Of a stretch of 64,000 nt of DNA, positions 1 to 64,000 are shown in pieces. This DNA comes from an uncultured Selenomonadaceae bacterium (GTDB lineage: Bacteria > Bacillota > Negativicutes > Selenomonadales > Selenomonadaceae), in NCBI GenBank assembly GCA_902778455.1, contig CACYXR010000015.1:1-64000 (forward strand), in the 5' to 3' direction. The notes beneath the pieces are model-generated. The model was given only the letters and a program-made list of their open reading frames with translations, was not told the origin of the DNA and ran no database searches. How positions within the stretch are numbered: position 1 is the stretch's first letter; each line of letters starts with the position of its first letter. The position numbers and the translations under genes are program-made.

Positions 1-446
1 GCAGGGATTAGGTGGGTGTTGCTTTGTCTCCCAAAATCCTGCCCCAAAGGAGCTGATTCTTTAAAAATTACCTCTTGACTTTGTACCATTAGACTTTCAG
101 AAAGGATATGGACTAATAACTCATAGCAATCCTTCGTCCCAAGCCTTGCATATTCTTTTTGTCCTTCATATAGGACATATTGAATGTCGGGATCTTTAAA
201 AACCGAAAAATTCGTAAATTCTTTTTTGATCAGATTCTCAATAATACCTTTACAAAGTTCTTCTGCGCGTTCACGTGCAACTCTGTTTGCTTCCTCTTGT
301 AATTTAGGAAAATTCTCCATAAATAAATTTATCGCTATTTGAACTGCTTGCTCTGGTAACATACCATAATAATTTTTTTGTATTCCAATTTGTTCAGTAT
401 GGGAGCCAACAGCTGATTTTTGCTCAATGTTTGTTTCTTTACACAT
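1..446 (-). CDS. Partial gene: N-terminal 148 residues of a motif-bearing protein (LPO_1073/Vpar_1526-like)
   Basis: An open frame runs from ATG at 446 off the left edge without a stop. The product begins MCKETNIEQ, followed by the motif QIGIQKNYYG (residues 19-28). After this comes a helical, charged stretch with ANRVARERAEELC around residue 53 and DIQYVLYEGQKEYARLG around residue 87. From memory this layout resembles the LPO_1073/Vpar_1526 family of uncharacterised proteins, which I cannot confirm by search. Translation is coupled to the upstream small membrane gene: its TGA ends 2 nt before this ATG, and AAAGGA precedes the start. The same QIGIQ(N/K)NYYG motif ends the upstream protein, so the two probably interact. 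The DNA is far more AT-rich than the rest of the window, which suggests transfer. Function is unknown. Confidence 0.6.
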   Translation of the reverse strand, partial: MCKETNIEQKSAVGSHTEQIGIQKNYYGMLPEQAVQIAINLFMENFPKLQEEANRVARERAEELCKGIIENLIKKEFTNFSVFKDPDIQYVLYEGQKEYARLGTKDCYELLVHILSESLMVQSQEVIFKESAPLGQDFGRQSNTHLIP

Positions 447-448
447 TA

Positions 449-658
449 TCAATTATCCTTTGTTCCATAATAATTATTCTGTATTCCGATTTGTGTATTA
501 TTTGCGCCAGATTGTTGAATAACTACTTTTTCGGTTGAATCTTTTCTTTTTTTGCACCATTTGTGATATATTGCAATAATCACGGTAACACCTATTCCAC
601 TAAACAGCCATGTTCTATTATCATAAAACCAATTAAATACTTCAAGTATATCCTCCAT
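449..658 (-). CDS. Small single-pass membrane protein with C-terminal QIGIQNNYYG motif
   Basis: A 69-residue protein. An N-terminal segment of about 17 residues (MEDILEVFNWFYDNRTW) precedes one transmembrane helix (about residues 18-33, FSGIGVTVIIAIY). A Lys/Arg-rich cytoplasmic stretch (HKWCKKRKD) and a polar tail ending NNTQIGIQNNYYG follow. The positive-inside rule places the motif tail in the cytoplasm. The start has GGGAGAGATGAATT before ATG. The gene is 2 nt upstream of the partial gene at 1-446, which carries the same motif near its N terminus. The core Q-I-G-x-x-N resembles RHIM and bacterial amyloid-signalling sequences, so a membrane-acting effector recruited through motif templating is a reasonable guess. 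There is no catalytic domain. AT-rich composition indicates acquired DNA. The gene is well supported; the function is not. Confidence 0.7.
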   Translation of the reverse strand: MEDILEVFNWFYDNRTWLFSGIGVTVIIAIYHKWCKKRKDSTEKVVIQQSGANNTQIGIQNNYYGTKDN

Positions 659-702
659 AATTCATCTCTCCCGGAAAGATAATAAATACTATCGTTTACA
701 GT

Positions 703-1242
703 TCACTCCTCGTAAAAATACGACTGTTCCAGTCCTTTGAAAATAACTTCGCGGTTTTCCGCGTCTTTCGTCAGATTTGCTTCGAGCAACGTCCGTATCT
801 CCAAGTCGTTGACGGGGCTTCGCTCCATCGCCGAGAAATATTTCTCCTTCGGCACGTTTTGCCAGTTCACGACTTTGCCCAGCGACTTTTTCAGCATTTG
901 GTCGAGCCATATCCGCATGGAGCGCCCGTTTCCCTCCATGAAGGGATGCGCGACGTTCATTTCCACATATTTCTCGATGATTTCCTCAAATGTTCCCTGC
1001 GGCATTTTCTCTATCGCGGCGAGGGCTTCTTTGAGATACAGGCAGTTCGCGAAGCGGAAATTTCCTTTCGCGATATTCTGGTTTCGTATCTCGCCCGCAA
1101 AGGGGTATAGCTCTTTGAACAAATATTGATGAATCGCGAGAAGTCCCGACGTCGTGCCAATCTCGATTTTTTCAATCTCGCCCGACGCGTAAAGCCGTTT
1201 CGCGTTTTCCAGGCTCTTTGCGTTCAACTCCGCGATATTCAT
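703..1242 (-). CDS. fic: Fic-domain protein adenylyltransferase, class III
   Basis: A 179-residue Fic protein that would transfer AMP (or another nucleotide moiety) from ATP to a hydroxyl side chain of a target protein. The canonical motif H99-PFMEGNGR is complete, so the enzyme should be active. Near the C terminus QSYFYEE supplies S174-xxx-E178, the (S/T)xxxE inhibitory helix found at the C terminus of class III Fic proteins such as NmFic. Self-restraint by oligomerisation is therefore expected, as in that class. I chose ATG 1242 because AGGCGGGGGAACT lies directly upstream; the frame is open further back but has no better site. It stands alone, downstream of a C69 dipeptidase and separated from it by a long hairpin. 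No antitoxin-like gene is adjacent. The target is unknown. Confidence 0.9.
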
Positions 1243-1297
1243 AGTTCCCCCGCCTTTCCCCTCAATTTTACCACGCCCGCGCCGCGATGAAAAGCGC

Positions 1298-1347
1298 AAA
1301 AGTGGCTGCTGTAAGAAGTGATTATGCTTCCTGCAACAGCCACTTTT
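1298..1347 (-). terminator. Long inverted repeat, probable terminator of the C69 gene
   Basis: Perfect 11-bp arms (AAAAGTGGCTG at 1298-1308 and CAGCCACTTTT at 1337-1347) extend inward with partial pairing to nearly 20 bp. It sits just past the end of the 1432-3012 gene, in its direction of transcription. Confidence 0.6.
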
Positions 1348-1431
1348 GACATCATAAAAATTCAGTAAAGTATGCGATTCCTCAGACCGCGTTATATAAT
1401 TCCTCGCCCATCACGCCCTCGCTTTTGACCG

Positions 1432-3012
1432 TCAATATCCTTTCGGCGTATTGGACTCCGGCCGACGCTCGTACTTTATGCCCGCGGCGGCGTTGAACTT
1501 CTTCAGGAGCTGCCCGGAAAGCTCTTTCCAGTCTTCAAAGATTTTCAGCGCGTTGTCGCACAAGGCCTCGGCGAATTGTTCCTTCAAGAGACCCGCGGAG
1601 GCGTTGACCAACCGCACGGAATTTGCCTCCGACCGCTCCACCGCATTCCTGACCATAGGCGACATAATATTGAAATAGCCCTGTGTCAGCGCCATGACTT
1701 CATTGGAGGTCCAGTACATTTTCGTTGAATCGTAAGTATCGCGCAGCGCGCGGTATTCCTCCGGCACCTCCGATACGGCGAAGGGAACGAAAGGATTCTC
1801 ATAGGGCGTGTTCATGGACATCCAGACCACCGGAGACGGGAGCGCGTCATTGACCTGCGCGATATGGGTGTAGCTGGTACTCGATGACAGGATGGATCGC
1901 TCGCCTATCTCGGCCTCGTAATGATACGGCGAACCGTACATGCCCGCCAGCGGGCTCTTCGACTTGTCAAACTCGGTGCCCTGATAATAGTCGCGATGGA
2001 TACGCGCAATATCCTCGACATTCAGCTTCCTGTCGGGACGGATCGAGAACGGGTAGGTTTTCTCGTCCCATTCCCCGACACGGGACGGAAGATTCTTCGA
2101 CGGCGCAACGAGATTCATGCCCCGCCAGATGCGGCGCTTGGAATAATACGGATGATAGAACTCCTGCGACTGCAGCGATTTCACCCAGTCCACGCGGCCT
2201 TCCCCGTCGTACGCCGCCCAGCCGGCTTCCTTCAGCATTTGCGGCAGCTTCGGATTGAAGATCTGGTCCGGATCTCCCTCCCGGATGCCTCGAATCCGAA
2301 ACTGGCTCGTCTCGATGAAAAAATCCCCGTCGGGAATCTTTTCCGCGATCCAAAAGCCGCCTTTGCCCGTCGGCGACATCTGCATCTCGAAAACCCAGGC
2401 CTCTTCCCTGTCGGCGACGGCCAAAGTCTCACCGGAGCCCCAGAGTCCGTATTCGTCAATCAGCGCGCCCATCAGCTCGACGGCTTCCCGGGCGGTCCTG
2501 CAGCGTTCGAGAGCCACGCGGGAGAGCTCGGAGGCGTAAAATATCCCGCCGCCTTCTTTGAACGGCGCTTCGGGCAAATGCGCGGACATATCGGTGCATT
2601 CCCCCATCATCAGGCCGTGCTCGTTGACTATGCCATAATCGGCGTCCATATAAGCATAAGTATGCTCGACTTCCGGGATATAGCCGATCGCCCGCGTGCG
2701 TGGCCTGCCCGGGAAGTCGTAGTCTTCGCTGCGCTCCGGCGCGACAAGGTTCGGCTGGTCGTAAGTGTTGTATGCCGGCATGGCGCCCAGCGCCGCCGCC
2801 GAAGCATATACCGGGCGCATGCTGCCCGCCGGATGATCCTTCGCGGGCACATAGGCGAGATTCACCTCCCCGGCGTACCCGTCGTTGGAGTGGGAAACCA
2901 TCATGCTCCCGTCCTCCGACGCGCCCTTCGTCACCACGATTACCGTGCAGGCCTCGGCGCTCGCCCCCAGGAGCAAAAACATCGCCAGTCCCAAAGCCGT
3001 CTTTTTCAGCAA
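1432..3012 (-). CDS. Secreted C69-family dipeptidase (copy 1)
   Basis: A 526-residue Ntn-hydrolase of peptidase family C69 (U34, PepD type), which cleaves dipeptides. A signal peptide (KK, then a hydrophobic core of about 12 residues, then ASAEA) ends directly before Cys22 in EACTVIVV. Cys22 would become the N-terminal nucleophile once the leader is removed. Typical C69 segments follow: SHSNDGYAGE, DYGIVNEHGLMMGECT, a long central domain and ALTQGYFNIM near the end. The translation start is TTG at 3012 with AAAGGAGGCGGC upstream, a context almost identical to that of the next gene. It is a close tandem paralogue of 3184-4764. The likely role is peptide scavenging outside the inner membrane. 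A lipoprotein is unlikely because AEAC is a poor lipobox. Confidence 0.9.
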   Translation of the reverse strand: MLKKTALGLAMFLLLGASAEACTVIVVTKGASEDGSMMVSHSNDGYAGEVNLAYVPAKDHPAGSMRPVYASAAALGAMPAYNTYDQPNLVAPERSEDYDFPGRPRTRAIGYIPEVEHTYAYMDADYGIVNEHGLMMGECTDMSAHLPEAPFKEGGGIFYASELSRVALERCRTAREAVELMGALIDEYGLWGSGETLAVADREEAWVFEMQMSPTGKGGFWIAEKIPDGDFFIETSQFRIRGIREGDPDQIFNPKLPQMLKEAGWAAYDGEGRVDWVKSLQSQEFYHPYYSKRRIWRGMNLVAPSKNLPSRVGEWDEKTYPFSIRPDRKLNVEDIARIHRDYYQGTEFDKSKSPLAGMYGSPYHYEAEIGERSILSSSTSYTHIAQVNDALPSPVVWMSMNTPYENPFVPFAVSEVPEEYRALRDTYDSTKMYWTSNEVMALTQGYFNIMSPMVRNAVERSEANSVRLVNASAGLLKEQFAEALCDNALKIFEDWKELSGQLLKKFNAAAGIKYERRPESNTPKGY

Positions 3013-3146
3013 AAGAGCCGCCTCCTTTGAATCTTACGTTTTCTTCGATTCTGCCGTTTTGATTATAGCGCCGTTTTTTGCTGAATTATGTAGGAAATTA
3101 CTTCTATTATAACGCGATACAGACGTCTTTTTTCTTGTCCACATAC

Positions 3147-3173
3147 AAAAAAGCCCCGAATGTCGGGGCTTTT
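3147..3173 (-). terminator. Rho-independent terminator
   Basis: AAGCCCCGA/TCGGGGCTT hairpin with A-run and T-run on either side. It lies between the two dipeptidase genes and ends the transcript of 3184-4764; it could act in both directions. Confidence 0.85.
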
Positions 3174-3183
3174 CCAGTAATTA

Positions 3184-4764
3184 TCAATATTCCGTCGGCG
3201 TGTCCGGCTGCGGTTGTCTTTGATACTCGATGCCAACGTCGCTCTTGAATTTCATCAGGAGCTGTACGGAAAGCTGCTTCCAGTCCTCGAAAATGTTCAG
3301 CGCATTGTCGCGCAAAGCCTCTGCGAAGTTCTCCTTCGATAGGCCGGCGGAAGCGTTTATCAACTGCTGGGAATTTGCCTCCGACTTCTCCACCGCATTC
3401 TTGACGATAGGCGACATGATGTTGAAATAGCCTTGGGTCAGCGCCATGATTTCATTGGAGGTCCAAAACATTTTCGACGGGTCGTAAGTATCGCGCAGGG
3501 CGTGGTACTCCTCGGGCACCTCCGATACGGCGAAGGGAACGAAAGGATTCTCATAGGGCGTATCCATGGACATCCAGACCACCGGCGACGGAAGCACGCC
3601 GCCTGCCTGCGAGATATGGGAATAGCTGGTCTTCGAAGACAGAATGGAGCGCTCGCCCATCTCGGTCACATAATGGTACGGCGTGCCGTACATACCCGCC
3701 AGCGGGCTCTTCGTCTTGTCGAACTCGGTGCCTTGGTAATAGTCGCGATGGATGCGCGCAATGTCCTCGACGTTCAGCTTCTTGTCGGGGCGGATCGAGA
3801 ACGGGTAGGTTTTCGAGTCCCAGTCCTCGACGCGGGACGGCAGGTTTTTAGACGGCGCGACGAGACTCATGGCCCGCCAGACGCGGCGCTTGGAATAGTA
3901 CGGGTGATGGAATTCTTTGGACTGCAGCGATTTCATCCAGTCCACGTTCCCGTTCTCGTCATATTCTGCCCAGCCGAGCTCCTTGAGCATCTGCGGCAGC
4001 TTCGGATTGAACATCTGGTTCGGATCGCCCTCGCGGATCGCGTGAATCCGAAGCTGATTCGCCTCGATGAAAAAGTCCCCGTCGGGAATCTTTTCCGCGA
4101 TCCACAGGCCGCCCTTGCCGGTGGGCGACATCTGCATCTCAAAGACCCACGCCTCTTCCTTGTCCGCGACGCCCAGGGTCTCGGCGGTGCCCCAAAGGCC
4201 GTATTCGTCGATCAGGCTGCCCATCAGCGCGACGGCCTCGCGGGCGGTCTTGCAGCGTTCGAGGGCCACGCGGGAAAGCTCGCTGGAATAAAAGATTCCG
4301 CCGCCTTCTTTGAACGGCACTTCGGGCAAATGCGCGGACATGTCGGTGCATTCGCCGAACATCAGGCCGTGCTCGTTGACTATGCCGTAGTCCGCATCCA
4401 TATATGCGTATGTATGCTCGACTTCAGGAATAAAGCCGATGGGCCGTGTATGCGGCCTGTCGGGATAATCGTAATCTTCGCTCCTCTCCGGCGCCACAAG
4501 GTTCGGCTGATCGTAGGCATTGTATTCCGGCATGGTATCCAGCGCTACCGCCGTAGGATACACGGGGCGCATACTGTCCTTCGGGTGGTCCTTCGCGGGC
4601 ACAAAGACGAGATTCATTTCCGCGCCCCGACCGTCGTTGGAGTGGGAAACAATCACGCTCCCGTCCTCAGACGCGCCCTTGGTCACAATCATCACCGTGC
4701 AGGCCTCGGCGCTCACGCCCATCAGCGAAAGCATCGCCGCGCCCGCAACCAACTTCTTCAGCAA
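3184..4764 (-). CDS. Secreted C69-family dipeptidase (copy 2)
   Basis: 526 residues, the same length as the downstream paralogue and nearly collinear with it. The signal peptide ends VSAEA, and Cys22 in EACTVMIV is the predicted N-terminal nucleophile. Shared landmarks include VSHSNDGRG, HTYAYMDADYGIVNEHGL, LWGTAETLGVADKEEAWVFE and LPSPVVWMSMDTPYENPF. The start is TTG 4764 behind AGGAGGCGG. The two copies differ mostly in the signal peptide, in the 55-75 region and at the C terminus, which suggests an older duplication with continued selection rather than a recent one. Each copy has its own terminator-like hairpin, so they may be expressed separately. Different dipeptide preference is possible but cannot be read from the sequence. 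Confidence 0.9.
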   Translation of the reverse strand: MLKKLVAGAAMLSLMGVSAEACTVMIVTKGASEDGSVIVSHSNDGRGAEMNLVFVPAKDHPKDSMRPVYPTAVALDTMPEYNAYDQPNLVAPERSEDYDYPDRPHTRPIGFIPEVEHTYAYMDADYGIVNEHGLMFGECTDMSAHLPEVPFKEGGGIFYSSELSRVALERCKTAREAVALMGSLIDEYGLWGTAETLGVADKEEAWVFEMQMSPTGKGGLWIAEKIPDGDFFIEANQLRIHAIREGDPNQMFNPKLPQMLKELGWAEYDENGNVDWMKSLQSKEFHHPYYSKRRVWRAMSLVAPSKNLPSRVEDWDSKTYPFSIRPDKKLNVEDIARIHRDYYQGTEFDKTKSPLAGMYGTPYHYVTEMGERSILSSKTSYSHISQAGGVLPSPVVWMSMDTPYENPFVPFAVSEVPEEYHALRDTYDPSKMFWTSNEIMALTQGYFNIMSPIVKNAVEKSEANSQQLINASAGLSKENFAEALRDNALNIFEDWKQLSVQLLMKFKSDVGIEYQRQPQPDTPTEY

Positions 4765-4837
4765 AAGAACCGCCTCCTATTTTTTATGATTGTCAACTCC
4801 GGTTCAAATTTTATCATATCTCTGGGAAAATGAACAG

Positions 4838-4874
4838 AAAAAACACCTCGCCGGACACATTTCCGACGAGGCGT
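4838..4874 (-). terminator. Terminator of the methyltransferase cluster
   Basis: Stem of about 12 bp (CACCTCGCCGGA with TCCGACGAGGCG, two mismatches) followed on the minus strand by a T6 run. It lies just past the stop of 4888-5733. Confidence 0.7.
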
Positions 4875-4887
4875 GCAGTTGCAATTA

Positions 4888-5733
4888 TCACTTTTCCACC
4901 GCGTTCTTCGAACCAAAGTTTTGGCAATGGGCGATTCCCTCTGCACTGACCGCCGACGCGCCCCAGCGCTTCTTGTCCGCACCGATCGGGCAGACGGCGG
5001 TGCAAAGGCCGCAGGGGTAGCGGAACTCATTCTTGATCTGCTGATGGTAGCCCGCGCATTTGAACTTGTCCATCTGCGCGACGGTCTGCCCTTCTTTTGG
5101 CGTGAAGGCCTGCATCGGGCAGCGGCGCGCACAGGCGCGGCAGCGGATGCAGAGCTCCTTTTTCAGCATCCTGTCTGCGGGCAGCTCCGCGTCGGTAATC
5201 ACGGACACGAGACGCACCCGTGGCCCATACTCCGGCGTCAGGAGCGTATGGTTCATGCCGATGGTGCCAAGCCCCGCGTAGAGACCGGCCAAGACCTGCG
5301 AAAACGCCGCCTCGGGCTTTTTGACCAGCACTGAGATATCGCCGTAGCAATCCCGCGGAAAAAAGTGCGCGCGAAAGCCCTGCTCGTTCAGCACGTTCGC
5401 GATACGGTACGCCGCCTCGTCGAGAAAACGGTTCGTCGTATTGTAAAGCTCCGAATAGACCACCGAAGGCGTCGTCTCGATCATCGACGGGAAAATCTGC
5501 ACGCCCATCACGATCACGCGCCGCGCCCAGGGCCAGATCGTCTGCGGCCAGTATTCCTTCGGCGTGATCGGCGCCGGCTCCATTGTCAGCTTGCCGCTTT
5601 TCCCGTCATAAATCGGACGTGACTCCCACCGCGCCACATCGGCCACGCCGAACAGGTTCATGTCCAGGGCCTTTGCTTTTCGTTTCAGCTTCGCCTTCAG
5701 CGAAACGAGTTCTTTTTTATCCACATTGCTCAC
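4888..5733 (-). CDS. Double [4Fe-4S] cluster protein of the epoxyqueuosine-reductase/reductive-dehalogenase-like type
   Basis: 281 residues. Two four-cysteine motifs lie near the C terminus: C195-C198-C201-C205 (CIRCRACARRC) and C241-C244-C248 (CGLCTAVC) with Cys226 as a possible fourth ligand. The N-terminal 180 residues match the non-cluster part seen in QueG-like and reductive-dehalogenase-related proteins (GLGTIGMNHTLLTPEYGPRV). It starts at GTG 5733, 11 nt after the preceding methyltransferase, and closes the corrinoid operon. In that setting it could deliver low-potential electrons to the corrinoid activator at 6663-8606. QueG itself is longer and has a cobalamin-binding region that I do not recognise here, so a housekeeping tRNA role is unlikely. 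The exact function is unproven. Confidence 0.7.
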   Translation of the reverse strand: MSNVDKKELVSLKAKLKRKAKALDMNLFGVADVARWESRPIYDGKSGKLTMEPAPITPKEYWPQTIWPWARRVIVMGVQIFPSMIETTPSVVYSELYNTTNRFLDEAAYRIANVLNEQGFRAHFFPRDCYGDISVLVKKPEAAFSQVLAGLYAGLGTIGMNHTLLTPEYGPRVRLVSVITDAELPADRMLKKELCIRCRACARRCPMQAFTPKEGQTVAQMDKFKCAGYHQQIKNEFRYPCGLCTAVCPIGADKKRWGASAVSAEGIAHCQNFGSKNAVEK

Positions 5734-5744
5734 CCATTTCTATT

Positions 5745-6647
5745 CTATCTCAGCGTCAGCTTATATATGCACCCGTTCGACATCGGGCAGTACGTCCTCT
5801 GTATGCAGCCGTGGCCGATGCAGCGAACGTCCGGCCTTTTAATCGCGTCCAGGAGCGCCTCGCCGTAGGTCAGTCCTTCCTGCGGGATGATGCGCTCCAT
5901 TGTGCAGAAGCCTGCCTTTTGGAATGCCACCGAGGTCTTGTTGCAGAGGTGCAGCACCACGCACTCCGTTGCGGCTTCGACCGCTTTCAGCACCTCGTAG
6001 GAAATCTCTCCGCAAAGGTCGGCGTAGAGTTTCGGCGAAATCAGGTCGGCTGCCACCGTGGGATCGGCGTAGGAGAGCACATTGACGCCGTGTTCCTCCG
6101 CCTCTTTTGCGTAGCGGACGAGCTGCGCCGTGATCCACGCGCTGAGTTCCCGCAGTTTGTCCCGCTGACGGTAAAGCCCCTTGTATATCTGCTTCGACGG
6201 CACCAGCTGGCTCAGCACCGTGAACGGGCCCTCGATATTCAGGATGACGGTCTCGCCCATATCCCTGAGAATTGTTGCTGCGCGAAGCACTTCATGTACG
6301 CGCCCTTTGGAAAAGTCCATTTCCGGAAGCTCGGGAATGTCCTCGACCCGCTCATAGCGGAACCGCGCCACCGCCGGCACGCCGTACAGCGAGTTCAGCG
6401 ACACCTCCGCCCCGAAGGCCTCCGCCTCGATGGTCACGCAGAAGGGCAGCTTGCAGAACACGTCATGGTTTAACTTTTTCACTTCAAGCGCCGCCTTCAC
6501 CATGTCCTCGGCCCTGCTGAAAACCGCCGCGTATTTCGCCCCCGCATTTGAACATAGCTCCTCGGTAATCGGCCGCTCCGGCTCGCCGAGGCATTCAAAG
6601 GTCAATTCCTTTTCCAGTTCTTCATTCCACATTTCCGCCGCAGCCAT
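5745..6647 (-). CDS. URO-D-fold methyltransferase (MtaA/MtbA/CmuA-like), short form
   Basis: 300 residues of the uroporphyrinogen-decarboxylase superfamily. It is recognised as a methyltransferase rather than HemE by the His-x-Cys motif (VVLHLCNKT) and a later cysteine (IGHGCIQRTYC), the zinc-ligand pattern of MtaA/MtbA. ILNIEGPFTVLSQL is the equivalent of the GPFT segment of those enzymes. The start at 6647 has AAGAGGTGGGCGA. It lies 15 nt after the corrinoid activator and 11 nt before the Fe-S gene, so it is in one transcript with them. In known systems such enzymes carry a methyl group between a corrinoid protein and a thiol (coenzyme M). The acceptor here is not known, since most Firmicutes are not thought to make coenzyme M. 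It is shorter than the sister gene at 8622. Confidence 0.75.
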   Translation of the reverse strand: MAAAEMWNEELEKELTFECLGEPERPITEELCSNAGAKYAAVFSRAEDMVKAALEVKKLNHDVFCKLPFCVTIEAEAFGAEVSLNSLYGVPAVARFRYERVEDIPELPEMDFSKGRVHEVLRAATILRDMGETVILNIEGPFTVLSQLVPSKQIYKGLYRQRDKLRELSAWITAQLVRYAKEAEEHGVNVLSYADPTVAADLISPKLYADLCGEISYEVLKAVEAATECVVLHLCNKTSVAFQKAGFCTMERIIPQEGLTYGEALLDAIKRPDVRCIGHGCIQRTYCPMSNGCIYKLTLR

Positions 6648-6662
6648 TCGCCCACCTCTTTT

Positions 6663-8606
6663 CTATTCTATATGCGGGAATTTGTCCTTCGCGTGGGGAA
6701 TCGCGATGGCGTCCATGAATTTCTTCTGGAAATCCGGCTCCGCCGCCGTCTCGATGAATTCCACGCGGCGCGCGACCTTGGCAATCTCGCGGCGCTTCTC
6801 CACATCGAGCAAAGCAATCCGCGCGCCGTCCCCGGCGGCGTTGCCCACCGCATGGACGCGGGAAAGGTCGCAGTCCGGAAACATACCGATGGCCATTGCG
6901 CTTTCTTTGTCGATATAGCTGCCGAACGCGCCCGCGAGAATTACCTCGTCCACATAGTCGACGCCGTAGCGCTCCATCAGATACTGGGCGCCAACATAGA
7001 GCGCGGCCTTCGCAAGCTGGACGGCGCGGATGTCGCCCTGCGTGATCACGATGTCCTTGCCGATGGCCGTTTCCTTTGCCCAAGCCAGCACATATTCCAG
7101 CTTGCCGCTTTCGCTCCGCCGCACGCGGGGCGTATTGAGTTTCGCGTCGATACGCCCCGCCTTCGAAATGACGCCCGCCCGATACATAGCGGCAATAGCC
7201 TCGATGACGCCGGAACCGCAAATGCCCTGCGCGCCGACTTTCGGCTCCGTCGGGCGCCGGTCATCAGGCAGCGGATACCACTCGTCCTGCCCGATGACCT
7301 TGTAGCTCGGTTCATGGGTCAGCGGATCGATTTTCACGCGCTCGACGGCGCCCGGCGCGGCGCGCATGCCGAAAGCGATCTGCGCTCCTTCGAGAGCCGG
7401 ACCGGTGGCGCAGGAGGTGGAAAGCAGGCGCTCCTTGTTGCCGAGGTCGATTTCGCCGTTGGTGCCGATGTCGATAATCAACTTGACCTTCTCGCTGTTA
7501 TACGGTTCCTCCGCCAGCAGCACCGCCACATTGTCCGCGCCGACGAAGCCCGCTTCCACAGGCAGCGAATGGATATTGCCCGACGGGTTGATGGAAATGC
7601 CGAGATCCCGCGCCTTGACATCCAGAGGAGCGGAAATCGCCGGAGCGAAAGGCGCGCGCCCCACATAACGCGGATTGAGCCCCAGCGCCAGATGGTGCAT
7701 CGCCGTATTGTAGACCAGCACCATCTCGTCCACGTCTTGGGATGTAAAGCCCGCCTTTCCCGTCATTTCCGCCGTCAGCGCATTCACGGCTCCGATGATG
7801 GCGTCCTGCAATTTCTCCCTGCCGTCCGGCTCCGACATAGCATACGAAATACGCGCAAGCACGTCCTCGCCATAGCCGATTTGCGGATTCATACGGGACG
7901 ACTTCGCCAGCACCGCGCCCGTCGTCAAATCGCAGAGAAAAGCCGCCAGCGTCGTGGTGCCGATATCGATTGCGACGCCGAGGCTCGTTTTCCGCTCGCC
8001 GGGCGAAACGCGAATAACTTCCTTGTCCTGCCAGATGGTCGCCGTCGCCTTCCATTCGTTTTCCCGGAGAATTGACGGCAAATCCCGAAGCACAGGGAAA
8101 TCTATCGTCAATCCCCGAAGCCCCGTCTCTTTTTCCAAAGCGTCCAGCAGCCGCCGCGCGTCGTCGCGGAAATCCGAAAGCGTCGCGGAAACCAGCTGCA
8201 CCGTGACCGTCTTCACCGCGGGACGAAGCTCGATCTTCCGATCCCTGCCCTTTTCCAGAATCACCTGCTTCGCGCTGCGGCTTTCCTCCGGCACGGTCAC
8301 GACGAGGTCGCCGTTCAGGAAAGCGTTGCAGGCCAGCCGATAGCCCCGTTCCAATTCCTCCGCCGTCAGGAATTTCCGCTCCACATCCCCCACGGGCGAA
8401 ACATGGTCGGCAGCCGAAGTCAGGTTCAGTTTTTCGAAACGGCCCGTTTCGACGATGATTCGACATTTGCCGCAAACCCGCGCGCCGCCGCAAGCCGCCT
8501 CGATGCCGACTCCCAATATCCGCGCCGCCTCCAGCACGCTCTTCCCCGCCTCGATCTCGCCCCGCCGCCCCGACGGCTGAAAGACGATCTGCACCGTATT
8601 TGCCAT
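6663..8606 (-). CDS. Corrinoid activation protein: [2Fe-2S] ferredoxin plus ASKHA ATPase (RACo/RamA-type, DUF4445)
   Basis: 647 residues. The N-terminal [2Fe-2S] domain has Cys39, Cys45, Cys48 and Cys93. A linker of about 100 residues follows, then an ASKHA-fold ATPase: VAIDIGTTTLA (phosphate 1), MNPQIGYGEDVLARI, DIGTNGEIDL (phosphate 2), STSCATGPALEG, GICGSGVIEAI and GAFGSYIDKESA. Members of this family reduce inactive Co(II) corrinoid proteins to Co(I) with ATP, keeping methyltransferase systems active. The start at 8606 has GAGGGAACGGTT. It is 15 nt from each neighbour in the methyltransferase operon, which fits reactivation of the corrinoid protein at 13355-13999. Family assignment is strong; the partner is inferred from context. 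Confidence 0.9.
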   Translation of the reverse strand: MANTVQIVFQPSGRRGEIEAGKSVLEAARILGVGIEAACGGARVCGKCRIIVETGRFEKLNLTSAADHVSPVGDVERKFLTAEELERGYRLACNAFLNGDLVVTVPEESRSAKQVILEKGRDRKIELRPAVKTVTVQLVSATLSDFRDDARRLLDALEKETGLRGLTIDFPVLRDLPSILRENEWKATATIWQDKEVIRVSPGERKTSLGVAIDIGTTTLAAFLCDLTTGAVLAKSSRMNPQIGYGEDVLARISYAMSEPDGREKLQDAIIGAVNALTAEMTGKAGFTSQDVDEMVLVYNTAMHHLALGLNPRYVGRAPFAPAISAPLDVKARDLGISINPSGNIHSLPVEAGFVGADNVAVLLAEEPYNSEKVKLIIDIGTNGEIDLGNKERLLSTSCATGPALEGAQIAFGMRAAPGAVERVKIDPLTHEPSYKVIGQDEWYPLPDDRRPTEPKVGAQGICGSGVIEAIAAMYRAGVISKAGRIDAKLNTPRVRRSESGKLEYVLAWAKETAIGKDIVITQGDIRAVQLAKAALYVGAQYLMERYGVDYVDEVILAGAFGSYIDKESAMAIGMFPDCDLSRVHAVGNAAGDGARIALLDVEKRREIAKVARRVEFIETAAEPDFQKKFMDAIAIPHAKDKFPHIE

Positions 8607-8621
8607 AACCGTTCCCTCATT

Positions 8622-9641
8622 TCACGATAGATTTTCCGTCGTCTCGACCATCGCAATCAGTTGTTCCAGCGGCGTATTCGGCGCCACCGAGCAGTCCGGC
8701 GAAATCAGCGCCGCGCCGTCCTCCGCAGATTTTTTCACAGCCGCCGCCACGTCCTCGGGCATCCCCTCCAGCAGCGCCTTGATGGGATGCACCGCGCCAA
8801 GGATCGGCGTCTTGATTCCCGCCTCGTCAAATTTTTGCCGCGCCGCCGAAATGTCCACCGCCGACTCCACGCTGATCGCGTCCGCCCCTGTCGCCGCGAT
8901 GTCCGGCATGACCTGGTCCAACTTGCCGCAAATATGAACGATGACCGGGATGCGCTTCGCCACCGAATCAATGACCTTCTTTTCATAGGGCGCGGCCAAC
9001 GCACGATAAGTGCGCGGGCTGATCATGTCGAGGGAAGCCATCATGTCTTCGATGACGATAGCCTCCGCCCCCGCTTCGATTACCGCGTTCGCGTACTGTA
9101 TCGCCGTTTCCGTCGCCGCCTCGATATACGGTACGATACTGTCCGGCTTTTTCAGGCTCGCCTTGAGCAGCGCGGAAATGCCCACAAGGTTCGCCGCCAC
9201 GCTGAACGGTCCGACGATGCTGCCCATGACGACGGCCTCGTCTCCAACGTCCCGCTTCAGGATGCGGATGGCTTCCAGGATTGCCGGAATGCGTCCTTTC
9301 TTCACGAAATCCTCCGGAATTTTCGGCTCGTCGCCGATTTGGTACGGATGTACCGCAATGCTGGGGATATGCGTCTTGCCGCCGTCCTTGATGGCCGCGC
9401 CGTAAATCTCCGCCTCGACGGTCTGACAATACGGCACGCGCACCGCGCCTAAACCAATCACCGCAGCGCCGCCCGCCGCCAATCTCGCCATCGGCTCCGC
9501 CTCGTAATGCGCCTCCGGCCAATAGGCGCCGGTCTTTTCCATCAATTCATAGGTCGCGTACTGACAAACGCTGATGGCGGCCACTTTTTCCTTTTCGCCC
9601 CGAAGCACGCCCAGTACCCGTTCTTTTTTCGTCGTTCCCAT
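8622..9641 (-). CDS. URO-D-fold methylcorrinoid methyltransferase (MtaA/MtbA family)
   Basis: 339 residues. The start ATG 9641 is chosen for its upstream GAAGGGAAGATGTGAA and for the normal MtaA-like beginning TTKERVLGVLRGEK. Zinc ligands of the MtaA/MtbA type are visible: VIVHICGKL (His-x-Cys) and SPDCSVAPNTP (distal Cys). GSIVGPFSVAANL and EDMMASLDMISPR are further family segments. In methanogens the family moves methyl from a corrinoid protein to coenzyme M. In bacteria, homologues accompany corrinoid systems with other or unknown acceptors. It is the first gene of the tight four-gene run 9641 to 4888 and follows a terminator at 9673-9713, so this run may have its own promoter. A second, shorter paralogue is at 5745-6647. 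Confidence 0.85.
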   Translation of the reverse strand: MGTTKKERVLGVLRGEKEKVAAISVCQYATYELMEKTGAYWPEAHYEAEPMARLAAGGAAVIGLGAVRVPYCQTVEAEIYGAAIKDGGKTHIPSIAVHPYQIGDEPKIPEDFVKKGRIPAILEAIRILKRDVGDEAVVMGSIVGPFSVAANLVGISALLKASLKKPDSIVPYIEAATETAIQYANAVIEAGAEAIVIEDMMASLDMISPRTYRALAAPYEKKVIDSVAKRIPVIVHICGKLDQVMPDIAATGADAISVESAVDISAARQKFDEAGIKTPILGAVHPIKALLEGMPEDVAAAVKKSAEDGAALISPDCSVAPNTPLEQLIAMVETTENLS

Positions 9642-9672
9642 TTCACATCTTCCCTTCAAAAAAAATAAAAAA

Positions 9673-9713
9673 GAGGCTTCAAGCAAGACACCAATGTGTC
9701 TGCTCAAAGCCTC
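9673..9713 (-). terminator. Terminator between yezD-like gene and methyltransferase
   Basis: Imperfect long stem (GAGGCTT...GACAC with GTGTC...AAGCCTC) around loop CAAT, followed on the minus strand by a long T-rich run. Confidence 0.75.
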
Positions 9714-9737
9714 CGTTTTTTCGGTCAGCCTAAACTA

Positions 9738-10085
9738 TTAAATTCCTTCGCCGTCCAACCCCGTGAACCGGCTCCGCGTCAATCGCTCCACCTGCCGCAC
9801 CGCGCCGTCCTTCAGCGTGATGATGACCTGCCCGTAAGGCAAATCCCGGAATGACTGGCGAATTTTTTCCGGCAAGTGCCCATCGCAAGCCACGTCCGGT
9901 TTCCCGACCCGCGCCGTGAAAAGCGTATCGCCGCCGATACGTTCCTCCCGCTCCACGGAAACCAGCCGCGAATCCTGCGCGGTCAGCACGATCCGTCCGC
10001 TGCCGATTTCCGACAGCCCGCGCGCAATAAACGCCATCGCCCCGCAGGGAATTTCACCGGGACGGAGACCGCGCTTCTGCTCCAT
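9738..10085 (-). CDS. Protein with two YezD-like (DUF2292) repeats
   Basis: 115 residues. I see two copies of a motif of about 40 residues, with the pattern gly-x-ile/val-x-leu/thr, a basic or acidic turn, then VxVER or VRQVERLTRSRF. Repeat 1 is IGSGRIVLTAQDSRLVSVE; repeat 2 is YGQVIITLKDGAVRQVER. This matches the small YezD/DUF2292 family, normally a single repeat of about 55 residues, often found near sulfur-metabolism genes. The start ATG 10085 has AAGGGGGAATGGGAT; earlier in-frame ATGs have no such site. It lies about 120 nt downstream of larE in the same direction and before a terminator. Biochemical function is unknown; association with sulfur handling is an inference from family context. 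Confidence 0.65.
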   Translation of the reverse strand: MEQKRGLRPGEIPCGAMAFIARGLSEIGSGRIVLTAQDSRLVSVEREERIGGDTLFTARVGKPDVACDGHLPEKIRQSFRDLPYGQVIITLKDGAVRQVERLTRSRFTGLDGEGI

Positions 10086-10203
10086 ATCCCATTCCCCCTT
10101 TGGCATCTTAATATCGGCGTTTCCTATAACGGGTATTATAGAGCGAAAATCATAGTTTGTCAATGGGTTATTGCCCGACAAATCGGTTTCAGCCTTGCGC
10201 TTT

Positions 10204-11001
10204 CTACAGCACCTCGTTCGTGCTGCCCGTGCGATAGCCGATAAGATCGAGTGTCGTGTAAGTGAAACCGAGGCTTTTCAACGCGGCGGATAATTCCTCG
10301 CGATGCGCCATGATTTCCCGAAACGCCCCCGTCTCCACCTCAATACGCGCAAGATTGCCGTGATGGCGGATTCGGAGCTGTCCCTTGGCGAACGGTCGGA
10401 TCATTTTTTCCGCATTCTCAACCTGTGCAAGCCGTTCCGGCGTCAGCGAAAGGCCGTACTCCACGCGGGATGCGAGACAGGCCGCGCTGGGCTTGTCCGC
10501 GACGGCAAGCCCCCACGTCCGCGCCTGCGCGCGGATGTCCGCCTTCGTCCAGCCGCATTCCATGAACGGGGAAATCACCATCGGCGCCAGTTCCTCGACG
10601 GCTCTCATCCCGGGGCGGTAGTCTCCTTTGTCGTCGAGATTGCCGCCGTCGGCCACATAGGCGAAACCGTTTTCTTTCGCCCAGGCGCAAAGCTTTTCAA
10701 AGCGCCCGCGCTTGCAGTAATAGCAGCGGTCCTTATCGTTCCTGACAACATCGGGATTGTCGAGATCATGGGCGTCCAAGACAATATGACGAATCCCGGC
10801 CGCCCGTGCCATCGCCGCCGCGTCGGCCAATTCGTCAGCCGACAAAAGCTCCGACCGTGCGGTAACAGCGACAGCTTTCTCCCCCAACGCCATCGCCGCC
10901 GCCTTCGCCAAGGTCGAGCTGTCCACACCGCCGGAAAGCGCAACAACAAGACTGCCGCAGGCTTTCAAGCGGTCAAGCAGCGCACACAATTTTTCCGCCA
11001 C
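10204..11001 (-). CDS. larE: LarE-type ATP-dependent sacrificial sulfur transferase
   Basis: 265 residues, the normal LarE length. The N-terminal PP-loop ATP pyrophosphatase signature is SGGVDSS at 23-29. Downstream are RCYYCKR, GGNLDDKGDYRPGMRA and KPSAACLASR; the last holds the cysteine that gives up its sulfur in characterised LarE. LarE adds sulfur to the nicotinate-derived precursor of the lactate racemase nickel pincer, together with LarB and LarC. Neither partner is visible in this window. Its neighbours are an ECF transporter S component and a double-YezD protein inside a corrinoid methyltransferase region. Either the lar partners are elsewhere or this LarE thiolates something else. 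Confidence 0.85.
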   Translation of the reverse strand: MAEKLCALLDRLKACGSLVVALSGGVDSSTLAKAAAMALGEKAVAVTARSELLSADELADAAAMARAAGIRHIVLDAHDLDNPDVVRNDKDRCYYCKRGRFEKLCAWAKENGFAYVADGGNLDDKGDYRPGMRAVEELAPMVISPFMECGWTKADIRAQARTWGLAVADKPSAACLASRVEYGLSLTPERLAQVENAEKMIRPFAKGQLRIRHHGNLARIEVETGAFREIMAHREELSAALKSLGFTYTTLDLIGYRTGSTNEVL

Positions 11002-11070
11002 GGCCCTCCCTCCTTCGCGTTCATAAAAATGCCGTAATCATTTTAAGCAACATTTATCGTATTTCATCCA

Positions 11071-11607
11071 TCAACGAGAAAGCCCGGCACGGCTCAGCGC
11101 GCCGCCTGCGAGACACGCGGCGGCGATATTGACCGCGCTTTTGACAAGCAGCCCCGGCGTGGAAGCGAGGCCAAGAGCCAAGCTGTCATAAAGGAACGCG
11201 CCTGCCAGCGTATAGCCTGCCGTCATGAACAGGCACGCTGCAACCATGCCGCCAATAACGCGCACCGAAAACAATTTAGGCGCATTATTTCCGTCCAGCG
11301 CCACGCGATAAAAAATATCCGCCATGACCGCCTTGATAATCAGCGTCGGCAGAATCCAGACGGGAAATCCTCCCGCCAAATCGGCCAAGGCCGAGCCGAA
11401 GGCCCCGGCGAATATCCCCGCCCTGCGCCCCGCAAGAACCACAGCGAGGAAAATCGCCCCATCGCCCAGATGCGCGTAACCCAGCGGAATCGGAATCTGC
11501 GGCACGAACGTCGCGATGAACACGAATGCCGCCATTACCCCCGCGACACAAATTTCTTTCGCCGAAATCCGCGGCGCAGCGACAAATTCAGATTTGGACA
11601 TGAACAT
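11071..11607 (-). CDS. ECF transporter substrate-binding (S) component
   Basis: 178 residues with about five to six transmembrane segments. PLGYAHLGDGAIFLA followed by GRRAGIFAGAFGSALADLAGGFP is typical of S components related to the PF07155/PF12822 group, which bind vitamins or metal-cofactor precursors. The start at 11607 has AAAGGGGATT. It would work with shared EcfA/A'/T energising subunits that are not in this window. The ligand cannot be read from the sequence. Position between an MtmB-like methyltransferase and larE makes a corrinoid precursor, a nicotinate-type compound or a substrate of the pathway possible. Family confidence is good, ligand confidence low. Confidence 0.8.
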   Translation of the reverse strand: MFMSKSEFVAAPRISAKEICVAGVMAAFVFIATFVPQIPIPLGYAHLGDGAIFLAVVLAGRRAGIFAGAFGSALADLAGGFPVWILPTLIIKAVMADIFYRVALDGNNAPKLFSVRVIGGMVAACLFMTAGYTLAGAFLYDSLALGLASTPGLLVKSAVNIAAACLAGGALSRAGLSR

Positions 11608-11632
11608 AATCCCCTTTCATTCCAATCCTATC

Positions 11633-11680
11633 GCAAAAGAACTTTATGGAACCTCTGGATTTCCATAAAGCTCTTTTTGC
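11633..11680 (-). terminator. Hairpin after the MtmB-like gene
   Basis: Arms of about 19 nt (11633-11651 and 11661-11680, centred on TTATGGAA/TTCCATAA) with A/T-rich flanks. Lies between 11721 and 11607. Confidence 0.6.
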
Positions 11681-11720
11681 ATTTTCCCATTATACTTCTA
11701 TACTTTGTCTTTGTAAACGT

Positions 11721-13136
11721 TTATTTGATCGGCAGGCCCATTTCGCGCAGCTCCGCTTTGACCTTGTTGTAAATCGCGAGATACTCCGGCTTCGGCTGCA
11801 CCGTCTCGAGATCGTAGACCGTACGGAAATCTCCGCCCTTCGTATGGAGCGTGCGGTTGTCGATCAGCGGCTGGTACTTCGGCAGGATCTTGTTGACGAG
11901 ATCGTTCGCCTGTACCCGTGTGAGCCGCGCCTTGCCCACGGCGCGCCCGACTTCCGCCGCGAAGCGCGCGCCGAGGCCGCAGGCGTGGTCGAGGCCGGCG
12001 CTCTGGTGACCGGTGCCGCCCGCCACGAGGAAGCCCAGCGTCGCGCTGCCGATGGCGCCCGCCGCCGTCTCCCAGAAATATTCCTCACTTCCGATGCCCG
12101 CGGTCATCTGCCAGGCCGCGCCGACAAGGGACGGGAAGTGCGTATGCTTCTGGAACGCTGCGCCGCCGTAGTTCGCAACATAAAGCGCGTACTTGCTGCT
12201 GTTCGAGAAGTACAGCGCATCCGTCGGCCATGTGCCGAGGATTGTCGGCTCATACAACATGACGTAAGCGAGAAGGTCCGCGACGCCGTTGACCGCCGAG
12301 GTGGCCGGACCGCCTGCCGCGCCGCCGATGTAGGACTGCAGGATGCCCCAGATATTCGCGCCGTACTGATGCCAGAAATAGGCGCGGCACATCTGGTCGT
12401 AATCCGTTTTCAGCTGCGGCATGATATAGACATGGCGCACATCGCCCTTGCCGACGCCCCAGAGCGGATTCGCCGCCGCCATCTCGGCGCGGAGGTTCAC
12501 CGGCGTCGAGCCGCCGTCCGCCAATCCGGGACGGTTGACGCGGCGCAGCACGTCCTTGACCGTCGAAACATGCTGGATTTCCGCCATCATCTCGAAGGGC
12601 GAGCCGGGCTTGACCGGAATGCCGTTGACTTTTTCCTTGACGCCCTGGAAATGCACATAATCGATCAGCGGCTCCTGCGCATAGGACAACGCGACTTTCT
12701 CATAGAGATCGTCGGAAATCGGGCCGAGGATTCGTCCCATCGTCCCCACCGGCGTGCGTCCGCTGTCGTAGTCCTCAAAGCCGCGGTGCGGGATCGTGAC
12801 CGCGTCCTTGCCCTCGCCCAGCGTCACCTCCGTGGGCAGGTTTTCCAACGCGTCCTCCAGCTCGTCCTCGGTGAACGTGATGCGGCGCTCCGTCGATACG
12901 TTCAGGATGCCCACGTCGAGCAGCAGTTCCTTGCCCGCCTGCCAGATCGCATCCAGCTCGTCGTCGTCCGTCGGCACGACCTTGCCCGGCGCATATTCGA
13001 TGTTGTACTTCTTCGTCAATTCCTTCAATCGCGGCCAGTAAATCTTCGTGTCAAATTCCTTCTGGAACGCAATCGGCCCCGTTTCACCGCGTCCCCAATA
13101 CTCAATGAATTTACCTTTCGTTCCATGTACGCTCAT
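11721..13136 (-). CDS. MtmB-family corrinoid methyltransferase lacking pyrrolysine
   Basis: 471 residues. The start ATG 13136 has GGAGGAGAGTTGT. Segments recall archaeal monomethylamine methyltransferase MtmB as I remember it: an early VPTDDDELDAIWQAGKELLLDVGI, FTEDELEDAL, GPISDD, NRPGLADGG and a C-terminal YDLETVQP. At the site where MtmB carries pyrrolysine (RPG-MGV-Pyl-G), this protein reads RPG-LAD-G-G, so Gly208 replaces Pyl. The frame is uninterrupted, with no in-frame TAG. Pyl is thought to activate methylamine, so a different substrate, perhaps a quaternary amine as with non-Pyl MttB relatives, is likely. The corrinoid partner is the upstream gene 13355-13999. A 218-nt gap with two parS sites separates them. 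Confidence 0.8.
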   Translation of the reverse strand: MSVHGTKGKFIEYWGRGETGPIAFQKEFDTKIYWPRLKELTKKYNIEYAPGKVVPTDDDELDAIWQAGKELLLDVGILNVSTERRITFTEDELEDALENLPTEVTLGEGKDAVTIPHRGFEDYDSGRTPVGTMGRILGPISDDLYEKVALSYAQEPLIDYVHFQGVKEKVNGIPVKPGSPFEMMAEIQHVSTVKDVLRRVNRPGLADGGSTPVNLRAEMAAANPLWGVGKGDVRHVYIMPQLKTDYDQMCRAYFWHQYGANIWGILQSYIGGAAGGPATSAVNGVADLLAYVMLYEPTILGTWPTDALYFSNSSKYALYVANYGGAAFQKHTHFPSLVGAAWQMTAGIGSEEYFWETAAGAIGSATLGFLVAGGTGHQSAGLDHACGLGARFAAEVGRAVGKARLTRVQANDLVNKILPKYQPLIDNRTLHTKGGDFRTVYDLETVQPKPEYLAIYNKVKAELREMGLPIK

Positions 13137-13188
13137 ACAACTCTCCTCCATCTATCCTCTTTCATTTTATTTTCAGGTTATGTTCCAT

Positions 13189-13204
13189 TGTTTCACGTGA
13201 AACA
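13189..13204. promoter_or_regulatory. parS: parS site 1 (ParB/Spo0J binding)
   Basis: Perfect 16-bp palindrome TGTTTCACGTGAAACA, identical to the consensus parS. The preceding 29 bases (13160-13188) are nearly the same as those flanking the site at 53179, in inverted orientation. Confidence 0.92.
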
Positions 13205-13320
13205 TTTTTTCGAAAATCATTTTTCCTGCACCGCAAAATATTTCAACTCAAAATCTCTTAAAACGCTTGTATTTTCGCGGTTTTCATAAATTGTGCAAAA
13301 ATTTTCAGGTTATGTTCGAA

Positions 13321-13336
13321 TGTTTCACGTGAAACA
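13321..13336. promoter_or_regulatory. parS: parS site 2
   Basis: Second perfect TGTTTCACGTGAAACA, 132 bp from site 1 and in the same gap. The block TTTTCAGGTTATGTTC plus 3 nt precedes it exactly as at site 1. Confidence 0.92.
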
Positions 13337-13354
13337 TTCGGAAATGATTTCCCA

Positions 13355-13999
13355 TTACGCGACGTGCAGCAGCTTTTTCGCGATTTCCACCGTGGCGATC
13401 GCGTCCTGGCCGTAGCCGTCCGCCTTGATCTCGTCAGCCCATTCCTGCGTGACCACGCCGCCGCCGACCAGCACGATGTAATTGTCCCTGACGCCCTTCG
13501 CTTCGAGAAAGTCGATCAGATCTTTCTGCACCGGGCGCGTCGTGGACATCAGCGCGGCAACCGCGATAATCTTCGCGTCTATCTTCTTCGCCTCTTCGAG
13601 GAAGCGGGACGGCGCCACGTCCACGCCGAGATCGTGCACGTCGAAGCCTGCCGTCGTCAGGAACGTGGCTACCATGTCCTTGCCCACCTGATGCACATCG
13701 CCCTGGATCGTGCCGATGACCACGGGGATGGCCTTCTCGCCCTCTTTGTGCGTCTTCTTCAGCTCCGGTTCCAAAATCTCCAGCGCCGCCTTGAACGCGT
13801 CGGAAGCCAACATGATTTCCGGCAGGAACACTTCCATCTTCTCAAACGCCTCGCCGAGCTCGTTCAATCCTTCCGCCAGCGCACCGATGGCCTTCACCGG
13901 ATCGACGCCCTCGGCCACGGCCTCCTTCGCGGCTTCCAGCGCCGCGTCCTCGTCAAACTCCAAAATCGCGCCTTTCAGCTTTCCCAATACATCTACCAT
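13355..13999 (-). CDS. Corrinoid (methylamine-type) methyl-carrier protein, MtmC/MttC family
   Basis: 214 residues. The N-terminal helical cap (1-88, with EGLNELGEAFEKMEVFLPEIM) is followed by a Rossmann-like B12 domain with the cobalt-ligand motif D101-V-H103-Q-V-G106. ALMSTT (the Ser-x-Leu/Thr-type site) and VGGGVV complete the dimethylbenzimidazole pocket. Such proteins accept a methyl on Co(I) from an MtmB/MttB-type enzyme and pass it to a second methyltransferase. The start at 13999 has AAAGGATG upstream. The gene is first in the cluster, behind a promoter, a leader hairpin and a putative LysR site, and is followed by the MtmB-like gene. This placement strongly suggests it is the dedicated corrinoid partner. 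Confidence 0.92.
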   Translation of the reverse strand: MVDVLGKLKGAILEFDEDAALEAAKEAVAEGVDPVKAIGALAEGLNELGEAFEKMEVFLPEIMLASDAFKAALEILEPELKKTHKEGEKAIPVVIGTIQGDVHQVGKDMVATFLTTAGFDVHDLGVDVAPSRFLEEAKKIDAKIIAVAALMSTTRPVQKDLIDFLEAKGVRDNYIVLVGGGVVTQEWADEIKADGYGQDAIATVEIAKKLLHVA

Positions 14000-14092
14000 G
14001 CTTCATACATCCTTTCATTCAAATAATATAAACGGTCATCTTCATGCGCCCATACAATCTTCCTTCATATTCATCCCCCCCAAAACATAAAT

Positions 14093-14135
14093 GAAGGCCG
14101 GACGAAAAACGAAATCGTTCTTCTGTCCGGCCTTC
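14093..14135 (-). promoter_or_regulatory. GC-rich hairpin in the leader of the corrinoid operon
   Basis: Perfect 11-bp arms GAAGGCCGGAC (14093-14103) and GTCCGGCCTTC (14125-14135), with extra pairing inside. It lies between the predicted promoter and the corrinoid gene, so it could attenuate the operon. It may instead simply terminate lysR read-through, as there is no clear T-run. Confidence 0.5.
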
Positions 14136-14183
14136 AGTCTTTCTGATCAGCCTGTGTATCTGTATTGACCTTTCATGTTTCGC

Positions 14184-14212
14184 ATTATAGCATCTTCGTG
14201 CCCTATTGAAAA
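14184..14212 (-). promoter_or_regulatory. Predicted promoter of the corrinoid operon
   Basis: TATAAT at 14189-14184 (minus) with a weak TTTTCA -35 at a 17-nt spacing. The start point would be near 14177, giving a 178-nt leader. Confidence 0.5.
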
Positions 14213-14235
14213 ATCCTTAAAACCTATTGTCAGCC

Positions 14236-14250
14236 ATAGGAGAATCCTAT
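14236..14250. promoter_or_regulatory. Putative LysR-type operator
   Basis: ATAGGAGAATCCTAT, a perfect 6+3+6 inverted repeat. Its centre is about 66 nt upstream of the predicted start point of the corrinoid operon, the usual position of a LysR recognition site. It overlaps the last codon of the lysR gene. Confidence 0.4.
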
Positions 14251-15176
14251 ACCACTTCTTTCGGTTTCGTCAGCCCCATCTTCTCGACGGTTTCTTCCAG
14301 CGACGCCATGAAGGCGTGCCCCAATTCCGTCATCCTGCGGTCTGCATGGCGGATCACGCCGACGGTCATGACCTCGTCCGACTCCAGCGGGACGGCAATA
14401 ATATCCCGTCCGTGCAGGAACGAGGGCAGGACGCCCGTCGTTAAAATATACGCATCGAGCTTCATCAGGAAATTCACCACCGCCGCCCTGTCGGTGACAA
14501 GGACGCGCTGCCGCATCTGCCGCTCGCTGCCGATCTCCTCGGCAAAGTAGGAGGGATTTTCCTCGCCCTGGTCAAAAGTAACGCAAGGAAAAACATCCAA
14601 ATCATTGAACGTGACGGACGCCTGTTTCGCCAGCGGGTGCTTGCGGTACAGGAACACATGGGGGCGCGCCATGAACAGCGGCGAAAAGACGAGGCGGCTC
14701 TCCTTCAGCAGCTTCCGGAGCATGACCTCATTGGAACGGCTCATATAAAGGACGCCGATCTCGCTTTTGAAATTCTTGACGTTCTCGATGATCTTCCCGG
14801 TGCGCTCCTCCAGCAGAGAAAACTCGTAATCGTCGCCGCCGTGCGCCTTGACCAGCTCGACAAACGCGCTGGCGGCAAAGGTGTAGTGCTGGGTCGAAAC
14901 GGAAAAATACCGCTTGACGTTCTTGCCGTTGTATCGATCCTCCAACAGCCGCATTTGCTCGACCACCTGCCGCGCGTAACCGAGAAAGTTGCGCCCCTCG
15001 TCGGTGGGCTTCATGCCCCGCGAGCTTCGGACGAAAAGCGTCTGCTGTATTTCCTGCTCCAGCGAGGACAACGACTCGGTCAGACTCGGCTGGGAAATAA
15101 AAAGATGTCGAGCCGCAAGGCTCACCGAGCCGTACTTCGCGACGGCCAGCGCATATTTTAGCTGAAGAAGCGTCAT
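14247..15176 (-). CDS. LysR-family transcriptional regulator
   Basis: 309 residues. The N-terminal winged helix-turn-helix (LLQLKYALAVAKYGSVSLAA, with recognition helix SQPSLTESLSSLE) is followed by a type 2 periplasmic-binding-protein effector domain. STQHYTFAASAFVELVK resembles the CysB/Cbl-like subgroup, which sense small organic or sulfur compounds. The gene overlaps the iscU-like gene by ATGA, so it is translated with it, yet it ends just before the corrinoid operon. It probably activates that operon in response to its substrate, using the inverted repeat at 14236. Target assignment rests on position only. Confidence 0.85.
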   Translation of the reverse strand: MTLLQLKYALAVAKYGSVSLAARHLFISQPSLTESLSSLEQEIQQTLFVRSSRGMKPTDEGRNFLGYARQVVEQMRLLEDRYNGKNVKRYFSVSTQHYTFAASAFVELVKAHGGDDYEFSLLEERTGKIIENVKNFKSEIGVLYMSRSNEVMLRKLLKESRLVFSPLFMARPHVFLYRKHPLAKQASVTFNDLDVFPCVTFDQGEENPSYFAEEIGSERQMRQRVLVTDRAAVVNFLMKLDAYILTTGVLPSFLHGRDIIAVPLESDEVMTVGVIRHADRRMTELGHAFMASLEETVEKMGLTKPKEVV

Positions 15177-15688
15177 TCGCGTCCCCTCCGGCGCCGTCCT
15201 TCGACGGCGTAATCATGCTTAAGGAACCACTGAATAAGTCCCTCCGCGAAACAGTCCACTGGACTATTTCGCTGCCGGGTCTTTTTCCGCCTGTCGTCGT
15301 CAAATCCCTCTCGACGTCCCTGCTTGCTGCGATAATCCTCGATTGCCGCCTGGATGGCTTCCTCCGCCAAAACGGAGCAATGGAGCTTATGCGCGGGCAG
15401 CCCGTCCAAAGCCTCTGTCACTGCCTTGTTCGTCAGCGTCAGCACTTCGCTGACCGGCTTGCCCTTGATCAGTTCCGTCGCCATGGAGCTGGACGCAATC
15501 GCCGAACCGCAGCCGAAGGTCTCAAACTTCACATCCGAAACCACATCGTCGTCAATCTTCAGATAAATCTTCATAATGTCGCCGCATTTCGCGTTGCCCA
15601 CCTCGCCGACCCCGTCAGCGTTCTCGATACTCCCCACATTCCGCGGATTGCGAAAATGATCCATAACCTTTTCACTGTATAATGCCAT
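15173..15688 (-). CDS. iscU: IscU/NifU-type Fe-S scaffold with abnormal C-terminal tail
   Basis: 171 residues. The first 120 or so form a standard IscU scaffold: SEKVMDHFRNPRNVG, NAKCGDIMKI (Cys35), TFGCGSAIASSSM (Cys60) and LHCSVLAEEAI (Cys103), with Asp37 in CGD. It assembles [2Fe-2S] and [4Fe-4S] clusters with the desulfurase just upstream. The tail after about residue 122 (SKQGRREGFDDDRRKK...NSPVDCFAEGL...) is not part of the family. It is encoded by DNA containing a 27-bp palindrome at 15246-15272, a REP-like insertion that seems to have replaced the original stop. The tail ends by ATGA overlap with lysR. The start has GGAGGCATTGGGAT. The core should work if the tail is tolerated. Confidence 0.85.
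   Translation of the reverse strand: MALYSEKVMDHFRNPRNVGSIENADGVGEVGNAKCGDIMKIYLKIDDDVVSDVKFETFGCGSAIASSSMATELIKGKPVSEVLTLTNKAVTEALDGLPAHKLHCSVLAEEAIQAAIEDYRSKQGRREGFDDDRRKKTRQRNSPVDCFAEGLIQWFLKHDYAVEGRRRRGRE
15246..15272. repeat. REP-like palindrome inside the iscU tail
   Basis: GCGAAACAGTCCA, a central C, then TGGACTATTTCGC; the arms pair with one mismatch. Related AGTCCACTGGACT palindromes are common intergenic repeats in several Firmicutes, from memory. I see no other copy in this window. Confidence 0.6.
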
Positions 15689-15713
15689 ATCCCAATGCCT
15701 CCTTTTTTTCTAA

Positions 15714-15734
15714 GCCCTCCCCTCTGGGGAAGGC
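15714..15734. repeat. Small GC hairpin unit between iscS and iscU
   Basis: CCTCCCCTCTGGGGAAGG-type palindrome. It matches the terminal arm of the larger repeat at 56038-56190 (TTCCCCTCTGGGGAAGG), so it is probably a solo end of that element. Confidence 0.5.
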
Positions 15735-15742
15735 TCTTTTCA

Positions 15743-16933
15743 TTATTCCGGCAGCAGGAACTCCCGCTTACCGACAAACTTGTCCTTCCAGAGCGGGGAA
15801 ATCCCGCGAAGGTAATCCACGACCTCCGGCACCGCCCGCAAGATTTGATCCACATCCTCCTCCGTATTGTTCTCGCCGATGGACAGCCGCAGCGAGCCGT
15901 GGGCAACCTCATGGGGCCTGCCGATAGCCAGGAGCACATGACTCGGATCCAGGGAACCGGACGTGCAGGCCGAGCCGGATGACGCGCAGATTCCCTTGTC
16001 GTCCAAAAGCAGCAGCAGGCTCTCTCCCTCGATTCCCTCGAAACAGAAGCTGATCGTCCCCGGCAGGAAATGTTCCCCGTCCCCGTTCTGCACGCTGTGG
16101 GGAATTTTTCGCAGCCCTTCGACCAACCGCTTCCGCAGCTTCAAAATCTTCTCCGTGTTTTCGTGAATATGCGCGCAGGCGTCCTCCAGCGCCGCCGTCA
16201 TGCCCATAATCGCCGGCACATTCTCCGTGCCGCCGCGCTTGCCGCGTTCCTGCGCGCCGCCCTCGATCACGTTCGTCAATGGGATCCCCTTCCGCGCGTA
16301 CAGCACGCCGACGCCCTTCGGCCCGTGGAACTTGTGTCCCGAAAGCGACAGCATATCGATATTCTGTTTTTGCACGTCAATCGGGATATGCCCCGCCGCC
16401 TGCACAGCATCCGTATGGAAAAGCACCTTCCGTTCACGGCAAACAGCGCCGATTTCCTCAATGGGCTGCACCGATCCGATCTCGTTGTTCGCGAACATGA
16501 TCGTCACCAGCGCGGTATCGTCGCGGATTGCCTTCGCCACCTGCTCGGCGGACACAATCCCGTTTTCATGGACGTCCAAAAGCTCGATGTCGAACCCTTC
16601 CCTTTTCAGCTTCTCCAGCGTGTGAAGCACCGCGTGATGCTCAAACGCCGTGGAAATGATATGCTTCTTCCCTTTCCGTGCCCCCTCCTTCGCGGCAGAA
16701 AGAATCGCCTGATTGTCCGCCTCGCTGCCGCCGGAAGTGAAATAAATCCCGCCGGCGCTCGCCCCAAGGCAAGCCGCCACACGTTCCCTCGCATTGTCCA
16801 AAGCATCCTTCGCCTTCTGCCCGAAAACGTAAAGGCTGGAAGGATTCCCCCAGACCTCCTCCATATAAGGCAGCATCGCCTCGATGGCCTTCCGGCTCAT
16901 CTTGGTCGTCGCCGCATTGTCCGCATATATCAT
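15743..16933 (-). CDS. iscS: Cysteine desulfurase, IscS/NifS type
   Basis: 396 residues, a PLP-dependent class V aminotransferase-fold enzyme that takes sulfur from cysteine as a persulfide. Landmarks: YADNAATT at the start, the PLP lysine in SLSGHK201FHGPKG, FEHHAV and HTDAVQAAGH for cofactor stacking, and the sulfur-carrying Cys323 in SSGSACTSGS. The longer loop around the catalytic cysteine marks group I (IscS/NifS), not SufS. It sits 54 nt before the iscU-like scaffold in one transcript. The start at 16933 has GGAGGCTGCGCT. It feeds sulfur to Fe-S assembly and possibly to the LarE/tRNA thiolation systems. Confidence 0.95.
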   Translation of the reverse strand: MIYADNAATTKMSRKAIEAMLPYMEEVWGNPSSLYVFGQKAKDALDNARERVAACLGASAGGIYFTSGGSEADNQAILSAAKEGARKGKKHIISTAFEHHAVLHTLEKLKREGFDIELLDVHENGIVSAEQVAKAIRDDTALVTIMFANNEIGSVQPIEEIGAVCRERKVLFHTDAVQAAGHIPIDVQKQNIDMLSLSGHKFHGPKGVGVLYARKGIPLTNVIEGGAQERGKRGGTENVPAIMGMTAALEDACAHIHENTEKILKLRKRLVEGLRKIPHSVQNGDGEHFLPGTISFCFEGIEGESLLLLLDDKGICASSGSACTSGSLDPSHVLLAIGRPHEVAHGSLRLSIGENNTEEDVDQILRAVPEVVDYLRGISPLWKDKFVGKREFLLPE

Positions 16934-17021
16934 AGCGCAGCCTCCAATCCATAAGTTTTCCCTATGCCTTGTCTATGATATACTCAATTTCCTACCTTGT
17001 CAATGGGAAATAAAAAGAAAT

Positions 17022-17045
17022 AAAAAAGAGAGGCCGAAGCCTCTC
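17022..17045 (-). terminator. Terminator of the NlpC/P60 gene
   Basis: GAGAGGC-CGAA-GCCTCTC stem (17028-17045), followed on the minus strand by a T6 run. Confidence 0.9.
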
Positions 17046-17058
17046 CGTCATTCGTTTT

Positions 17059-17730
17059 TTACAGCACACGCCGCGCTCCGATATACCGATCGCCCCAATA
17101 GTACGGATCATAAATCGACGCAATCGAGACGCCGATGCTCGACGCCGCGTGAATGAAATTCCCGTCGCTGAGATAAATGCCCACATGGGACGCCCCATAC
17201 TCATATGTCGAGAAAAACACCAAATCGCCCGTACGCAGCGCGCTCATCGGAACCGGACGCCCAACTTCATACTGCTCGTCCGCTGCGCGAGGCAGGTAAA
17301 TTCCCGCGTTCGCAAAAACGAACCGCACATAGCCCGAGCAGTCAAATCCGCTGGGAGACGTACCACCAAAGGAATACGGCACGCCGAGATACGCCATCGC
17401 CGTCTGCACGATACGACGGGAAACATAGTTCGATCCGCGGCTGACCGTCTCCGGCATCGCCTTTCCAAGCAATGCCTCATACGTCGACGGGCCTACCGAA
17501 CCGTCCACATCCATCCCGTGCGCCGCCTGGAAATCTTTGATAGCCTCCACCGTTGCGGGGCCGAAATCCCCGTCCGGCACTACATCATAACCGATACGTA
17601 CAAGTTCCGCCTGCACCTCCGCCACATCATTGCCCTGGTCTCCGACCTGAAGTGACTCCGCCCCCGCGACCGAGCACCAGCTCATGCACGCCAGGGAAAC
17701 GGCCAAAACACGATTCTTCCACTTACCCAA
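17059..17730 (-). CDS. Secreted peptidoglycan-binding NlpC/P60 hydrolase
   Basis: 223 residues, starting at TTG 17730 behind AGAGAGGAGAAGG. The signal peptide is KWKNR plus a hydrophobic core ending VAGAE. The PG_binding_1 domain (about 27-90: LQVGDQGNDVAEVQAEL, DGDFGPATVEAIKDFQ) leads to a C-terminal NlpC/P60 domain with catalytic Cys131 (GFDCSGYV), His182 (SHVGIYL) and His194 (NFIHAA). It would cut D-Glu-diaminopimelate stem peptides. The long upstream frame was rejected as the start because it runs through a c-di-AMP riboswitch. Control by that riboswitch links the enzyme to turgor and cell-wall homeostasis, as for many Firmicutes hydrolases. Confidence 0.93.
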   Translation of the reverse strand: MGKWKNRVLAVSLACMSWCSVAGAESLQVGDQGNDVAEVQAELVRIGYDVVPDGDFGPATVEAIKDFQAAHGMDVDGSVGPSTYEALLGKAMPETVSRGSNYVSRRIVQTAMAYLGVPYSFGGTSPSGFDCSGYVRFVFANAGIYLPRAADEQYEVGRPVPMSALRTGDLVFFSTYEYGASHVGIYLSDGNFIHAASSIGVSIASIYDPYYWGDRYIGARRVL

Positions 17731-17739
17731 TAATCCTTC

Positions 17740-17950
17740 TCCTCTCTCTTGCGCCTGCGAGGTTAGCTGCCGGGTTAGGACAGAGAAGCTGCCCCTGCAA
17801 ATTTCCCCCAAACGGGAACAACGCATTCACCCCAAAAGAACGCGCCCGATTGCGCTTCCCAATAATTATGGTTCCCCCGCTCCGATTCCCGGATTCGGCT
17901 TTTTACGAAACGCGCGATAAAACTTTTCTCCTATTCGGCGTTCGCGACCT
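17740..17950 (-). ncRNA. c-di-AMP (ydaO-type) riboswitch
   Basis: On the minus strand between a TATAAT (17962-17957) and the hydrolase start I read the conserved ydaO segments in order: GGAGCGGGGGAACCA, TTTGGGGTGAATGCG, a purine-rich GGGG/CTTCTCTGTCC block, then AACCCGGCAGCTAACCTCGC. These match the ydaO consensus closely. The class binds c-di-AMP and normally switches the downstream gene off. Boundaries are approximate. Confidence 0.9.
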
Positions 17951-17962
17951 ACATTTATTATA

Positions 17963-18159
17963 TACGACATGATTCCCCAAAATCCTGCCGCCCGAAAACA
18001 TTCTTTTATGCCGGAAAAGTGCAGAAACACTGAAAACTATGCCCTTCGCAATCTTCCAACGAACGATGTAAATTATATGAAAGGAATCTGAAAAACGACT
18101 GTATGAACATGAAAACGGATAATCATATATAGACAAAATGACTATCGCGAAAAGCAATA
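17963..18159. other. Intergenic stretch with no recognised feature
   Basis: AT-rich spacer between the riboswitch promoter and the tRNA terminator. I see no credible gene or RNA here; only a weak -35 region for the riboswitch transcript would fall in its left part. Confidence 0.5.
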
Positions 18160-18199
18160 AAAAACGACAAGACATTTTCCAGCCTTGCCGTTCTTTTTC
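18160..18199 (-). terminator. Terminator after tRNA-Leu
   Basis: ACG-CAAG/CTTG-CGT stem with one mismatch and a T-rich run on the minus strand, directly past the tRNA 3' end. Confidence 0.65.
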
Positions 18200-18202
18200 G
18201 TA

Positions 18203-18287
18203 TGGTGCGGACGAGAGGGTTTGAACCTCCACGCCTTGCGGCACTGGATCCTAAATCCAGCGCGTCTGCCAGTTCCGCCACGCCCGC
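18203..18287 (-). tRNA. tRNA-Leu, anticodon TAG
   Basis: 85 nt with encoded CCA. The acceptor arms are GCGGGCG and CGTCCGC, with discriminator A. The anticodon stem-loop CTGGA-TTTAGGA-TCCAG gives anticodon TAG. A long variable arm (TGCCGCAAGGCG) marks it as class II tRNA-Leu. The T-arm carries GGTTCAAACCC. It reads CUN codons. Confidence 0.97.
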
Positions 18288-18306
18288 ATGGAATGTATTG
18301 TAGCAT

Positions 18307-18906
18307 TTATATACGCGGCATGTCAAACCTTCGCGTATATTTCGGCGTGCAGTCGAAGGGGCGGATCGAGACGCGAAGAGCTTTCGCCAATTCTTCCACG
18401 CTGTCCGCGCCGACCAGTTTCGCCGCCGCCAACGGAATCGCCGCGCAAGCCCGCGCGTCCTCCAGCGCATCATGGTGACGGAAATCGACATGCAGGAACT
18501 CGCTGACAGTATTGAGCTTGTGGTTCGGAAGATTCGGCCATGCCTTCCGCGAAATCCGCACCGTACAGCACTGGAGAAAACTCGGCGGCGCGATATGATT
18601 CGCCAACAGCGAGCTTTTCAGAACGCCCATATCGAAGGGCGCGTTGTGCGCGAGAACGATGCGGTTTTCAAGGAACGGGCGAAGTTCCGGCCAGATCCCC
18701 GCGAAGCCCCGTTCATGCTCGACCATTTCCGGCGTTATACCGTGAATCCCGATATTGAACGGCGAAAATTCCAGCCTCGGCGGGCGGATCAACGTCGAAT
18801 ACGACTGCGCAATCTTGCCGTCCCGCACCTCGACAACGGCGACGCTGCAGGCGGAATTACTCCTTTCCGTTGCCGTCTCGAAGTCGATGGCGGTAAAGTC
18901 CATCAT
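18307..18906 (-). CDS. DEDDh 3'-5' exonuclease (DnaQ/RNase T-like)
   Basis: 199 residues. Exo I FTAIDFETA (Asp and Glu), Exo II AHNAPFDMGVL and Exo III HHDALEDARA (His and Asp) are all present, so the nuclease is likely active. The Epsilon-type IHGITPEMV segment lies between Exo I and Exo II. No polymerase, BRCT or helicase domain is attached, so it is a stand-alone exonuclease that could serve in proofreading, repair or RNA trimming. The start at 18906 or 18903 (ATGATG) has GAGGAATCGTT. It is monocistronic, between a terminator and tRNA-Leu. Confidence 0.88.
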   Translation of the reverse strand: MMDFTAIDFETATERSNSACSVAVVEVRDGKIAQSYSTLIRPPRLEFSPFNIGIHGITPEMVEHERGFAGIWPELRPFLENRIVLAHNAPFDMGVLKSSLLANHIAPPSFLQCCTVRISRKAWPNLPNHKLNTVSEFLHVDFRHHDALEDARACAAIPLAAAKLVGADSVEELAKALRVSIRPFDCTPKYTRRFDMPRI

Positions 18907-18926
18907 AACGATTCCTCATTTCCACA

Positions 18927-18956
18927 AAAGGAGGGTGCATTTCTGCACCCTCCTTT
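18927..18956 (-). terminator. Terminator of the nfn operon
   Basis: Perfect 13-bp stem AAAGGAGGGTGCA/TGCACCCTCCTTT with TTTC loop, just after the stop of 18971-20380. Confidence 0.9.
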
Positions 18957-18970
18957 CACAATTCATAATA

Positions 18971-20380
18971 TCACGCGCCGCGTTTTTTCTTCAAATACTC
19001 GTCGATAGCCGCCGCAGCTTTTTTGCCCGCCCCCATCGCGAGGATGACCGTCGCCGCGCCGGTAACGATATCTCCGCCGGCGAAGACGCCCGGCTTTGTC
19101 GTCGCGCATGTTTCCTCATCCGCGATGATATTGCCGCGCTTGTTCGTGTCCATACCAGGCGTCGTCGAAGCGACAATCGGATTCGGCCCCTGGCCGATAG
19201 CCATGACCACGGTATCCACGGCAAGCTCGAACTCGGAACCGGGGACCGCTTTCGGGCTTCTGCGTCCCGACTCGTCCGGCTCACCGAGCTCCATGCGGAT
19301 GCATTTCAGCGCGCGCACCCAGCCCTTGTCGTCGCCCATGACCTCCACAGGATTGTTCAAAAGCTGGAAGTCGATGCCTTCCTCCTTCGCGTGATGGACT
19401 TCCTCCTTGCGCGCGGGAAGCTCCTCCTCGCCGCGCCGGTAAACGATATAGACATGCTCCGCGCCGAGGCGGAGCGCCGTGCGCGCCGCATCCATCGCCA
19501 CGTTGCCGCCGCCGACCACCGCGACGCTGTTGCCGACGCGAATCGGCGTCGCGTATTCGGGGAATCGGTATGCCTTCATCAGATTGCAGCGCGTCAGGAA
19601 CTCATTCGCCGAATAAACGCCGTTCAGGTTCTCGCCGGGAATGTTCATGAAATGCGGAAGTCCCGCACCGGTGCCGACGAATACCGCGTCGAAGCCTTCC
19701 TCCTCCATCAGCTCGTCGATGGTGTAAAGCTGCCCGACGACGGCGTCCACCTCGATCTTGACGCCCATCTTTTCCAGATTCGCGATTTCCTTCTTCACGA
19801 TGGCGTCCTTCGGAAGTCGGAATTCGGGAATGCCGTAAGACAGCACGCCGCCCGCCGTATGCAGCGCCTCGAAGATTGTCACGCGGTAGCCTTTCCGCGC
19901 GAGATCGCCCGCGCAGGAAAGTCCCGCGGGACCCGCGCCGATGACCGCCACCTTTTGCGCGTCCGGCGCGTAGTCAATGGGCTTGACTTCTTTATTCTGC
20001 GCCATTTCCCTGTCGGCAGCGAAGCGCTCCAGGCGTCCGATTCCAACCGGCTCTCCTTTCTTGCCGAGGATGCAATATTTCTCGCACTGGTTTTCCTGCG
20101 GGCAGACGCGTCCGCAGACCGCCGGCAGCGCGTTTGATTCCTTGATTTTCGAGATTGCGCCGTCAAAATCCCGCGTCTTGATCTTCGCGATAAATTCGGG
20201 AATATTGACGCCCACGGGACAACCCTTGCGGCACTGCGGCACCTTGCAGGTCAGGCAGCGTTCCGCTTCGGCCACCGCCGTTTCCTCATCGTAGCCCAGG
20301 GCAACTTCGTTGAAATTGTGCGCACGAACCTTCGGGTCCTGCTCCGGCATTTTATGTTTTTCCAATGAAAGCGCCATCAT
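18971..20380 (-). CDS. nfnB: NADPH-dependent glutamate-synthase-like subunit (NfnB/GltA type)
   Basis: 469 residues from ATG 20380; an alternative ATG at 20377 is better spaced from GGGGAGGGG. The N-terminal [4Fe-4S] domain has ERCLTCKVPQCRKGC and CGRVCPQENQCEKYC. FAD-binding VIGAGPAGLSCAGDLARKG and NAD(P)-binding VVGGGNVAMDAARTALRLGA follow, then the C-terminal FAGGDIVTGAATVILAMG. It overlaps the preceding FNR-type subunit by ATGA. The pair corresponds to NfnAB, the electron-bifurcating NADH-dependent ferredoxin:NADP+ oxidoreductase, or to the related sulfide dehydrogenase SudAB. NfnAB fits an anaerobe with one-carbon genes next door. No large glutamate synthase is present. Confidence 0.88.
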   Translation of the reverse strand: MMALSLEKHKMPEQDPKVRAHNFNEVALGYDEETAVAEAERCLTCKVPQCRKGCPVGVNIPEFIAKIKTRDFDGAISKIKESNALPAVCGRVCPQENQCEKYCILGKKGEPVGIGRLERFAADREMAQNKEVKPIDYAPDAQKVAVIGAGPAGLSCAGDLARKGYRVTIFEALHTAGGVLSYGIPEFRLPKDAIVKKEIANLEKMGVKIEVDAVVGQLYTIDELMEEEGFDAVFVGTGAGLPHFMNIPGENLNGVYSANEFLTRCNLMKAYRFPEYATPIRVGNSVAVVGGGNVAMDAARTALRLGAEHVYIVYRRGEEELPARKEEVHHAKEEGIDFQLLNNPVEVMGDDKGWVRALKCIRMELGEPDESGRRSPKAVPGSEFELAVDTVVMAIGQGPNPIVASTTPGMDTNKRGNIIADEETCATTKPGVFAGGDIVTGAATVILAMGAGKKAAAAIDEYLKKKRGA

Positions 20381-21225
20381 GCACCCCTCCCCAAGCCGAT
20401 TCGGCAAATGTGATCTTTCCCCTCGGCCTCCTGGTCGCGGTACATAGCCTGACGCTCACGAAGTCCTACGAAATCGACAAGGTGCGCGTCAAACTCCGGC
20501 CCGTCCACGCAGGCGAATTTCGTCTCGCTGCCGACCTGCACACGGCAGCCGCCGCACATGCCCGTGCCGTCTACCATGATTGGGTTCAGGCTGACGATGG
20601 TCTTGATGCCCATCGGGCGGGTTGCGTCGGCGACGCTTTTCATCATTACGACAGGACCGATGGCATAAACGAGATCGATTTTTTCGCCGTAATCGACAAG
20701 CTGCTCGAGGGCCGCCGTCACGAATCCCTCGATACCGTAAGAACCGTCGTCGGTAGTGATAATCACCTCGTCGCTGGCCGCGCGCAGTTCTTTTTCCATA
20801 ATGATGAGATCTTTGCTGCGCGCGCCAAGGATCGAGATGACTTTGTTTCCGGCCTCATGCAGACCGCGCGCGATCGGGTGGATCGGCGCGACGCCGATGC
20901 CGCCGCCGATGCAGACGACGGTGCCGAGCCCCGGCTCGATCTCGGATTTCTTGCCGAGCGGCCCGACAAAATCGAGAATCTCGTCGCCCTCTTCCAACGA
21001 AGCCAACAGCTCCGTCGAAGCGCCGACGACCTGGAAAATGATGGTGATGATGCCTTTTTCCCTATCAAAATCCGCCACGGTCAACGGGATCCTTTCTCCC
21101 TCCTCATTGACACGCAAAATAATGAACTGCCCCGGCTGCGTCTTTTTCGCCAAACGCGGCGCATCCACATCGAAACGGTAAACGCCCTCCGAAAGCAGCT
21201 CTTTCCTTAGTACCTTGGCTCTCAT
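20377..21225 (-). CDS. nfnA: Ferredoxin-NADP+ reductase-type subunit (NfnA)
   Basis: 282 residues. An FAD-binding barrel (QPGQFIILRV, RIPLTVADFD) precedes an NAD-binding domain (CIGGGIGVAPIHPIARGL), with a C-terminal [2Fe-2S] site GTGMCGGCRVQV...FACVDGPEF. This is the PyrK/HydG/SudB family layout of the NfnA subunit. It is coupled by ATGA overlap to the NfnB-type gene. Together they would balance NADH, NADPH and reduced ferredoxin. It lies 25 nt after the MetF-like gene, so folate and electron-transfer genes appear to form a single operon. Confidence 0.9.
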   Translation of the reverse strand: MRAKVLRKELLSEGVYRFDVDAPRLAKKTQPGQFIILRVNEEGERIPLTVADFDREKGIITIIFQVVGASTELLASLEEGDEILDFVGPLGKKSEIEPGLGTVVCIGGGIGVAPIHPIARGLHEAGNKVISILGARSKDLIIMEKELRAASDEVIITTDDGSYGIEGFVTAALEQLVDYGEKIDLVYAIGPVVMMKSVADATRPMGIKTIVSLNPIMVDGTGMCGGCRVQVGSETKFACVDGPEFDAHLVDFVGLRERQAMYRDQEAEGKDHICRIGLGRGA

Positions 21226-21250
21226 TACCAGTCCCCCTGAAGTATTTTTG

Positions 21251-21991
21251 TTATTTCAAGATGCCGCTCAAATACGCTTCAATATTTGACTTGATCGGCA
21301 TCAAGTAAATGCAGTGCTTGTTTCTCTGCGCGAAGCCCAGGACCTTGCGCGCGAACTCGACGCTCCATTCCAGCGTCGGCGCGAATTTTTTCGGGAAAAC
21401 CACCTGGTTCTTCCGTTCCCAATAGCTTTTCGTGCGCTCGGAAGTGATCGGCGAAACGCCCCAACAGACGTCCATGCCTTCCAGCATGTCCGCGTACATT
21501 TCCAAAAAGCGCATATCAAAAAACGGCTGCGTGAAAAAGCCAGTAGCGCCTGCCTGCAGCTTGCGCCGGATGCGGTACAGCTCCTGCTGCATGCTGCCCC
21601 GGTATTGATCGATACCCGCGTAAACGCGCACCTCCGGCAGTTCCTCTCGGATTTTCCGAATCACATCGGTACTCACTGTCGGATAAGTCGTGTGCATCAT
21701 ATCCTGCGGCGGGTCCCCTTCGATGACGAGCACTTCATGGATGTTGTGCTCCTTGATGTAATTCCCCATCGCAAGAGGCTTTGAAAGGTCGACATCCATC
21801 GCGCGAATATGCGGCATCGCGGGATAAAAATCCTGCGCTATCGCCGCGCCTTCCCAACTCCTGATTTCGCATCGCAGAAGATCGGGAATGTTGATTCGAT
21901 CCACCTTCAGGCGAGTCTCCTTGAGGAGCTTCAATTCCCCGCGCAGTTCCTCCTCACTGCGCGGCACCAGCTCAACCGCAATCCTTTTCAT
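21251..21991 (-). CDS. Methylenetetrahydrofolate reductase-like (MetF family) protein
   Basis: 246 residues from ATG 21991 (GGGAGGCGGCTT). It is a short MetF-type TIM barrel: VEGDP-like EVLVIEGDPPQD, GATGFFTQPFFD and an N-terminal VELVPRSEEEL in place of the usual ExxPP. It lacks the MetV zinc domain and is shorter than E. coli MetF (about 296). In acetogen-type anaerobes such proteins reduce methylene-H4folate to methyl-H4folate, often with extra electron-transfer subunits. The adjacent NfnAB genes or a ferredoxin could supply electrons. The family is clear; activity as a true MTHFR is probable, not certain. Confidence 0.75.
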   Translation of the reverse strand: MKRIAVELVPRSEEELRGELKLLKETRLKVDRINIPDLLRCEIRSWEGAAIAQDFYPAMPHIRAMDVDLSKPLAMGNYIKEHNIHEVLVIEGDPPQDMMHTTYPTVSTDVIRKIREELPEVRVYAGIDQYRGSMQQELYRIRRKLQAGATGFFTQPFFDMRFLEMYADMLEGMDVCWGVSPITSERTKSYWERKNQVVFPKKFAPTLEWSVEFARKVLGFAQRNKHCIYLMPIKSNIEAYLSGILK

Positions 21992-22035
21992 AAGCCGCCT
22001 CCCGTTTTCCAAGATATACTATCCATAATCTTTTG

Positions 22036-23703
22036 TCAGAACAGTCCCGTGATGCGTCCGGTCTCGTCGATATCCATGGCCTCCGCCGCCGGCTTTTTCG
22101 GAAGTCCCGGCATTGTAAGTATATCACCTGTGAGCGCAACAATAAAGCCCGCGCCCGCAGAAACCCGAAGTTCACGCACCGTGACGGAAAATCCGCGCGG
22201 ACGGCCAAGCTTCGACGCGTCGTCGGAAAGTGAATATTGCGTCTTCGCCATGCAGACCGGCATCTTGTCGAGGCCCAGCGCCTCGATCTCGTCCAGCTGC
22301 TTCTTCGCCGCGGCAGTAAAGATTACGCCGTCCGCGCCGTAAACAGTGCGCGCCACCGTCGTAATCTTGTCTGAAATCGGCGCGTCGGATTCATAAAGCG
22401 TGTGGAAATCTTTCGGCTTCGCCATGGCCGCCTCGACTTTTTTCGCCAAGGCAACGCCGCCTTCTCCGCCCTTCGCCCAGACCTCGGAGACCGCAACCTC
22501 CGCGCCAAGCTCCGCGCATTTTTTCTCGACGAAGGAAAGTTCCTCGGCTGTGTCCGTCGGGAACGCGTTGACCGCGACCACGGCGGGCAAACCAAAAGCG
22601 TGAATCGTCTCGATATGTTTCAAAAGATTTTCCATGCCCTTTTCAAGAGCCCCCATATCAACGCGGGAAAGGTCGTTCTTCGGCACGCCGCCGTGCATCT
22701 TCAGCGCGCGCACCGTCGCGACGATGACCACCGCGTCAGGCGAGAAGCCTGCGAAACGGCATTTGATGTCGAGGAATTTCTCCGCGCCGAGGTCGGCGCC
22801 GAATCCTGCCTCCGTGACAACCACGTCCGCAAGCTTCAGCGCGTATTTCGTCGCCATGACGCTGTTGCAGCCGTGAGCGATATTCGCGAAGGGACCGCCG
22901 TGGACGAAGGCCGGAGTCCCGCCCAAGGTCTGCACAAGATTCGGCTTGATTGCGTCTTTGAAAAGCAGCGTCAACGCGCCTGTCACATTGAGTTCCTTCG
23001 CGCGAACGGCACGCCCGTCCGTCGTATAGGCGACGACAATCTCGCCGAGCCGCCGCTTCATGTCCGTCAAACTGTCGGAAAGACAGAGGATTGCCATCAT
23101 TTCGGAAGCCACGGTGATATCGAAGCCGGTTTCACGCGGCACACCGTGCGCCTTGCCGCCGAGCCCGACCACCACATGGCGCAACGCGCGGTCATTGAGG
23201 TCGAGCACGCGTTTCCAGACGACGCGGCGGACATCGATATTCAACGCGTTGCCCTGCTGGATATGATTGTCCAGCACCGCAGCCAAAAGATTATGCGCCG
23301 TAGTGATGGCATGGAAATCGCCGGTAAAATGCAGGTTGATGTCCTCCATCGGCACGACCTGGGAATAGCCGCCGCCTGCCGCACCGCCTTTCAGCCCGAA
23401 GCACGGGCCGAGAGACGGCTCGCGAAGGGCCACCGCCGTTTTCTTGCCCATCACATGAAAGGCGTCGGCAAGCCCGACGCTTGTCGTCGTCTTACCCTCG
23501 CCCGCCGGCGTCGGATTGATGGCCGTCACCAGCACGAGTTTCCCGTTCGGTTTGTCCTTGACGCGCTCCCAGACGGATGAGGCAAGCTTTGCCTTGTACT
23601 TCCCGTAAAGCTCCAGCTCGTCCTCGGTAATGCCCAGCGTCTCCGCGATTTCCCGTATCGGCTGAATCACGGCCTCCTGTGCAATCTCCACATCACTCTT
23701 CAT
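22036..23703 (-). CDS. fhs: Formate-tetrahydrofolate ligase
   Basis: 555 residues, the standard length. The P-loop [52 protein letters not shown] and the [16 protein letters not shown] block are diagnostic. It makes 10-formyl-H4folate from formate with ATP. The start ATG 23703 has AGGTGTTTTC. It is followed by the MetF-like and nfn genes. folD would be its natural upstream partner but is separated by a foreign-looking glycosyltransferase. It serves purine/one-carbon metabolism and possibly the methyl branch of a Wood-Ljungdahl-like route. Confidence 0.97.
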
Positions 23704-23747
23704 GAAAACACCTACTTTCTTCATAGTTAAAAACATACTAAATTATT

Positions 23748-24935
23748 TTATTGTCTGAAAATGTCAACTGTTTCTAAAATACGCTCTGCACGATTTCCCC
23801 AAGTTTGGCTTTTTATGACCTTTTTGTATGCGTTATCCGCAATCTCTGTCCTATACTGCTCATCGCTGATTAATTGATGGATGACTTCCATTTGTTCTTT
23901 TATATGCTGCCAATCGAACATAAACAAATCTTGTCCTTCTTCAAACAATTCATCCAGATAGGAACTGTATTCGCTGACCACAACCGCCCCATTCAGCATC
24001 CCTGTAAAAACTCTGTCATGAGCGCCGTCATTGAACACAGCCTCATCCTGAACCAACACTTTCGTCTTAGAAATAATATCCAGCATCTCCCGATACGGCA
24101 CGGCTCCATAATCAATCAGCGCGTCATGAAATGGAACCTGATTCCATCCGCCGCCAAATATGTGAACTTTAAATCCCGCCTCCACCAAACATTGCACCAT
24201 TCGATTCCTGCGCCACGGCTTTATAAATTGCAAGACAGGCCAAAAATAGGGGGCAAATATCTCCAAATATTCCTTATCGTACATCCCCCGTGAATACAGT
24301 ACTTCCTGAAACGCAGGCAATAAACTCACCGGATAATTCATCATAACATCTGCAACATCATCCAAAATAGCTACAATAGATTTTTTTATAACTTCCTGTC
24401 GCCATTGCGGAAGGGCAGTCCCCGCCACCCAATTTCCTGCGCTGACAACAACATCGTACTCTTTAGGCGCAGATAGAGGATCCGAAAAATTTTCATTCAG
24501 CGTTCCGCCCAACGGCATAAAAAGCTTTTTCATTTCCTTGTCAGGATATAGAATATCCAATGCGTTTAGGTCGGATCGATCAATATAGGTGACGATATGA
24601 TTCCTGCATGGCAGATCATATCCCGATACATAATGATTAAAGGGTTCGTCCACCATAATGGATACATGCGGAAAAATTAACGCATCGTACGGGTGAATTA
24701 CATCCGCGTTCCCCGCAATATTCCATTCAAGCCCCAGACCATTAAACCCCACACTCATATCGAAACAATTTGGATCTTCGAGAAGACTGCTAAAAACTCC
24801 ACAAGCCTCATCATTGTTATTTACATCGCAGAGTTTTACAGCATGGCCCATATTGGATAAAGCGGCCGCTAAATTCAACATATTGTCCAATAGAGCAGGG
24901 TGTTTCTTTGAAGTCAAATATGCCAAGATTTTCAT
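23748..24935 (-). CDS. Glycosyltransferase of the CgeB/DUF3880 type
   Basis: 395 residues. A two-Rossmann GT-B-like layout is suggested by VHIFGGGWNQVPF, a mid-segment, and a C-terminal VFTGMLNGAVVVSEYSSYLDELFEEGQDLFMF, which resembles the nucleotide-sugar-binding half of CgeB-type glycosyltransferases. A hydrophobic N-terminal signal is not evident, so it is cytoplasmic. Its DNA is noticeably more AT-rich than fhs and folD on either side, so it looks inserted. Proteins of this type often glycosylate flagellin or spore/cell-surface components. This window contains a flagellin far away (53473), but no link can be shown. The acceptor is unknown. Confidence 0.65.
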   Translation of the reverse strand: MKILAYLTSKKHPALLDNMLNLAAALSNMGHAVKLCDVNNNDEACGVFSSLLEDPNCFDMSVGFNGLGLEWNIAGNADVIHPYDALIFPHVSIMVDEPFNHYVSGYDLPCRNHIVTYIDRSDLNALDILYPDKEMKKLFMPLGGTLNENFSDPLSAPKEYDVVVSAGNWVAGTALPQWRQEVIKKSIVAILDDVADVMMNYPVSLLPAFQEVLYSRGMYDKEYLEIFAPYFWPVLQFIKPWRRNRMVQCLVEAGFKVHIFGGGWNQVPFHDALIDYGAVPYREMLDIISKTKVLVQDEAVFNDGAHDRVFTGMLNGAVVVSEYSSYLDELFEEGQDLFMFDWQHIKEQMEVIHQLISDEQYRTEIADNAYKKVIKSQTWGNRAERILETVDIFRQ

Positions 24936-24974
24936 GCTATTTGTCCTTTGCCTTTTTACTTGTTGTCATACGGT

Positions 24975-25823
24975 CTATCCGCTCTGCATTTTCGCCGCCG
25001 TCACCACGTTTTGCATCAGCATCGCAACCGTCAATAGTCCGACGCCGCCCGGCACCGGAGTAATGGCGCCCGCGATCTCGCTGACCGCCTCGAAGTCCAC
25101 ATCGCCGACCAGCTTTTTCGGCTCGATGCGGTTAATGCCGACGTCGATAACTGTCGCCCCCGGCTTTACCATATCCGCAGTCACGAACTTCGGCTTGCCG
25201 ATGGCAGCAACGAGAATATCCGCCTGCTTCGTTATCTCGGCTAAATTTTTCGTATGGGAATGGCAAATTGTAACCGTCGCATTTTTCGCCAACAGCAGCT
25301 GCGCCATCGGCTTGCCAACGATATTGCTGCGCCCGAGAATGACGGCATGCTTTCCGTCCATCGGAATATCCGCGTATTCCAGCATCCTGATGCAGCCTGC
25401 CGGAGTACAGGGAGCGAGCGCGCCTTGTCCCGTGGAAAGCCGCCCGACATTCACCGGATGGAAGCCGTCCACATCCTTGTCCGGCGAAATGCGGTTCAGG
25501 ACTTCCTGCTCCGCGTCGGAAAGCGCCGTCGGAAGCGGAAGCTGCACGAGAATCCCGTGAATCGACATATCCTTGTTCAGCCTGTCAATGACCGCAAGCA
25601 AGGCTTCCTTCGTCGTATCGGCAGGCAACGATTCCATCACGGAATGAAAGCCGAGCTCCTCGCAGGCCTTGTTCTTGTTTCGGACATAAACCGCAGAAGC
25701 GGGATTATCTCCCACCATGACCACGGCAAGTCCCGGACAAATCCCAAGGGAATCCGCCTCCCTCTTTGCCGCTTCCTTGATTTTTGCCGCGTATTCCTTG
25801 CCGGATAATATTCGTGCCGCCAT
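24975..25823 (-). CDS. folD: Bifunctional methylene-H4folate dehydrogenase/cyclohydrolase
   Basis: 282 residues from ATG 25823 (GGAGGAAAAAGTG). Typical segments: SAVYVRNKNKACEELG with the catalytic Lys, GILVQLPLP, PDKDVDGFHPVNVG, the Rossmann VILGRSNIVGKPMA and VIDVGINRI, and a final VPGGVGLLTVAMLMQN. It interconverts 5,10-methylene- and 10-formyl-H4folate using NADP+. It links fhs to the MetF-like enzyme. It begins 20 nt after the ubiA-like gene, so the transcript probably runs from the menaquinone genes into it. Confidence 0.97.
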   Translation of the reverse strand: MAARILSGKEYAAKIKEAAKREADSLGICPGLAVVMVGDNPASAVYVRNKNKACEELGFHSVMESLPADTTKEALLAVIDRLNKDMSIHGILVQLPLPTALSDAEQEVLNRISPDKDVDGFHPVNVGRLSTGQGALAPCTPAGCIRMLEYADIPMDGKHAVILGRSNIVGKPMAQLLLAKNATVTICHSHTKNLAEITKQADILVAAIGKPKFVTADMVKPGATVIDVGINRIEPKKLVGDVDFEAVSEIAGAITPVPGGVGLLTVAMLMQNVVTAAKMQSG

Positions 25824-25843
25824 CACTTTTTCCTCCAAGTAAT

Positions 25844-26698
25844 CTATCTGTTGATGCAATAACTCCACCATGTGCAGAGAAACATTGCCACGGATACGAT
25901 GCCGTTCCGCATGAAATACATCTGCGTCAAACTGGAAAAGTCATAAGGCGCAATGATATGGTGCTGATAGACGAGCGTCACGGCGGCAATCAACACGCCG
26001 ACGTAATACGGCCATGAAAGCCCCGTCATCAGCCCTACCAATATAAAACAAACAATACAAGCGCCGTGAAGCGTGCGAGCCATTTTGAGCGCCAGCGAAA
26101 CGCCGACTTTAGTCGCCAGAGAATGCAAACCGTGCACCCTGTCAAAAGTCTCGTCCTGAGCGCCGTACACCGCGTCGAAGGCGCCGATCCAAAGACCGAC
26201 CGCAAGACAAAGCACGATCATCGGCGCGTCAATTGACGCCCGCACCGCGACCCAGCCGCCCGCCGGAGCCATCGCAATCGCGATTCCCAAGACGCCGTGG
26301 CAAAAAAACGTGATCCGCTTCATAAACGGATAAATCAGGAACGGGATCGCCGCCAAAGGCAAAAGCTTGATGCAAATCGGCGGAAGCTGCAATACCGCTA
26401 TAACACAGACGATCAGGCTGAACGCCGTCAGCAGGGACGCTTCCCTGATTGTCACCGCCCCTGTCACCATCGGTCGTCGCGTGAATCGCGGATGCACCCT
26501 GTCGTATTCGAGATCGATGATATTGTCCAGCGCCAGCGCTGCGCTCCGCGCCCCCGTGATTGCCAGCGTAATCCAAAGCAACACGGAAAGCTCCGGCACA
26601 CCGCCCGCTGCGAGGAACGCGCCCATATAAGCGAAGGGCAAATCAAAAACCGTATGATGCAGCGCGATATTTTCCAGATGCGCTTTCAGCTTGTTCAC
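25844..26698 (-). CDS. UbiA-family prenyltransferase (MqnP/4-hydroxybenzoate-type)
   Basis: 284 residues with eight or nine membrane helices. The first Asp-rich motif is ALDNIIDLEYDR and the second DAVYGAQDETFD. It transfers a polyprenyl chain to an aromatic acceptor. The immediate partner is a UbiD-type decarboxylase whose stop overlaps this start (ATGA), a pair found in futalosine-pathway menaquinone synthesis (MqnP/MqnL). A polyprenyl synthase lies a few genes upstream. No mqnABCD genes are in this window, so the pathway assignment rests on the pair alone. Confidence 0.8.
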   Translation of the reverse strand: MNKLKAHLENIALHHTVFDLPFAYMGAFLAAGGVPELSVLLWITLAITGARSAALALDNIIDLEYDRVHPRFTRRPMVTGAVTIREASLLTAFSLIVCVIAVLQLPPICIKLLPLAAIPFLIYPFMKRITFFCHGVLGIAIAMAPAGGWVAVRASIDAPMIVLCLAVGLWIGAFDAVYGAQDETFDRVHGLHSLATKVGVSLALKMARTLHGACIVCFILVGLMTGLSWPYYVGVLIAAVTLVYQHHIIAPYDFSSLTQMYFMRNGIVSVAMFLCTWWSYCINR

Positions 26699-28155
26699 TC
26701 GAAGCCGAGCTCCTTCCAGCGGGCGGTCACACGTTCTTTTACCTCGTCCGTCATGCGTATCTCATCGGGCCACTCCCGTGCATGGCCTTCCTCCGGCCAT
26801 GTCTTCGTGGCGTCGATGCCGATCTTCGTGCCCCATTTCGCCATCGGCGACGAATGGTCGAGCACGTCCAGCGGCCCGTCCACCAGCACGAGATCCTGCC
26901 GCGCATCGATATTGTTGAAGACGCGCCACCAGACTTCCTTTTCGTCCTGCACGTTCACATGGGCGTCCACGACGATAATCATTTTCGTGAACATCATCTG
27001 CCCCATGCCCCAGATGGCCTGCATGACCTTTTTTGCCTGCTGGGGATAGCTTTTTTTGATGGAAACCATCGCGCAGTTATGGAAAACGCCGGTCAACGGC
27101 AGATTGATGTCCACGATCTCAGGGATCATCTGCTGCAAAAGCGGCAGAAAAATCCGCTCCGTCGCTTTCGCGATGTAGCAGTCCTCCATCGGCGGCTTGC
27201 CCACCACCGTCGCCGCGTAAATCGGATTCTTCCGATGGGTGATGCACTGGATATGAAAGACAGGATAATCGTCGGCCAACGAATAATAGCCGGTATGGTC
27301 GCCGAAGGGGCCTTCCCTCCGCCGCTCGTCCACGTCGACATAGCCCTCCAGCACGATCTCGCTGGTGGCGGGCACTTCGAGATCGACGGTCACGCACTTT
27401 GTCAATTCCACCGACTTATGCCTCAGGAACCCGGCGAAAACCATTTCGTCGATGTCGCGCGGCAGCGGCGCCGTCGCCGCGTAAGTCAGCACCGGATCGG
27501 TGCCGATAGCGACCGCGGCTTCGATGCGCGTCTTTCCCTGCGCCTTTGCGTCGCGGAAATTCTCCGCGCCGTTCTTATGGATATGCCAATGCATACCCGT
27601 CGTTCGCGCATCATATTTCTGAAGCCGATACATACCGACATTCCGCTTGTCCGTCGTCGGATTCTTAGTGAAAACTAACGGAAGCGTAATAAACGGCCCG
27701 CCGTCCCCCGGCCAGCAGGTCAGGATTGGGAACTCGTCAAGGGACGGATTGTCCTTTATGACGACCTCCTGACAGGGCGCGCTGCTCACATATTTGGGGA
27801 AGCACAACGCGTTCCGCGCCATCGGGATCAGCGAGACAAGATCCATCTTGTGAGAGAAGGAGATATACGGCAGCCGCAAAAGGCTCCGAATCTCGTCGGC
27901 GACGTCGTCCACCTTTTCCACGCCCAGCGCCATCGCCATGCGCTCCATCGTACCGAAGGCGTTCATCAGAACCGGCATTTTGTAGCCTTTGACATTCTCA
28001 AAAAGAAGCGCCACATTCCCCGCGCCCTCCATCTTTGAAACGCGGTCGGTAATCTCGGTAATCTCCAGCGCACAGTCCACTTCCGCCTGAATTCGCTTCA
28101 AAAGGCCGCGCTTTTCCAGCGCCGATATGAATTCCCGCAAATCCTTGAACGCCAA
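26695..28155 (-). CDS. UbiD-family prFMN decarboxylase (menaquinone type, MqnL-like)
   Basis: 486 residues. It starts at TTG 28155 with AGGAGGGC. UbiD landmarks: GTMERMAMALG, NVGMYRLQKYDARTTGMHWHIHKNGA, and the catalytic ERRREGPFGDHTGYYS segment with its Arg and Glu. It needs prenylated FMN from a UbiX/MqnM partner, not present here. With the UbiA-like enzyme it would carry out late steps of menaquinone synthesis, probably by the futalosine route. Generic hydroxybenzoate decarboxylation remains an alternative. Confidence 0.85.
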   Translation of the reverse strand: MAFKDLREFISALEKRGLLKRIQAEVDCALEITEITDRVSKMEGAGNVALLFENVKGYKMPVLMNAFGTMERMAMALGVEKVDDVADEIRSLLRLPYISFSHKMDLVSLIPMARNALCFPKYVSSAPCQEVVIKDNPSLDEFPILTCWPGDGGPFITLPLVFTKNPTTDKRNVGMYRLQKYDARTTGMHWHIHKNGAENFRDAKAQGKTRIEAAVAIGTDPVLTYAATAPLPRDIDEMVFAGFLRHKSVELTKCVTVDLEVPATSEIVLEGYVDVDERRREGPFGDHTGYYSLADDYPVFHIQCITHRKNPIYAATVVGKPPMEDCYIAKATERIFLPLLQQMIPEIVDINLPLTGVFHNCAMVSIKKSYPQQAKKVMQAIWGMGQMMFTKMIIVVDAHVNVQDEKEVWWRVFNNIDARQDLVLVDGPLDVLDHSSPMAKWGTKIGIDATKTWPEEGHAREWPDEIRMTDEVKERVTARWKELGFE

Positions 28156-28176
28156 GAAAAGCCCTCCTATTATTTG

Positions 28177-29127
28177 TTACCGCCGCAGGACATACCGCAC
28201 GACAAGGTAACTCAATTCATAAAGCAAAATCAGCGGAACCGCGATCATCGACTGAGTGAAGATGTCCGGCGTCGGCGAGATGACTGCGCCGACGACAAAG
28301 GAAAGGAAAATCACGATGCGCTGCTTCGACTGCAAAAATTCCGACCCGATGAACCCCAGCTTCGCGAAGACAATCACGACCAGCGGGAGCTCGAACACCG
28401 CGCCGAATGGCAGAATGAACGCCAGCACGAAATCAAAATACTGGTGCAGCGTAAACATCGGCTGAAGCGACTCGCTTCCAAAGCCCATAAAAAATTGCAG
28501 CGCCGCCGGGAGCACAAGGAAAAACGAAAACGCCAAACCGCCGAAAAAAAGCAGCACCGACGACGGCACGAGAATCCCTATGACCGTTCTTTCCCGCACC
28601 GTCAAAGCGGGCAAAATGAATTTCCACGCCTGATAGAAAACAACGGGAAGCGCGAGCAAAAAGCCCGCGAAAATCGCAATCTTGATATAAGTGAAGAACG
28701 CTTCCGCCGGTTGCAGGTAATAAAGCTTCCCGCCCGTCGGCAGCGTAAGGTAATGCATGATTTCGTCAATAAAAAAATACGAAACGCCGCTGCCGGCAGC
28801 AATCGCGATCAAAGAACGGATGATGCGCGTCCGAAGCTCCTCCAGATGGCGCAGGATCGACATATTGCCCTCGGCCTCATCTTCTTCTGTCTCGTCGTCC
28901 CCGCTATCGTCGGGAACCTCCTCCGCAGATTCGTCTGCAGCCGCAGGGAGTTTTTCCGGCTGTATCGACGTTTCGGGTTCTTTCTCTTCCAAAACGCGGG
29001 CGGCGTCCGGATTATCTGACCACGAGTTATCGGCAAGCCGCGCCCGCGCTTCCTCTGCGGCTTTTTCCGCCGCGTCGGACGTCTTTTCGTTTGACAGCTC
29101 GCGGCACTCCTTTTCTTCCTCTGCCAT
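28177..29127 (-). CDS. tatC: Sec-independent translocase TatC with acidic N-terminal extension
   Basis: 316 residues. The TatC core begins near residue 88 (MSILRHLEELRTRIIRS) with six membrane helices, a conserved FTYIKIAIFAGFLLALP and the PAL-FMGFG region. The first 87 residues are an unusual extension, very rich in Glu, Asp and Ala (EEVPDDSGDDETEEDEAEG), predicted cytoplasmic and disordered. The start at 29127 has AGAGGGCGGCGCGC and sits 12 nt past tatA. An internal start at Met88 behind GAGGCCGAGGGCAAT is also possible and would give a normal TatC of 229 residues. With TatA it exports folded, cofactor-containing proteins. Confidence 0.93.
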   Translation of the reverse strand: MAEEEKECRELSNEKTSDAAEKAAEEARARLADNSWSDNPDAARVLEEKEPETSIQPEKLPAAADESAEEVPDDSGDDETEEDEAEGNMSILRHLEELRTRIIRSLIAIAAGSGVSYFFIDEIMHYLTLPTGGKLYYLQPAEAFFTYIKIAIFAGFLLALPVVFYQAWKFILPALTVRERTVIGILVPSSVLLFFGGLAFSFFLVLPAALQFFMGFGSESLQPMFTLHQYFDFVLAFILPFGAVFELPLVVIVFAKLGFIGSEFLQSKQRIVIFLSFVVGAVISPTPDIFTQSMIAVPLILLYELSYLVVRYVLRR

Positions 29128-29139
29128 GCGCGCCGCCCT

Positions 29140-29370
29140 CTACTTGGCCTCCGCTTCGGCCGCTTCTTCTTTCTTCGTCTCGGCCTTCGCCTCACGGCGC
29201 GGCTTTTCCGGCGATGCTTCCAATTCCTCCGTCACCGCCGTCGTCGCTTTCTTGAACTCGCGAATGCTCTTACCGACTGCACGCCCCACCTCCGGCAGCT
29301 TGCCGGGGCCGAAAACCACGAGTCCAATAATCAAAATCAAGATCAGCTCGGGAACGCCGATTCCAAACAT
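29140..29370 (-). CDS. tatA: Sec-independent translocase TatA/E
   Basis: 76 residues. A single N-terminal helix (GVPELILILIIGLVVFG) is followed by the PGKLPEVGRAVGKSIREFKKA amphipathic helix and a charged Ala/Glu/Lys tail. It forms the export pore with TatC. No TatB-like gene is present, as is usual in Firmicutes. The start has GGAGGGGATTTTTT. Confidence 0.95.
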   Translation of the reverse strand: MFGIGVPELILILIIGLVVFGPGKLPEVGRAVGKSIREFKKATTAVTEELEASPEKPRREAKAETKKEEAAEAEAK

Positions 29371-29397
29371 AAAAAATCCCCTCCAACTTCAAGAGAG

Positions 29398-30441
29398 TCA
29401 AAAATCCCTTTGCCCGATATAGGCCGCTGCTTCAAGAAACGCCTCACGAGCCTCCCCGCCGACAGTCTCCGGCAAAACACGCCGCGCTTCCTCAAGATAC
29501 TCGTCCGCCCGCACCCGTGCAGCCGCGACGCCGTCCGACGCACGGACAATCTCGATGGCACGGGCCACCATCTCGTCCGTCATTTCCCGATTGGTGACGA
29601 TTCCGCGAAGCTCGTCCCGATCAGGGCTCGTCTCCAACGCACGAATCACAGGCAGCGTCACGACACCCTGACGGATATCGTTTCCCGCAGGTTTTCCGAT
29701 TCGCCCCTCGTCGCCCGTCACGTCGAGCAAATCGTCCGTAATCTGGAACGCCATGCCAATCGCCTTGCCATACGCCTTGAGCCCTGCGCAGGTTTCCGGC
29801 GACGCACCGCCGACCATGCCTCCAAGCTCGCAGCAAATCGAGAGAAAATCCGCCGTCTTCATCGCAATGCGCTGCTCGTATTCCTCCAAATCATGAGCCG
29901 CCGTATAAAGCGCCGAGTCCTGCAGGATTTCGCCCGCGCAAAGCCCCTGTACCAGCGCGGCAAGCCGTTCGCCCACTTCCTCGGTATAGCCTTTACGCGA
30001 TACCATAGAAAACGCTTGGGCAAATATGTAATCGCCCGTCAGCACCGCGACCTGGTTGCCCCATTTCGCGTTTGCCGTTGCCGCTCCGCGGCGCGTCTGC
30101 GCATGGTCGATCACGTCGTCATGAACCAGAGACGCCATATGGATCAGCTCGACAGCAGCCGCCAACGGCATCGCCTTTTTCGCATCAAAGCCTTCACAGG
30201 ACTTTGCCGCTAAAAGATACAGCGCGGGCCGTAACCTTTTCCCGCCGGAACGCACCAAATGCGTCCCTATTTCCGAGATCAGCGGCGCCGGTGAAGCAAG
30301 CGCCTCGCAGAGCGTCTTTTCCAAATGCTCAAGTTCCGGCGCAATCCAGTGAAATATGTCTTTTGCTTCCTGAAATGTCCCCATTATCTGCATCGCCGCG
30401 TTTCGCCTTTCAACTTCACGGGACGCCTCCTCACTTTGCAT
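29398..30441 (-). CDS. Trans-polyprenyl diphosphate synthase (heptaprenyl/octaprenyl type)
   Basis: 347 residues. The first Asp-rich motif is LVHDDVIDHAQTRRG and the second QITDDLLDVTGDEGRIGKP. The small/large residue pattern before the first motif fits a medium-chain (C35-C40) product, which would supply the menaquinone side chain to the UbiA-like enzyme. The first codons overlap the rrf2 gene by 11 nt; a start at 30393 (MQIMGTF) is possible. GGAGG lies inside the 5' end of the longer frame. It is transcribed with the Rrf2 regulator. Confidence 0.88.
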   Translation of the reverse strand: MQSEEASREVERRNAAMQIMGTFQEAKDIFHWIAPELEHLEKTLCEALASPAPLISEIGTHLVRSGGKRLRPALYLLAAKSCEGFDAKKAMPLAAAVELIHMASLVHDDVIDHAQTRRGAATANAKWGNQVAVLTGDYIFAQAFSMVSRKGYTEEVGERLAALVQGLCAGEILQDSALYTAAHDLEEYEQRIAMKTADFLSICCELGGMVGGASPETCAGLKAYGKAIGMAFQITDDLLDVTGDEGRIGKPAGNDIRQGVVTLPVIRALETSPDRDELRGIVTNREMTDEMVARAIEIVRASDGVAAARVRADEYLEEARRVLPETVGGEAREAFLEAAAYIGQRDF

Positions 30442-30856
30442 CCAATTCTTTCTGCCATTTGACCAAATCCGCTAAAGTCACCGACTCCATGACCGAACGG
30501 ATTGCTCCGTCGAGCTTCTCCCAAAGGCGAAGCGTCGCGCACGACTGATGGCGCGGGCATTCGTTCGTCTCCGACTCCAGACATGCCACGGGTGCGAAAC
30601 CGCCCTCGATAGAGGAAACGATCTCCCCCGCCGTGTATTCCTCCGGCGTACGCACAAGACGGTAACCGCCCAGCGGTCCCCTGCTCGAACGGACCAACCC
30701 GGCCTTGTTCAGCACCGAAACAATCTGTTCAAGATACTTCTCCGATAGCTCCTGCCGTTTCGCTATATCCTTGACGCGAACCGGCGAATCGCTCTCCGCA
30801 AGAGCAATGTCCATCATGAGCCGCAAGGCATATCTGCCGCGCGTTGAAATTTTCAT
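30431..30856 (-). CDS. Rrf2-family transcriptional regulator (IscR-like)
   Basis: 141 residues from ATG 30856 (GGAGGGATTTTGGA). The winged helix (MKISTRGRYALRLM, RQELSEKYLEQIVSVLNKAGLVRSSRGPLGGYRL) is classic Rrf2. Three cysteines (ACLESETNECPRHQSC; C-x7-C-x5-C) match the position of the IscR/NsrR-type Fe-S ligands, so a redox or Fe-S sensor is likely. It leads the polyprenyl synthase, tat and menaquinone genes, and may control them in response to redox state. The iscS/iscU operon is 14 kb away. Confidence 0.9.
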   Translation of the reverse strand: MKISTRGRYALRLMMDIALAESDSPVRVKDIAKRQELSEKYLEQIVSVLNKAGLVRSSRGPLGGYRLVRTPEEYTAGEIVSSIEGGFAPVACLESETNECPRHQSCATLRLWEKLDGAIRSVMESVTLADLVKWQKELDAK

Positions 30857-30992
30857 TCCAAAATCCCTCCCGCACGCCAAAAAAACATAGGCTAATATTG
30901 ATTACCCTATATCCTACCATATCAAAGGCTTATTTGCACGCGAATTTTTCAAATAGAAGCAAAATAACCGCACGAAAAAACCATCGACGACG

Positions 30993-31021
30993 AAAAAAGA
31001 GAGGGAATTTCCCTCCCTCTC
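30993..31021 (-). terminator. Terminator of the LPS operon
   Basis: GAGGGAGGGAAATTCCCTCTC-type stem, then a T6 run on the minus strand, past the end of 31042-31941. Confidence 0.7.
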
Positions 31022-31041
31022 CGTTGCAATCCATATATGAT

Positions 31042-31941
31042 TCATGTCATTGCGTCTCTGATGCGTGCCTCGACCGCCGCGTCCAACTCGTCGAGCATCG
31101 CGAAACGGCGGCGGTACACGGCGCGCTTCCGCGTCGGCACCTCGTCCATCGTCTTCCTCGGCTCCACCAACGGCAATTCGTCGAAACGGCTGTCGCCCGT
31201 TTCATGACCGCCCGCCTCGCGCCAGAATTCGCTGAAATCCGTCTTCAGCTTCTTGTCCATGCGAAGATGATTGTTCGTATAATATCCTTCGTTCGTCACC
31301 GCGTAAATATGCGCGACACCGAGGGAGCGAGCCACCGCCTGCGTCGCGTAAAGAATCAGGTTTTTCGTCCGATAAGCGTGACAGAGCTTCGTGACCTTTT
31401 TCACGATTTCCCGTGCGTCGTCCATATTCGGCCCCTGCATCGCACCGATCCATAGAGCGGTCTCACACTCTTTATCGGGGGCAAGCCAAAAAATCATTTG
31501 ATAGAGAGGCTGATCCGCCAAGCGCAGCATCACCGAAAGGATGCCTTCCTTCCGCTGCCCCGGCTCGTAGAAAAGCGAGAGCGCCAGCGACTTCCCGTCA
31601 AGCTCCGGCCCAACCCAAAGCGGAAATGTCTCCTCCCGATAAAGTGAAAGCAGTACATCCTCCCGAAGCCGCTCTGCAAGAAAAGCGAAATGCGCCTCGA
31701 CGAGCTCCGCCCGTTCCTCGAAGGTTGATCGATGATAGAAAAAAGCGCGCTGGGGCTGCTCGTATACAAACGGATACTGGTCGGCTATTTTTGCCAGCAA
31801 AGGCGTGGAATGAAAATAATCCCAAAGGGCTTTCATCCGACCGCGATTCAGCGCGCAACGGATACGAAATACCCAATATCTTCGGCACTCCCGCGATTTC
31901 CGTATATCATAGATTTTCTTGCCGATGGCAGCGAAGTCCAT
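31042..31941 (-). CDS. VirK/YbjX (DUF535) family protein
   Basis: 299 residues. The family segments LWIGAMQGPNMDDAREIVKKVTKLCHAYRTKNL and AVARSLGVAHIYAVTNEGYYTNNHLRMDKKLKTDFSEFW are clear. In enterobacteria VirK/YbjX proteins influence lipid A or resistance to cationic peptides; the enzyme reaction is not settled. Placement as the last gene of a heptose/LPS operon, three nucleotides after a phosphoethanolamine-transferase-like gene, supports an outer-membrane role. The start has AAGGAGCAATGAACT. Confidence 0.85.
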   Translation of the reverse strand: MDFAAIGKKIYDIRKSRECRRYWVFRIRCALNRGRMKALWDYFHSTPLLAKIADQYPFVYEQPQRAFFYHRSTFEERAELVEAHFAFLAERLREDVLLSLYREETFPLWVGPELDGKSLALSLFYEPGQRKEGILSVMLRLADQPLYQMIFWLAPDKECETALWIGAMQGPNMDDAREIVKKVTKLCHAYRTKNLILYATQAVARSLGVAHIYAVTNEGYYTNNHLRMDKKLKTDFSEFWREAGGHETGDSRFDELPLVEPRKTMDEVPTRKRAVYRRRFAMLDELDAAVEARIRDAMT

Positions 31942-31944
31942 AGT

Positions 31945-34002
31945 TCATTGCTCCTTCATAGTATCCACCGGCCGCAAAAGCTCCGGATGCCGGACCATCC
32001 ACCCTGTAATCGCATTAAATCCGTCAATCTCATTTGCAAAAGGAGATTTCCCGTCCTGTGTCTGATGAGTCTCTACCGGATCGCCAGTCACATCCAGCCT
32101 TTGCCACCTGCCGTCCTCCGCCGGCCCCACCGCGTCCTGCGTCAACCAATGGTAAGGCGATACTGCATACGAAACCGGCTCTGTAAGAGAAGAAAACAAC
32201 GAATAATAAACGAATCCTTTCGGCGCAATCATCTCGTAAATCGTCGGCGCAATATTCATATGGCCGCCAATCATATTGCCCGCCAAAAGGCTCTGATCAA
32301 TGTCAGGATGAAGCATAACGAAAGAAGTGCAAAACGTTTCCCGCAATGTTACATCTTGGCGCGATAGCAAGCCCATATTCATGGGAATCGGCAAAGCGGC
32401 ATGGTCGCCCGTGACAATGACGAGGCTATCGGGAAAAGCTTGGCGTACAGACGCAACAAAACGCTCAATGGCTCGATCCGAATACCAATAGGTGCCGAGA
32501 ACTTTTTGAGCTTCGCGATTACGGCGAAGCCGTTCCGGCACTTCCGGCATGACCGTATTCGCATCATAGCCATAATCCGATAAATTCATCTTGTACGGGC
32601 CATGATTGGAAGTCGTATAAACGAAATGAAATGTCGGAACTGAATCTCCCATATCCCGAATCAGTTCCGCCGCCTTTTCCAGAAAAATGTGGTCATAAAT
32701 CCCGACCCAAGTCCGCGGAGCGTCTGCCGGGCAAAATTCCGTTGCCGCCATCACCTTGTCAAATCCCACGGCCGGCGCAAATTGGTTGAAATTGCCGTAT
32801 GTGGCGTTACCGCCATACCAATACAAGGAACGATAACCAAGACGCGCAAGCTGGGCCGGAAGTGCCGTAACAACCGTTCCCTGCCAAAAGCGTTCATTTT
32901 CATTCAATTCCAGCTTCGCGTCGAAAATCCCCGCCATCAAGCTCACAATCGAAGGACGCGACAGTTTGCCTGCCGGAAGAAAATTCGAAAGCTGCGCCGA
33001 ATGTTTTTCCGCCCGCATCCGACGCCCGCCGTCCATAATATGGAGCGAAGCGTAAATATCATCCAACGGGGACTGCGTATAACTTTCTCCTACAATCAAA
33101 AAGATATGACGAGGCTGACGGATGCGCGCGCCCTTCGCCACACGCCGAAAAGCTTCCGGCGGCGACCCCAGCTCGCGCCACTTCATGCCGCCCTGCTCCT
33201 GCGGCACTACATTATCAATCAAAGGCGCATCATCCTCATCCCTATGGGAAAGCAAAACCTCCGGAGGATGCTTCCAAACCAGTTCCAAAGCGACGAAATC
33301 ATCCACCGTTGCCCGAGCAAGAAAAATGTCACGCTTGACAATGCTGGGGATGGTATCCCATTCCGGTTTGTCGTCATGAAGAAACGTGCCGCCGTACCGA
33401 AAAAAATAATAGAAGGCAACAGCTGCAAGAACGATTCCTGTATTGAAAGCATATAACGCAGTTTCGCTCTCGAACACGGGAAGCGTTATGGATGACAGGG
33501 ACAACAATCCCCACGCCGCTTTCCAAACAAGATAGCCGAACGGGATATAACTCGCCAGCAAAAGCCATCCGCGATGCTCATTGAAAAAAACGTCCGCAAG
33601 ATTGTGCTTCTCCGCGTTTTTCCCTTGCCACACAAGATAATTATAGGTGTCGTGATAATGCGCGTAAAAGATCATTTTGCCAATAAAAGCCGTATACAGC
33701 GCAAGAGAATAAACGAGAACCCAAATACATCGGACGGAATCCCCGACAGCGAAATACGCAGGAAAGAAACACCCCGGCAAAGTGAGGAGCAGGAAAGGAA
33801 GGAAGAAAACATACGCGTTCCAATCCATCCCCCACCAAAAGCCATAGCGAAAGCAATGGTAAAGTGCCTTTCCCTTCCCGGCGTAGCTTCCGTGCGGCCA
33901 ATACAAAAGAATGAACACTGCGCGAAACAGGGCGCAAAGGATCGGCGGCAACAGGAAAATCTTGACGTCTTGCTGAAATCCCTGAAAAAGCAACTCACTC
34001 AT
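31945..34002 (-). CDS. Membrane sulfatase-fold transferase (EptA/LtaS-like)
   Basis: 685 residues. About five N-terminal membrane helices (1-210) precede a periplasmic alkaline-phosphatase/sulfatase-fold domain. Metal-site segments: HIFLIVGESY, LSRPSIVSLMAG, YTTSNHGPY and VTGDHA. These enzymes move phosphoethanolamine or glycerol phosphate to lipid A, core sugars or periplasmic glycans. The nucleophile position (usually Thr in the GTS/T-PS context) seems to be Ser in LSRPS. The context of heptose genes makes a phosphoethanolamine transferase to the LPS core the best guess. It overlaps gmhB by ATGA. Confidence 0.82.
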   Translation of the reverse strand: MSELLFQGFQQDVKIFLLPPILCALFRAVFILLYWPHGSYAGKGKALYHCFRYGFWWGMDWNAYVFFLPFLLLTLPGCFFPAYFAVGDSVRCIWVLVYSLALYTAFIGKMIFYAHYHDTYNYLVWQGKNAEKHNLADVFFNEHRGWLLLASYIPFGYLVWKAAWGLLSLSSITLPVFESETALYAFNTGIVLAAVAFYYFFRYGGTFLHDDKPEWDTIPSIVKRDIFLARATVDDFVALELVWKHPPEVLLSHRDEDDAPLIDNVVPQEQGGMKWRELGSPPEAFRRVAKGARIRQPRHIFLIVGESYTQSPLDDIYASLHIMDGGRRMRAEKHSAQLSNFLPAGKLSRPSIVSLMAGIFDAKLELNENERFWQGTVVTALPAQLARLGYRSLYWYGGNATYGNFNQFAPAVGFDKVMAATEFCPADAPRTWVGIYDHIFLEKAAELIRDMGDSVPTFHFVYTTSNHGPYKMNLSDYGYDANTVMPEVPERLRRNREAQKVLGTYWYSDRAIERFVASVRQAFPDSLVIVTGDHAALPIPMNMGLLSRQDVTLRETFCTSFVMLHPDIDQSLLAGNMIGGHMNIAPTIYEMIAPKGFVYYSLFSSLTEPVSYAVSPYHWLTQDAVGPAEDGRWQRLDVTGDPVETHQTQDGKSPFANEIDGFNAITGWMVRHPELLRPVDTMKEQ

Positions 34003-34526
34003 TTCCGCCCATCACTCAATTCACTCTCCAAAAGAGCTGCAAGGCTTCCGCCTTCATACAATACGCCCCGCACGCCCGCAGCCTCCGCACACTCAACGTC
34101 CCGCGGCTTATCGCCGATCATCAGCGATTTTCCGCGGCTAATATCAAAATCGGCGCAAGCGCGGTCAATCAATCCCGGCTTAGGCTTGCGGCAATCGCAT
34201 TCCTTCGCGTAGACCACGACGCTTCCGTTTGGCAGATGGGGACAATAATAAAATGCGTCAATGTGCGCACCGAAGCGCGCCAAATCTTTGTTCATCCACT
34301 CGTGCAATCGGTGCACATCTTTTTCGGAAAAATAACCGCGCGCGATACCGCTTTGGTTCGTAACAACGATTACCAAATAACCACGCTCGTTCGCCCAACG
34401 AATTGCCTGCGGCGCATCTTCCAGCCACTCAAAATCCTCAATTTTATACAGATAATCTTTGTCGACGTTCAGCGTACCATCCCGATCAAAGAAGATCGCC
34501 TTCCGGCACGTCTTTTTATTCCCCAT
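33999..34526 (-). CDS. gmhB: D-glycero-D-manno-heptose 1,7-bisphosphate 7-phosphatase
   Basis: 175 residues from ATG 34526, overlapping the last codons of hldD by 11 nt. HAD motifs: FFDRDGTLN (nucleophile Asp), VTNQSG and SLMIGDKPRD. The Cys/His zinc loop (YYCPHLPNG...KECDCRKPKPG) is specific to GmhB. It removes the 7-phosphate during ADP-heptose synthesis. It belongs to the heptose set with the HldE kinase and HldD. Confidence 0.95.
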   Translation of the reverse strand: MGNKKTCRKAIFFDRDGTLNVDKDYLYKIEDFEWLEDAPQAIRWANERGYLVIVVTNQSGIARGYFSEKDVHRLHEWMNKDLARFGAHIDAFYYCPHLPNGSVVVYAKECDCRKPKPGLIDRACADFDISRGKSLMIGDKPRDVECAEAAGVRGVLYEGGSLAALLESELSDGRK

Positions 34527-35487
34527 AAGTGAAATAACCGCCCGCCATAAGGAAATCACAATATTCTTTGACCGCGTCCTTCATATCGGTAAATCCGGCG
34601 TCATAGCCAGCCGCGAGAAGCGCAGTTGTGTCGGCCTCGGTGAAGGACTGATACTTGCCCTTCAATACCTCGGGGAACGGACGATACTCAATCTTTCCCT
34701 TACCCATCGCGTCGATAACCGCCTGCGCCGCCTCGTTATAGGTATGCGCTTTGCCCGTACCGCAGTTGTAAATCCCGCTGGGGCCTTTCTCGTGCCAGAA
34801 CCAGAGATTGACCTTCACCACGTCCTTGACATAAATGAAGTCGCGCTTCTGCTCACCGTTTCCGTATCCGTCATAGCCCTCAAAAAGATGGGCCGCGCCC
34901 GTTTCCTCAATCTGATGGTAAAGCTGGTAGAAAATCGACGCCATCTTGCCCTTGTGATGCTCCTGCGGTCCGTATACGTTGAAATACCGCAGCCCGACGA
35001 CCGGACTGCGGGCGTCCGGCAAAAGCTGACGCACATAACGGTCAAAGGCGAGCTTCGAAAAAGCATAGGGATTCAACGCGTCCTCGCACTTGTCCCCCTC
35101 AGTGAAGCCGTTCACCCCCGCGCCGTAGGTCGACGCCGACGAAGCATAGAAAAACGGCACGCGGTGTTCAAGGCAGTAATGAAGCATCGCCTTCGAATAC
35201 TCGTAATTGACACTCATCATGTAATTGACATCATATTCCATCGTGTCGGAGCAAGCGCCCTCATGGAACACCGCATCCACGTCGGTGCCGTCGAAATCGT
35301 CCTCCTCGACGCTTTCGAGGAAATCATCCTTGTGGCGGTAATCGAGGAATTTCAGGCCCCGAAGGTTCTTGTAATTTTGCCCGTCCTTCAAGTCGTCAAC
35401 AATCAAAATGTCGTCCCGTCCCTGACAATTCAATTCCTTGACAATATTGCTGCCGATGAACCCGGCTCCGCCCGTTACAATAATCAT
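34516..35487 (-). CDS. hldD: ADP-L-glycero-D-manno-heptose 6-epimerase
   Basis: 323 residues. Extended SDR fold: N-terminal VTGGAGFIGSNIVKELN, the catalytic Tyr-x3-Lys in YAFSKLAFDRYV and SSASTYGAG with the Ser. It converts the D,D- to the L,D-heptose nucleotide for the inner core. The start at 35487 follows waaL by 18 nt. Confidence 0.95.
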   Translation of the reverse strand: MIIVTGGAGFIGSNIVKELNCQGRDDILIVDDLKDGQNYKNLRGLKFLDYRHKDDFLESVEEDDFDGTDVDAVFHEGACSDTMEYDVNYMMSVNYEYSKAMLHYCLEHRVPFFYASSASTYGAGVNGFTEGDKCEDALNPYAFSKLAFDRYVRQLLPDARSPVVGLRYFNVYGPQEHHKGKMASIFYQLYHQIEETGAAHLFEGYDGYGNGEQKRDFIYVKDVVKVNLWFWHEKGPSGIYNCGTGKAHTYNEAAQAVIDAMGKGKIEYRPFPEVLKGKYQSFTEADTTALLAAGYDAGFTDMKDAVKEYCDFLMAGGYFTYGE

Positions 35488-35505
35488 ATTCTTCTCTTCC
35501 TTTCC

Positions 35506-36738
35506 CTATTCAACCCTTCTATGCTGCAAAAGCCTTTGTGTATTTACGTCAAGCATTTGCAGCGTAAGCCCGATGAAAAACCAATACATTTTGCAGACCA
35601 CCGTCATTTTTAGATTGGTGTCCATCATTCCCTGCAACTGTGTTCCCAGCACGATACTTAACAGTACAAGATACAGTACCTCTTGCGTCTTACGCCAACC
35701 ATGAAAAGAAAACCAAACCAGCATGGCAAGGAAAAACAGGAATGCGGCCCCGCCAACCGTACCTGCCTCGGCAAAAATCAGCATGAAATTGTTGTGCGGA
35801 TGCGAATGCCGATCTTCAGGCTTTAGTTTATAATCCTGAGAATCCGGCAAACAATATTCTGTTTGATAAGCCTCCCGATATTGGCCGACGCCAATCCCCA
35901 ATACAGGATAATCCTCCCAAATATGCGCGGCGCTTTGCCACATCTTGTACCGTTCCGTAACCGAAGATTCCTTACCGGGATCGCCAATTGTCCTAAACCG
36001 CGCCGCCAAATGCGGCGATAAACTGAAAACTCCCGCCACGCAAACCACAACAACCAACATTCCAGCAATCAGTTTCCATTTCTTTTTCGTATATATCGCA
36101 GCAATTACAAACAAAACTGCGGCGCTTGTCAACCAGCCGCTTCGCGTTCCCGTAAGAAGATTCGCCGCGATGCACGACACGCCTGATGCAAAGCAGATCC
36201 ACCGCCATTTGCCTTTAAAATACGCCGTTCCCAAATATAGTACTGGGATTGTTACCGAATACACGGCCGCTAAAGCCATGAATCCCACTAAGCCGTCAAT
36301 TCGCCCCCCCATCCTATCATAGAAATTCCCAGCTTTCCAAAAAAGACACAAATTATTTGCCAAGAGCGAAAAAAGCGCCAGTTTCGCGAGCATGGCCAGC
36401 TTGTCCCTGTCCCGAATAACGGCCATTATAATCACGCAGGGCATCACATAATAACCTTGCCGAGAAACGACCAATCCCACCCCCTGCCGAATATCCCCGG
36501 AAAACACAGCAGATACAAGCATTGTCAGTACAAACAGACCATAAGCATACACAATTTGGCGATAAGGCTTGAAAGGTTCCCAGAGGTCGTCCCGACGAAA
36601 ATAAGCCCGGACAAAAAACAAAAAAATCGAAAGCCCGAGAAAAATGCTGGACCCCGCAACAGTCGAAAACAAAGAAAGCGCAAGACCGCACAAAGAATAA
36701 TAAATCCAGCGATCCAGCCGTTCCACCTTTTGCTGCAT
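35506..36738 (-). CDS. O-antigen ligase (WaaL/Wzy-C family) membrane protein
   Basis: 410 residues with about eleven membrane helices. The PF04932-type loop is seen as WEDYPVLGIGVGQYREAY followed by HSHPHNNFMLIFAEAGTVGG, with the conserved His and Arg of WaaL-like enzymes. It would join polymer or oligosaccharide to lipid A core on the periplasmic face, or polymerise a glycan; WaaL and Wzy cannot be told apart by sequence here. Location amid heptose and core glycosyltransferase genes favours the ligase. Low-complexity AT content is higher than in hldD. Confidence 0.8.
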   Translation of the reverse strand: MQQKVERLDRWIYYSLCGLALSLFSTVAGSSIFLGLSIFLFFVRAYFRRDDLWEPFKPYRQIVYAYGLFVLTMLVSAVFSGDIRQGVGLVVSRQGYYVMPCVIIMAVIRDRDKLAMLAKLALFSLLANNLCLFWKAGNFYDRMGGRIDGLVGFMALAAVYSVTIPVLYLGTAYFKGKWRWICFASGVSCIAANLLTGTRSGWLTSAAVLFVIAAIYTKKKWKLIAGMLVVVVCVAGVFSLSPHLAARFRTIGDPGKESSVTERYKMWQSAAHIWEDYPVLGIGVGQYREAYQTEYCLPDSQDYKLKPEDRHSHPHNNFMLIFAEAGTVGGAAFLFFLAMLVWFSFHGWRKTQEVLYLVLLSIVLGTQLQGMMDTNLKMTVVCKMYWFFIGLTLQMLDVNTQRLLQHRRVE

Positions 36739-36754
36739 CTGTTTTTACACCCCC

Positions 36755-37531
36755 TTAGTTTCTCTCCCCGATTCCCCTGTCCAGATAATAAAGTTTCGAG
36801 TATTTCATGAACACGCTGACGCCGTGGCTCATTGCGAGGAGGACCCCCTCACGCCCGTCGAGGAATCCGCGCTCGATGATGTAAAACTTGAACACGCCCC
36901 AAACCACATGGGCAAAGATGCCGAGAAGCCCCACACGCTTGCCCGCTTCATATTGTTTCCTCGCGCCGAGCGTCGTATACGAATTGAGCTTCCGAAGGTA
37001 TTGTTCCCAACTCTCATATGTATGATGGTAAAGATACGCGCGTTCAGGCAATCGGCGAGCCGGATGCGGCACATGGATCTCCTGATGAACGAAGCCCGTA
37101 ACGTAGCTCCCCTCCTTCGGGAACAGATGGAGCCCGTAATCGGGAAACCATCCGCCGTGGCGAATCTCCACGCCGCAGAAATGATTGAGCCGCGCGTTCC
37201 AATAAGCAAACGGTTCGTTTTTTTCAACAGCCTTCGCGATTTCCTCGCCCAACGGCCCTGTCATGCGCTCGTCGGCATCGATGCAATATACCCAGCCGCA
37301 TCTCGCCTGTTCGATGGCAAAAGTCTGCTGCTGGCCGAAATTCCCGTCCAACGCATGAGCGATGACACGCGCGCCCATCTCCCTCGCAATCGCAGCTGTG
37401 TCATCGGTGCTGTCGTCGTCGATGACGACAATCTCCTCTGCATCCAAATATTTCTGTACAGACGCGATGCAGTCGCCAATATTTTTTTGCTCATTCCGTG
37501 CAAGAATCAGCACTGAAAGATCAAGGCTCAT
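36755..37531 (-). CDS. Family 2 glycosyltransferase (WaaE/KdtX-like)
   Basis: 258 residues from ATG 37531 (GGGGAGGCACAAC). GT-A signature: VLILARNEQKNIGDCI, IVVIDDDSTDDTAAIAREMGA and the DxD VYCIDADERM. The C-terminal EQYLRKLNSYTTLGARKQYEAG plus a basic, hydrophobic tail matches LPS core beta-1,4-glucosyltransferases of the WaaE/KdtX family. Overlap of 11 nt with the heptokinase gene. Confidence 0.85.
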   Translation of the reverse strand: MSLDLSVLILARNEQKNIGDCIASVQKYLDAEEIVVIDDDSTDDTAAIAREMGARVIAHALDGNFGQQQTFAIEQARCGWVYCIDADERMTGPLGEEIAKAVEKNEPFAYWNARLNHFCGVEIRHGGWFPDYGLHLFPKEGSYVTGFVHQEIHVPHPARRLPERAYLYHHTYESWEQYLRKLNSYTTLGARKQYEAGKRVGLLGIFAHVVWGVFKFYIIERGFLDGREGVLLAMSHGVSVFMKYSKLYYLDRGIGERN

Positions 37532-38534
37532 GTTGTGCCTCCCCATCCAGCACTGCAAATAATTCTTCCTTGCTCACCGCGTAGGTACCAACCTTTGCGA
37601 CGACGACACTGGCCGCAAGATTCGCTAGATACGCGCCCTGCTCCGGCAAAAGCCCGCCGGCCAACGCCAACGCAAAAGCAGCAATAACCGTATCGCCGGC
37701 ACCGGAAACATCGAAAACCTCCTGTGCCTTCGTCGGAATATGCACCGCCATATTCCCTTCTACCAACGAAAGGCCGCACTCGGAACGTGTCGCCACCATC
37801 GCCCGGATGCCGAACCGCTCCATCGCGTACCGCGCCGCCCGTTCCACATCCGCGTCCTCATTTTTTGCAGGCGAAGACTGCACCGCGTTCAGTTCCTTCA
37901 AATTGGGCGTAATATAGTCCGCGCCCCGATATTTTTCCCAATCGCTGCCCTTCGGATCGACGACGACGGGAATGCCCCGCTGATGCGCGGCCTCAATCAG
38001 CCGTGCGCAGAGCTCCGGCGTCACGATGCCCTTGCCGTAATCGGAAAGCACCAACGCACCCGCGCCGTCGGAAAGCGACGCCTGGGCGACCATGAAAATC
38101 CGCTCCGCGTCCTCTCCCGTCACCGGCTCCGTCTCTTCGAAATCAAGCCGCATCATCTGCTGATGTCCGCCGATTACACGCAGTTTCGTCGTCGTCGGCG
38201 CCCCCGTCACAACCAGTCCGTAAATCGAAATACCGCGCTTCTCGAACAGGGCGCGGAGCCGTCCGCCGTGATGGTCAGCACCGATGGAAGCCGCGACCTC
38301 CGTCTGGCAGCCTAAAAGCGCGAGGTTATGCGCGACGTTCGCCGCACCGCCCAACGTTTCTTTCGTCTTGATTACACGCGTAATCGGCACAGGGGCCTCC
38401 GGCGAGATACGCGTGACTTCGCCATAATAATACTGGTCGAGCATCACGTCACCGACCACGAGCACACGGCAGTTTCCCGTCCCATGCGAAACAAAATCAG
38501 CCAAACCGCTCCGCACGTCTTTCATGCTTGCCAT
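37521..38534 (-). CDS. D-glycero-beta-D-manno-heptose-7-phosphate kinase (HldE domain I only)
   Basis: 337 residues, PfkB/ribokinase fold: VGDVMLDQYYYGEVTRISPEAPVP, GGAANVAHNLALLG and the anion hole/catalytic base in VSGAGDTVIAAFALALAGG. It phosphorylates heptose 7-phosphate at C1. It is kinase-only: the adenylyltransferase domain fused in enterobacterial HldE is absent and no HldC gene is seen in this window, so that step must be encoded elsewhere. The 3' end overlaps the GT2 gene by 11 nt. Confidence 0.93.
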   Translation of the reverse strand: MASMKDVRSGLADFVSHGTGNCRVLVVGDVMLDQYYYGEVTRISPEAPVPITRVIKTKETLGGAANVAHNLALLGCQTEVAASIGADHHGGRLRALFEKRGISIYGLVVTGAPTTTKLRVIGGHQQMMRLDFEETEPVTGEDAERIFMVAQASLSDGAGALVLSDYGKGIVTPELCARLIEAAHQRGIPVVVDPKGSDWEKYRGADYITPNLKELNAVQSSPAKNEDADVERAARYAMERFGIRAMVATRSECGLSLVEGNMAVHIPTKAQEVFDVSGAGDTVIAAFALALAGGLLPEQGAYLANLAASVVVAKVGTYAVSKEELFAVLDGEAQHEP

Positions 38535-39589
38535 AAACGAACAATCTCCTTCATATCCGCTTCCAGCCGCGATCTTACATTTTCGGGCGAAAACGCCGCC
38601 AGCCGCTCTGCGCGTCCTTTTTTGAGCCTTGCCAGCGCCAGTTCATCCGTCATCGTCCGCCGCACTGCCTCAGCGACGCCTTGCGGCGACGTATCCGAAA
38701 GAAGCACCCCCGCACCGCCCAGCGTTTCCGGCACGGCAGCGGCAGGCTTCGCGAAAATCGGCAAGCCGAAAATCATCGCTTCGATCAGCGGCACACAAAA
38801 GCCTTCATGCTCGGACAGGCAGAGCAGCCCGTCCGCAATCCGGTACCATGTGCAAAGGGCCTCGTCCGTAACCTGCCCGGCAAACAGCACATTCCCCTCC
38901 ATGCCGCGCTTTTGGACGAGAGCGTGAAGCTTTTTTTCATAACTCGGCTTGATATTCCCAATCAAGACTAGCCGGATATCCGATGAAATATGGTTCCGAT
39001 ACCAGGCGGCAGCCTCGATTGCCTCTTCCTGCTTCTTGTGCGGCACCCCGCGGCCGACAACGAGCAAATTCAAACTTCCGTCCTTATAGCGAAGCACTGA
39101 CTCGTCCTCGCCGCGCTCCGTGTACCTCTCCGGTTCCACGACAATCGGCAGTACCGCCGTTTGAGCAATCCCGATTTCTTCCAACTCCCGCCGCGAATAT
39201 TCGCTGGCGCCCCATGCAAAAAACGTGTTCTTCGCGATTTTCTTCAAATCATGCCGCCCGCGCAGACATTTGAACCAAGAACCCCAAGCATTGCCAAAAA
39301 AATAACGGGCAGGCGTTATGTTATGGTAAAACAGCACAACTTTTCGCGGATACTTCCAAACCCAACGGTTGAACGAGGTACCCGTCGTCATATGATAAAT
39401 TACGATATCCTCCAGGGAAGCAGAAAAATCCCCCATCAATCCGACACGCTCCGTAAGGCGTTCATCCAGCCGATGGGAATACATAGCCGTATCATAACCG
39501 AGCTCCCGCAGAAGTTTGTCCATATTGAGAAGCTGGCGGCTCGCCGCGTCCGTCGGATGCAGAGCGTGAGCAACCTGAATGATTTTCAT
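38522..39589 (-). CDS. Family 4 glycosyltransferase
   Basis: 355 residues from ATG 39589 (GAGGGACGCGAGGC). The GT-B C-terminal domain is clear: VGRGVPHKKQEEAIEAA, ADGLLCLSEHEGFCVPLIEAMIFGLPIFAKPAAAVPETLGGAG with the EX7E-type glutamates. It transfers a sugar to the growing core or O-chain. The donor is not predictable. Overlap of 4 nt with the preceding heptosyltransferase gene (its ATG is at 39589, the neighbour ends at 39586). Confidence 0.85.
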   Translation of the reverse strand: MKIIQVAHALHPTDAASRQLLNMDKLLRELGYDTAMYSHRLDERLTERVGLMGDFSASLEDIVIYHMTTGTSFNRWVWKYPRKVVLFYHNITPARYFFGNAWGSWFKCLRGRHDLKKIAKNTFFAWGASEYSRRELEEIGIAQTAVLPIVVEPERYTERGEDESVLRYKDGSLNLLVVGRGVPHKKQEEAIEAAAWYRNHISSDIRLVLIGNIKPSYEKKLHALVQKRGMEGNVLFAGQVTDEALCTWYRIADGLLCLSEHEGFCVPLIEAMIFGLPIFAKPAAAVPETLGGAGVLLSDTSPQGVAEAVRRTMTDELALARLKKGRAERLAAFSPENVRSRLEADMKEIVRLWQA

Positions 39590-40719
39590 GCCTCGCGTCC
39601 CTCTTTCGCCAAGTCGATTACGCGGCACTCATATTTCCCGTAATGGTCCGGCCACGCCCCCACAGAGTCACCATACTCGTCCAAAAGCTCATCTACATAG
39701 CGCATAACGATATCCACAGGAATCTTTTTCATACAAGCCATATTGTCGCCGCCCTTTTTCGGGCAGATATGGATACCGCAGGGATGGCACGGCTCCGGCG
39801 TCTTGACCAGCACGTCCTTCGCGTCGTAGGGATAAAACCCCGGTACCGGCGACGAGCCGAACATCGTCACAATCGGCATATTCATCGCAACGCCGACATG
39901 CATCGGGCCGGAATCCGTCGTCAAAAACAGCGCCGAGCGGCGGAGCATCCCCGCCAGCACGCCCAGCGAAAGTTTCCCCGTAAACACACGCACGGCCTCG
40001 CTGTCCTTGTGCCTCATTTTCGAAAGACATTCCCGTACCATTTCTTCGTCCATCGGCCCGCCGAAAAAAGCGACGCCATAGCCGCGCTCAACAAGCCTGT
40101 CCGCGCACTCGGCGAAATATCCGTCCAGCCACCGTTTCGTCGGCCAGCTCGCGCCGATATTGAAAGCGACCACCTTCCTGTCAGCCGGAAAGTTATCCTT
40201 CCAAAGCCGCACCGCCTCGTCATCCATTCCCGGCGGAATTACCATTTCCAGACCGCCGTCGTCGATTTTCGTGACGCCGCAGGCCTTCGTCAATACCTCG
40301 AAATGGGAATGGATCTGGTGCATGATTGCCTTTTTGTTCGGCAAAACCTCGTCAAAAAACAGTGAAAACCCCGGCTTTGCGTAGCCGACAATCCGCTTCG
40401 CGCCGGAAAAGGCCGCGATGGCCGATGCGCGCTCGTTGCGGTGCAAATTGATCACAAGGTCGAAATTCTTTTGGCGCACGCCGAGAATAAAACGATAAAA
40501 CGAGCCGAAATGATCATCCTTTCCCTTCTTGTCAATCAGCATGCATTCGTCGATATGGGGATTGAATTCCACAAGGTCGCGCAGCTTCTTGTCCGCGAGA
40601 AGCGTCAGCCGCGCCGACGGGTAATTCGCGCGAAGTGTTCGGAGCACCGGCGTGACGAGCATCAGATCGCCGATATGCATCAGATTGATCACGAGAATGT
40701 TTTTGTAATCCGCCGCCAT
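39586..40719 (-). CDS. Family 9 glycosyltransferase (ADP-heptose:LPS heptosyltransferase type) 1
   Basis: 377 residues from ATG 40719 (GGAGGATCGGC). Typical WaaC/F start: NILVINLMHIGDLMLVTPVLRTLRANYPSAR, and the C-terminal LFLTTDSGPMHVGVAMNMPIVTMFGSSP donor site. PCHPCGIHICPKKGGDNMAC adds several Cys, often seen in this branch. It adds L,D-heptose (or a similar sugar) to the LPS core. It is the first of two family-9 genes. Confidence 0.9.
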   Translation of the reverse strand: MAADYKNILVINLMHIGDLMLVTPVLRTLRANYPSARLTLLADKKLRDLVEFNPHIDECMLIDKKGKDDHFGSFYRFILGVRQKNFDLVINLHRNERASAIAAFSGAKRIVGYAKPGFSLFFDEVLPNKKAIMHQIHSHFEVLTKACGVTKIDDGGLEMVIPPGMDDEAVRLWKDNFPADRKVVAFNIGASWPTKRWLDGYFAECADRLVERGYGVAFFGGPMDEEMVRECLSKMRHKDSEAVRVFTGKLSLGVLAGMLRRSALFLTTDSGPMHVGVAMNMPIVTMFGSSPVPGFYPYDAKDVLVKTPEPCHPCGIHICPKKGGDNMACMKKIPVDIVMRYVDELLDEYGDSVGAWPDHYGKYECRVIDLAKEGREA

Positions 40720-40782
40720 GCCGATCCTCCTTCCGATATGCAATCTTATTTATTATACCTTATCCACATACTGCAAGCAACC

Positions 40783-41802
40783 TCAACGTCCAACTGCCCT
40801 GATAATCTCCCGCGCCGTCGTTCCTTCGATGCAGAGATTTCTTTTCTCACATTTTCCCTTTCCCCAGCAGGGCGAGCAATCCGTCGCGTGATGCAAGATC
40901 ACGTCTTTTTCGCCCCGCGGTCCCCAGACCACGGGATCGGTGGGACCGAAAACCGCGACGGTGCGGCAGCCGACCGCCTGCGCGATATGGAGCGGCCCCG
41001 TATCCACCGTAACCAGGCACGACGCCTTTTCCAAAAAGGCCGCCAGTTCCGGAAGCGTCAACGCCCCGGCCAATACGTTATTTCGCGGCAGCTCCGCAAG
41101 CCTCGCGATTTCCTCGAGCTGTGCTGCCTCGGCTTTTCCGCCGATCAGAAAAATCGGCCTGCGCTGGCTGAAATGACGAACGACGTGCGCCGCCGTCGCC
41201 AGCGGCAGATTTTTCCGGACATAGCTGCCAATCGGGCAAAGAATAAGATACCCTTCCGTCGGGATATGCCGCTCCGCCCGCTTTTTTTCAAGACTTTCCC
41301 GTGCGCTGTCCGGCACATCCATCGAGAGCGACGCGTCCGCATTCTTATCATCGACGCCCAGCGGACGCAAAACCTCCAAATGGTTCAACGTCTCATGCTT
41401 GAGCCCGTCACGTTCATGGGACGCGACCTCAGTCAAAAAGAATTTTGCATGCTGCGCATCATAGCCGAGACGGTTCGGGATATCCGCAAGCCAGGCGACC
41501 ACAGCGCCGCGCAGTGCAAAGTTCATCGAAACGCAAAGATCGAACCCCATCGGCGCAAGCCGCCGTGCCATACGCCAAATGCCGAACAGCCCCTTGTCTT
41601 TATCGCGCTTGTCATAAACCAGCACCTCATCCACATACGGATCCATCGCCGCGATTTCCGCCGTCAGCGGCACCGTCAGCATTGTCAGGCTCGCCTTCGG
41701 GAAATGTGCCTTCAATGCGCGCATCGTCGGCGTGGCGAGAATCACGTCGCCGATAAACGCCAAATCAATGACGAGAATCTTTTTTATTGTATCAGCATCC
41801 AT
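40783..41802 (-). CDS. Family 9 glycosyltransferase (heptosyltransferase type) 2
   Basis: 339 residues. KILVIDLAFIGDVILATPTMRALKAHFP and SCLVTVDTGPLHIAQAVGCRTVAVFGPTDP define the family; CSPCWGKGKCEKRNLCIEG is a Cys-rich tail. It resembles WaaF/WaaQ. The start has GGAGGGGCGGC, 12 nt after hypF ends. It probably adds the second core heptose; which paralogue acts first cannot be told. Confidence 0.9.
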   Translation of the reverse strand: MDADTIKKILVIDLAFIGDVILATPTMRALKAHFPKASLTMLTVPLTAEIAAMDPYVDEVLVYDKRDKDKGLFGIWRMARRLAPMGFDLCVSMNFALRGAVVAWLADIPNRLGYDAQHAKFFLTEVASHERDGLKHETLNHLEVLRPLGVDDKNADASLSMDVPDSARESLEKKRAERHIPTEGYLILCPIGSYVRKNLPLATAAHVVRHFSQRRPIFLIGGKAEAAQLEEIARLAELPRNNVLAGALTLPELAAFLEKASCLVTVDTGPLHIAQAVGCRTVAVFGPTDPVVWGPRGEKDVILHHATDCSPCWGKGKCEKRNLCIEGTTAREIIRAVGR

Positions 41803-41814
41803 GCCGCCCCTCCG

Positions 41815-44100
41815 TCAATTCTTATTCATCATCTGCGCCGCCGCGCAAACCGCCTGCCCCAGTGAAAGCCCGCCGTCATTGGCGGGAATCACTTGATGGC
41901 GGAGCACCTCGAAGCCATCTTCGCGTAAATTCCGCTCGACCAGCCCTAGAAGCAGCGTATTCTGGAATACGCCGCCGGAAAGCGCGACAGACGAAACGCC
42001 CGTTTTTTCCCTTGCCGCCCGACAGCCCAATCCAATCAGCGATGCCAGCGACGCATGAAACGCCGCCGCCAGAGCGGACACTTTTTCACCCGAATGCCGC
42101 CTTTTCACTATTTCCTTAAATAATGCGGTCGTCGGCAGCAGGAATCGTCCGTCTTCTGCCGTTCCCAACGGCGGCAGATTGAAAGCTTCGCCCTCTTCAT
42201 CCCACGCTTCCGCCGCGAACTGCAAGGCCATCGCCGCCTCACCCTCGAAGGTCGAGACACGGCAAATCCCCAGCGCCGCGCTGACCGCATCGAAAAGCCG
42301 CCCCGCGCTGGTCGACGTCACGGTATTGATTTTGTTTTCCAACAGAAAAAGTTGCGCGCCAATCTCCGCTGCGCTGCCAAGACTTAAACGAAGGGCGTTT
42401 TTCGAAACCTCCCCGCCTTGCAAAAGCCCTGCCGCAATGCGCCAGCCTTCCAATGCCGCACGCTCACCGCCCGCCTGCGGAAACGGCTCAATCGATCCGA
42501 CCCTTGTAAAATCTCTGTAATCGGCGAGCAAAATCTCGCCGCCCCAAACGCTCCCGTCCGTACCGTAGCCCGTTCCGTCGAAGGCGACGCCGATGACCGG
42601 TTCCTTCCGGCCGTTTTCCGCCATGCACGAAACAATATGCGCGTGATGGTGCTGCACGGCAACCGTCGGAAGTCCCAAAGAGAGCGCAAAGCTCGCTGTA
42701 TGATAAACAGGATGCGGATCATAAGCGACGACGCGGGGCATGATTTCCAAAAGCGACACCATGCGCGCCGCCGTCTCCTTCAGACATTCGACGGAACGCG
42801 GATCCCCCATGTCGCCGATATGAGCCGAAGGATAAAACATGCCGTTCTGCCCCAGGCAAAAGGTATTTTTCAGCTCGCTCCCCACGGCCAGCACGCCATC
42901 CCGCATATTCTCCAGCGGCGGCAAAAATACAGGAAGCGGAGCATAGCCCCGGCTGCGGCGAATCATGTACGGCCCGCCGTCATAAACTTCCGTGACGGAA
43001 TCGTCCGCCCGCACACGAATCCTGCGGTCATGGGACAAAATCAAGTCCGCCAGTGACGCCAATGATTCCCGTGCCTCGTCGTCCGTGCGGCAAATCGGCG
43101 CGCCGGGCGGATTGCCGCTGGTCATGATCAGCGCGTCCGGCACGGAAAGCCCGTCAGGATAATCAAACAACAGAAAATGAAGCGGCGTATACGGCAGCAT
43201 CAATCCGACGCGGCGGCTGCCCGGCGCGGCGGCAGACGCGATTCTTCCGCCGCCCCTGCGCCGCAAAATCACGATCGGTTTTTCCGGCCCGTTCAGCACC
43301 ACGCGCAGGGCTTCGGGAATTACCGCTTCCCGGGCTGCCGTTTCCATATCCCGCACCATCACCGCGAATGGCTTTGTCGGACGACGCTTGCGCTGCCGAA
43401 GCAGATTCACCGCCGTCTCGTTCGTCGCATCGCAGCAAAGATGAAATCCGCCGATTCCCTTGACCGCCGCAATCTTCCCTTCGCAGATTGCCCGCCGCAC
43501 CGCCCGTATCGCGTCCGCGCCCCGCAGGCTTCCGTCCAAAAGATAAACCTGCGGCCCGCAATCGTGGCAGGCAATCGGCTGGGCGTCATACCGTCTCGAT
43601 TCCCTGTCATGATATTCCTTCGCGCAGACCTCGCACATCGGGAACGATTTCATGCTGGTCCGTTCCCTGTCGTAGGGCATTTCATCGAGAATCGTCAATC
43701 GCGGCCCGCAGTCCGTACAATTGATGAACGGATGCAGATAGCGCCGGTCATGTTTATCGAACAATTCCGCGCGGCACGCATCGCAGATCGCGATATCGGG
43801 CGAGACAAAACGGCTGCCGCAATCTGCCTCGCTTTCCGCAATCGAAAAGCCGTGCCCGGAATATTCTTCCCTGTCGCGCACATCCACACGAAAAATCAAA
43901 GCGCGCTCCGGCGCTTTTTCGACAATCTCGCGCCGAAACACGGCAAGGCTTTCCGCTGCCCCTGCCGCGGCGATTTCCACATAGGAGCCCTTGTTCGCGA
44001 CATAGCCCGTCAGCCCGTGCGCCTCGGCCAGCCGATGCACGAACGGACGGAACCCCACGCCCTGCACGACGCCGTAAACGCGAAATTCTTTCGTCGTCAC
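41815..44100 (-). CDS. hypF: Carbamoyltransferase HypF (NiFe-hydrogenase maturation)
   Basis: 761 residues, full length. Domains: acylphosphatase (VQGVGFRPFVHRLAE), two zinc fingers (CDACRAELFD...CTDCGPR and CEVCAKEYHD...CHDCGPQ), a YrdC-like domain (about 200-380) and a Kae1-like domain (VQHHHAHIVSCMAENG, GVAFDGTGYGTDG, ALSGGVFQNTLLL). It makes the thiocarbamate on HypE that becomes the cyanide ligand of NiFe hydrogenase. It starts at GTG 44100, overlapping the upstream gene. No other hyp gene is in the window, so the hydrogenase genes lie elsewhere. Confidence 0.96.
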   Translation of the reverse strand: MTTKEFRVYGVVQGVGFRPFVHRLAEAHGLTGYVANKGSYVEIAAAGAAESLAVFRREIVEKAPERALIFRVDVRDREEYSGHGFSIAESEADCGSRFVSPDIAICDACRAELFDKHDRRYLHPFINCTDCGPRLTILDEMPYDRERTSMKSFPMCEVCAKEYHDRESRRYDAQPIACHDCGPQVYLLDGSLRGADAIRAVRRAICEGKIAAVKGIGGFHLCCDATNETAVNLLRQRKRRPTKPFAVMVRDMETAAREAVIPEALRVVLNGPEKPIVILRRRGGGRIASAAAPGSRRVGLMLPYTPLHFLLFDYPDGLSVPDALIMTSGNPPGAPICRTDDEARESLASLADLILSHDRRIRVRADDSVTEVYDGGPYMIRRSRGYAPLPVFLPPLENMRDGVLAVGSELKNTFCLGQNGMFYPSAHIGDMGDPRSVECLKETAARMVSLLEIMPRVVAYDPHPVYHTASFALSLGLPTVAVQHHHAHIVSCMAENGRKEPVIGVAFDGTGYGTDGSVWGGEILLADYRDFTRVGSIEPFPQAGGERAALEGWRIAAGLLQGGEVSKNALRLSLGSAAEIGAQLFLLENKINTVTSTSAGRLFDAVSAALGICRVSTFEGEAAMALQFAAEAWDEEGEAFNLPPLGTAEDGRFLLPTTALFKEIVKRRHSGEKVSALAAAFHASLASLIGLGCRAAREKTGVSSVALSGGVFQNTLLLGLVERNLREDGFEVLRHQVIPANDGGLSLGQAVCAAAQMMNKN

Positions 44101-44429
44101 AGTCCCAGCACCGAATCCAGCATAACGATGGCAAACCAGCCGACGGGAACCAGCAACGTATAAAACACGAAATTCAACAGAAAATGAAGAAACCGCCTGC
44201 CGTCCTTCGGCAGCGCAAATCTCGAAAACAGCGCATCAAACAGCAAAAACGCCAGCACGCACCCGCCGCCGGCCAGCAAAAACCAGAGCACGTACTCCGT
44301 CGGCGTCGAACTTCCCTGCGCTCCCGCGCCGCTCTTCGCCGAGACCAAAAACTGCTGCGCGCCGTCCAACGCAAAAGACGGCGTCAAAAACCCCCATACC
44401 GCCGTGATGAATAATTGCAGTTGTTTCAA
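44097..44429 (-). CDS. Small membrane protein upstream of hypF
   Basis: 110 residues from TTG 44429 with GGGAGG ten nucleotides upstream. An N-terminal hydrophobic segment (LFITAVWGFLTPSFAL) looks like a cleavable or anchor signal. Two strong helices follow (TEYVLWFLLAGGGCVLAFLLFDALF and a C-terminal one ending LDSVLGL). No family recognised. It overlaps hypF by GTGA, so it is co-translated; a role in hydrogenase maturation or in membrane anchoring is possible but unsupported. An earlier ATG start would extend it into the cstA promoter region and lacks a ribosome site. Confidence 0.6.
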   Translation of the reverse strand: MKQLQLFITAVWGFLTPSFALDGAQQFLVSAKSGAGAQGSSTPTEYVLWFLLAGGGCVLAFLLFDALFSRFALPKDGRRFLHFLLNFVFYTLLVPVGWFAIVMLDSVLGL

Positions 44430-44582
44430 GGACGTTTCGCCTCCCGCCTCGCGCGCATAATCTTTCCATAATATACCATGTTTCCCGTTTCGGGACAAGA
44501 TAACGACGAAAGACTCATCCGCCGCTTTGAATCTCCCCTCGCAAGCCTGTCAGCCCTGACCGCGCGGGGAATGCTTTTATCC

Positions 44583-44611
44583 TTGCATTTTGGTTCCATA
44601 ACTTCTATAAT
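44583..44611 (+). promoter_or_regulatory. Sigma70 promoter of cstA
   Basis: TTGCAT, 17-nt spacer, TATAAT. Ideal spacing; transcription would begin near 44618. Confidence 0.8.
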
Positions 44612-44626
44612 AAAAAAACATTCATC

Positions 44627-44663
44627 CTCTGCAGATGTAATCAAATCATACTGCGCTGCAGAG
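44627..44663 (+). promoter_or_regulatory. Inverted repeat in the cstA leader
   Basis: CTCTGCAG (44627-44634) and CTGCAGAG (44656-44663), perfect 8-bp arms, just after the start point and before the ribosome site. It could be an operator or an mRNA hairpin. Confidence 0.4.
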
Positions 44664-44684
44664 TATAGGAAAGGAAGAAACATC

Positions 44685-46382
44685 ATGACGGCATTATTCA
44701 TCATCCTGGCGGCGCTCGCGCTGCTCGGCGCCGGCTACAAACTCTACGGTTCGTGGCTGGAAAAGCAGTGGGGCGTTGACCCCGAAAAAGAAACGCCGGC
44801 CCTGACGAAAGAGGACGGCGTGGACTATGTGGCGGCAAAGCCCATCGTGCTGATGGGGCATCATTTCTCGTCGATTGCCGGCGCAGGGCCCATCAACGGG
44901 CCGATTTTGGCCTCGGTTTTCGGCTGGCTGCCCGTGTTCCTCTGGTGCGTGATCGGAGGCATCTTCTTCGGCGGCCTTCAGGATTTCGGCTCGCTGTTCG
45001 CGTCGCTCCGCCATGAAGGAAAATCCCTAGGGGAGATCATCAACGACACCATGGGCAAAACGGCGAAACGGCTCTTCATCGCATTCGCGCTGCTCGTGCT
45101 GATTCTCGTCATCGCGTCCTTTGTCAACGTCGTGGCAGGCACTTTCTTCACCGAGGGCGGCGCCTTCGGCATTACCGCGAATCCGAACGGCAACCAGGCG
45201 ACGGCGATGATCTCGCTGCTGTTCATCGTACTGGCCATCGGGTACGGCTACGCAACGAACCGACTTGGCATCGACACCGTTCCCGCCTCCATCGCAGGCA
45301 TTCTCGGCATCGTCGCGATTACCGTTTTCGGCCTGCATTACGGCCTGATGATGAGCCGCACGGCTTGGATCGTTTTTATCGGCGCGTACATCACGATTGC
45401 TTCCCTCGTCCCGGTCTGGATTCTTTTGCAGCCCCGCGACTATCTTTCGAGCTTTTTACTCTACGCGATGATGGGCATCGCCGTTATCGGCATTGTCGTC
45501 TCAGCGTTCACCGGCTCGGCGACCTTCACGATTCCGATGTTCACGGGCTGGAGTACGAAAATCGGCCCGATGTTCCCGGCACTGTTCATCACCGTGGCTT
45601 GCGGCGCCTGCTCCGGTTTCCATTCGCTGATCTCCACCGGCACCTCGTCGAAGCAGCTGGCCAACGAAAAGGACGCGAAGCCCATCGGCTACGGCTCCAT
45701 GCTGATCGAGTCCGCCCTCGGCATCGTCTCGCTGATTGCCGTCGGCATGGTCTTCGACAAATTTACCAGCGGCGGTTTCGGCTCGCCGTCTGCGGCCTTC
45801 GGCGCCGGGATTGCGCTGATGTTCGGCGGGGAAGGCTCGCCGGTCTACAATACGATTTACGCGCTGCTGGTGCTCGCCGTCTCTGTCTTCGCGCTGACTA
45901 GCCTCGACACCGGAACGCGCCTCAGCCGCTTCATGTTCTCCGAGCTGTTCCTGGAACCTGGCGAAACGAGCTGGCAAGATGCCGCCGGCGTCCGCAAGCT
46001 GCTCGCCCATCCACTGTTCGGCACGCTCCTGATGGTCACTATCGGCTGCGTACTCGGCGGCTTGAAGCTGAACGCCATTTGGGGACTTTTCGGCGCGGCG
46101 AACCAGCTCCTCGCGGGTATCGCGCTGATGGCGGTCTGCGCCTGGCTCGGTCATGTGCAGAAAAACAACAGGATGTTCTTCTTCCCGATGATCTTCATGC
46201 TCGGCGCGACGCTGGCCAGCCTCGTCTTCACGATCATGAAAAAGATTGCGCTGATTGGCGCGGGCAGCGCGGTCTGGGGCGACTGGTTCCAGCTCGTCTT
46301 CGCCGCGGCAATGGCCATCCTCGCCTTAATCCTCGTCGTGGAAGGCTTCCAGACCTTTGCCGCGCAGAAGAAAAAAGCGTGA
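44685..46382 (+). CDS. cstA: Carbon starvation protein A family peptide/pyruvate transporter
   Basis: 565 residues from ATG 44685 (GGAAAGGAAGAAACATC). About sixteen membrane helices. The CstA hallmark MGHHFSSIAGAGPINGPILAS lies near residue 57, with GGLQDFGSLFASLRHEGKSLGE, GACSGFHSLISTGTSSKQL and SLDTGTRLSRFMFSELF further on. It imports peptides or pyruvate by proton symport. It suits an organism that also secretes two C69 dipeptidases. It is monocistronic, with its own promoter and a bidirectional terminator. Confidence 0.95.
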   Translation: MTALFIILAALALLGAGYKLYGSWLEKQWGVDPEKETPALTKEDGVDYVAAKPIVLMGHHFSSIAGAGPINGPILASVFGWLPVFLWCVIGGIFFGGLQDFGSLFASLRHEGKSLGEIINDTMGKTAKRLFIAFALLVLILVIASFVNVVAGTFFTEGGAFGITANPNGNQATAMISLLFIVLAIGYGYATNRLGIDTVPASIAGILGIVAITVFGLHYGLMMSRTAWIVFIGAYITIASLVPVWILLQPRDYLSSFLLYAMMGIAVIGIVVSAFTGSATFTIPMFTGWSTKIGPMFPALFITVACGACSGFHSLISTGTSSKQLANEKDAKPIGYGSMLIESALGIVSLIAVGMVFDKFTSGGFGSPSAAFGAGIALMFGGEGSPVYNTIYALLVLAVSVFALTSLDTGTRLSRFMFSELFLEPGETSWQDAAGVRKLLAHPLFGTLLMVTIGCVLGGLKLNAIWGLFGAANQLLAGIALMAVCAWLGHVQKNNRMFFFPMIFMLGATLASLVFTIMKKIALIGAGSAVWGDWFQLVFAAAMAILALILVVEGFQTFAAQKKKA

Positions 46383-46475
46383 CTCCTATTTTTGCAGTGA
46401 GAATAACGCACAAGAAAGTTGGTTTTCGTATTTCAACCTTTTTATGCGAATTCGATGGGCTCCAAATCACCTTGC

Positions 46476-46524
46476 AATAAAAAAGATGCAGTCGGCGCGT
46501 TCGCCTGACCGCATCTTTTTTATT
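46476..46524. terminator. Bidirectional terminator between cstA and purL
   Basis: AATAAAAAAGATGC (46476-46489) pairs with GCATCTTTTTTATT (46511-46524); the inner part also pairs. A-run and T-run on both sides serve the two convergent genes. Confidence 0.93.
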
Positions 46525-46537
46525 GCCTATGAAGGAT

Positions 46538-49500
46538 TTACGCGTAGTAGTTTACGCCCGAGGCGAAAATTCTCTGATCTTTTTCTCCCGGCACGTTGAC
46601 GCCGATGTTTTCCCCGATGCGCTCGGAATGGCCCATCTTGCCGAATACGCGGCCGTCGGGGCTGGTGATGCCCTCGATTGCCCAGACCGAGCCGTTCGGA
46701 TTGAAGGTAACGTCCATGCTGGGATTGCCCCAGTCGTCCACGTACTGCGTCGCAATCTGCCCGCGCAGGCGCAGGCGCGAAAGGATTTCCTTGTCGGCGT
46801 AGAAACGGCCTTCGCCGTGAGACACGGGAACGGTCTGGATCGAGCCGACGGGAACGCCGGCAAGCCACGGGGAAAGATTCGAGACAACCTTCGTGCGCAC
46901 CATGCAGGAGACATGACGCCCGATGGTGTTGAAGGTCAGCGTCGGCGAATTCTGCTGCAGCGGGCGGATATCGCCGTAAGGTACAAGACCGAGCTTGATC
47001 AATGCCTGAAAGCCGTTGCAGATGCCGAGCATCAGGCCGTCCCGCTCCGTCAAGAGCTCCATGACGGCATCCCGAATCCGGGGATTGCGGAACATAGCCG
47101 CGATGAATTTGCCGGAGCCGTCCGGCTCGTCACCGCCGGAAAAGCCGCCGGGCAGCATGACAATCTGCGCGTTCCTGATACCTTTCACCAGAGCGTCGAC
47201 AGTTTCCGCCACGGCCTTCGGCGTCAGGTTTCGGACGACCAATGTCTCCGCCTTCGCCCCGACGCGCTCGAAAGCCCGCGCGGAATCGTACTCGCAGTTT
47301 GTCCCCGGAAATACCGGAATGAAAACCCGCGGCTTCGCGTAGCGCAGGCTCGCGGAAAAATCGCCGCCCCGCGTGTAGTCCGGGGTTTGGGGCACGGAAA
47401 CGGGCGTGCCGCCGACCTTTGTCGGAAAAATGCGCTCCAGCGGCTCCCGCCAGACGCTTTCCGCTTCGGCAAGATTGACAATGACGCCGCCGCTGACGAT
47501 ATTCGGCTGCTCCATTGTGTAGCCGAGGACGTAAGCGCCAGTATGGGCCAGCGCCTCCGCCGTGTCCACATCCGTGTCGTCCGAGATTTCCAACAGGACC
47601 GTACCGTAATTCGGCAGGAAAAGTTCCTCTGCCCCGGGCGCCGCGTCAAAGCAGAAACCGATGTTGTTGCCGACGCACATCCTAAGCACCGCCGCTGCAA
47701 CGCCGCCTGCGCGCACCGTGGAAGCGGAAAGCACTTTGCGTTCCGCCGTCAGCGCGGAGATCTTTTCCAGATTGTAACGAAGCTGTCCGAAATCGGGCAA
47801 ATCGGAGTCGTCCTTCGGGCACGGCACAGCGTAAACGGTGCTGCCGACAGCCTTGAACTCCGCCGAAACGACATTGCCCGCGGGCAGAACGCCGACGGCA
47901 AAAGCCGCCAAGGTCGGCGGCACATGGATTTCCATGAAAGTGCCGGACATGGAGTCCTTGCCGCCGATGGCGGCGATGCCGAGGGAGCGCTGTGCCCAAA
48001 GCGCGCCGAGCAGCGCCGCGAAGGGCTTGCCCCATTTCTTCGGTTCCTTGCCGAGGCTCTCGAAATATTCCTGTAATGTCAGCCAAAGCTTGTTTATATT
48101 ACCGCCCATCGCGACGATTTTCGTCACAGCTTCGACGATGGCGTACATCGCGCCGTGGAACGGACTCCACTCCATGAAGTACGGGTCGAGACCGTAGGCC
48201 ATAGCCGTCGCCGTAGTCGTCCCCCCCTCGACCATCGGCAGTTTCGCCGCCATGCCTTCCTGCGGCGTCATCTGACGCTTGCCGCCGAAGGGCATCAGGA
48301 CCGTGCCCGCGCCGACGGTGGAGTCGAACCGCTCAGCCAGCCCTTTTTGCGCGCAGACATTGAGGCGTGAAAGATTCTTGAACCATGCGTCGAAAAGATT
48401 CGAACCGCAGGCCGAAATCTCTTCGGGCAAGGTGTGCAGATACGGTTTTTCCGCGTCAGGCTGGACGATTTCCGCCTCCACATGCTGTCGCACGCCGTTG
48501 GTGGCGAGGAATTTACGATCCAGATCGACGATGACCTTTCCGCGCCAGCGCATGATGAGACGCGGCTCCTCGGTGACCGTCGCCACTTCAGTAGCCTCGA
48601 GGTTTTCCTCGTCCGCCGCCTTGATGAATGCGGCGACGTCGTCAAAAGCCAGCACGACAGCCATACGTTCCTGAGACTCGGAAATCGCCAGCTCGGTGCC
48701 GTCGAGTCCCTCATATTTTTTCGGCACGGCATCGAGATCAATGGCAAGGCCGTCGGTCAATTCGCCGATGGCGACAGCCACGCCGCCCGCGCCGAAGTCG
48801 TTGCACCGCTTGATCATCCGCGCAATCTCAGGACGGCGGAACAGCCGCTGGATTTTCCGCTCGGTAGGCGGATTGCCCTTCTGCACCTCCGCACCGCACT
48901 CCGACAGCGAATCAATCGTATGCTCCTTTGACGAACCGGTAGCGCCGCCGCAGCCGTCGCGTCCCGTGCGCCCGCCCACGAGCACCACCATGTCCCCCGG
49001 CGCCGGGCTTTTCCGCACGACATTTTCCTGCGGCGCGGCGGCAATCACCGCGCCGATTTCCATCCGCTTCGCCATATAGCCGGGATGGTAGACCTCCGCC
49101 ACCTGTCCCGTGGCAAGGCCGATCTGGTTGCCGTAAGAGCTGTAGCCCGCCGCGGCGTCCCGCGTGATTTTTTTCTGGGGCAGCTTGCCAGCGCGGGTGT
49201 CCCTGACCGGCGTGCGCGGGTCGGCAGCTCCGGTCAGGCGCATGGCCTGATAAACATATGAACGCCCGGACAGCGGATCTCGGATTGCGCCGCCGAGACA
49301 GGTGGCCGCGCCGCCGAAAGGCTCAATCTCCGTCGGATGGTTGTGGGTCTCATTCTTGAACATCACAAGCCATTTTTCCGTCTTGCCGTCATGGTCGGCG
49401 TCCACGACGACCGAGCAGGCGTTGACCTCCTCCGACGCGTCCAGTGCTTCCAGCTTTCCTTCCTTCCGGAGCGCCTTCATGCCCATGACCGCAATATCCA

Positions 49501-50326
49501 TCAGCGTCACATCTCTGTCCGGCTCCGCCCCGTAGACCATCTGCCGGTCAAACAAATATTTTTCGTACGCCGTTTCGATGGCCGGACGGTACTTGCCGTC
49601 TTCAAAGCTGACATGGTCGACGGCTGAAGTAAACGTCGTGTGGCGGCAATGATCGGACCAATAGGTATCGATTACGCGCAGCTCGGTGATGGTCGGCGAG
49701 CGCTTCGCAATATCCCGGAAATACCGCTGGCAGAACACGAGATCGTCCAGATTCATGGCGAGCCCGTATTTGACAAGCAGCCCCGCGAGCTGGCTCTCCG
49801 AACGAAGGTTGAAATCGTCGAGGACCTCCACGTCCTGCGGCTCATCCATCGCCATCGCCAGGGTTTTCGGCTTTTTCAGCGACGCCTCGCGGCATTCGAC
49901 TTCGTTGATTAGATAGGATTTGATGCCGTTGAACGCCGCGTCCGAAATCTTGCCGACCAGTAATACCAGCGTCGCCGTGCGGATCGTCGGGCGTTCCTTT
50001 TGCGTGACAAGCTGCACGCACTGCGCCGCCGAGTCCGCACGCTGATCGTATTGGCCCGGCAGGTATTCGATCGCGAATTTCCGCGTATTCGGGAAATTCG
50101 GCAGTTTTTCTTCATAGACCACGTCCACCGGCGGCTCCGCGAACACCACGTCGCGCACCGCTTCGTATTCCTCGTCGCTGAGGCCCTCGATATCGTAGCG
50201 GCGGATCAGGCGCACCGTGCGCAGCCCCACCAGCCGGAAGCTCTCAATCAAATCCTCGGCGAGCTGGCGCGCCGGGACATCGAAAAATCCCTGCCGCTTC
50301 TCGACAAAAAGCCTGCGAACCGTCAT
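46538..50326 (-). CDS. purL: Phosphoribosylformylglycinamidine synthase, single-chain
   Basis: 1262 residues. The N-terminal PurS-like part is followed by two AIRS domains (SDHCRHTTFTSAVDHVSFEDG, GGRTGRDGCGGATGSSKEH, NDFGAGGVAVAIGEL). A C-terminal glutaminase completes it: PVFPGTNCEYDS, Cys nucleophile in GLMLGICNGFQALIK, and PVSHGEGRFYAD with the catalytic His/Glu. It makes FGAM from FGAR, glutamine and ATP. It is the large clostridial/gamma-type enzyme rather than the split PurSQL of most Bacilli. The ATG overlaps the stop of the YhcH-like gene. Confidence 0.97.
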   Translation of the reverse strand: MTVRRLFVEKRQGFFDVPARQLAEDLIESFRLVGLRTVRLIRRYDIEGLSDEEYEAVRDVVFAEPPVDVVYEEKLPNFPNTRKFAIEYLPGQYDQRADSAAQCVQLVTQKERPTIRTATLVLLVGKISDAAFNGIKSYLINEVECREASLKKPKTLAMAMDEPQDVEVLDDFNLRSESQLAGLLVKYGLAMNLDDLVFCQRYFRDIAKRSPTITELRVIDTYWSDHCRHTTFTSAVDHVSFEDGKYRPAIETAYEKYLFDRQMVYGAEPDRDVTLMDIAVMGMKALRKEGKLEALDASEEVNACSVVVDADHDGKTEKWLVMFKNETHNHPTEIEPFGGAATCLGGAIRDPLSGRSYVYQAMRLTGAADPRTPVRDTRAGKLPQKKITRDAAAGYSSYGNQIGLATGQVAEVYHPGYMAKRMEIGAVIAAAPQENVVRKSPAPGDMVVLVGGRTGRDGCGGATGSSKEHTIDSLSECGAEVQKGNPPTERKIQRLFRRPEIARMIKRCNDFGAGGVAVAIGELTDGLAIDLDAVPKKYEGLDGTELAISESQERMAVVLAFDDVAAFIKAADEENLEATEVATVTEEPRLIMRWRGKVIVDLDRKFLATNGVRQHVEAEIVQPDAEKPYLHTLPEEISACGSNLFDAWFKNLSRLNVCAQKGLAERFDSTVGAGTVLMPFGGKRQMTPQEGMAAKLPMVEGGTTTATAMAYGLDPYFMEWSPFHGAMYAIVEAVTKIVAMGGNINKLWLTLQEYFESLGKEPKKWGKPFAALLGALWAQRSLGIAAIGGKDSMSGTFMEIHVPPTLAAFAVGVLPAGNVVSAEFKAVGSTVYAVPCPKDDSDLPDFGQLRYNLEKISALTAERKVLSASTVRAGGVAAAVLRMCVGNNIGFCFDAAPGAEELFLPNYGTVLLEISDDTDVDTAEALAHTGAYVLGYTMEQPNIVSGGVIVNLAEAESVWREPLERIFPTKVGGTPVSVPQTPDYTRGGDFSASLRYAKPRVFIPVFPGTNCEYDSARAFERVGAKAETLVVRNLTPKAVAETVDALVKGIRNAQIVMLPGGFSGGDEPDGSGKFIAAMFRNPRIRDAVMELLTERDGLMLGICNGFQALIKLGLVPYGDIRPLQQNSPTLTFNTIGRHVSCMVRTKVVSNLSPWLAGVPVGSIQTVPVSHGEGRFYADKEILSRLRLRGQIATQYVDDWGNPSMDVTFNPNGSVWAIEGITSPDGRVFGKMGHSERIGENIGVNVPGEKDQRIFASGVNYYA

Positions 50327-50808
50327 CGCATTTCCTCCTCCAAGAGCTCCACCGCGATTTTGGCAACCACTTTCAGTACCGGTGCCGGCTCATCCATCGC
50401 GCAGCGCGGACGATGAATATCCTTCGGCGTCATGATTGCGTAACACCCCTCGGAAAGCACGAAATAGCTTTCCGGTTCCAATTTCTCAAAAAAAACAATA
50501 TCCTTTTCCTCGTTGTAGGGCTCCGTCTCCACCAGCGCCGGCGTGAACGCGCACCAGCCGACGAGTTCCTGCCCCTTCGCCACGAACTGCACATCCGCAT
50601 ACTTGCGATGCGCCTCTGGCCGGCACTCCTGCTCCGACTTCGTCTGATAGCGCGAAACCGTCACATAAACGCGGTCGCCGTCGATCTCATAGCGCCCGTC
50701 CTCCAGCTTTGAAAAATCCGTTTTCTTCAAATACGCAAACACTTGCTCCACCGCCGGAGAAAAAACGACACCCGCCGTGTCCTCGTCCCATATATTCCCG
50801 ATAATCAT
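50323..50808 (-). CDS. YhcH/YjgK/YiaL (DUF386) family protein
   Basis: 161 residues from ATG 50808 (GGAGGCTTTGGCA). A cupin-like DUF386 fold is indicated by HRKYADVQFVAKGQELVGW, YNEEKDIVFFE and MTPKDIHRPRCAM, the last two giving metal-binding His/Glu. Relatives act on sugar or sialic-acid intermediates (YhcH, TabA). The stop overlaps purL, so it is translated with it. The link to purines is not understood. Confidence 0.85.
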   Translation of the reverse strand: MIIGNIWDEDTAGVVFSPAVEQVFAYLKKTDFSKLEDGRYEIDGDRVYVTVSRYQTKSEQECRPEAHRKYADVQFVAKGQELVGWCAFTPALVETEPYNEEKDIVFFEKLEPESYFVLSEGCYAIMTPKDIHRPRCAMDEPAPVLKVVAKIAVELLEEEMR

Positions 50809-50946
50809 TGCCAAAGCCTCCCGTGATTCCCGCAGCCGCGCCGCCGATTCCACTTGCGCCCCCCGACTGCCTGTGATATATTTATCTAGTATCCATTGTA
50901 ATAAAAATATGCTGGATTTGCAATCAAAAATACTGGAGGTTTTCCC

Positions 50947-51426
50947 ATGAACGAACTGCTCTCGCTCCTGGAGCATGACGCGCGCCGCCCGCTGCCGGAG
51001 CTGGCCGCTGTCCTGAAACGGAGCGAATACGAAGTTGAAAAGGAAATCAAGGCACTGGAAAAAGAGCGCATCATCCTCGGCTACAATACCCTGATCGACT
51101 GGAACAAGGCCGGGACAAACAAGGTCACCGCCGTCATCGAGGTCAACCTGACCCCCCAGCGCGACGTGGGATTTGACGCGATCGCGGACCGCATTTCCCG
51201 TTTTGACGAGGTACGTTCCGTCTTCCTGATGAGCGGAAACTTCGACCTTCTCGTCATCGTCGAGGAAGAATCGCTGCAGGCGATCGCCGACTTCATCGCC
51301 CAGCGTCTCGCCACGATTGACGGCGTCACCTCGACCCGCAGCCATTTCATGCTGAAGCCTTACAAGAAAGACGGCATTATGACCGGGCCGAAGGAACGCG
51401 ATTATCGACTGGTGGTGTCGCCATGA
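50947..51426 (+). CDS. Lrp/AsnC-family transcriptional regulator
   Basis: 159 residues. The N-terminal helix-turn-helix (ARRPLPELAAVLKRSEYEVEKEIKALEKERIILGYNTLID) leads to a RAM effector domain (VTAVIEVNLTPQRD, VRSVFLMSGNFDLLVIV). It probably binds an amino acid. It is followed by, and overlaps by ATGA, an aminotransferase that it likely regulates. The start has TGGAGGTTTTCCC. Confidence 0.93.
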   Translation: MNELLSLLEHDARRPLPELAAVLKRSEYEVEKEIKALEKERIILGYNTLIDWNKAGTNKVTAVIEVNLTPQRDVGFDAIADRISRFDEVRSVFLMSGNFDLLVIVEEESLQAIADFIAQRLATIDGVTSTRSHFMLKPYKKDGIMTGPKERDYRLVVSP

Positions 51427-52607
51427 GCATCGACTGGAAAACGCGGATTTCCCCCGCCGTCGAGGCCGTGCCCCCGTCGGGCATCCGAAAATTTTTCGAC
51501 ATCGCCGCCGAAATGGAGGATGTGATTTCCCTCGGCGTTGGCGAGCCGGACTTCGTGACGCCGTGGACCATCCGAGAAAGCTGTATTTACGGGCTGGAAC
51601 AGGGGCGCACCTCTTACACCGCGAACCGCGGCTTGCCGGAGCTTCGCGAGGAAATCGTACGCCACAAAAAGGAGCAGCACGGCCTCGACTACGACGCGAA
51701 AAACGACGTGCTCGTCACCGTCGGCGTCAGCGAGGCTCTCGACATCGCGCTCCGTGCCATGCTGTCCCCCGGGGACGAGGTGCTGATCCCGGAGCCGTGC
51801 TATGTCTCCTATAAAGCCTGCACGACGCTGGCAGGCGGCGTAGCCGTCCCCGTACCTGCGCGCATCGAAAACGAATTCCGCATCACGGTAGAGGATTTGG
51901 AAGCCCATACCACACCGCGCACCCGCGTATTGTTGATTGGATACCCGAACAACCCCACCGGCGCGGTCATGCGGCGTGAGCATTTGATGGACCTGGCCCG
52001 CTTCGCCGAAGCACACGACCTCTTGGTGATTTCCGACGAGATATACGGCGACCTGACCTACGGCGGCGAGCCGCACGTCTCTTTCGCGTCGCTGCCCGGC
52101 ATGAAGGAACGGACGCTGCTGCTTGACGGCTTTTCCAAAGCCTACGCCATGACCGGCTGGCGCATCGGTTACGCCCTCGGCGCCCCCGAGCTCATCGCCG
52201 CCATGACGAAAATCCATCAATACACCATGCTCTGCGCGCCGATCACTGCCCAGCTTGCCGCCGTCGAGGCGCTGCGCAGAGGCGCGAAGTATCGGGACAA
52301 AATGGTCGCCGAGTACGATATGCGGCGCGGCTTCATTTACCAGGGACTGACGAAACTCGGCCTCAAATGCTTCGAGCCGAAGGGGGCATTCTACATCTTC
52401 CCCGACATCAGCTCCACCGGGCTTTCCGACCCGGAATTCGCGGAAAAGCTGTTGGTCAGCGAGCACGTGGCTCTCGTCCCCGGCAGCGCCTTCGGCGACT
52501 GCGGCAAAGGCTACGTCCGCTGCTCCTACGCAACCTCGCTGGAAAAAATCGACGAGGCATTGGCACGCATCGGCAATTTCCTTACGCACCATACAAAAAC
52601 ATATTGA
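51423..52607 (+). CDS. PLP-dependent class I/II aminotransferase
   Basis: 394 residues. VISLGVGEPDFVTPW, GRTSYTANRGLPELREEI, YPNNPTGAV, SDEIYGDLTYGG and the PLP lysine in LDGFSKAYAMTGWRIGY identify the family I-gamma type. VRCSYATS contains the substrate-carboxylate Arg. The closest functional guess is an aromatic or N-acetyl-diaminopimelate/alanine-type aminotransferase (PatA-like). Its neighbour is the Lrp regulator, which supports an amino-acid role. The substrate is undetermined. Confidence 0.92.
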   Translation: MSIDWKTRISPAVEAVPPSGIRKFFDIAAEMEDVISLGVGEPDFVTPWTIRESCIYGLEQGRTSYTANRGLPELREEIVRHKKEQHGLDYDAKNDVLVTVGVSEALDIALRAMLSPGDEVLIPEPCYVSYKACTTLAGGVAVPVPARIENEFRITVEDLEAHTTPRTRVLLIGYPNNPTGAVMRREHLMDLARFAEAHDLLVISDEIYGDLTYGGEPHVSFASLPGMKERTLLLDGFSKAYAMTGWRIGYALGAPELIAAMTKIHQYTMLCAPITAQLAAVEALRRGAKYRDKMVAEYDMRRGFIYQGLTKLGLKCFEPKGAFYIFPDISSTGLSDPEFAEKLLVSEHVALVPGSAFGDCGKGYVRCSYATSLEKIDEALARIGNFLTHHTKTY

Positions 52608-52640
52608 GACTTTGCCGGAAATCCCGTTTTGGAATAAAAG

Positions 52641-52670
52641 TTGTCCTTTATCTCAATTTTTTGGTAAAAT
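52641..52670 (+). promoter_or_regulatory. Predicted promoter of the XRE regulator
   Basis: TTGTCC, 18-nt spacer, TAAAAT. An AT-rich island between GC-rich genes. Confidence 0.55.
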
Positions 52671-52732
52671 AAATTGAAGCGAATTGATCTGAAAGCCGCT
52701 GACTTTGAAAACCGCCTTGAGGGGGATTATTC

Positions 52733-53089
52733 ATGCAAAGCAATCGTCTGCGCTATCTCCGCGAAAAAGAGTCGCTGACCCAGACAGACATCGCCCATGC
52801 GCTCCATATCGGCCAGTCCACATACAACCGTTACGAGCGCGGCATCCGCGAACCGGATCATGAAACACTAAAGAAAATAGCGGATTATTTTCATGTGTCC
52901 CTCGATTTCCTGCTGAAACACGACCGTCCCTATACGCGAAAAGAGCCGGATATCGACCTTTCGGCTTTCCTTTTGGACGGCTCTTACAAAATCTTTTCCA
53001 AAACGCCGACGCAAAAGGACCGCAAAAAGCTGGTCAACATCCTGAACGCTCTTTACGGTGACGAGGCGGAAGGCAAAAAACATTCCTGA
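52733..53089 (+). CDS. XRE-family transcriptional regulator
   Basis: 118 residues. Helix-turn-helix at about 5-60: NRLRYLREKESLTQTDIAHALHIGQSTYNRYERGIREPDHETLKKIADYF. The C-terminal part (DIDLSAFLLDGSYKIFSKTPTQKDRKKLVNILNALYG) is a short dimerisation or sensing region. It is like the SinR/Xre controllers of Firmicutes. The start has GAGGGGGATTATTC. It lies before the parS/flagellin block and could govern it, but no operator is identified. Confidence 0.88.
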   Translation: MQSNRLRYLREKESLTQTDIAHALHIGQSTYNRYERGIREPDHETLKKIADYFHVSLDFLLKHDRPYTRKEPDIDLSAFLLDGSYKIFSKTPTQKDRKKLVNILNALYGDEAEGKKHS

Positions 53090-53095
53090 ACGGAC

Positions 53096-53136
53096 AAAAA
53101 ACTCGCGAGACGCATCTTCGTCCCGCGAGTTTTTTC
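53096..53136 (+). terminator. Terminator of the XRE gene
   Basis: ACTCGCG-GACG stem pairing with CGTC-CGCGAGT, flanked by A-run and T6 run. Confidence 0.93.
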
Positions 53137-53178
53137 TTTGCCCATTTAAGTTTCCGGAGCAACAAAAAATCGAAAAAA

Positions 53179-53194
53179 TGTTTCACGTGAAACA
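53179..53194. promoter_or_regulatory. parS: parS site 3
   Basis: Perfect TGTTTCACGTGAAACA, immediately upstream of the flagellin promoter. Bases 53195-53223 are the reverse complement of the block found next to sites 1 and 2, with few changes. Confidence 0.92.
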
Positions 53195-53252
53195 AACGAA
53201 CATAACATGAAAATTAAATGAAAACGAATCGTTGTTTTTGGTCTTAAGTTTT

Positions 53253-53281
53253 TTGCCGAAAATTACGATATATAGTATAAT
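53253..53281 (+). promoter_or_regulatory. Sigma70 promoter of the flagellin gene
   Basis: TTGCCG, 17-nt spacer, TATAAT; start near 53288. No convincing sigma28 (TAAA/GCCGATAA) spacing was found. Confidence 0.7.
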
Positions 53282-53345
53282 AACTGTAACCAAAATTCTC
53301 ACGACGCACACGGACGAAACGCAACACAAGAAGGAGGTACGCGCC

Positions 53346-53393
53346 ATGAGGACACGTATTCAGGGGGGGGGGACAGAACCCATTCTGTTCTGA
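53346..53393 (+). other. Leader ORF with G10 tract (putative phase-variable upstream frame)
   Basis: AAGGAGGTACGCGCC precedes ATG 53346, a better ribosome site than that of the flagellin itself. The frame reads MRTRIQGGGTEPILF and stops at 53391-53393. A run of ten G (53363-53372) lies inside it. Deleting one G makes the frame open straight into the flagellin gene with no stop. Adding one G ends it at a TGA that overlaps the third flagellin codon (ATGA). A hairpin CAGAAC/GTTCTG follows the run. It could equally be a REP-like insert or a sequencing error. Confidence 0.5.
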
Positions 53394-53472
53394 CCCAAAG
53401 CAAAATATCGGGTTTCATCAGGGAAGGGCGTCTCGCCGTTCTCCTTTTCGCGTGGGAAAGGGGGCGCTCTCC

Positions 53473-56037
53473 ATGGCAATGACGATCCAGCACGACGGCT
53501 CCGCCATGCTGACCCTCGGCGAAGTCGCGAAAAACAACAGCGCCATGACGAAGAACCTGAAAAAGCTCGCCTCCGGGCAGAAGATCAACAGCGCCGGGGA
53601 CGACGCCTCCGGTTATGCCATCAGCGAAAAAATGCGCGTGCGGATTCGCGCCCTCGAACAGGACACGCGGAACACCCAGACCGGCTCGAGTATGCTGCGC
53701 GTCGCCGAGGGCGGCGTCCAGAGCATCATCGACGAGCTGCGCACGCTGAAAGAGCTGGCGCTGAACGCGGCCAACGATCACAACACCGACCTCGACCGCG
53801 CCACGATTCAAAAAGAGTTCGACCAGCGGCGGGCGAACATCGACAACATCGCCGTCGAGACGAACTACAACGGGAAAATATTGCTGGACGGCAGCTACAA
53901 GGCCGTCATCGAAGTCGGCGTGCCCCGCCTCGTCAGCACGGACACGACGCAGACCACCGACGTCGTCGGTCCCGTGACCACGACGAGCACCGCGCAAACG
54001 GGCTCCACCGGGCCGACCTCCACCACCGAGACCCTCAGCGACGTGACCACTGGCCCCGTCCGGCAGGACACCGCGCCCACCACAGGCACCACGTCGAGCA
54101 CGGTGAACGACCCGACCTCCACCGTGACGACCACGGTCGGGACGACCGGGCCGACGGCGCTGCCGCCCACCGCCACGACGAACACCACGCGGACGACAGA
54201 CGCCGACACCCCGACGGAAGGGCAGACCACCGAGACCATCACCAAGACGGACGTCACGGTGGAAGTGTCGGAAAGCACCGAAACGAAGCGGACGACCACC
54301 ACCGACGTCAGCACGACGACGACCACGACGGTTACCTCCACCCCGGTAGAGGTCGAAGTGGACGTCACGCCGACCACCATCACAAACGGCACGACGGAAA
54401 TCACGACAGGCGGCGTCTACAAATTCGCGGCGGGCTACACGGGAACGCTGACCATCAGCGCCTCCGACGTCACCTTGATTGGCGCGGGCTCGCAGCTGAC
54501 CGACGTCTATATCGTAGACAACGGCGTGGACACGCTGACCATCAAAGACCTGAATATTGAAAATACACAAGATAAATCTGCCATCGCCTTTGACAGCGCC
54601 ACGAACAACAAGCTGCGTCTGTTGGGGACGAATACGATTTCGACCACCTACCCCAGCGACAGTAACAACATGGAACAAGCGCTTGTCTATGCGGGGGGCG
54701 GACTGTCCGTCGTGGGCAGCGGCGGCACGCTGAACCTGAACACCCCGGCGAGCGGGCAAGTGTGCTGCGCGATTCTCGGCGCTTCCTTCACCTCCCCTTG
54801 CGGCGACATTTCCATCGGACAGAACGTAAACCTCAACATCACCCATTTCCAAGGCACGGGCATTGGCAGTGCCAACGCCAAATCTGGCACTACTACCTAT
54901 AACAAAGATGGACGATGCGGAAACATCTCCATCGGTACCGGCGCGAACGTCAAAATCATTACAACCTCAACCGGTTGCACTGCCGCCGGTATCGGTACGG
55001 GAAATTTCACTGGTATAACGTCTGACCATGGCGGATGCGGCAACATCACCATCTATTCCGGCGCGACGGTAGATGTGACATCGGGAAGCGGTGCGGCGAT
55101 TGGCTGTGGATGGCGGTCTGCTCGATGCGGCAATATCACCATTTATTCCAACGCGGAAGTCACGGCGCAATGCCAGTATCCCAAGTCAAGCGCCGACATC
55201 GGATGCGGTTCTGCCAATTCCTACTTACAATCTATTACCATCTATTCCTACGATAGCGGCAAAGTTACCGCTTCCTATATTGGTGTGAGATCTAGCGGTC
55301 AAGCTCAGGTCGGACCGATTAAAAAGCTGACCGAAGAAAACATCACCAATGGCGGTGAACTCGACACCACCAACCCGACCAAGACCAAAGTGACCAAATA
55401 CGACGTGACTACACAGGTCGTCACCAAAAAAACCACCACGGTCAGCACCGTGGACAACACCACGACCACGCGGGACACGACCACCACCACCGTGACCGAC
55501 GTGACCACCAACGTATTCGACGACGCGCCCACCGACGAGGGCGAGCGGCTCGTCATTCACCATGACACCAAGGCGAACACGGCGATGCACGTCCACCTTG
55601 AGGATATGCGGACGGCGGCGCTGAAGAGCGAAATCCCGAACGAGGAGGACCTCGAGCAGCTCTCGAAGCTCAAAGAGCCGGAACTCTCCGCCCTGCAAGC
55701 CGTTCTCGACGAAGCGAAGGACAAGAGCCTCGCCGATACCAGCGTCAGCTCGCAGAAAAGCGCGAACGTCACCATCCGCGTAGTGGACGGTGCGATCCAG
55801 TACGCCCTCGACCAGGCGACCACCATAGGCGCGTACATCGCAAGGCTGAACTTCACCGAGGCGAACCTGGTCACCGCCACCGAAAACACGATCCAAAGCG
55901 AAAGCACGATCCGCGACGCCGACATGGCAAAGGAAATGGCGGAGTACACGAAAAACAACGTCCTCCTCCAAGCCTCCCAGTCCATGCTCGCGCAGGCCAA
56001 CCAAAACACCTCGACCGTGCTGGGATTGCTGCAATAG
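53473..56037 (+). CDS. Chimeric flagellin with Thr-rich linkers and beta-helix-like insert
   Basis: 854 residues from ATG 53473 (GGGAAAGGGGG). N-terminal D0/D1 flagellin (MAMTIQHDG to about 145: ASGQKINSAGDDASGYAISEKM, LLDGS). Next is a region very rich in Thr/Val (about 150-300), then a right-handed beta-helix-like segment (about 310-620). The latter has repeated C-G-[DN]-I-[ST]-I units (PCGDISIG, RCGNISIG, GCGNITIY, RCGNITIY). A second Thr-rich linker precedes C-terminal D1/D0 (TIRDADMAKEMAEYTKNNVLLQASQSMLAQANQ). Ten Cys in the insert are exceptional for a flagellin. The insert recalls carbohydrate-binding or adhesin modules. Export should be by the flagellar route if the N terminus is free. 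Confidence 0.88.
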   Translation: MAMTIQHDGSAMLTLGEVAKNNSAMTKNLKKLASGQKINSAGDDASGYAISEKMRVRIRALEQDTRNTQTGSSMLRVAEGGVQSIIDELRTLKELALNAANDHNTDLDRATIQKEFDQRRANIDNIAVETNYNGKILLDGSYKAVIEVGVPRLVSTDTTQTTDVVGPVTTTSTAQTGSTGPTSTTETLSDVTTGPVRQDTAPTTGTTSSTVNDPTSTVTTTVGTTGPTALPPTATTNTTRTTDADTPTEGQTTETITKTDVTVEVSESTETKRTTTTDVSTTTTTTVTSTPVEVEVDVTPTTITNGTTEITTGGVYKFAAGYTGTLTISASDVTLIGAGSQLTDVYIVDNGVDTLTIKDLNIENTQDKSAIAFDSATNNKLRLLGTNTISTTYPSDSNNMEQALVYAGGGLSVVGSGGTLNLNTPASGQVCCAILGASFTSPCGDISIGQNVNLNITHFQGTGIGSANAKSGTTTYNKDGRCGNISIGTGANVKIITTSTGCTAAGIGTGNFTGITSDHGGCGNITIYSGATVDVTSGSGAAIGCGWRSARCGNITIYSNAEVTAQCQYPKSSADIGCGSANSYLQSITIYSYDSGKVTASYIGVRSSGQAQVGPIKKLTEENITNGGELDTTNPTKTKVTKYDVTTQVVTKKTTTVSTVDNTTTTRDTTTTTVTDVTTNVFDDAPTDEGERLVIHHDTKANTAMHVHLEDMRTAALKSEIPNEEDLEQLSKLKEPELSALQAVLDEAKDKSLADTSVSSQKSANVTIRVVDGAIQYALDQATTIGAYIARLNFTEANLVTATENTIQSESTIRDADMAKEMAEYTKNNVLLQASQSMLAQANQNTSTVLGLLQ

Positions 56038-56190
56038 CCTTCCCCTCTGGGGAAGGGGGACCGCTTTAGCGGTGGATGAGGTGTTATGCCGTAACGTTAA
56101 ATCAATCGTCACGGGTTCGCCACCTCATTCGTCAGCCTTCGGCTGCCAAGCAACATGCCACTGGCATCTTGCTCCCCTCAAGGGGAAGGC
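56038..56190. repeat. 153-bp repeat element with terminal inverted ends
   Basis: Ends GCCTTCCCCTCTGGGG at the left and its near reverse complement (CCCCTCAAGGGGAAGGC) at the right. Internal hairpins include CCGCTTTAGCGG, CAGCCTTCGGCTG and ATGCCACTGGCAT. It begins at the flagellin stop codon. A single matching arm is at 15714. It is probably a non-autonomous (MITE-like) intergenic repeat; there is no coding content. Confidence 0.65.
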
Positions 56191-56196
56191 AAAACC

Positions 56197-56225
56197 TTGA
56201 CGAAGAAACCGCTAAGCAGTATAAT
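56197..56225 (+). promoter_or_regulatory. Strong promoter of the antitoxin RNA
   Basis: TTGACG, exactly 17 nt, TATAAT. Near-consensus sigma70, pointing at the RNA ending at 56321. Confidence 0.85.
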
Positions 56226-56231
56226 ATACAC

Positions 56232-56321
56232 AAAGAAAGGTGCTCACCGGTAAACGGTCAGCCCCGAGCAAAACGTCTGTTGAGAACAGCCGCCTATGCC
56301 GGCAAGCCTAGGGCGGCTTTT
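56232..56321 (+). ncRNA. Antitoxin RNA of a type I toxin-antitoxin locus
   Basis: About 90 nt, from the promoter at 56197 to a terminator (AGCCGCC/GGCGGCT stem at 56288-56318, then TTTT). It converges on the toxin transcript and overlaps its 3' region, as in txpA/ratA and par/fst loci. It starts GAAAGGTGCT, the same decamer that begins the toxin RNA, and carries CAGCCCC, which could pair with the toxin SD (GGGGG). No ORF of note. Confidence 0.75.
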
Positions 56322-56322
56322 C

Positions 56323-56391
56323 TCATGCCTTGATTGCAACAATTAACGCGAGCAGAATAATCATGAACGCGAAAAAATCGTATACGCTCAT
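56323..56391 (-). CDS. Type I toxin, 22-residue membrane peptide (holin-like/Fst-like)
   Basis: Sequence MSVYDFFAFMIILLALIVAI plus KA. It begins with the MSVY/F start and then one hydrophobic helix, like the small holin-like toxins (TxpA, BsrG/BsrE, Fst family). Length compares with about 30 in those. The ribosome site AAAGGGGGCGTTGCTT lies in a hairpin with CAGCCCC just upstream, which would hold translation down. The promoter at 56459-56486 (TTGCAT, 16 nt, TATAAT) gives a leader of about 60 nt. The gene is far shorter than usual annotation limits. Membrane damage when expressed without the antitoxin is the family behaviour. Confidence 0.8.
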   Translation of the reverse strand: MSVYDFFAFMIILLALIVAIKA

Positions 56392-56458
56392 AAGCAACGC
56401 CCCCTTTCAGGGGCTGAGTCTAGACCGCCTACCGTTATGGCAAGCACCTTTCAAAAAG

Positions 56459-56486
56459 ATTATAGCACAAGATTTCGGAAATGCAA
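56459..56486 (-). promoter_or_regulatory. Promoter of the toxin RNA
   Basis: On the minus strand TTGCAT (56486-56481), 16 nt, TATAAT (56464-56459). Confidence 0.75.
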
Positions 56487-56489
56487 ACA

Positions 56490-56531
56490 AAAAAGCTGTT
56501 TGTGAAGGGACTTCCTCACGAACAGCTTTTT
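56490..56531 (-). terminator. Terminator of the Crp/Fnr gene
   Basis: AAAAGCTGTT/AACAGCTTTT outer stem with an inner TGTGAAGG/CCTCACG pairing; T-run on the minus strand. Confidence 0.85.
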
Positions 56532-56576
56532 CTATTTCTTCTTCGCCGTGGGCGCTCCATTATTTTCCAAAACCTT

Positions 56577-57242
56577 TTATTTCTTCAGTTCCATCCACCC
56601 GTCGCCGCAAACAATCAATCCCTCGTCCTCCATGCGGCCGATTTCCCGCGTCAGCGCGCTGCGGTTGCATTCCAGTACCTTCGCGAGCTGCACGCGCCCC
56701 GGCACCTGCACTTTACTCGTCCCCTGCGCTTTTTCCTGCTGGATCAGGTGCAGACGCAAGCGCCCCCGCACCGTATGCTGGGAAAGCACCTCGATTTTTT
56801 GGACCATGGCAAACATCATGCGGGACAGGATTGTGAAAAGATTCCGCGCCACAGCCCCCTGGACGCCGCCCGTCTCGGAATACGCCTTTTCCATCTCGCG
56901 ATAAGGCAGCCACAGGATCGAAACCTTTGTCCGCATTTCGAGCATCATGCTGCTGCAGACGTCTGTCCCGACCACCGCCCAGACATTGCCGAATAAAGCG
57001 CCTTCCTTCAGTTCATAAGCGAGCACCTCGTTCCCGAATGGATCGGTCAAAAGCACCTGCACCAATCCATGCAGCACGATGCCGATTCTTGGGAAATCCC
57101 CATGCGTATAAGGAATACGCGCCCCTTTTGAAAAGGTCTGCACATATCCGCCGACCTGCCGTACAAACAGTGAAGCTTCTTCCTCTTCGATGCCGGAAAA
57201 AATCGGCAATCCCTGAAAATCAATTTCCTGCTCGTCCAACAC
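56577..57242 (-). CDS. Crp/Fnr-family transcriptional regulator
   Basis: 221 residues from GTG 57242, chosen because GGAGGAATATGTC precedes it. An ATG at 57266 has no ribosome site and would lie about ten nucleotides from the transcription start. The cyclic-nucleotide-binding barrel (LPIFSGIEEEEASLF, FSKGARIPYTHGD, EGALFGNVWAVVG) is followed by a helix-turn-helix (GRVQLAKVLECNRSALTREIGRMEDEGLI). No Cys cluster of FNR type is seen near the N terminus, so it is not an oxygen-sensing FNR. The ligand is unknown. Probably autoregulated through the palindrome at 57268. Confidence 0.85.
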   Translation of the reverse strand: MLDEQEIDFQGLPIFSGIEEEEASLFVRQVGGYVQTFSKGARIPYTHGDFPRIGIVLHGLVQVLLTDPFGNEVLAYELKEGALFGNVWAVVGTDVCSSMMLEMRTKVSILWLPYREMEKAYSETGGVQGAVARNLFTILSRMMFAMVQKIEVLSQHTVRGRLRLHLIQQEKAQGTSKVQVPGRVQLAKVLECNRSALTREIGRMEDEGLIVCGDGWMELKK

Positions 57243-57267
57243 GACATATTCCTCCAAGAGAACCATA

Positions 57268-57283
57268 ATTTTGTATACAAAAT
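57268..57283. promoter_or_regulatory. Operator palindrome at the Crp/Fnr promoter
   Basis: ATTTTGTATACAAAAT, a perfect 16-bp palindrome just downstream of a TATAAT, overlapping the expected start point. It suits autorepression. Confidence 0.55.
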
Positions 57284-57296
57284 ATTATATCATAAG

Positions 57297-57340
57297 AAAA
57301 AGCCTATAGTGGTTGCATTGGCAACCACTATAGGCTTTTT
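57297..57340 (-). terminator. Terminator of efp
   Basis: Perfect 20-bp stem (AAAAAGCCTATAGTGGTTGC and its complement) around loop ATTG; a long T-run on the minus strand. Confidence 0.95.
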
Positions 57341-57363
57341 CGTTTATTCTTTTATATATCCGC

Positions 57364-57921
57364 TTACGCGCGCTCGATATATGCGCCGGTGCGCGTGTCG
57401 ACGCGGAGCTTGTCGCCCTCGTTGACGAACAGCGGTACGCGGACCTCATAGCCCGTCTCGACCTTCGCCATCTTCGTCGCGCCTGTAGCCGTATTCCCCT
57501 TGACACTAGGCTCGCACTCGACGACCTCGAGCACGACAGCGTTCGGCAGCGAAATGCCGATCACGCGCCCCTTGAAGCTCTGGACGACAACCTCCATTTC
57601 CTCCTTCAGATAGTTCAGCGCATCGCCGAGCTGCTCTTTCGTCAGCTCGGTCTGCTCGAAGCTCTCGGTGTCCATGAACGTGTACTGTCCGTCGGACTCG
57701 TAGAGATACTGCATCTTGCGGCTCTCCAAATGGGCGGGCGGCATTTTTTCGTTCGGGTTGAAGGTGCGCTCGATAACGGCGCCCGTCTCCACGTTCTTGA
57801 TTTTCGTGCGGACGAAAGCCGCGCCCTTGCCAGGCTTGACGTGCTGGAACTCGACGACCTGCCATGCGCCCCCGTCAATCTCGATTGTAAGTCCCGTCCT
57901 GAAATCTGTGCTTGAAATCAT
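57364..57921 (-). CDS. efp: Translation elongation factor P
   Basis: 185 residues, three OB-like beta-barrel domains. The tip loop VKPGKGAAFV has Lys32, the residue modified in many EF-Ps, here in the P-G-K-G context typical of Bacilli-like factors (5-aminopentanol type). GVRVPLFVNEGDKLRVDTRTG-like end confirms domain III. It rescues ribosomes stalled at polyproline. The start has GGGAGAGAAAACA. Confidence 0.97.
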   Translation of the reverse strand: MISSTDFRTGLTIEIDGGAWQVVEFQHVKPGKGAAFVRTKIKNVETGAVIERTFNPNEKMPPAHLESRKMQYLYESDGQYTFMDTESFEQTELTKEQLGDALNYLKEEMEVVVQSFKGRVIGISLPNAVVLEVVECEPSVKGNTATGATKMAKVETGYEVRVPLFVNEGDKLRVDTRTGAYIERA

Positions 57922-58031
57922 TGTTTTCTCTCCCTTTTCTTTTTATGAAATTTAATTGATGTTTGCCAGTTCCTAATCATTCTCCTATAGGGGAATGCAA
58001 GTTCTGCAAGAATCAATCAAAACTTCTATAG

Positions 58032-59108
58032 TTACAGAATTTCCATCAACTCTTTGCTGCTTTTCGTCAGCCGCTCGCTGCCCGTTTCCGTGACCAGTAC
58101 GGTGTCCTCGATGCGAAGGCCGCTTTTTCCCGGAAGGTAAACCCCCGGCTCCACCGTGACGAGCATCCCGGGCAACAGGCTTTCACAATCGCTCTTTGTC
58201 GACAGCCGCGGTTCCTCGTGGATCTCGAGGCCGAGACTGTGCCCGAGGCCATGGCCGAAATTCTTACCGTAGCCCGCGGCCGCGATCCGCTGCCGCACCA
58301 ATCCGTCGACTTCTTTTCCGGGCACGCCGGGCTTCACCAGCGAGACGCCGAATTCCTGCGCGTCCAGCACCGTCCCGTACAGCGCGCGCTGCTCGTCGCT
58401 CGCAGGCCCCACGCACACGGTACGCGTCATATCCGAATGATACCCTTCGTACACCGCGCCGTAGTCCATTGTAACAAATTCTCCCGAAACAATCAACTTT
58501 TCTGTTGCAATTCCGTGAGGAAGGCTTCCACGCTCTCCCGACGCGACAATCGTCGTAAACGCGGGACGCTCGGAACCGAGACTGCGCATCGTCATTTCAA
58601 GCTGCGCCGCCACTTCCCGCTCCGAAATGCCGGGACGGATAAACTTGACAATATCGAGGAACGCCGCGTCGCCGATCTCGCAAGCCTTCCGGATGCAGGC
58701 GATTTCCTCCGCTTCCTTGACCTCACGCAGCTTATCGAGATGAACGGGAACGTCGAGGGCCGCTTTTTTTTCGAGCCGCTCGCCGAATTTCACGAACGTG
58801 TCGTAAAGCATCGCGTTTCCCTCGAAGGCCAGCTTTTTCCAGCCATGCGCCTTGGCGCACTCCGCTGCCTTATCCAAAAGCCCCTCCTTCTGCTCGATTA
58901 CCTCAAACAACGGCGCCTGCTCCGCGGCCTGCTCCGTGTAGCGCGAGTCCGTCACGAGCAGCGCGTCATCCGGAGAAACCAGCAGCAGCGAATCGTCGCC
59001 GCGAAAGCCGCTGAAATAATGGAGATTGACTTCCTTGTTCACGACCACGGCGTCCGCTTTTTTCTCCCGCAGGAAATCCCGCAGCCGCGAAAGCCGCTCC
59101 ACGATCAT
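58032..59108 (-). CDS. pepP: Xaa-Pro aminopeptidase (M24B)
   Basis: 358 residues. The creatinase-type N-terminal domain is followed by a pita-bread metallopeptidase: TMDYGAVYEGYHSDMTRT (two Asp), FGHGLGHSLGLEIHE (His), VTVEPGVYLPG (Glu) and LRIEDTVLV (Glu), five metal ligands in all. It cleaves N-terminal residues before Pro. The start overlaps the aroQ stop by ATGA; efp follows, a common Firmicutes pairing. Cytoplasmic. Confidence 0.95.
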   Translation of the reverse strand: MIVERLSRLRDFLREKKADAVVVNKEVNLHYFSGFRGDDSLLLVSPDDALLVTDSRYTEQAAEQAPLFEVIEQKEGLLDKAAECAKAHGWKKLAFEGNAMLYDTFVKFGERLEKKAALDVPVHLDKLREVKEAEEIACIRKACEIGDAAFLDIVKFIRPGISEREVAAQLEMTMRSLGSERPAFTTIVASGERGSLPHGIATEKLIVSGEFVTMDYGAVYEGYHSDMTRTVCVGPASDEQRALYGTVLDAQEFGVSLVKPGVPGKEVDGLVRQRIAAAGYGKNFGHGLGHSLGLEIHEEPRLSTKSDCESLLPGMLVTVEPGVYLPGKSGLRIEDTVLVTETGSERLTKSSKELMEIL

Positions 59109-59557
59109 GATTTCGCCTCCGCAAGACGGCGAATCACGACCTCCAGCGCCGCCATATAGCTGTCCGCCCCGAATCCGGCAATCTGCCCCATCACCACCGG
59201 CGAAATCACCGAATGATGACGAAATTCTTCCCGCCGATGGATATTGGAAAGATGCACCTCGATGACCGGCACGGCAATCGCCGCTATCGCGTCCCGAATC
59301 GCCACGCTGTAATGGGTGAACGCCGCCGCGTTCAGGATGACAAACGCGTATCCCTTTTCCGGCGCCTGCTGCAAAGCATCCACCAAAACGCCCTCATGGT
59401 TCGACTGCAAAAAGTCCGCCCCGATTCCAGCCTCTTCGACTCGCGCCGCAATCATTTTGTTGATATCGTCCAACGTCGTCCGCCCATAAATCTCCGGCTC
59501 CCTTTTTCCCAAAAGGTTCAGGTTCGGCCCGTGCAGAACCAATATTTTCCCCATCAT
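59105..59557 (-). CDS. aroQ: Type II 3-dehydroquinate dehydratase
   Basis: 150 residues from ATG 59557 (GGGAGGACAGCG); ATG 59554 is also possible. LVLHGPNLNLLGKREPEIYG includes the active-site Asn and the lid Arg/Tyr. SNHEGVLVDALQ, LNAAAFTHYSVAIRDA and VEVHLSNIHRREEFRHHSV carry the catalytic His and Asn. Shikimate pathway step 3. It is followed directly by pepP and efp. Confidence 0.96.
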   Translation of the reverse strand: MMGKILVLHGPNLNLLGKREPEIYGRTTLDDINKMIAARVEEAGIGADFLQSNHEGVLVDALQQAPEKGYAFVILNAAAFTHYSVAIRDAIAAIAVPVIEVHLSNIHRREEFRHHSVISPVVMGQIAGFGADSYMAALEVVIRRLAEAKS

Positions 59558-59655
59558 CGCTGTCCTCCCGTTATACAGATATGGCATTCCCCTCGCAACA
59601 GCCTGATTCCCGGCGTTTTCCCGCTTCTCTCAAACGTTTACAAAAACCATACATA

Positions 59656-59684
59656 TTTACAAAATCCGTGCATTATTATATAAT
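59656..59684 (+). promoter_or_regulatory. Promoter of the diguanylate cyclase gene
   Basis: TTTACA, 17 nt, TATAAT. It gives a 140-nt leader in which I do not recognise a c-di-GMP riboswitch. Confidence 0.65.
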
Positions 59685-59831
59685 ATTGGAAGCGGCTTCG
59701 CAACCGGGCCGCAAACACCGCAAAACAAGTATCACAGCGGTTAATATCATGCGCCAGAAATGGGGATGTGCTTTTTGCATAACAATGAGCATATTCCCGT
59801 TATTTGATTGTGCGAGAGGACCTGAAGAATT

Positions 59832-61208
59832 ATGAGCTCGATTCGTTTTTTGAGCAGCGATACCGACGTCACCATATCACTGAAAAAACTCAATTACTGC
59901 ATGCTGATTGCCGCCTTCTTTATTTCCGCGGTACTGTTTATCGCGATGCGGCAGACAAAATCGATGTACGACGAAACCCACGAGGTCACGTCGCAGCTTC
60001 GCGAATATGAAGAAACCTCCTCCGACCTGCAGGTTGCTTCCGATTACCTGACCGAGGAAATACGGCTTTTCGCCGTCACCGGCAACAAAAAGCACCTCGA
60101 CAATTATTTCGAGGAAGCCAATGTCACAAAGCGCCGCGACAAAGCACTGGAATTGCTTAAAGCCCGGCACAAGGACTCGGCGGCTTATCTGGAATTGCAG
60201 ACCGCGATGAACGGCTCCCAGTTCCTGATGATCATGGAATTCCATGCAGCGCGGCTAGCCGTAGACGCTTACAATTACAATATCAAAGATTTCCCGAATG
60301 AAATCCAGCTTGTGCAGCTGCCCCAGACCGAAGCGTCACTTCCCCCCCAGCAAAAGGGAGAAATCGCGAAGCAAATGCTTTTCAACGAAGAATACCGGCG
60401 GCAAAAGAAGTTCATCTCCGAACACATGATGAACTGCGTAATGGATCTTGAAAAGGAGATCTGGGAAAAACAGGCGGAAGTTTCCGCGAAACTGAAGACC
60501 ACGTTGTTCCTCGAGCACGCTTTGACGGTGCTGCTGATCGTGGTCCTGCTCGCCATCGTGTTCCTGACCTCCCGGCTGGTAATTTTCCCGCTGCAGGAAT
60601 ATGTGACACTGATTCGCAGGGACAAGGAAATCCCGGAAAAGGGAGCCGAGGAGATCCGCTTCCTCGCGCAAACTTACAACAAAATGCGCGAAGCCAACCT
60701 GCTCCACCGTGAGCGGCTCTCCTACGAGGCGTCCCACGACAAACTGACGACGCTTTACAACCGCCGGGGATTCAGCGAACTGATGGAAGACCTCGACCTC
60801 AGCAACGCCGCCCTCCTGCTGGTTGACCTCGACAAGTTCAAATCGGTCAACGATCTCTATGGCCATGATATGGGCGACCAGGTGCTGGTCAAAGTCTCCA
60901 AGACACTGCTCCAGTTCTTCGGGGACAGCGGCCATGTGTGCCGGCTCGGCGGCGACGAATTCGTGGTCCTGCTGGAAAACGCGTCCCCGGAAATACAGGA
61001 TCAGTTGAAAAAGCAGATACAGGCCATCAACCAAAAACTCAGAGACTCCGGCGACGGAGTTATTCCAGTCTCGGTCAGCGTGGGCGTCTCATTCTGCAGC
61101 GGAAGCAAGGACATCAAAAAAATCCTGAAGTTCGCCGACACCGCCCTTTACGAAGCAAAGGAAAACGGCAGAGGCGATGTGCGCTTCACCAGCGAAAAAG
61201 AAGCATAA
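59832..61208 (+). CDS. Membrane diguanylate cyclase (GGDEF)
   Basis: 458 residues. A helix near 17-38 (NYCMLIAAFFISAVLFIAM), a periplasmic sensor region (about 45-220), a second helix (ALTVLLIVVLLAIVFLTSRLVIFPL), a short HAMP-like linker and a C-terminal GGDEF domain (about 290-450) with RLGGDEFVVLLENA. SYEASHDKLTTLYNRRGF is the classic start of the domain. Active site intact. The RxxD inhibitory site five residues before GGDEF is absent (GDSG there), so product inhibition is unlikely. It makes c-di-GMP, likely to control motility or adhesion together with the flagellin. Confidence 0.93.
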   Translation: MSSIRFLSSDTDVTISLKKLNYCMLIAAFFISAVLFIAMRQTKSMYDETHEVTSQLREYEETSSDLQVASDYLTEEIRLFAVTGNKKHLDNYFEEANVTKRRDKALELLKARHKDSAAYLELQTAMNGSQFLMIMEFHAARLAVDAYNYNIKDFPNEIQLVQLPQTEASLPPQQKGEIAKQMLFNEEYRRQKKFISEHMMNCVMDLEKEIWEKQAEVSAKLKTTLFLEHALTVLLIVVLLAIVFLTSRLVIFPLQEYVTLIRRDKEIPEKGAEEIRFLAQTYNKMREANLLHRERLSYEASHDKLTTLYNRRGFSELMEDLDLSNAALLLVDLDKFKSVNDLYGHDMGDQVLVKVSKTLLQFFGDSGHVCRLGGDEFVVLLENASPEIQDQLKKQIQAINQKLRDSGDGVIPVSVSVGVSFCSGSKDIKKILKFADTALYEAKENGRGDVRFTSEKEA

Positions 61209-61218
61209 TATCCACGAA

Positions 61219-61257
61219 AAAAATCCCCAAAAGCCTGTCAACGCTTTTGGGGATTTT
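61219..61257. terminator. Bidirectional terminator
   Basis: AAATCCCCAAAAGC/GCTTTTGGGGATTT stem with flanking A and T runs between the convergent cyclase and acyP genes. Confidence 0.95.
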
Positions 61258-61279
61258 CTTTGCCCTGTTTCCCGTTTCT

Positions 61280-61558
61280 TTATTTCCGCACCTCAAAACC
61301 CGTTTCGCCATCGACGTTCTTACAGAACTCGAAGGTCATATGCTCGACCTTGCAAAGACCGTTGCCTTCCCTGAGCCGTTCTTTGAATTCCCCGAAGCGG
61401 GCCTCGTCGCCCTGCGCCTCCATGACCACCGAGCCGTCGGGCATATTTTTCACCCAGCCCGTGAAACCAAGCTCCTGCGCTACGCTCTGCACAAAGACGC
61501 GAAAGCCTACGCCCTGTACTTTTCCCATGCACCTTCCCGCGTGCCGTACCGTTTTCAT
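61280..61558 (-). CDS. acyP: Acylphosphatase
   Basis: 92 residues from ATG 61558, which overlaps the U32 gene stop (ATGA) and is seven nucleotides from GGAGG. GKVQGVGFRVFVQSVAQELGFTGWVKNMPDGSV includes the catalytic Arg and Asn. It hydrolyses acyl phosphates such as carbamoyl phosphate. One of the few small enzymes here with a near-complete family match. Confidence 0.95.
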   Translation of the reverse strand: MKTVRHAGRCMGKVQGVGFRVFVQSVAQELGFTGWVKNMPDGSVVMEAQGDEARFGEFKERLREGNGLCKVEHMTFEFCKNVDGETGFEVRK

Positions 61559-62796
61559 TGCCATTCCTCCATTCTTGCATCTCTCCGCAAAATCGCGTAC
61601 TTTTCTATCGGCTTTTCCATGCGGATACGGACGTGCTGTTGCGGATGCGGCGCCGCTTCAATGGCTTCGCCGTCCTCGTCCGTCATTTCCGAGAGCTTTT
61701 GCCGCCACCCCTCGCCCCTCGGCGGGAAAATCTCGATTTCCTCGCCGACCCGCATATGGTTCCTCTGCTCGACGAGCGCGAAGCCTGTTGATTCATCATA
61801 ATCCAGGGCCAGCCCGACGAACTCCGAGGTCTGCGTATAGGACGAGCTGCTGTAAATCTGCGCATCCGACGGCGGCCCGCCGTGGAAAAAGCCGTTGGTA
61901 TAGGCGCGGTGTGAAACCTTGTCCAGTTCCTCGGTCCAAACAGGATTGACTGAAAATGTTTCCGGCGCATCGAAATACGCGTCAATGGCCATACGATACG
62001 CCTTCGTGACGCTTGCGGCATAGTGGACGCTTTTCATACGCCCCTCGATTTTCAGGCTGTCCACGCCGCTTTCGATGACCTCCGCCAGAAACGGCATCAG
62101 ACAGAGATCCTTCGAGTTGAAAATATACGTCCCCCGCCCGTCCTCCTCAACGGGAAAATACTGCCCCGGCCTCGTTTCCTCCATCAGAGCGTATTTCCAG
62201 CGGCAGGCCTGCGCGCAGTTGCCGCGGTTCGCATCACGCCCCGTGAAGTAGTTGCTCATCAAACATCGCCCGGAATAAGAAATACACATCGCGCCATGAA
62301 CGAATAATTCCAATTCCACATCGCAGCGTCGGCGAATTTCTCTTATATCCGCTAGCGGCACTTCCCGCGCCAGCACCACGCGTTCCGCGCCGAGCCGTGC
62401 CCAGGCGTTGACTGCCGCGTGATTTATGCTGTTCGCCTGCGTACTGATATGCAACGGCAAGTCCGGTACGTTTTCCCGCGCGATTGAGAACACGCCGAGA
62501 TCGGAAACGAGAATCGCGTCCGCGCCGATTTCCCGCAAAAAGCGAAGGTAATCCGTCAGCCCCGCCAGTTCCTCATTGTGCGGATAGACGTTGACTGTCA
62601 CATAAATCTTTTTCCCGCGCTCATGGGCGAACCGCACAGCCTCCGCCATTTCCTGCTGCGAGAAATTGCCGCCCTGTGCGCGAAGCCCGTATTTTTCTCC
62701 GCCCAGATAGACAGCGTCTGCGCCATAGAGAATCGCCATTTTCAGTTTTTCCATATTCCCGGCTGGAGCCAAAAGCTCCGGCTTTTTTTGTTTCAT
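61555..62796 (-). CDS. Peptidase U32 family protein
   Basis: 413 residues from ATG 62796 (GGAGGGACGA). KKPELLAPAGNMEKLKMAI opens the family. ELELFVHGAMCISYSGRCLMSN carries the U32 signature with its cysteines, and RGNCAQACRWKY adds more. Relatives include YegQ/RlhA (23S rRNA C2501 hydroxylation) and TrhP (tRNA uridine hydroxylation); true protease action is doubtful. TrhP-type is most likely because an O-methyltransferase gene (trmR-like) precedes it, the arrangement of B. subtilis yrrMNO. Confidence 0.88.
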   Translation of the reverse strand: MKQKKPELLAPAGNMEKLKMAILYGADAVYLGGEKYGLRAQGGNFSQQEMAEAVRFAHERGKKIYVTVNVYPHNEELAGLTDYLRFLREIGADAILVSDLGVFSIARENVPDLPLHISTQANSINHAAVNAWARLGAERVVLAREVPLADIREIRRRCDVELELFVHGAMCISYSGRCLMSNYFTGRDANRGNCAQACRWKYALMEETRPGQYFPVEEDGRGTYIFNSKDLCLMPFLAEVIESGVDSLKIEGRMKSVHYAASVTKAYRMAIDAYFDAPETFSVNPVWTEELDKVSHRAYTNGFFHGGPPSDAQIYSSSSYTQTSEFVGLALDYDESTGFALVEQRNHMRVGEEIEIFPPRGEGWRQKLSEMTDEDGEAIEAAPHPQQHVRIRMEKPIEKYAILRRDARMEEWQ

Positions 62797-63401
62797 TCGT
62801 CCCTCCACGACACGGCCATACCGTCGCCCTCGGGGAATATTTCTGTCCGAAAGCCCGGCGCGGAACGGACAAGCCGCAAATATTCCCGAAGCTGAAGCAC
62901 CATCGTCCGATAGGAATGCTTCGGCCACTCCTCGCTGCCATCGCCTTCGACCAGCCCGCGGAACAGCACGTTGTCCGCGACGACGACAGCACGCGGCGCG
63001 AGCAACGGCTGGACGCCGAGCCAAAAATCGGGATAGCGCGATTTCGCCGCGTCGATGAACACGAGATCGAAATTACCCGAAATCGTCGGCAAAAGCTTTT
63101 CCGCCGCTCCGACAACCACCGACGCCCGCGCCGCCATCCCTGCACGGCAAAGAAAGGAGCGCGCCGCCTCAACAATGACGGCGTCGCGCTCAATCGTCAC
63201 GATTTCCGCGTCCGGCAATTCTCGAAGAGCCAACAGCGCCGAATAGCCGATCGCCGTCCCCAATTCCAGAATCCGGCGCGGCGCTGCCTCGCGCACCGTT
63301 CGCAAGAATACGGGACGCGCCGCCTCGGTCAAGATCGGTACCTCTTTATCTCGCGCGTACGCTTCCATCTCGCGCAGTAAATCGTCTATACGTTCCATCA
63401 T
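62793..63401 (-). CDS. SAM-dependent O-methyltransferase (TrmR/YrrM-like)
   Basis: 202 residues. Class I methyltransferase family 3: ILELGTAIGYSALLAL (SAM site), IVTIERDAVIVEAARS, FDLVFIDAAKSRY with the metal Asp, and VVVADNVLFRGLV. In B. subtilis TrmR (YrrM) methylates 5-hydroxyuridine in tRNA, next to mltG (yrrL) and U32 genes, the same order as here (mltG, this gene, U32). Overlaps by ATGA on both sides show tight coupling. Confidence 0.88.
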   Translation of the reverse strand: MMERIDDLLREMEAYARDKEVPILTEAARPVFLRTVREAAPRRILELGTAIGYSALLALRELPDAEIVTIERDAVIVEAARSFLCRAGMAARASVVVGAAEKLLPTISGNFDLVFIDAAKSRYPDFWLGVQPLLAPRAVVVADNVLFRGLVEGDGSEEWPKHSYRTMVLQLREYLRLVRSAPGFRTEIFPEGDGMAVSWRDE

Positions 63402-64000
63402 CGCACTCGATTTACGATTTCCAAATGCTCGTCATAGTTATTCGAGTAATGGTTATGCCCGGCGCGGTCCGCCACGAAATACAGGTAATCGGTATCCGCC
63501 GGATTCAGTACCGCCTCTATGGAATCGAGCCCCGGATTCGCAATCGGTCCCGGCGGCAGGCCGTAGTGCTGATAGGTGTTGTACGGCGAGTCGATTTCCG
63601 TGTCCGCGTAGGTCACATCTTCCTTCGGCGCATCCAACAGATACTGGATCGTCGTATCCGATTGGAGCGGCATATTGATTTCGAGACGCTTGAAGAAAAC
63701 CTGCGCAATGATGGGGCGATCTTCCTCATATCGGGCTTCTTTCTCCACCAATGAGGCCAACGTCACCAGCTCGTAAACCGAAAGATTCAACTTCTCGGCT
63801 TTCGCGCGCATCTCATCCGTCAGCTTATCGTCGAAATTCCGCACCATCATTTGCAGAATCGCCTCGGACGACGTTCCCGGCTCTACCTCGTAAGTGTCGG
63901 GGAACAAAAACCCCTCGGATCGGAACATCGTCTGACGCGACGCTTTCATATACCGGTACGGGGCGAAATTCCTGGCCTTGTCCAAAAATTCCTTCGACTG
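63398..64000 (-). CDS. mltG: Endolytic murein transglycosylase MltG, C-terminal part
   Basis: 201 codons up to the window edge; the 5' part is cut off at 64000. EGFLFPDTYEVEPGT, ASLVEKEARYEEDRPIIAQVFFKRLEINMPLQSDTTIQYLL (catalytic Glu) and SPYNTYQHYGLPPGPIANPGLDSIEAVLNP are diagnostic. The end is GHNHYSNNYDEH. It cuts nascent glycan strands in the periplasm. Its stop overlaps the O-methyltransferase start. Confidence 0.95.
   Translation of the reverse strand, partial: QSKEFLDKARNFAPYRYMKASRQTMFRSEGFLFPDTYEVEPGTSSEAILQMMVRNFDDKLTDEMRAKAEKLNLSVYELVTLASLVEKEARYEEDRPIIAQVFFKRLEINMPLQSDTTIQYLLDAPKEDVTYADTEIDSPYNTYQHYGLPPGPIANPGLDSIEAVLNPADTDYLYFVADRAGHNHYSNNYDEHLEIVNRVR

Follow-up and report, generated by a model that had tools for sequence, protein, structure and literature searches.

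A G tract within a leader open reading frame as a candidate phase switch for flagellin translation in an uncultured Selenomonadaceae bacterium

Introduction

The locus described here is reminiscent of the pil1 and pil3 pilus loci of Streptococcus gallolyticus, in which a repeat lies within a leader open reading frame (ORF) led by a Shine-Dalgarno (SD) sequence and the repeat number sets the reading frame (PMC3894217). In pil1, the number of GCAGA repeats in the leader determines whether translation extends over a transcription terminator (PMC3894217). A short peptide that ends before the hairpin gives low expression, a longer peptide that crosses it gives high expression, and the product is a surface appendage, features that recur, the low and high states as a proposal, in the present locus, found in a 64,000-nt stretch of DNA (the window). 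The repeats of pil1/pil3 are GCAGA pentamers, whereas the window has a mononucleotide tract; the pil1/pil3 hairpin is an intrinsic transcription terminator, whereas the window hairpin is predicted to mask a flagellin SD and no terminator was found on the + strand; and the pil1/pil3 repeats control a pilus operon rather than a flagellin, with no conserved UGAUG-coupled peptide found described for pil1 (PMC3894217). The lack of a terminator, one of the defining features of pil1, sets the window tract apart from that type.

The poly-G and poly-C tracts by which Campylobacter and Helicobacter vary surface and motility genes are located mostly in coding frames or promoters. They resemble the window tract in that homopolymeric G or C runs slip at surface genes (PMC6321876, PMC8355987). 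Similar to the window, the sortase-pilus switch of Bifidobacterium breve contains a G10/G11 tract whose frame decides translation into the next ORF, and its slippage has been measured (PMC9187656); in B. breve the tract is part of the coding gene and a fusion is made in the ON state (PMC9187656), whereas the ON state proposed here is coupling that leaves the native N terminus. A length-variable G tract in an mRNA leader is also seen in tlpB-hp0102 of Helicobacter pylori, where the small RNA RepG exerts graded control of a chemoreceptor/LPS gene (PMC8295292), whereas for the window the frame of a leader ORF is proposed to matter. Translational coupling by RNA unfolding or re-initiation, in which UGAUG or other short overlaps are used and upstream translation unmasks a downstream ribosome-binding site, is usually fixed (reviewed in PMC12548453), whereas coupling in the window would be switchable by a slippage tract. 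In the open-access literature searched, neither a flagellin switch coupled through a leader ORF nor a report of phase variation in Selenomonadaceae was found. The principle is known from pil1, where it works through transcription termination; the variant proposed here, with a homopolymer, a flagellin SD that is predicted to be masked and a leader peptide that is conserved and coupled in relatives, is new.

Results

Overall architecture of the flagellin locus

The elements of the locus, by window position, are as follows.

53244..53270, + strand: sigma28 (FliA/SigD)-like promoter, TTAAG...CGATA, assigned by motif match
53331..53338, + strand: strong SD of the leader ORF (SD1), AAGGAGGT, 7 nt 5' of the ATG, read directly from the sequence
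53346..53393, + strand: leader ORF of 15 codons in the assembled G10 state, translated as MRTRIQGGGTEPILF and a stop
53363..53372, + strand: G10 tract, the proposed slippage site
53374..53392, + strand: CAGAAC...GTTCTG inverted repeat adjoining the tract, of doubtful role
53441..53449, + strand: anti-SD-like CTCCTTTTC, predicted to be able to pair with the flagellin SD
53457..53464, + strand: flagellin SD (SD2), AAAGGGGG, predicted to be occluded
53473..56037, + strand: flagellin gene (854 aa, including a long variable region rich in Thr), assigned by Pfam
53480..53482, + strand: coupling stop TGA, which ends the leader ORF at G11 or G8 and overlaps Met3 of the flagellin

The flagellin matches Flagellin_N (E 3.8e-35) and Flagellin_C (E 3.3e-17) of Pfam. 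The motif TTAA[GAT]-N14-18-NCGATA is found in 101 of 211 flagellin upstream regions versus 1 of 211 shuffled upstream regions. Because the sigma28-like promoter occupies 53244-53270, the G tract lies in the transcribed leader and not in a promoter spacer. No other G run in the window reaches a length of 8; the length of the tract is taken from the assembly, in which a homopolymer count may be off by one.

From its ATG at 53346, the SD-led leader ORF ends in the assembled G10 frame at a TGA (53391-53393) 79 nt upstream of the flagellin ATG, as the first-pass annotation had read it. Translation bears out the two other frames reported there: at G9 the leader continues without interruption, in frame, into the flagellin, which gains 42 residues, and at G11 (or G8) it ends at the TGA of 53480-53482 (+10), overlapping Met3, so that a coupling-type stop near the flagellin start is present in one frame. 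This last geometry probably represents the ON state in function.

The same annotation had proposed that the CAGAAC/GTTCTG hairpin beside the tract may mark a mobile repeat, a claim that the genome does not support. No second copy of 53260-53480, leader or hairpin, was found in the genome, which rules out a dispersed mobile (MITE-like) repeat, and the short stretches of the leader that match other parts of the genome do so by chance, in unrelated sequence. The hairpin itself, at -17 kcal/mol (z -1.56), is equaled in stability by 18 of 200 shuffled sequences and is not above chance. An Rfam search returned no riboregulator, its best match being a snoRNA at E 0.86.

The genome encodes at least four other typical flagellins in addition to that of the window, and family genomes carry several each. 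The nearest named matches of a neighboring gene are from Schwartzia sp. and Selenomonas bovis. A Schwartzia metagenome-assembled genome (MAG; L118) contains the same aminotransferase-HTH pair as window positions 51423-53089 but has no flagellin next to it; on the basis of this pair, the flagellin at the window site appears to have been inserted or lost. No recognizable orthologous leader was found in the genus of the window.

Chance level of the tract and of the reading frames

The 2.6-Mb genome contains three G runs of 9 or more (two G9 and the G10 of the window), three G8 runs and at least about 44 G7 runs. A geometric tail predicts about 0.01-0.02 G10 runs, a conservative figure, as the G7 count is a lower bound, and the G10 tract is exceptional for its genome. 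The two G9 runs are located elsewhere. One (L009, G000:C1:62785-62793) lies exactly between TTGACA and TAGAAT, with a spacer of 16, and is followed by an ORF of 153 aa that looks secreted and has no Pfam match; it is likely a promoter-spacing phase switch. The other (L010, G000:C9:115460-115468) is in frame close to the 3' end of a 472-aa SLH-domain porin gene, where an altered tract length would swap the terminal beta strand of the porin. Promoter spacers and coding sequences are classic positions for contingency runs.

The frames that surround the G10 tract are ordinary by comparison with shuffled sequence. Two or more open leader frames arise in about 80% of dinucleotide shuffles, which is not above chance, and the +10 stop is inherent to any flagellin that begins with ATGGCAATGA; the three states are for these reasons no evidence by themselves. 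None of the leader frames has coding-like codon usage. It is the genomic context, rather than the frames or the hairpin, that raises the observation above chance.

Homopolymeric tracts at flagellin starts of relatives

This context was evaluated in 37 family genomes, one per genus outside the genus of the window, which together provide 114 flagellin starts. Seven runs of 9 or more lie at these starts versus at most 0.14 expected from the genome-wide frequency (P 1.5e-10), and the enrichment would persist even were all runs confined to 12% of the genome (P 1.7e-4). In a wider set of 216 flagellin starts, 12 carry a run of at least 8 G or C between -250 and +150.

The runs vary in where they lie. 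By the position classes adopted here, tracts within a leader ORF are found in the window, L299, L334 and L342, and tracts in a sigma70-like promoter spacer in L062, L065 and L311. In L271 (G004:C58), which is from the same genus as the window, a C10 run at -89 lies a few nucleotides 5' of a sigma28-like flagellin promoter. In L241 (G012:C14, G11 at -41) and L205 (G022:C23, G9 at -58), the tract constitutes one arm of a 5'UTR hairpin just 5' of the flagellin SD, and a leader ORF is not apparent. Two flagellins of one genome (G027), L071 and L273, contain G10 (+120) and G14 (+119) runs around codon 40, in a loop of the D0 region that is conserved; in the assembly neither gene is in frame, and each would be restored if its run changed in length by one base. 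The presence of unrelated runs at like positions in relatives suggests, as far as sequence can tell, that random switching of flagellins has been acquired repeatedly in these bacteria.

Leader-ORF tracts and a conserved leader peptide

The window flagellin (G10), L299 (C10), L334 (G8) and L342 (G8) share a common plan: a sigma28-like promoter, a strong SD, an ATG, 3-7 codons, the tract, 70-110 nt, a second SD and the flagellin. An AGGAGG-ATG equivalent to SD1 of the window is present in L299, L334 and L342 and also in L298, L300, L301 and L322. As assembled, all four leaders stop early, at -79 in the window and at -97, -98 and -45 in the other three. At G9 the leader of L334 would stop at +10, the same position as in the window at G11, and at C9 that of L299 would stop at a UGAUG on the flagellin start, a frame that the assembled C10 breaks. 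In L342, one extra T is present in the leader and no frame reaches the flagellin start. L334 and L342, from two species, otherwise have near-identical leaders; the one-T difference falls in a T5/T6 run and alters the frames that reach the flagellin, and this run is a possible second slippage site.

The homologues L298, L300 and L301, whose flagellin N termini are 70-73% identical, have no long tract. Instead, they contain an uninterrupted leader peptide, MMIK...GGEV and a stop, with the stop overlapping the flagellin start as UGAUG. Between the leaders of L300 and L301, pN/pS is 0.13 in the peptide frame versus 2.4 and 1.2 in the other frames, a comparison that draws on one informative pair of 20 codons, as pairs with L299 are not discriminating. 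By this one 20-codon pair, the L300/L301 leader peptide is under purifying selection. The conserved end of the peptide (QCS..YK...LH...GGEV and the stop) is kept by L299 in the C9 frame only, and this frame, together with the conserved peptide, provides the strongest evidence for translation of these leaders and for a tract that breaks and restores coupling. No nucleotide homology is detectable between the window leader and leaders of the L298-L301 type; the leader-peptide family is an analogue of the window leader with a like plan and not a proven homologue.

A flagellin start predicted to be masked

Regions from -75 to +20 around 208 flagellin starts were folded, and the 8 leader-ORF genes were compared with the 200 others. 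The predicted median probability that the SD is unpaired is 0.16 in the leader-ORF genes versus 0.60 in the others (Mann-Whitney P 4.5e-6; GC-adjusted 2.2e-6), with the 8 genes amounting to about three independent groups. The window flagellin, with a predicted value of 0.16, lies at the 7th percentile of the 208. In the window, CTCCTTTTC at 53441-53449 is complementary to GAAAGGGGG at 53456-53464 across a 6-nt loop. Some uncoupled initiation at the flagellin is likely, its SD being strong itself.

Discussion

The G10 tract is very probably phase-variable. Frame-gated translational coupling to the flagellin is probably its main mechanism, although with less assurance than the variability of the tract itself. 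The leader mRNA would begin at the sigma28-type promoter, and ribosomes would load at SD1 and translate across the G tract. At G10, the proposed OFF or low state, ribosomes would stop 79 nt upstream while the flagellin SD is still masked by the upstream anti-SD. At G11 or G8, the proposed ON state, they would traverse the masking hairpin and stop in the first flagellin codons, the SD would be unmasked, and initiation or re-initiation could occur at Met1 of the flagellin. At G9 or G12, an in-frame fusion would result, which at G9 would have 42 non-native residues and would probably be export-defective or poorly polymerizing; normal initiation may also occur in these states as the hairpin is opened by ribosomes. 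The parts of the model that we infer are population slippage, the assignment of ON and OFF, and the phenotype.

Control at the level of the RNA, graded by tract length, is an unlikely alternative to this coupling. A C/U-rich small RNA or an RNA structure would act on the G-repeat of the 5'UTR, as RepG does in H. pylori, where the length of the tlpB G-repeat in the mRNA leader sets small-RNA control (PMC8295292). The window tract does lie within a transcribed 5'UTR, the predicted accessibility of SD2 declines with tract length (0.29 at G8, 0.12 at G12), and in L205 and L241, where no leader ORF is obvious, the tract adjoins a 5'UTR hairpin. However, four tracts are placed 3-7 codons into an SD-led ORF, one of them is a C run that a G-binding small RNA would leave unexplained, and the conserved leader peptide with its UGAUG stop points to the reading frame.

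Control of transcription, by Rho-dependent polarity or by attenuation, is improbable. Its frame logic equals that of pil1 (PMC3894217), an early stop leading to premature termination and a long leader to read-through, and the early stop in the window does leave about 80 nt untranslated. Against this, no + strand intrinsic terminator was found in the leader region 53080-53600, and the predicted hairpins cover the flagellin SD.

A switch of antigen with three states, in which the cell would export and display the extended G9 flagellin in addition to having normal and low states, is very unlikely. The G9 frame does run open as far as the flagellin, with its added residues, but its codon score is -11.8 versus +11 (sd 4.5) for real genes, flagellin N termini in the family begin at a MAM-type Met, and no tract length fuses leader and flagellin in L299, L334 or L342. 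The non-coding codon usage and the family start at the flagellin Met make the G9 fusion unlikely to be an evolved product. The proposal of the first-pass annotation that tract length switches either the translation or the N terminus of the flagellin is divided accordingly: switched translation is favored by the tract enrichment, the convergent leader-ORF tracts, the L299 frame and the occlusion of the SD, whereas the non-coding G9 frame and the family start at Met speak against a switched N terminus.

An ordinary or miscounted 5'UTR homopolymer with a fortuitous SD-ATG has very little probability: assembly homopolymer lengths are error-prone and the open frames and hairpin are within chance, but flagellin starts are enriched in tracts, the architecture recurs, and a one-base length error would leave the tract in place.

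Under frame-gated coupling, the presence of at least four other typical flagellins makes an effect of the tract on filament composition or antigenicity likely, rather than on motility alone. The phenotype of the switch would be which of several flagellins is displayed and not a simple loss of motility. A broader proposal, put forward tentatively and somewhat more doubtful than not, is that Selenomonadaceae have a module for flagellin control, a conserved leader peptide coupled to a masked flagellin start, and that homopolymers which arose independently in this peptide (G in some lineages, C in another) have turned it into a stochastic three-way frame switch. The tracts found in coding sequence, in 5'UTR hairpins, in promoter spacers and 5' of a promoter would then contribute to a combinatorial random choice of flagellin.

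Flagellin is a major antigen and a phage receptor, and Selenomonadaceae are common in the rumen, gut and mouth. If the model is true, the principle of S. gallolyticus, a repeat in a leader peptide, would be extended from transcription attenuation to translation. A single homopolymer would have sufficed to make a fixed translational coupling switch at random, and the choice among flagellins in commensals that have several would be directly testable by amplicon reads.
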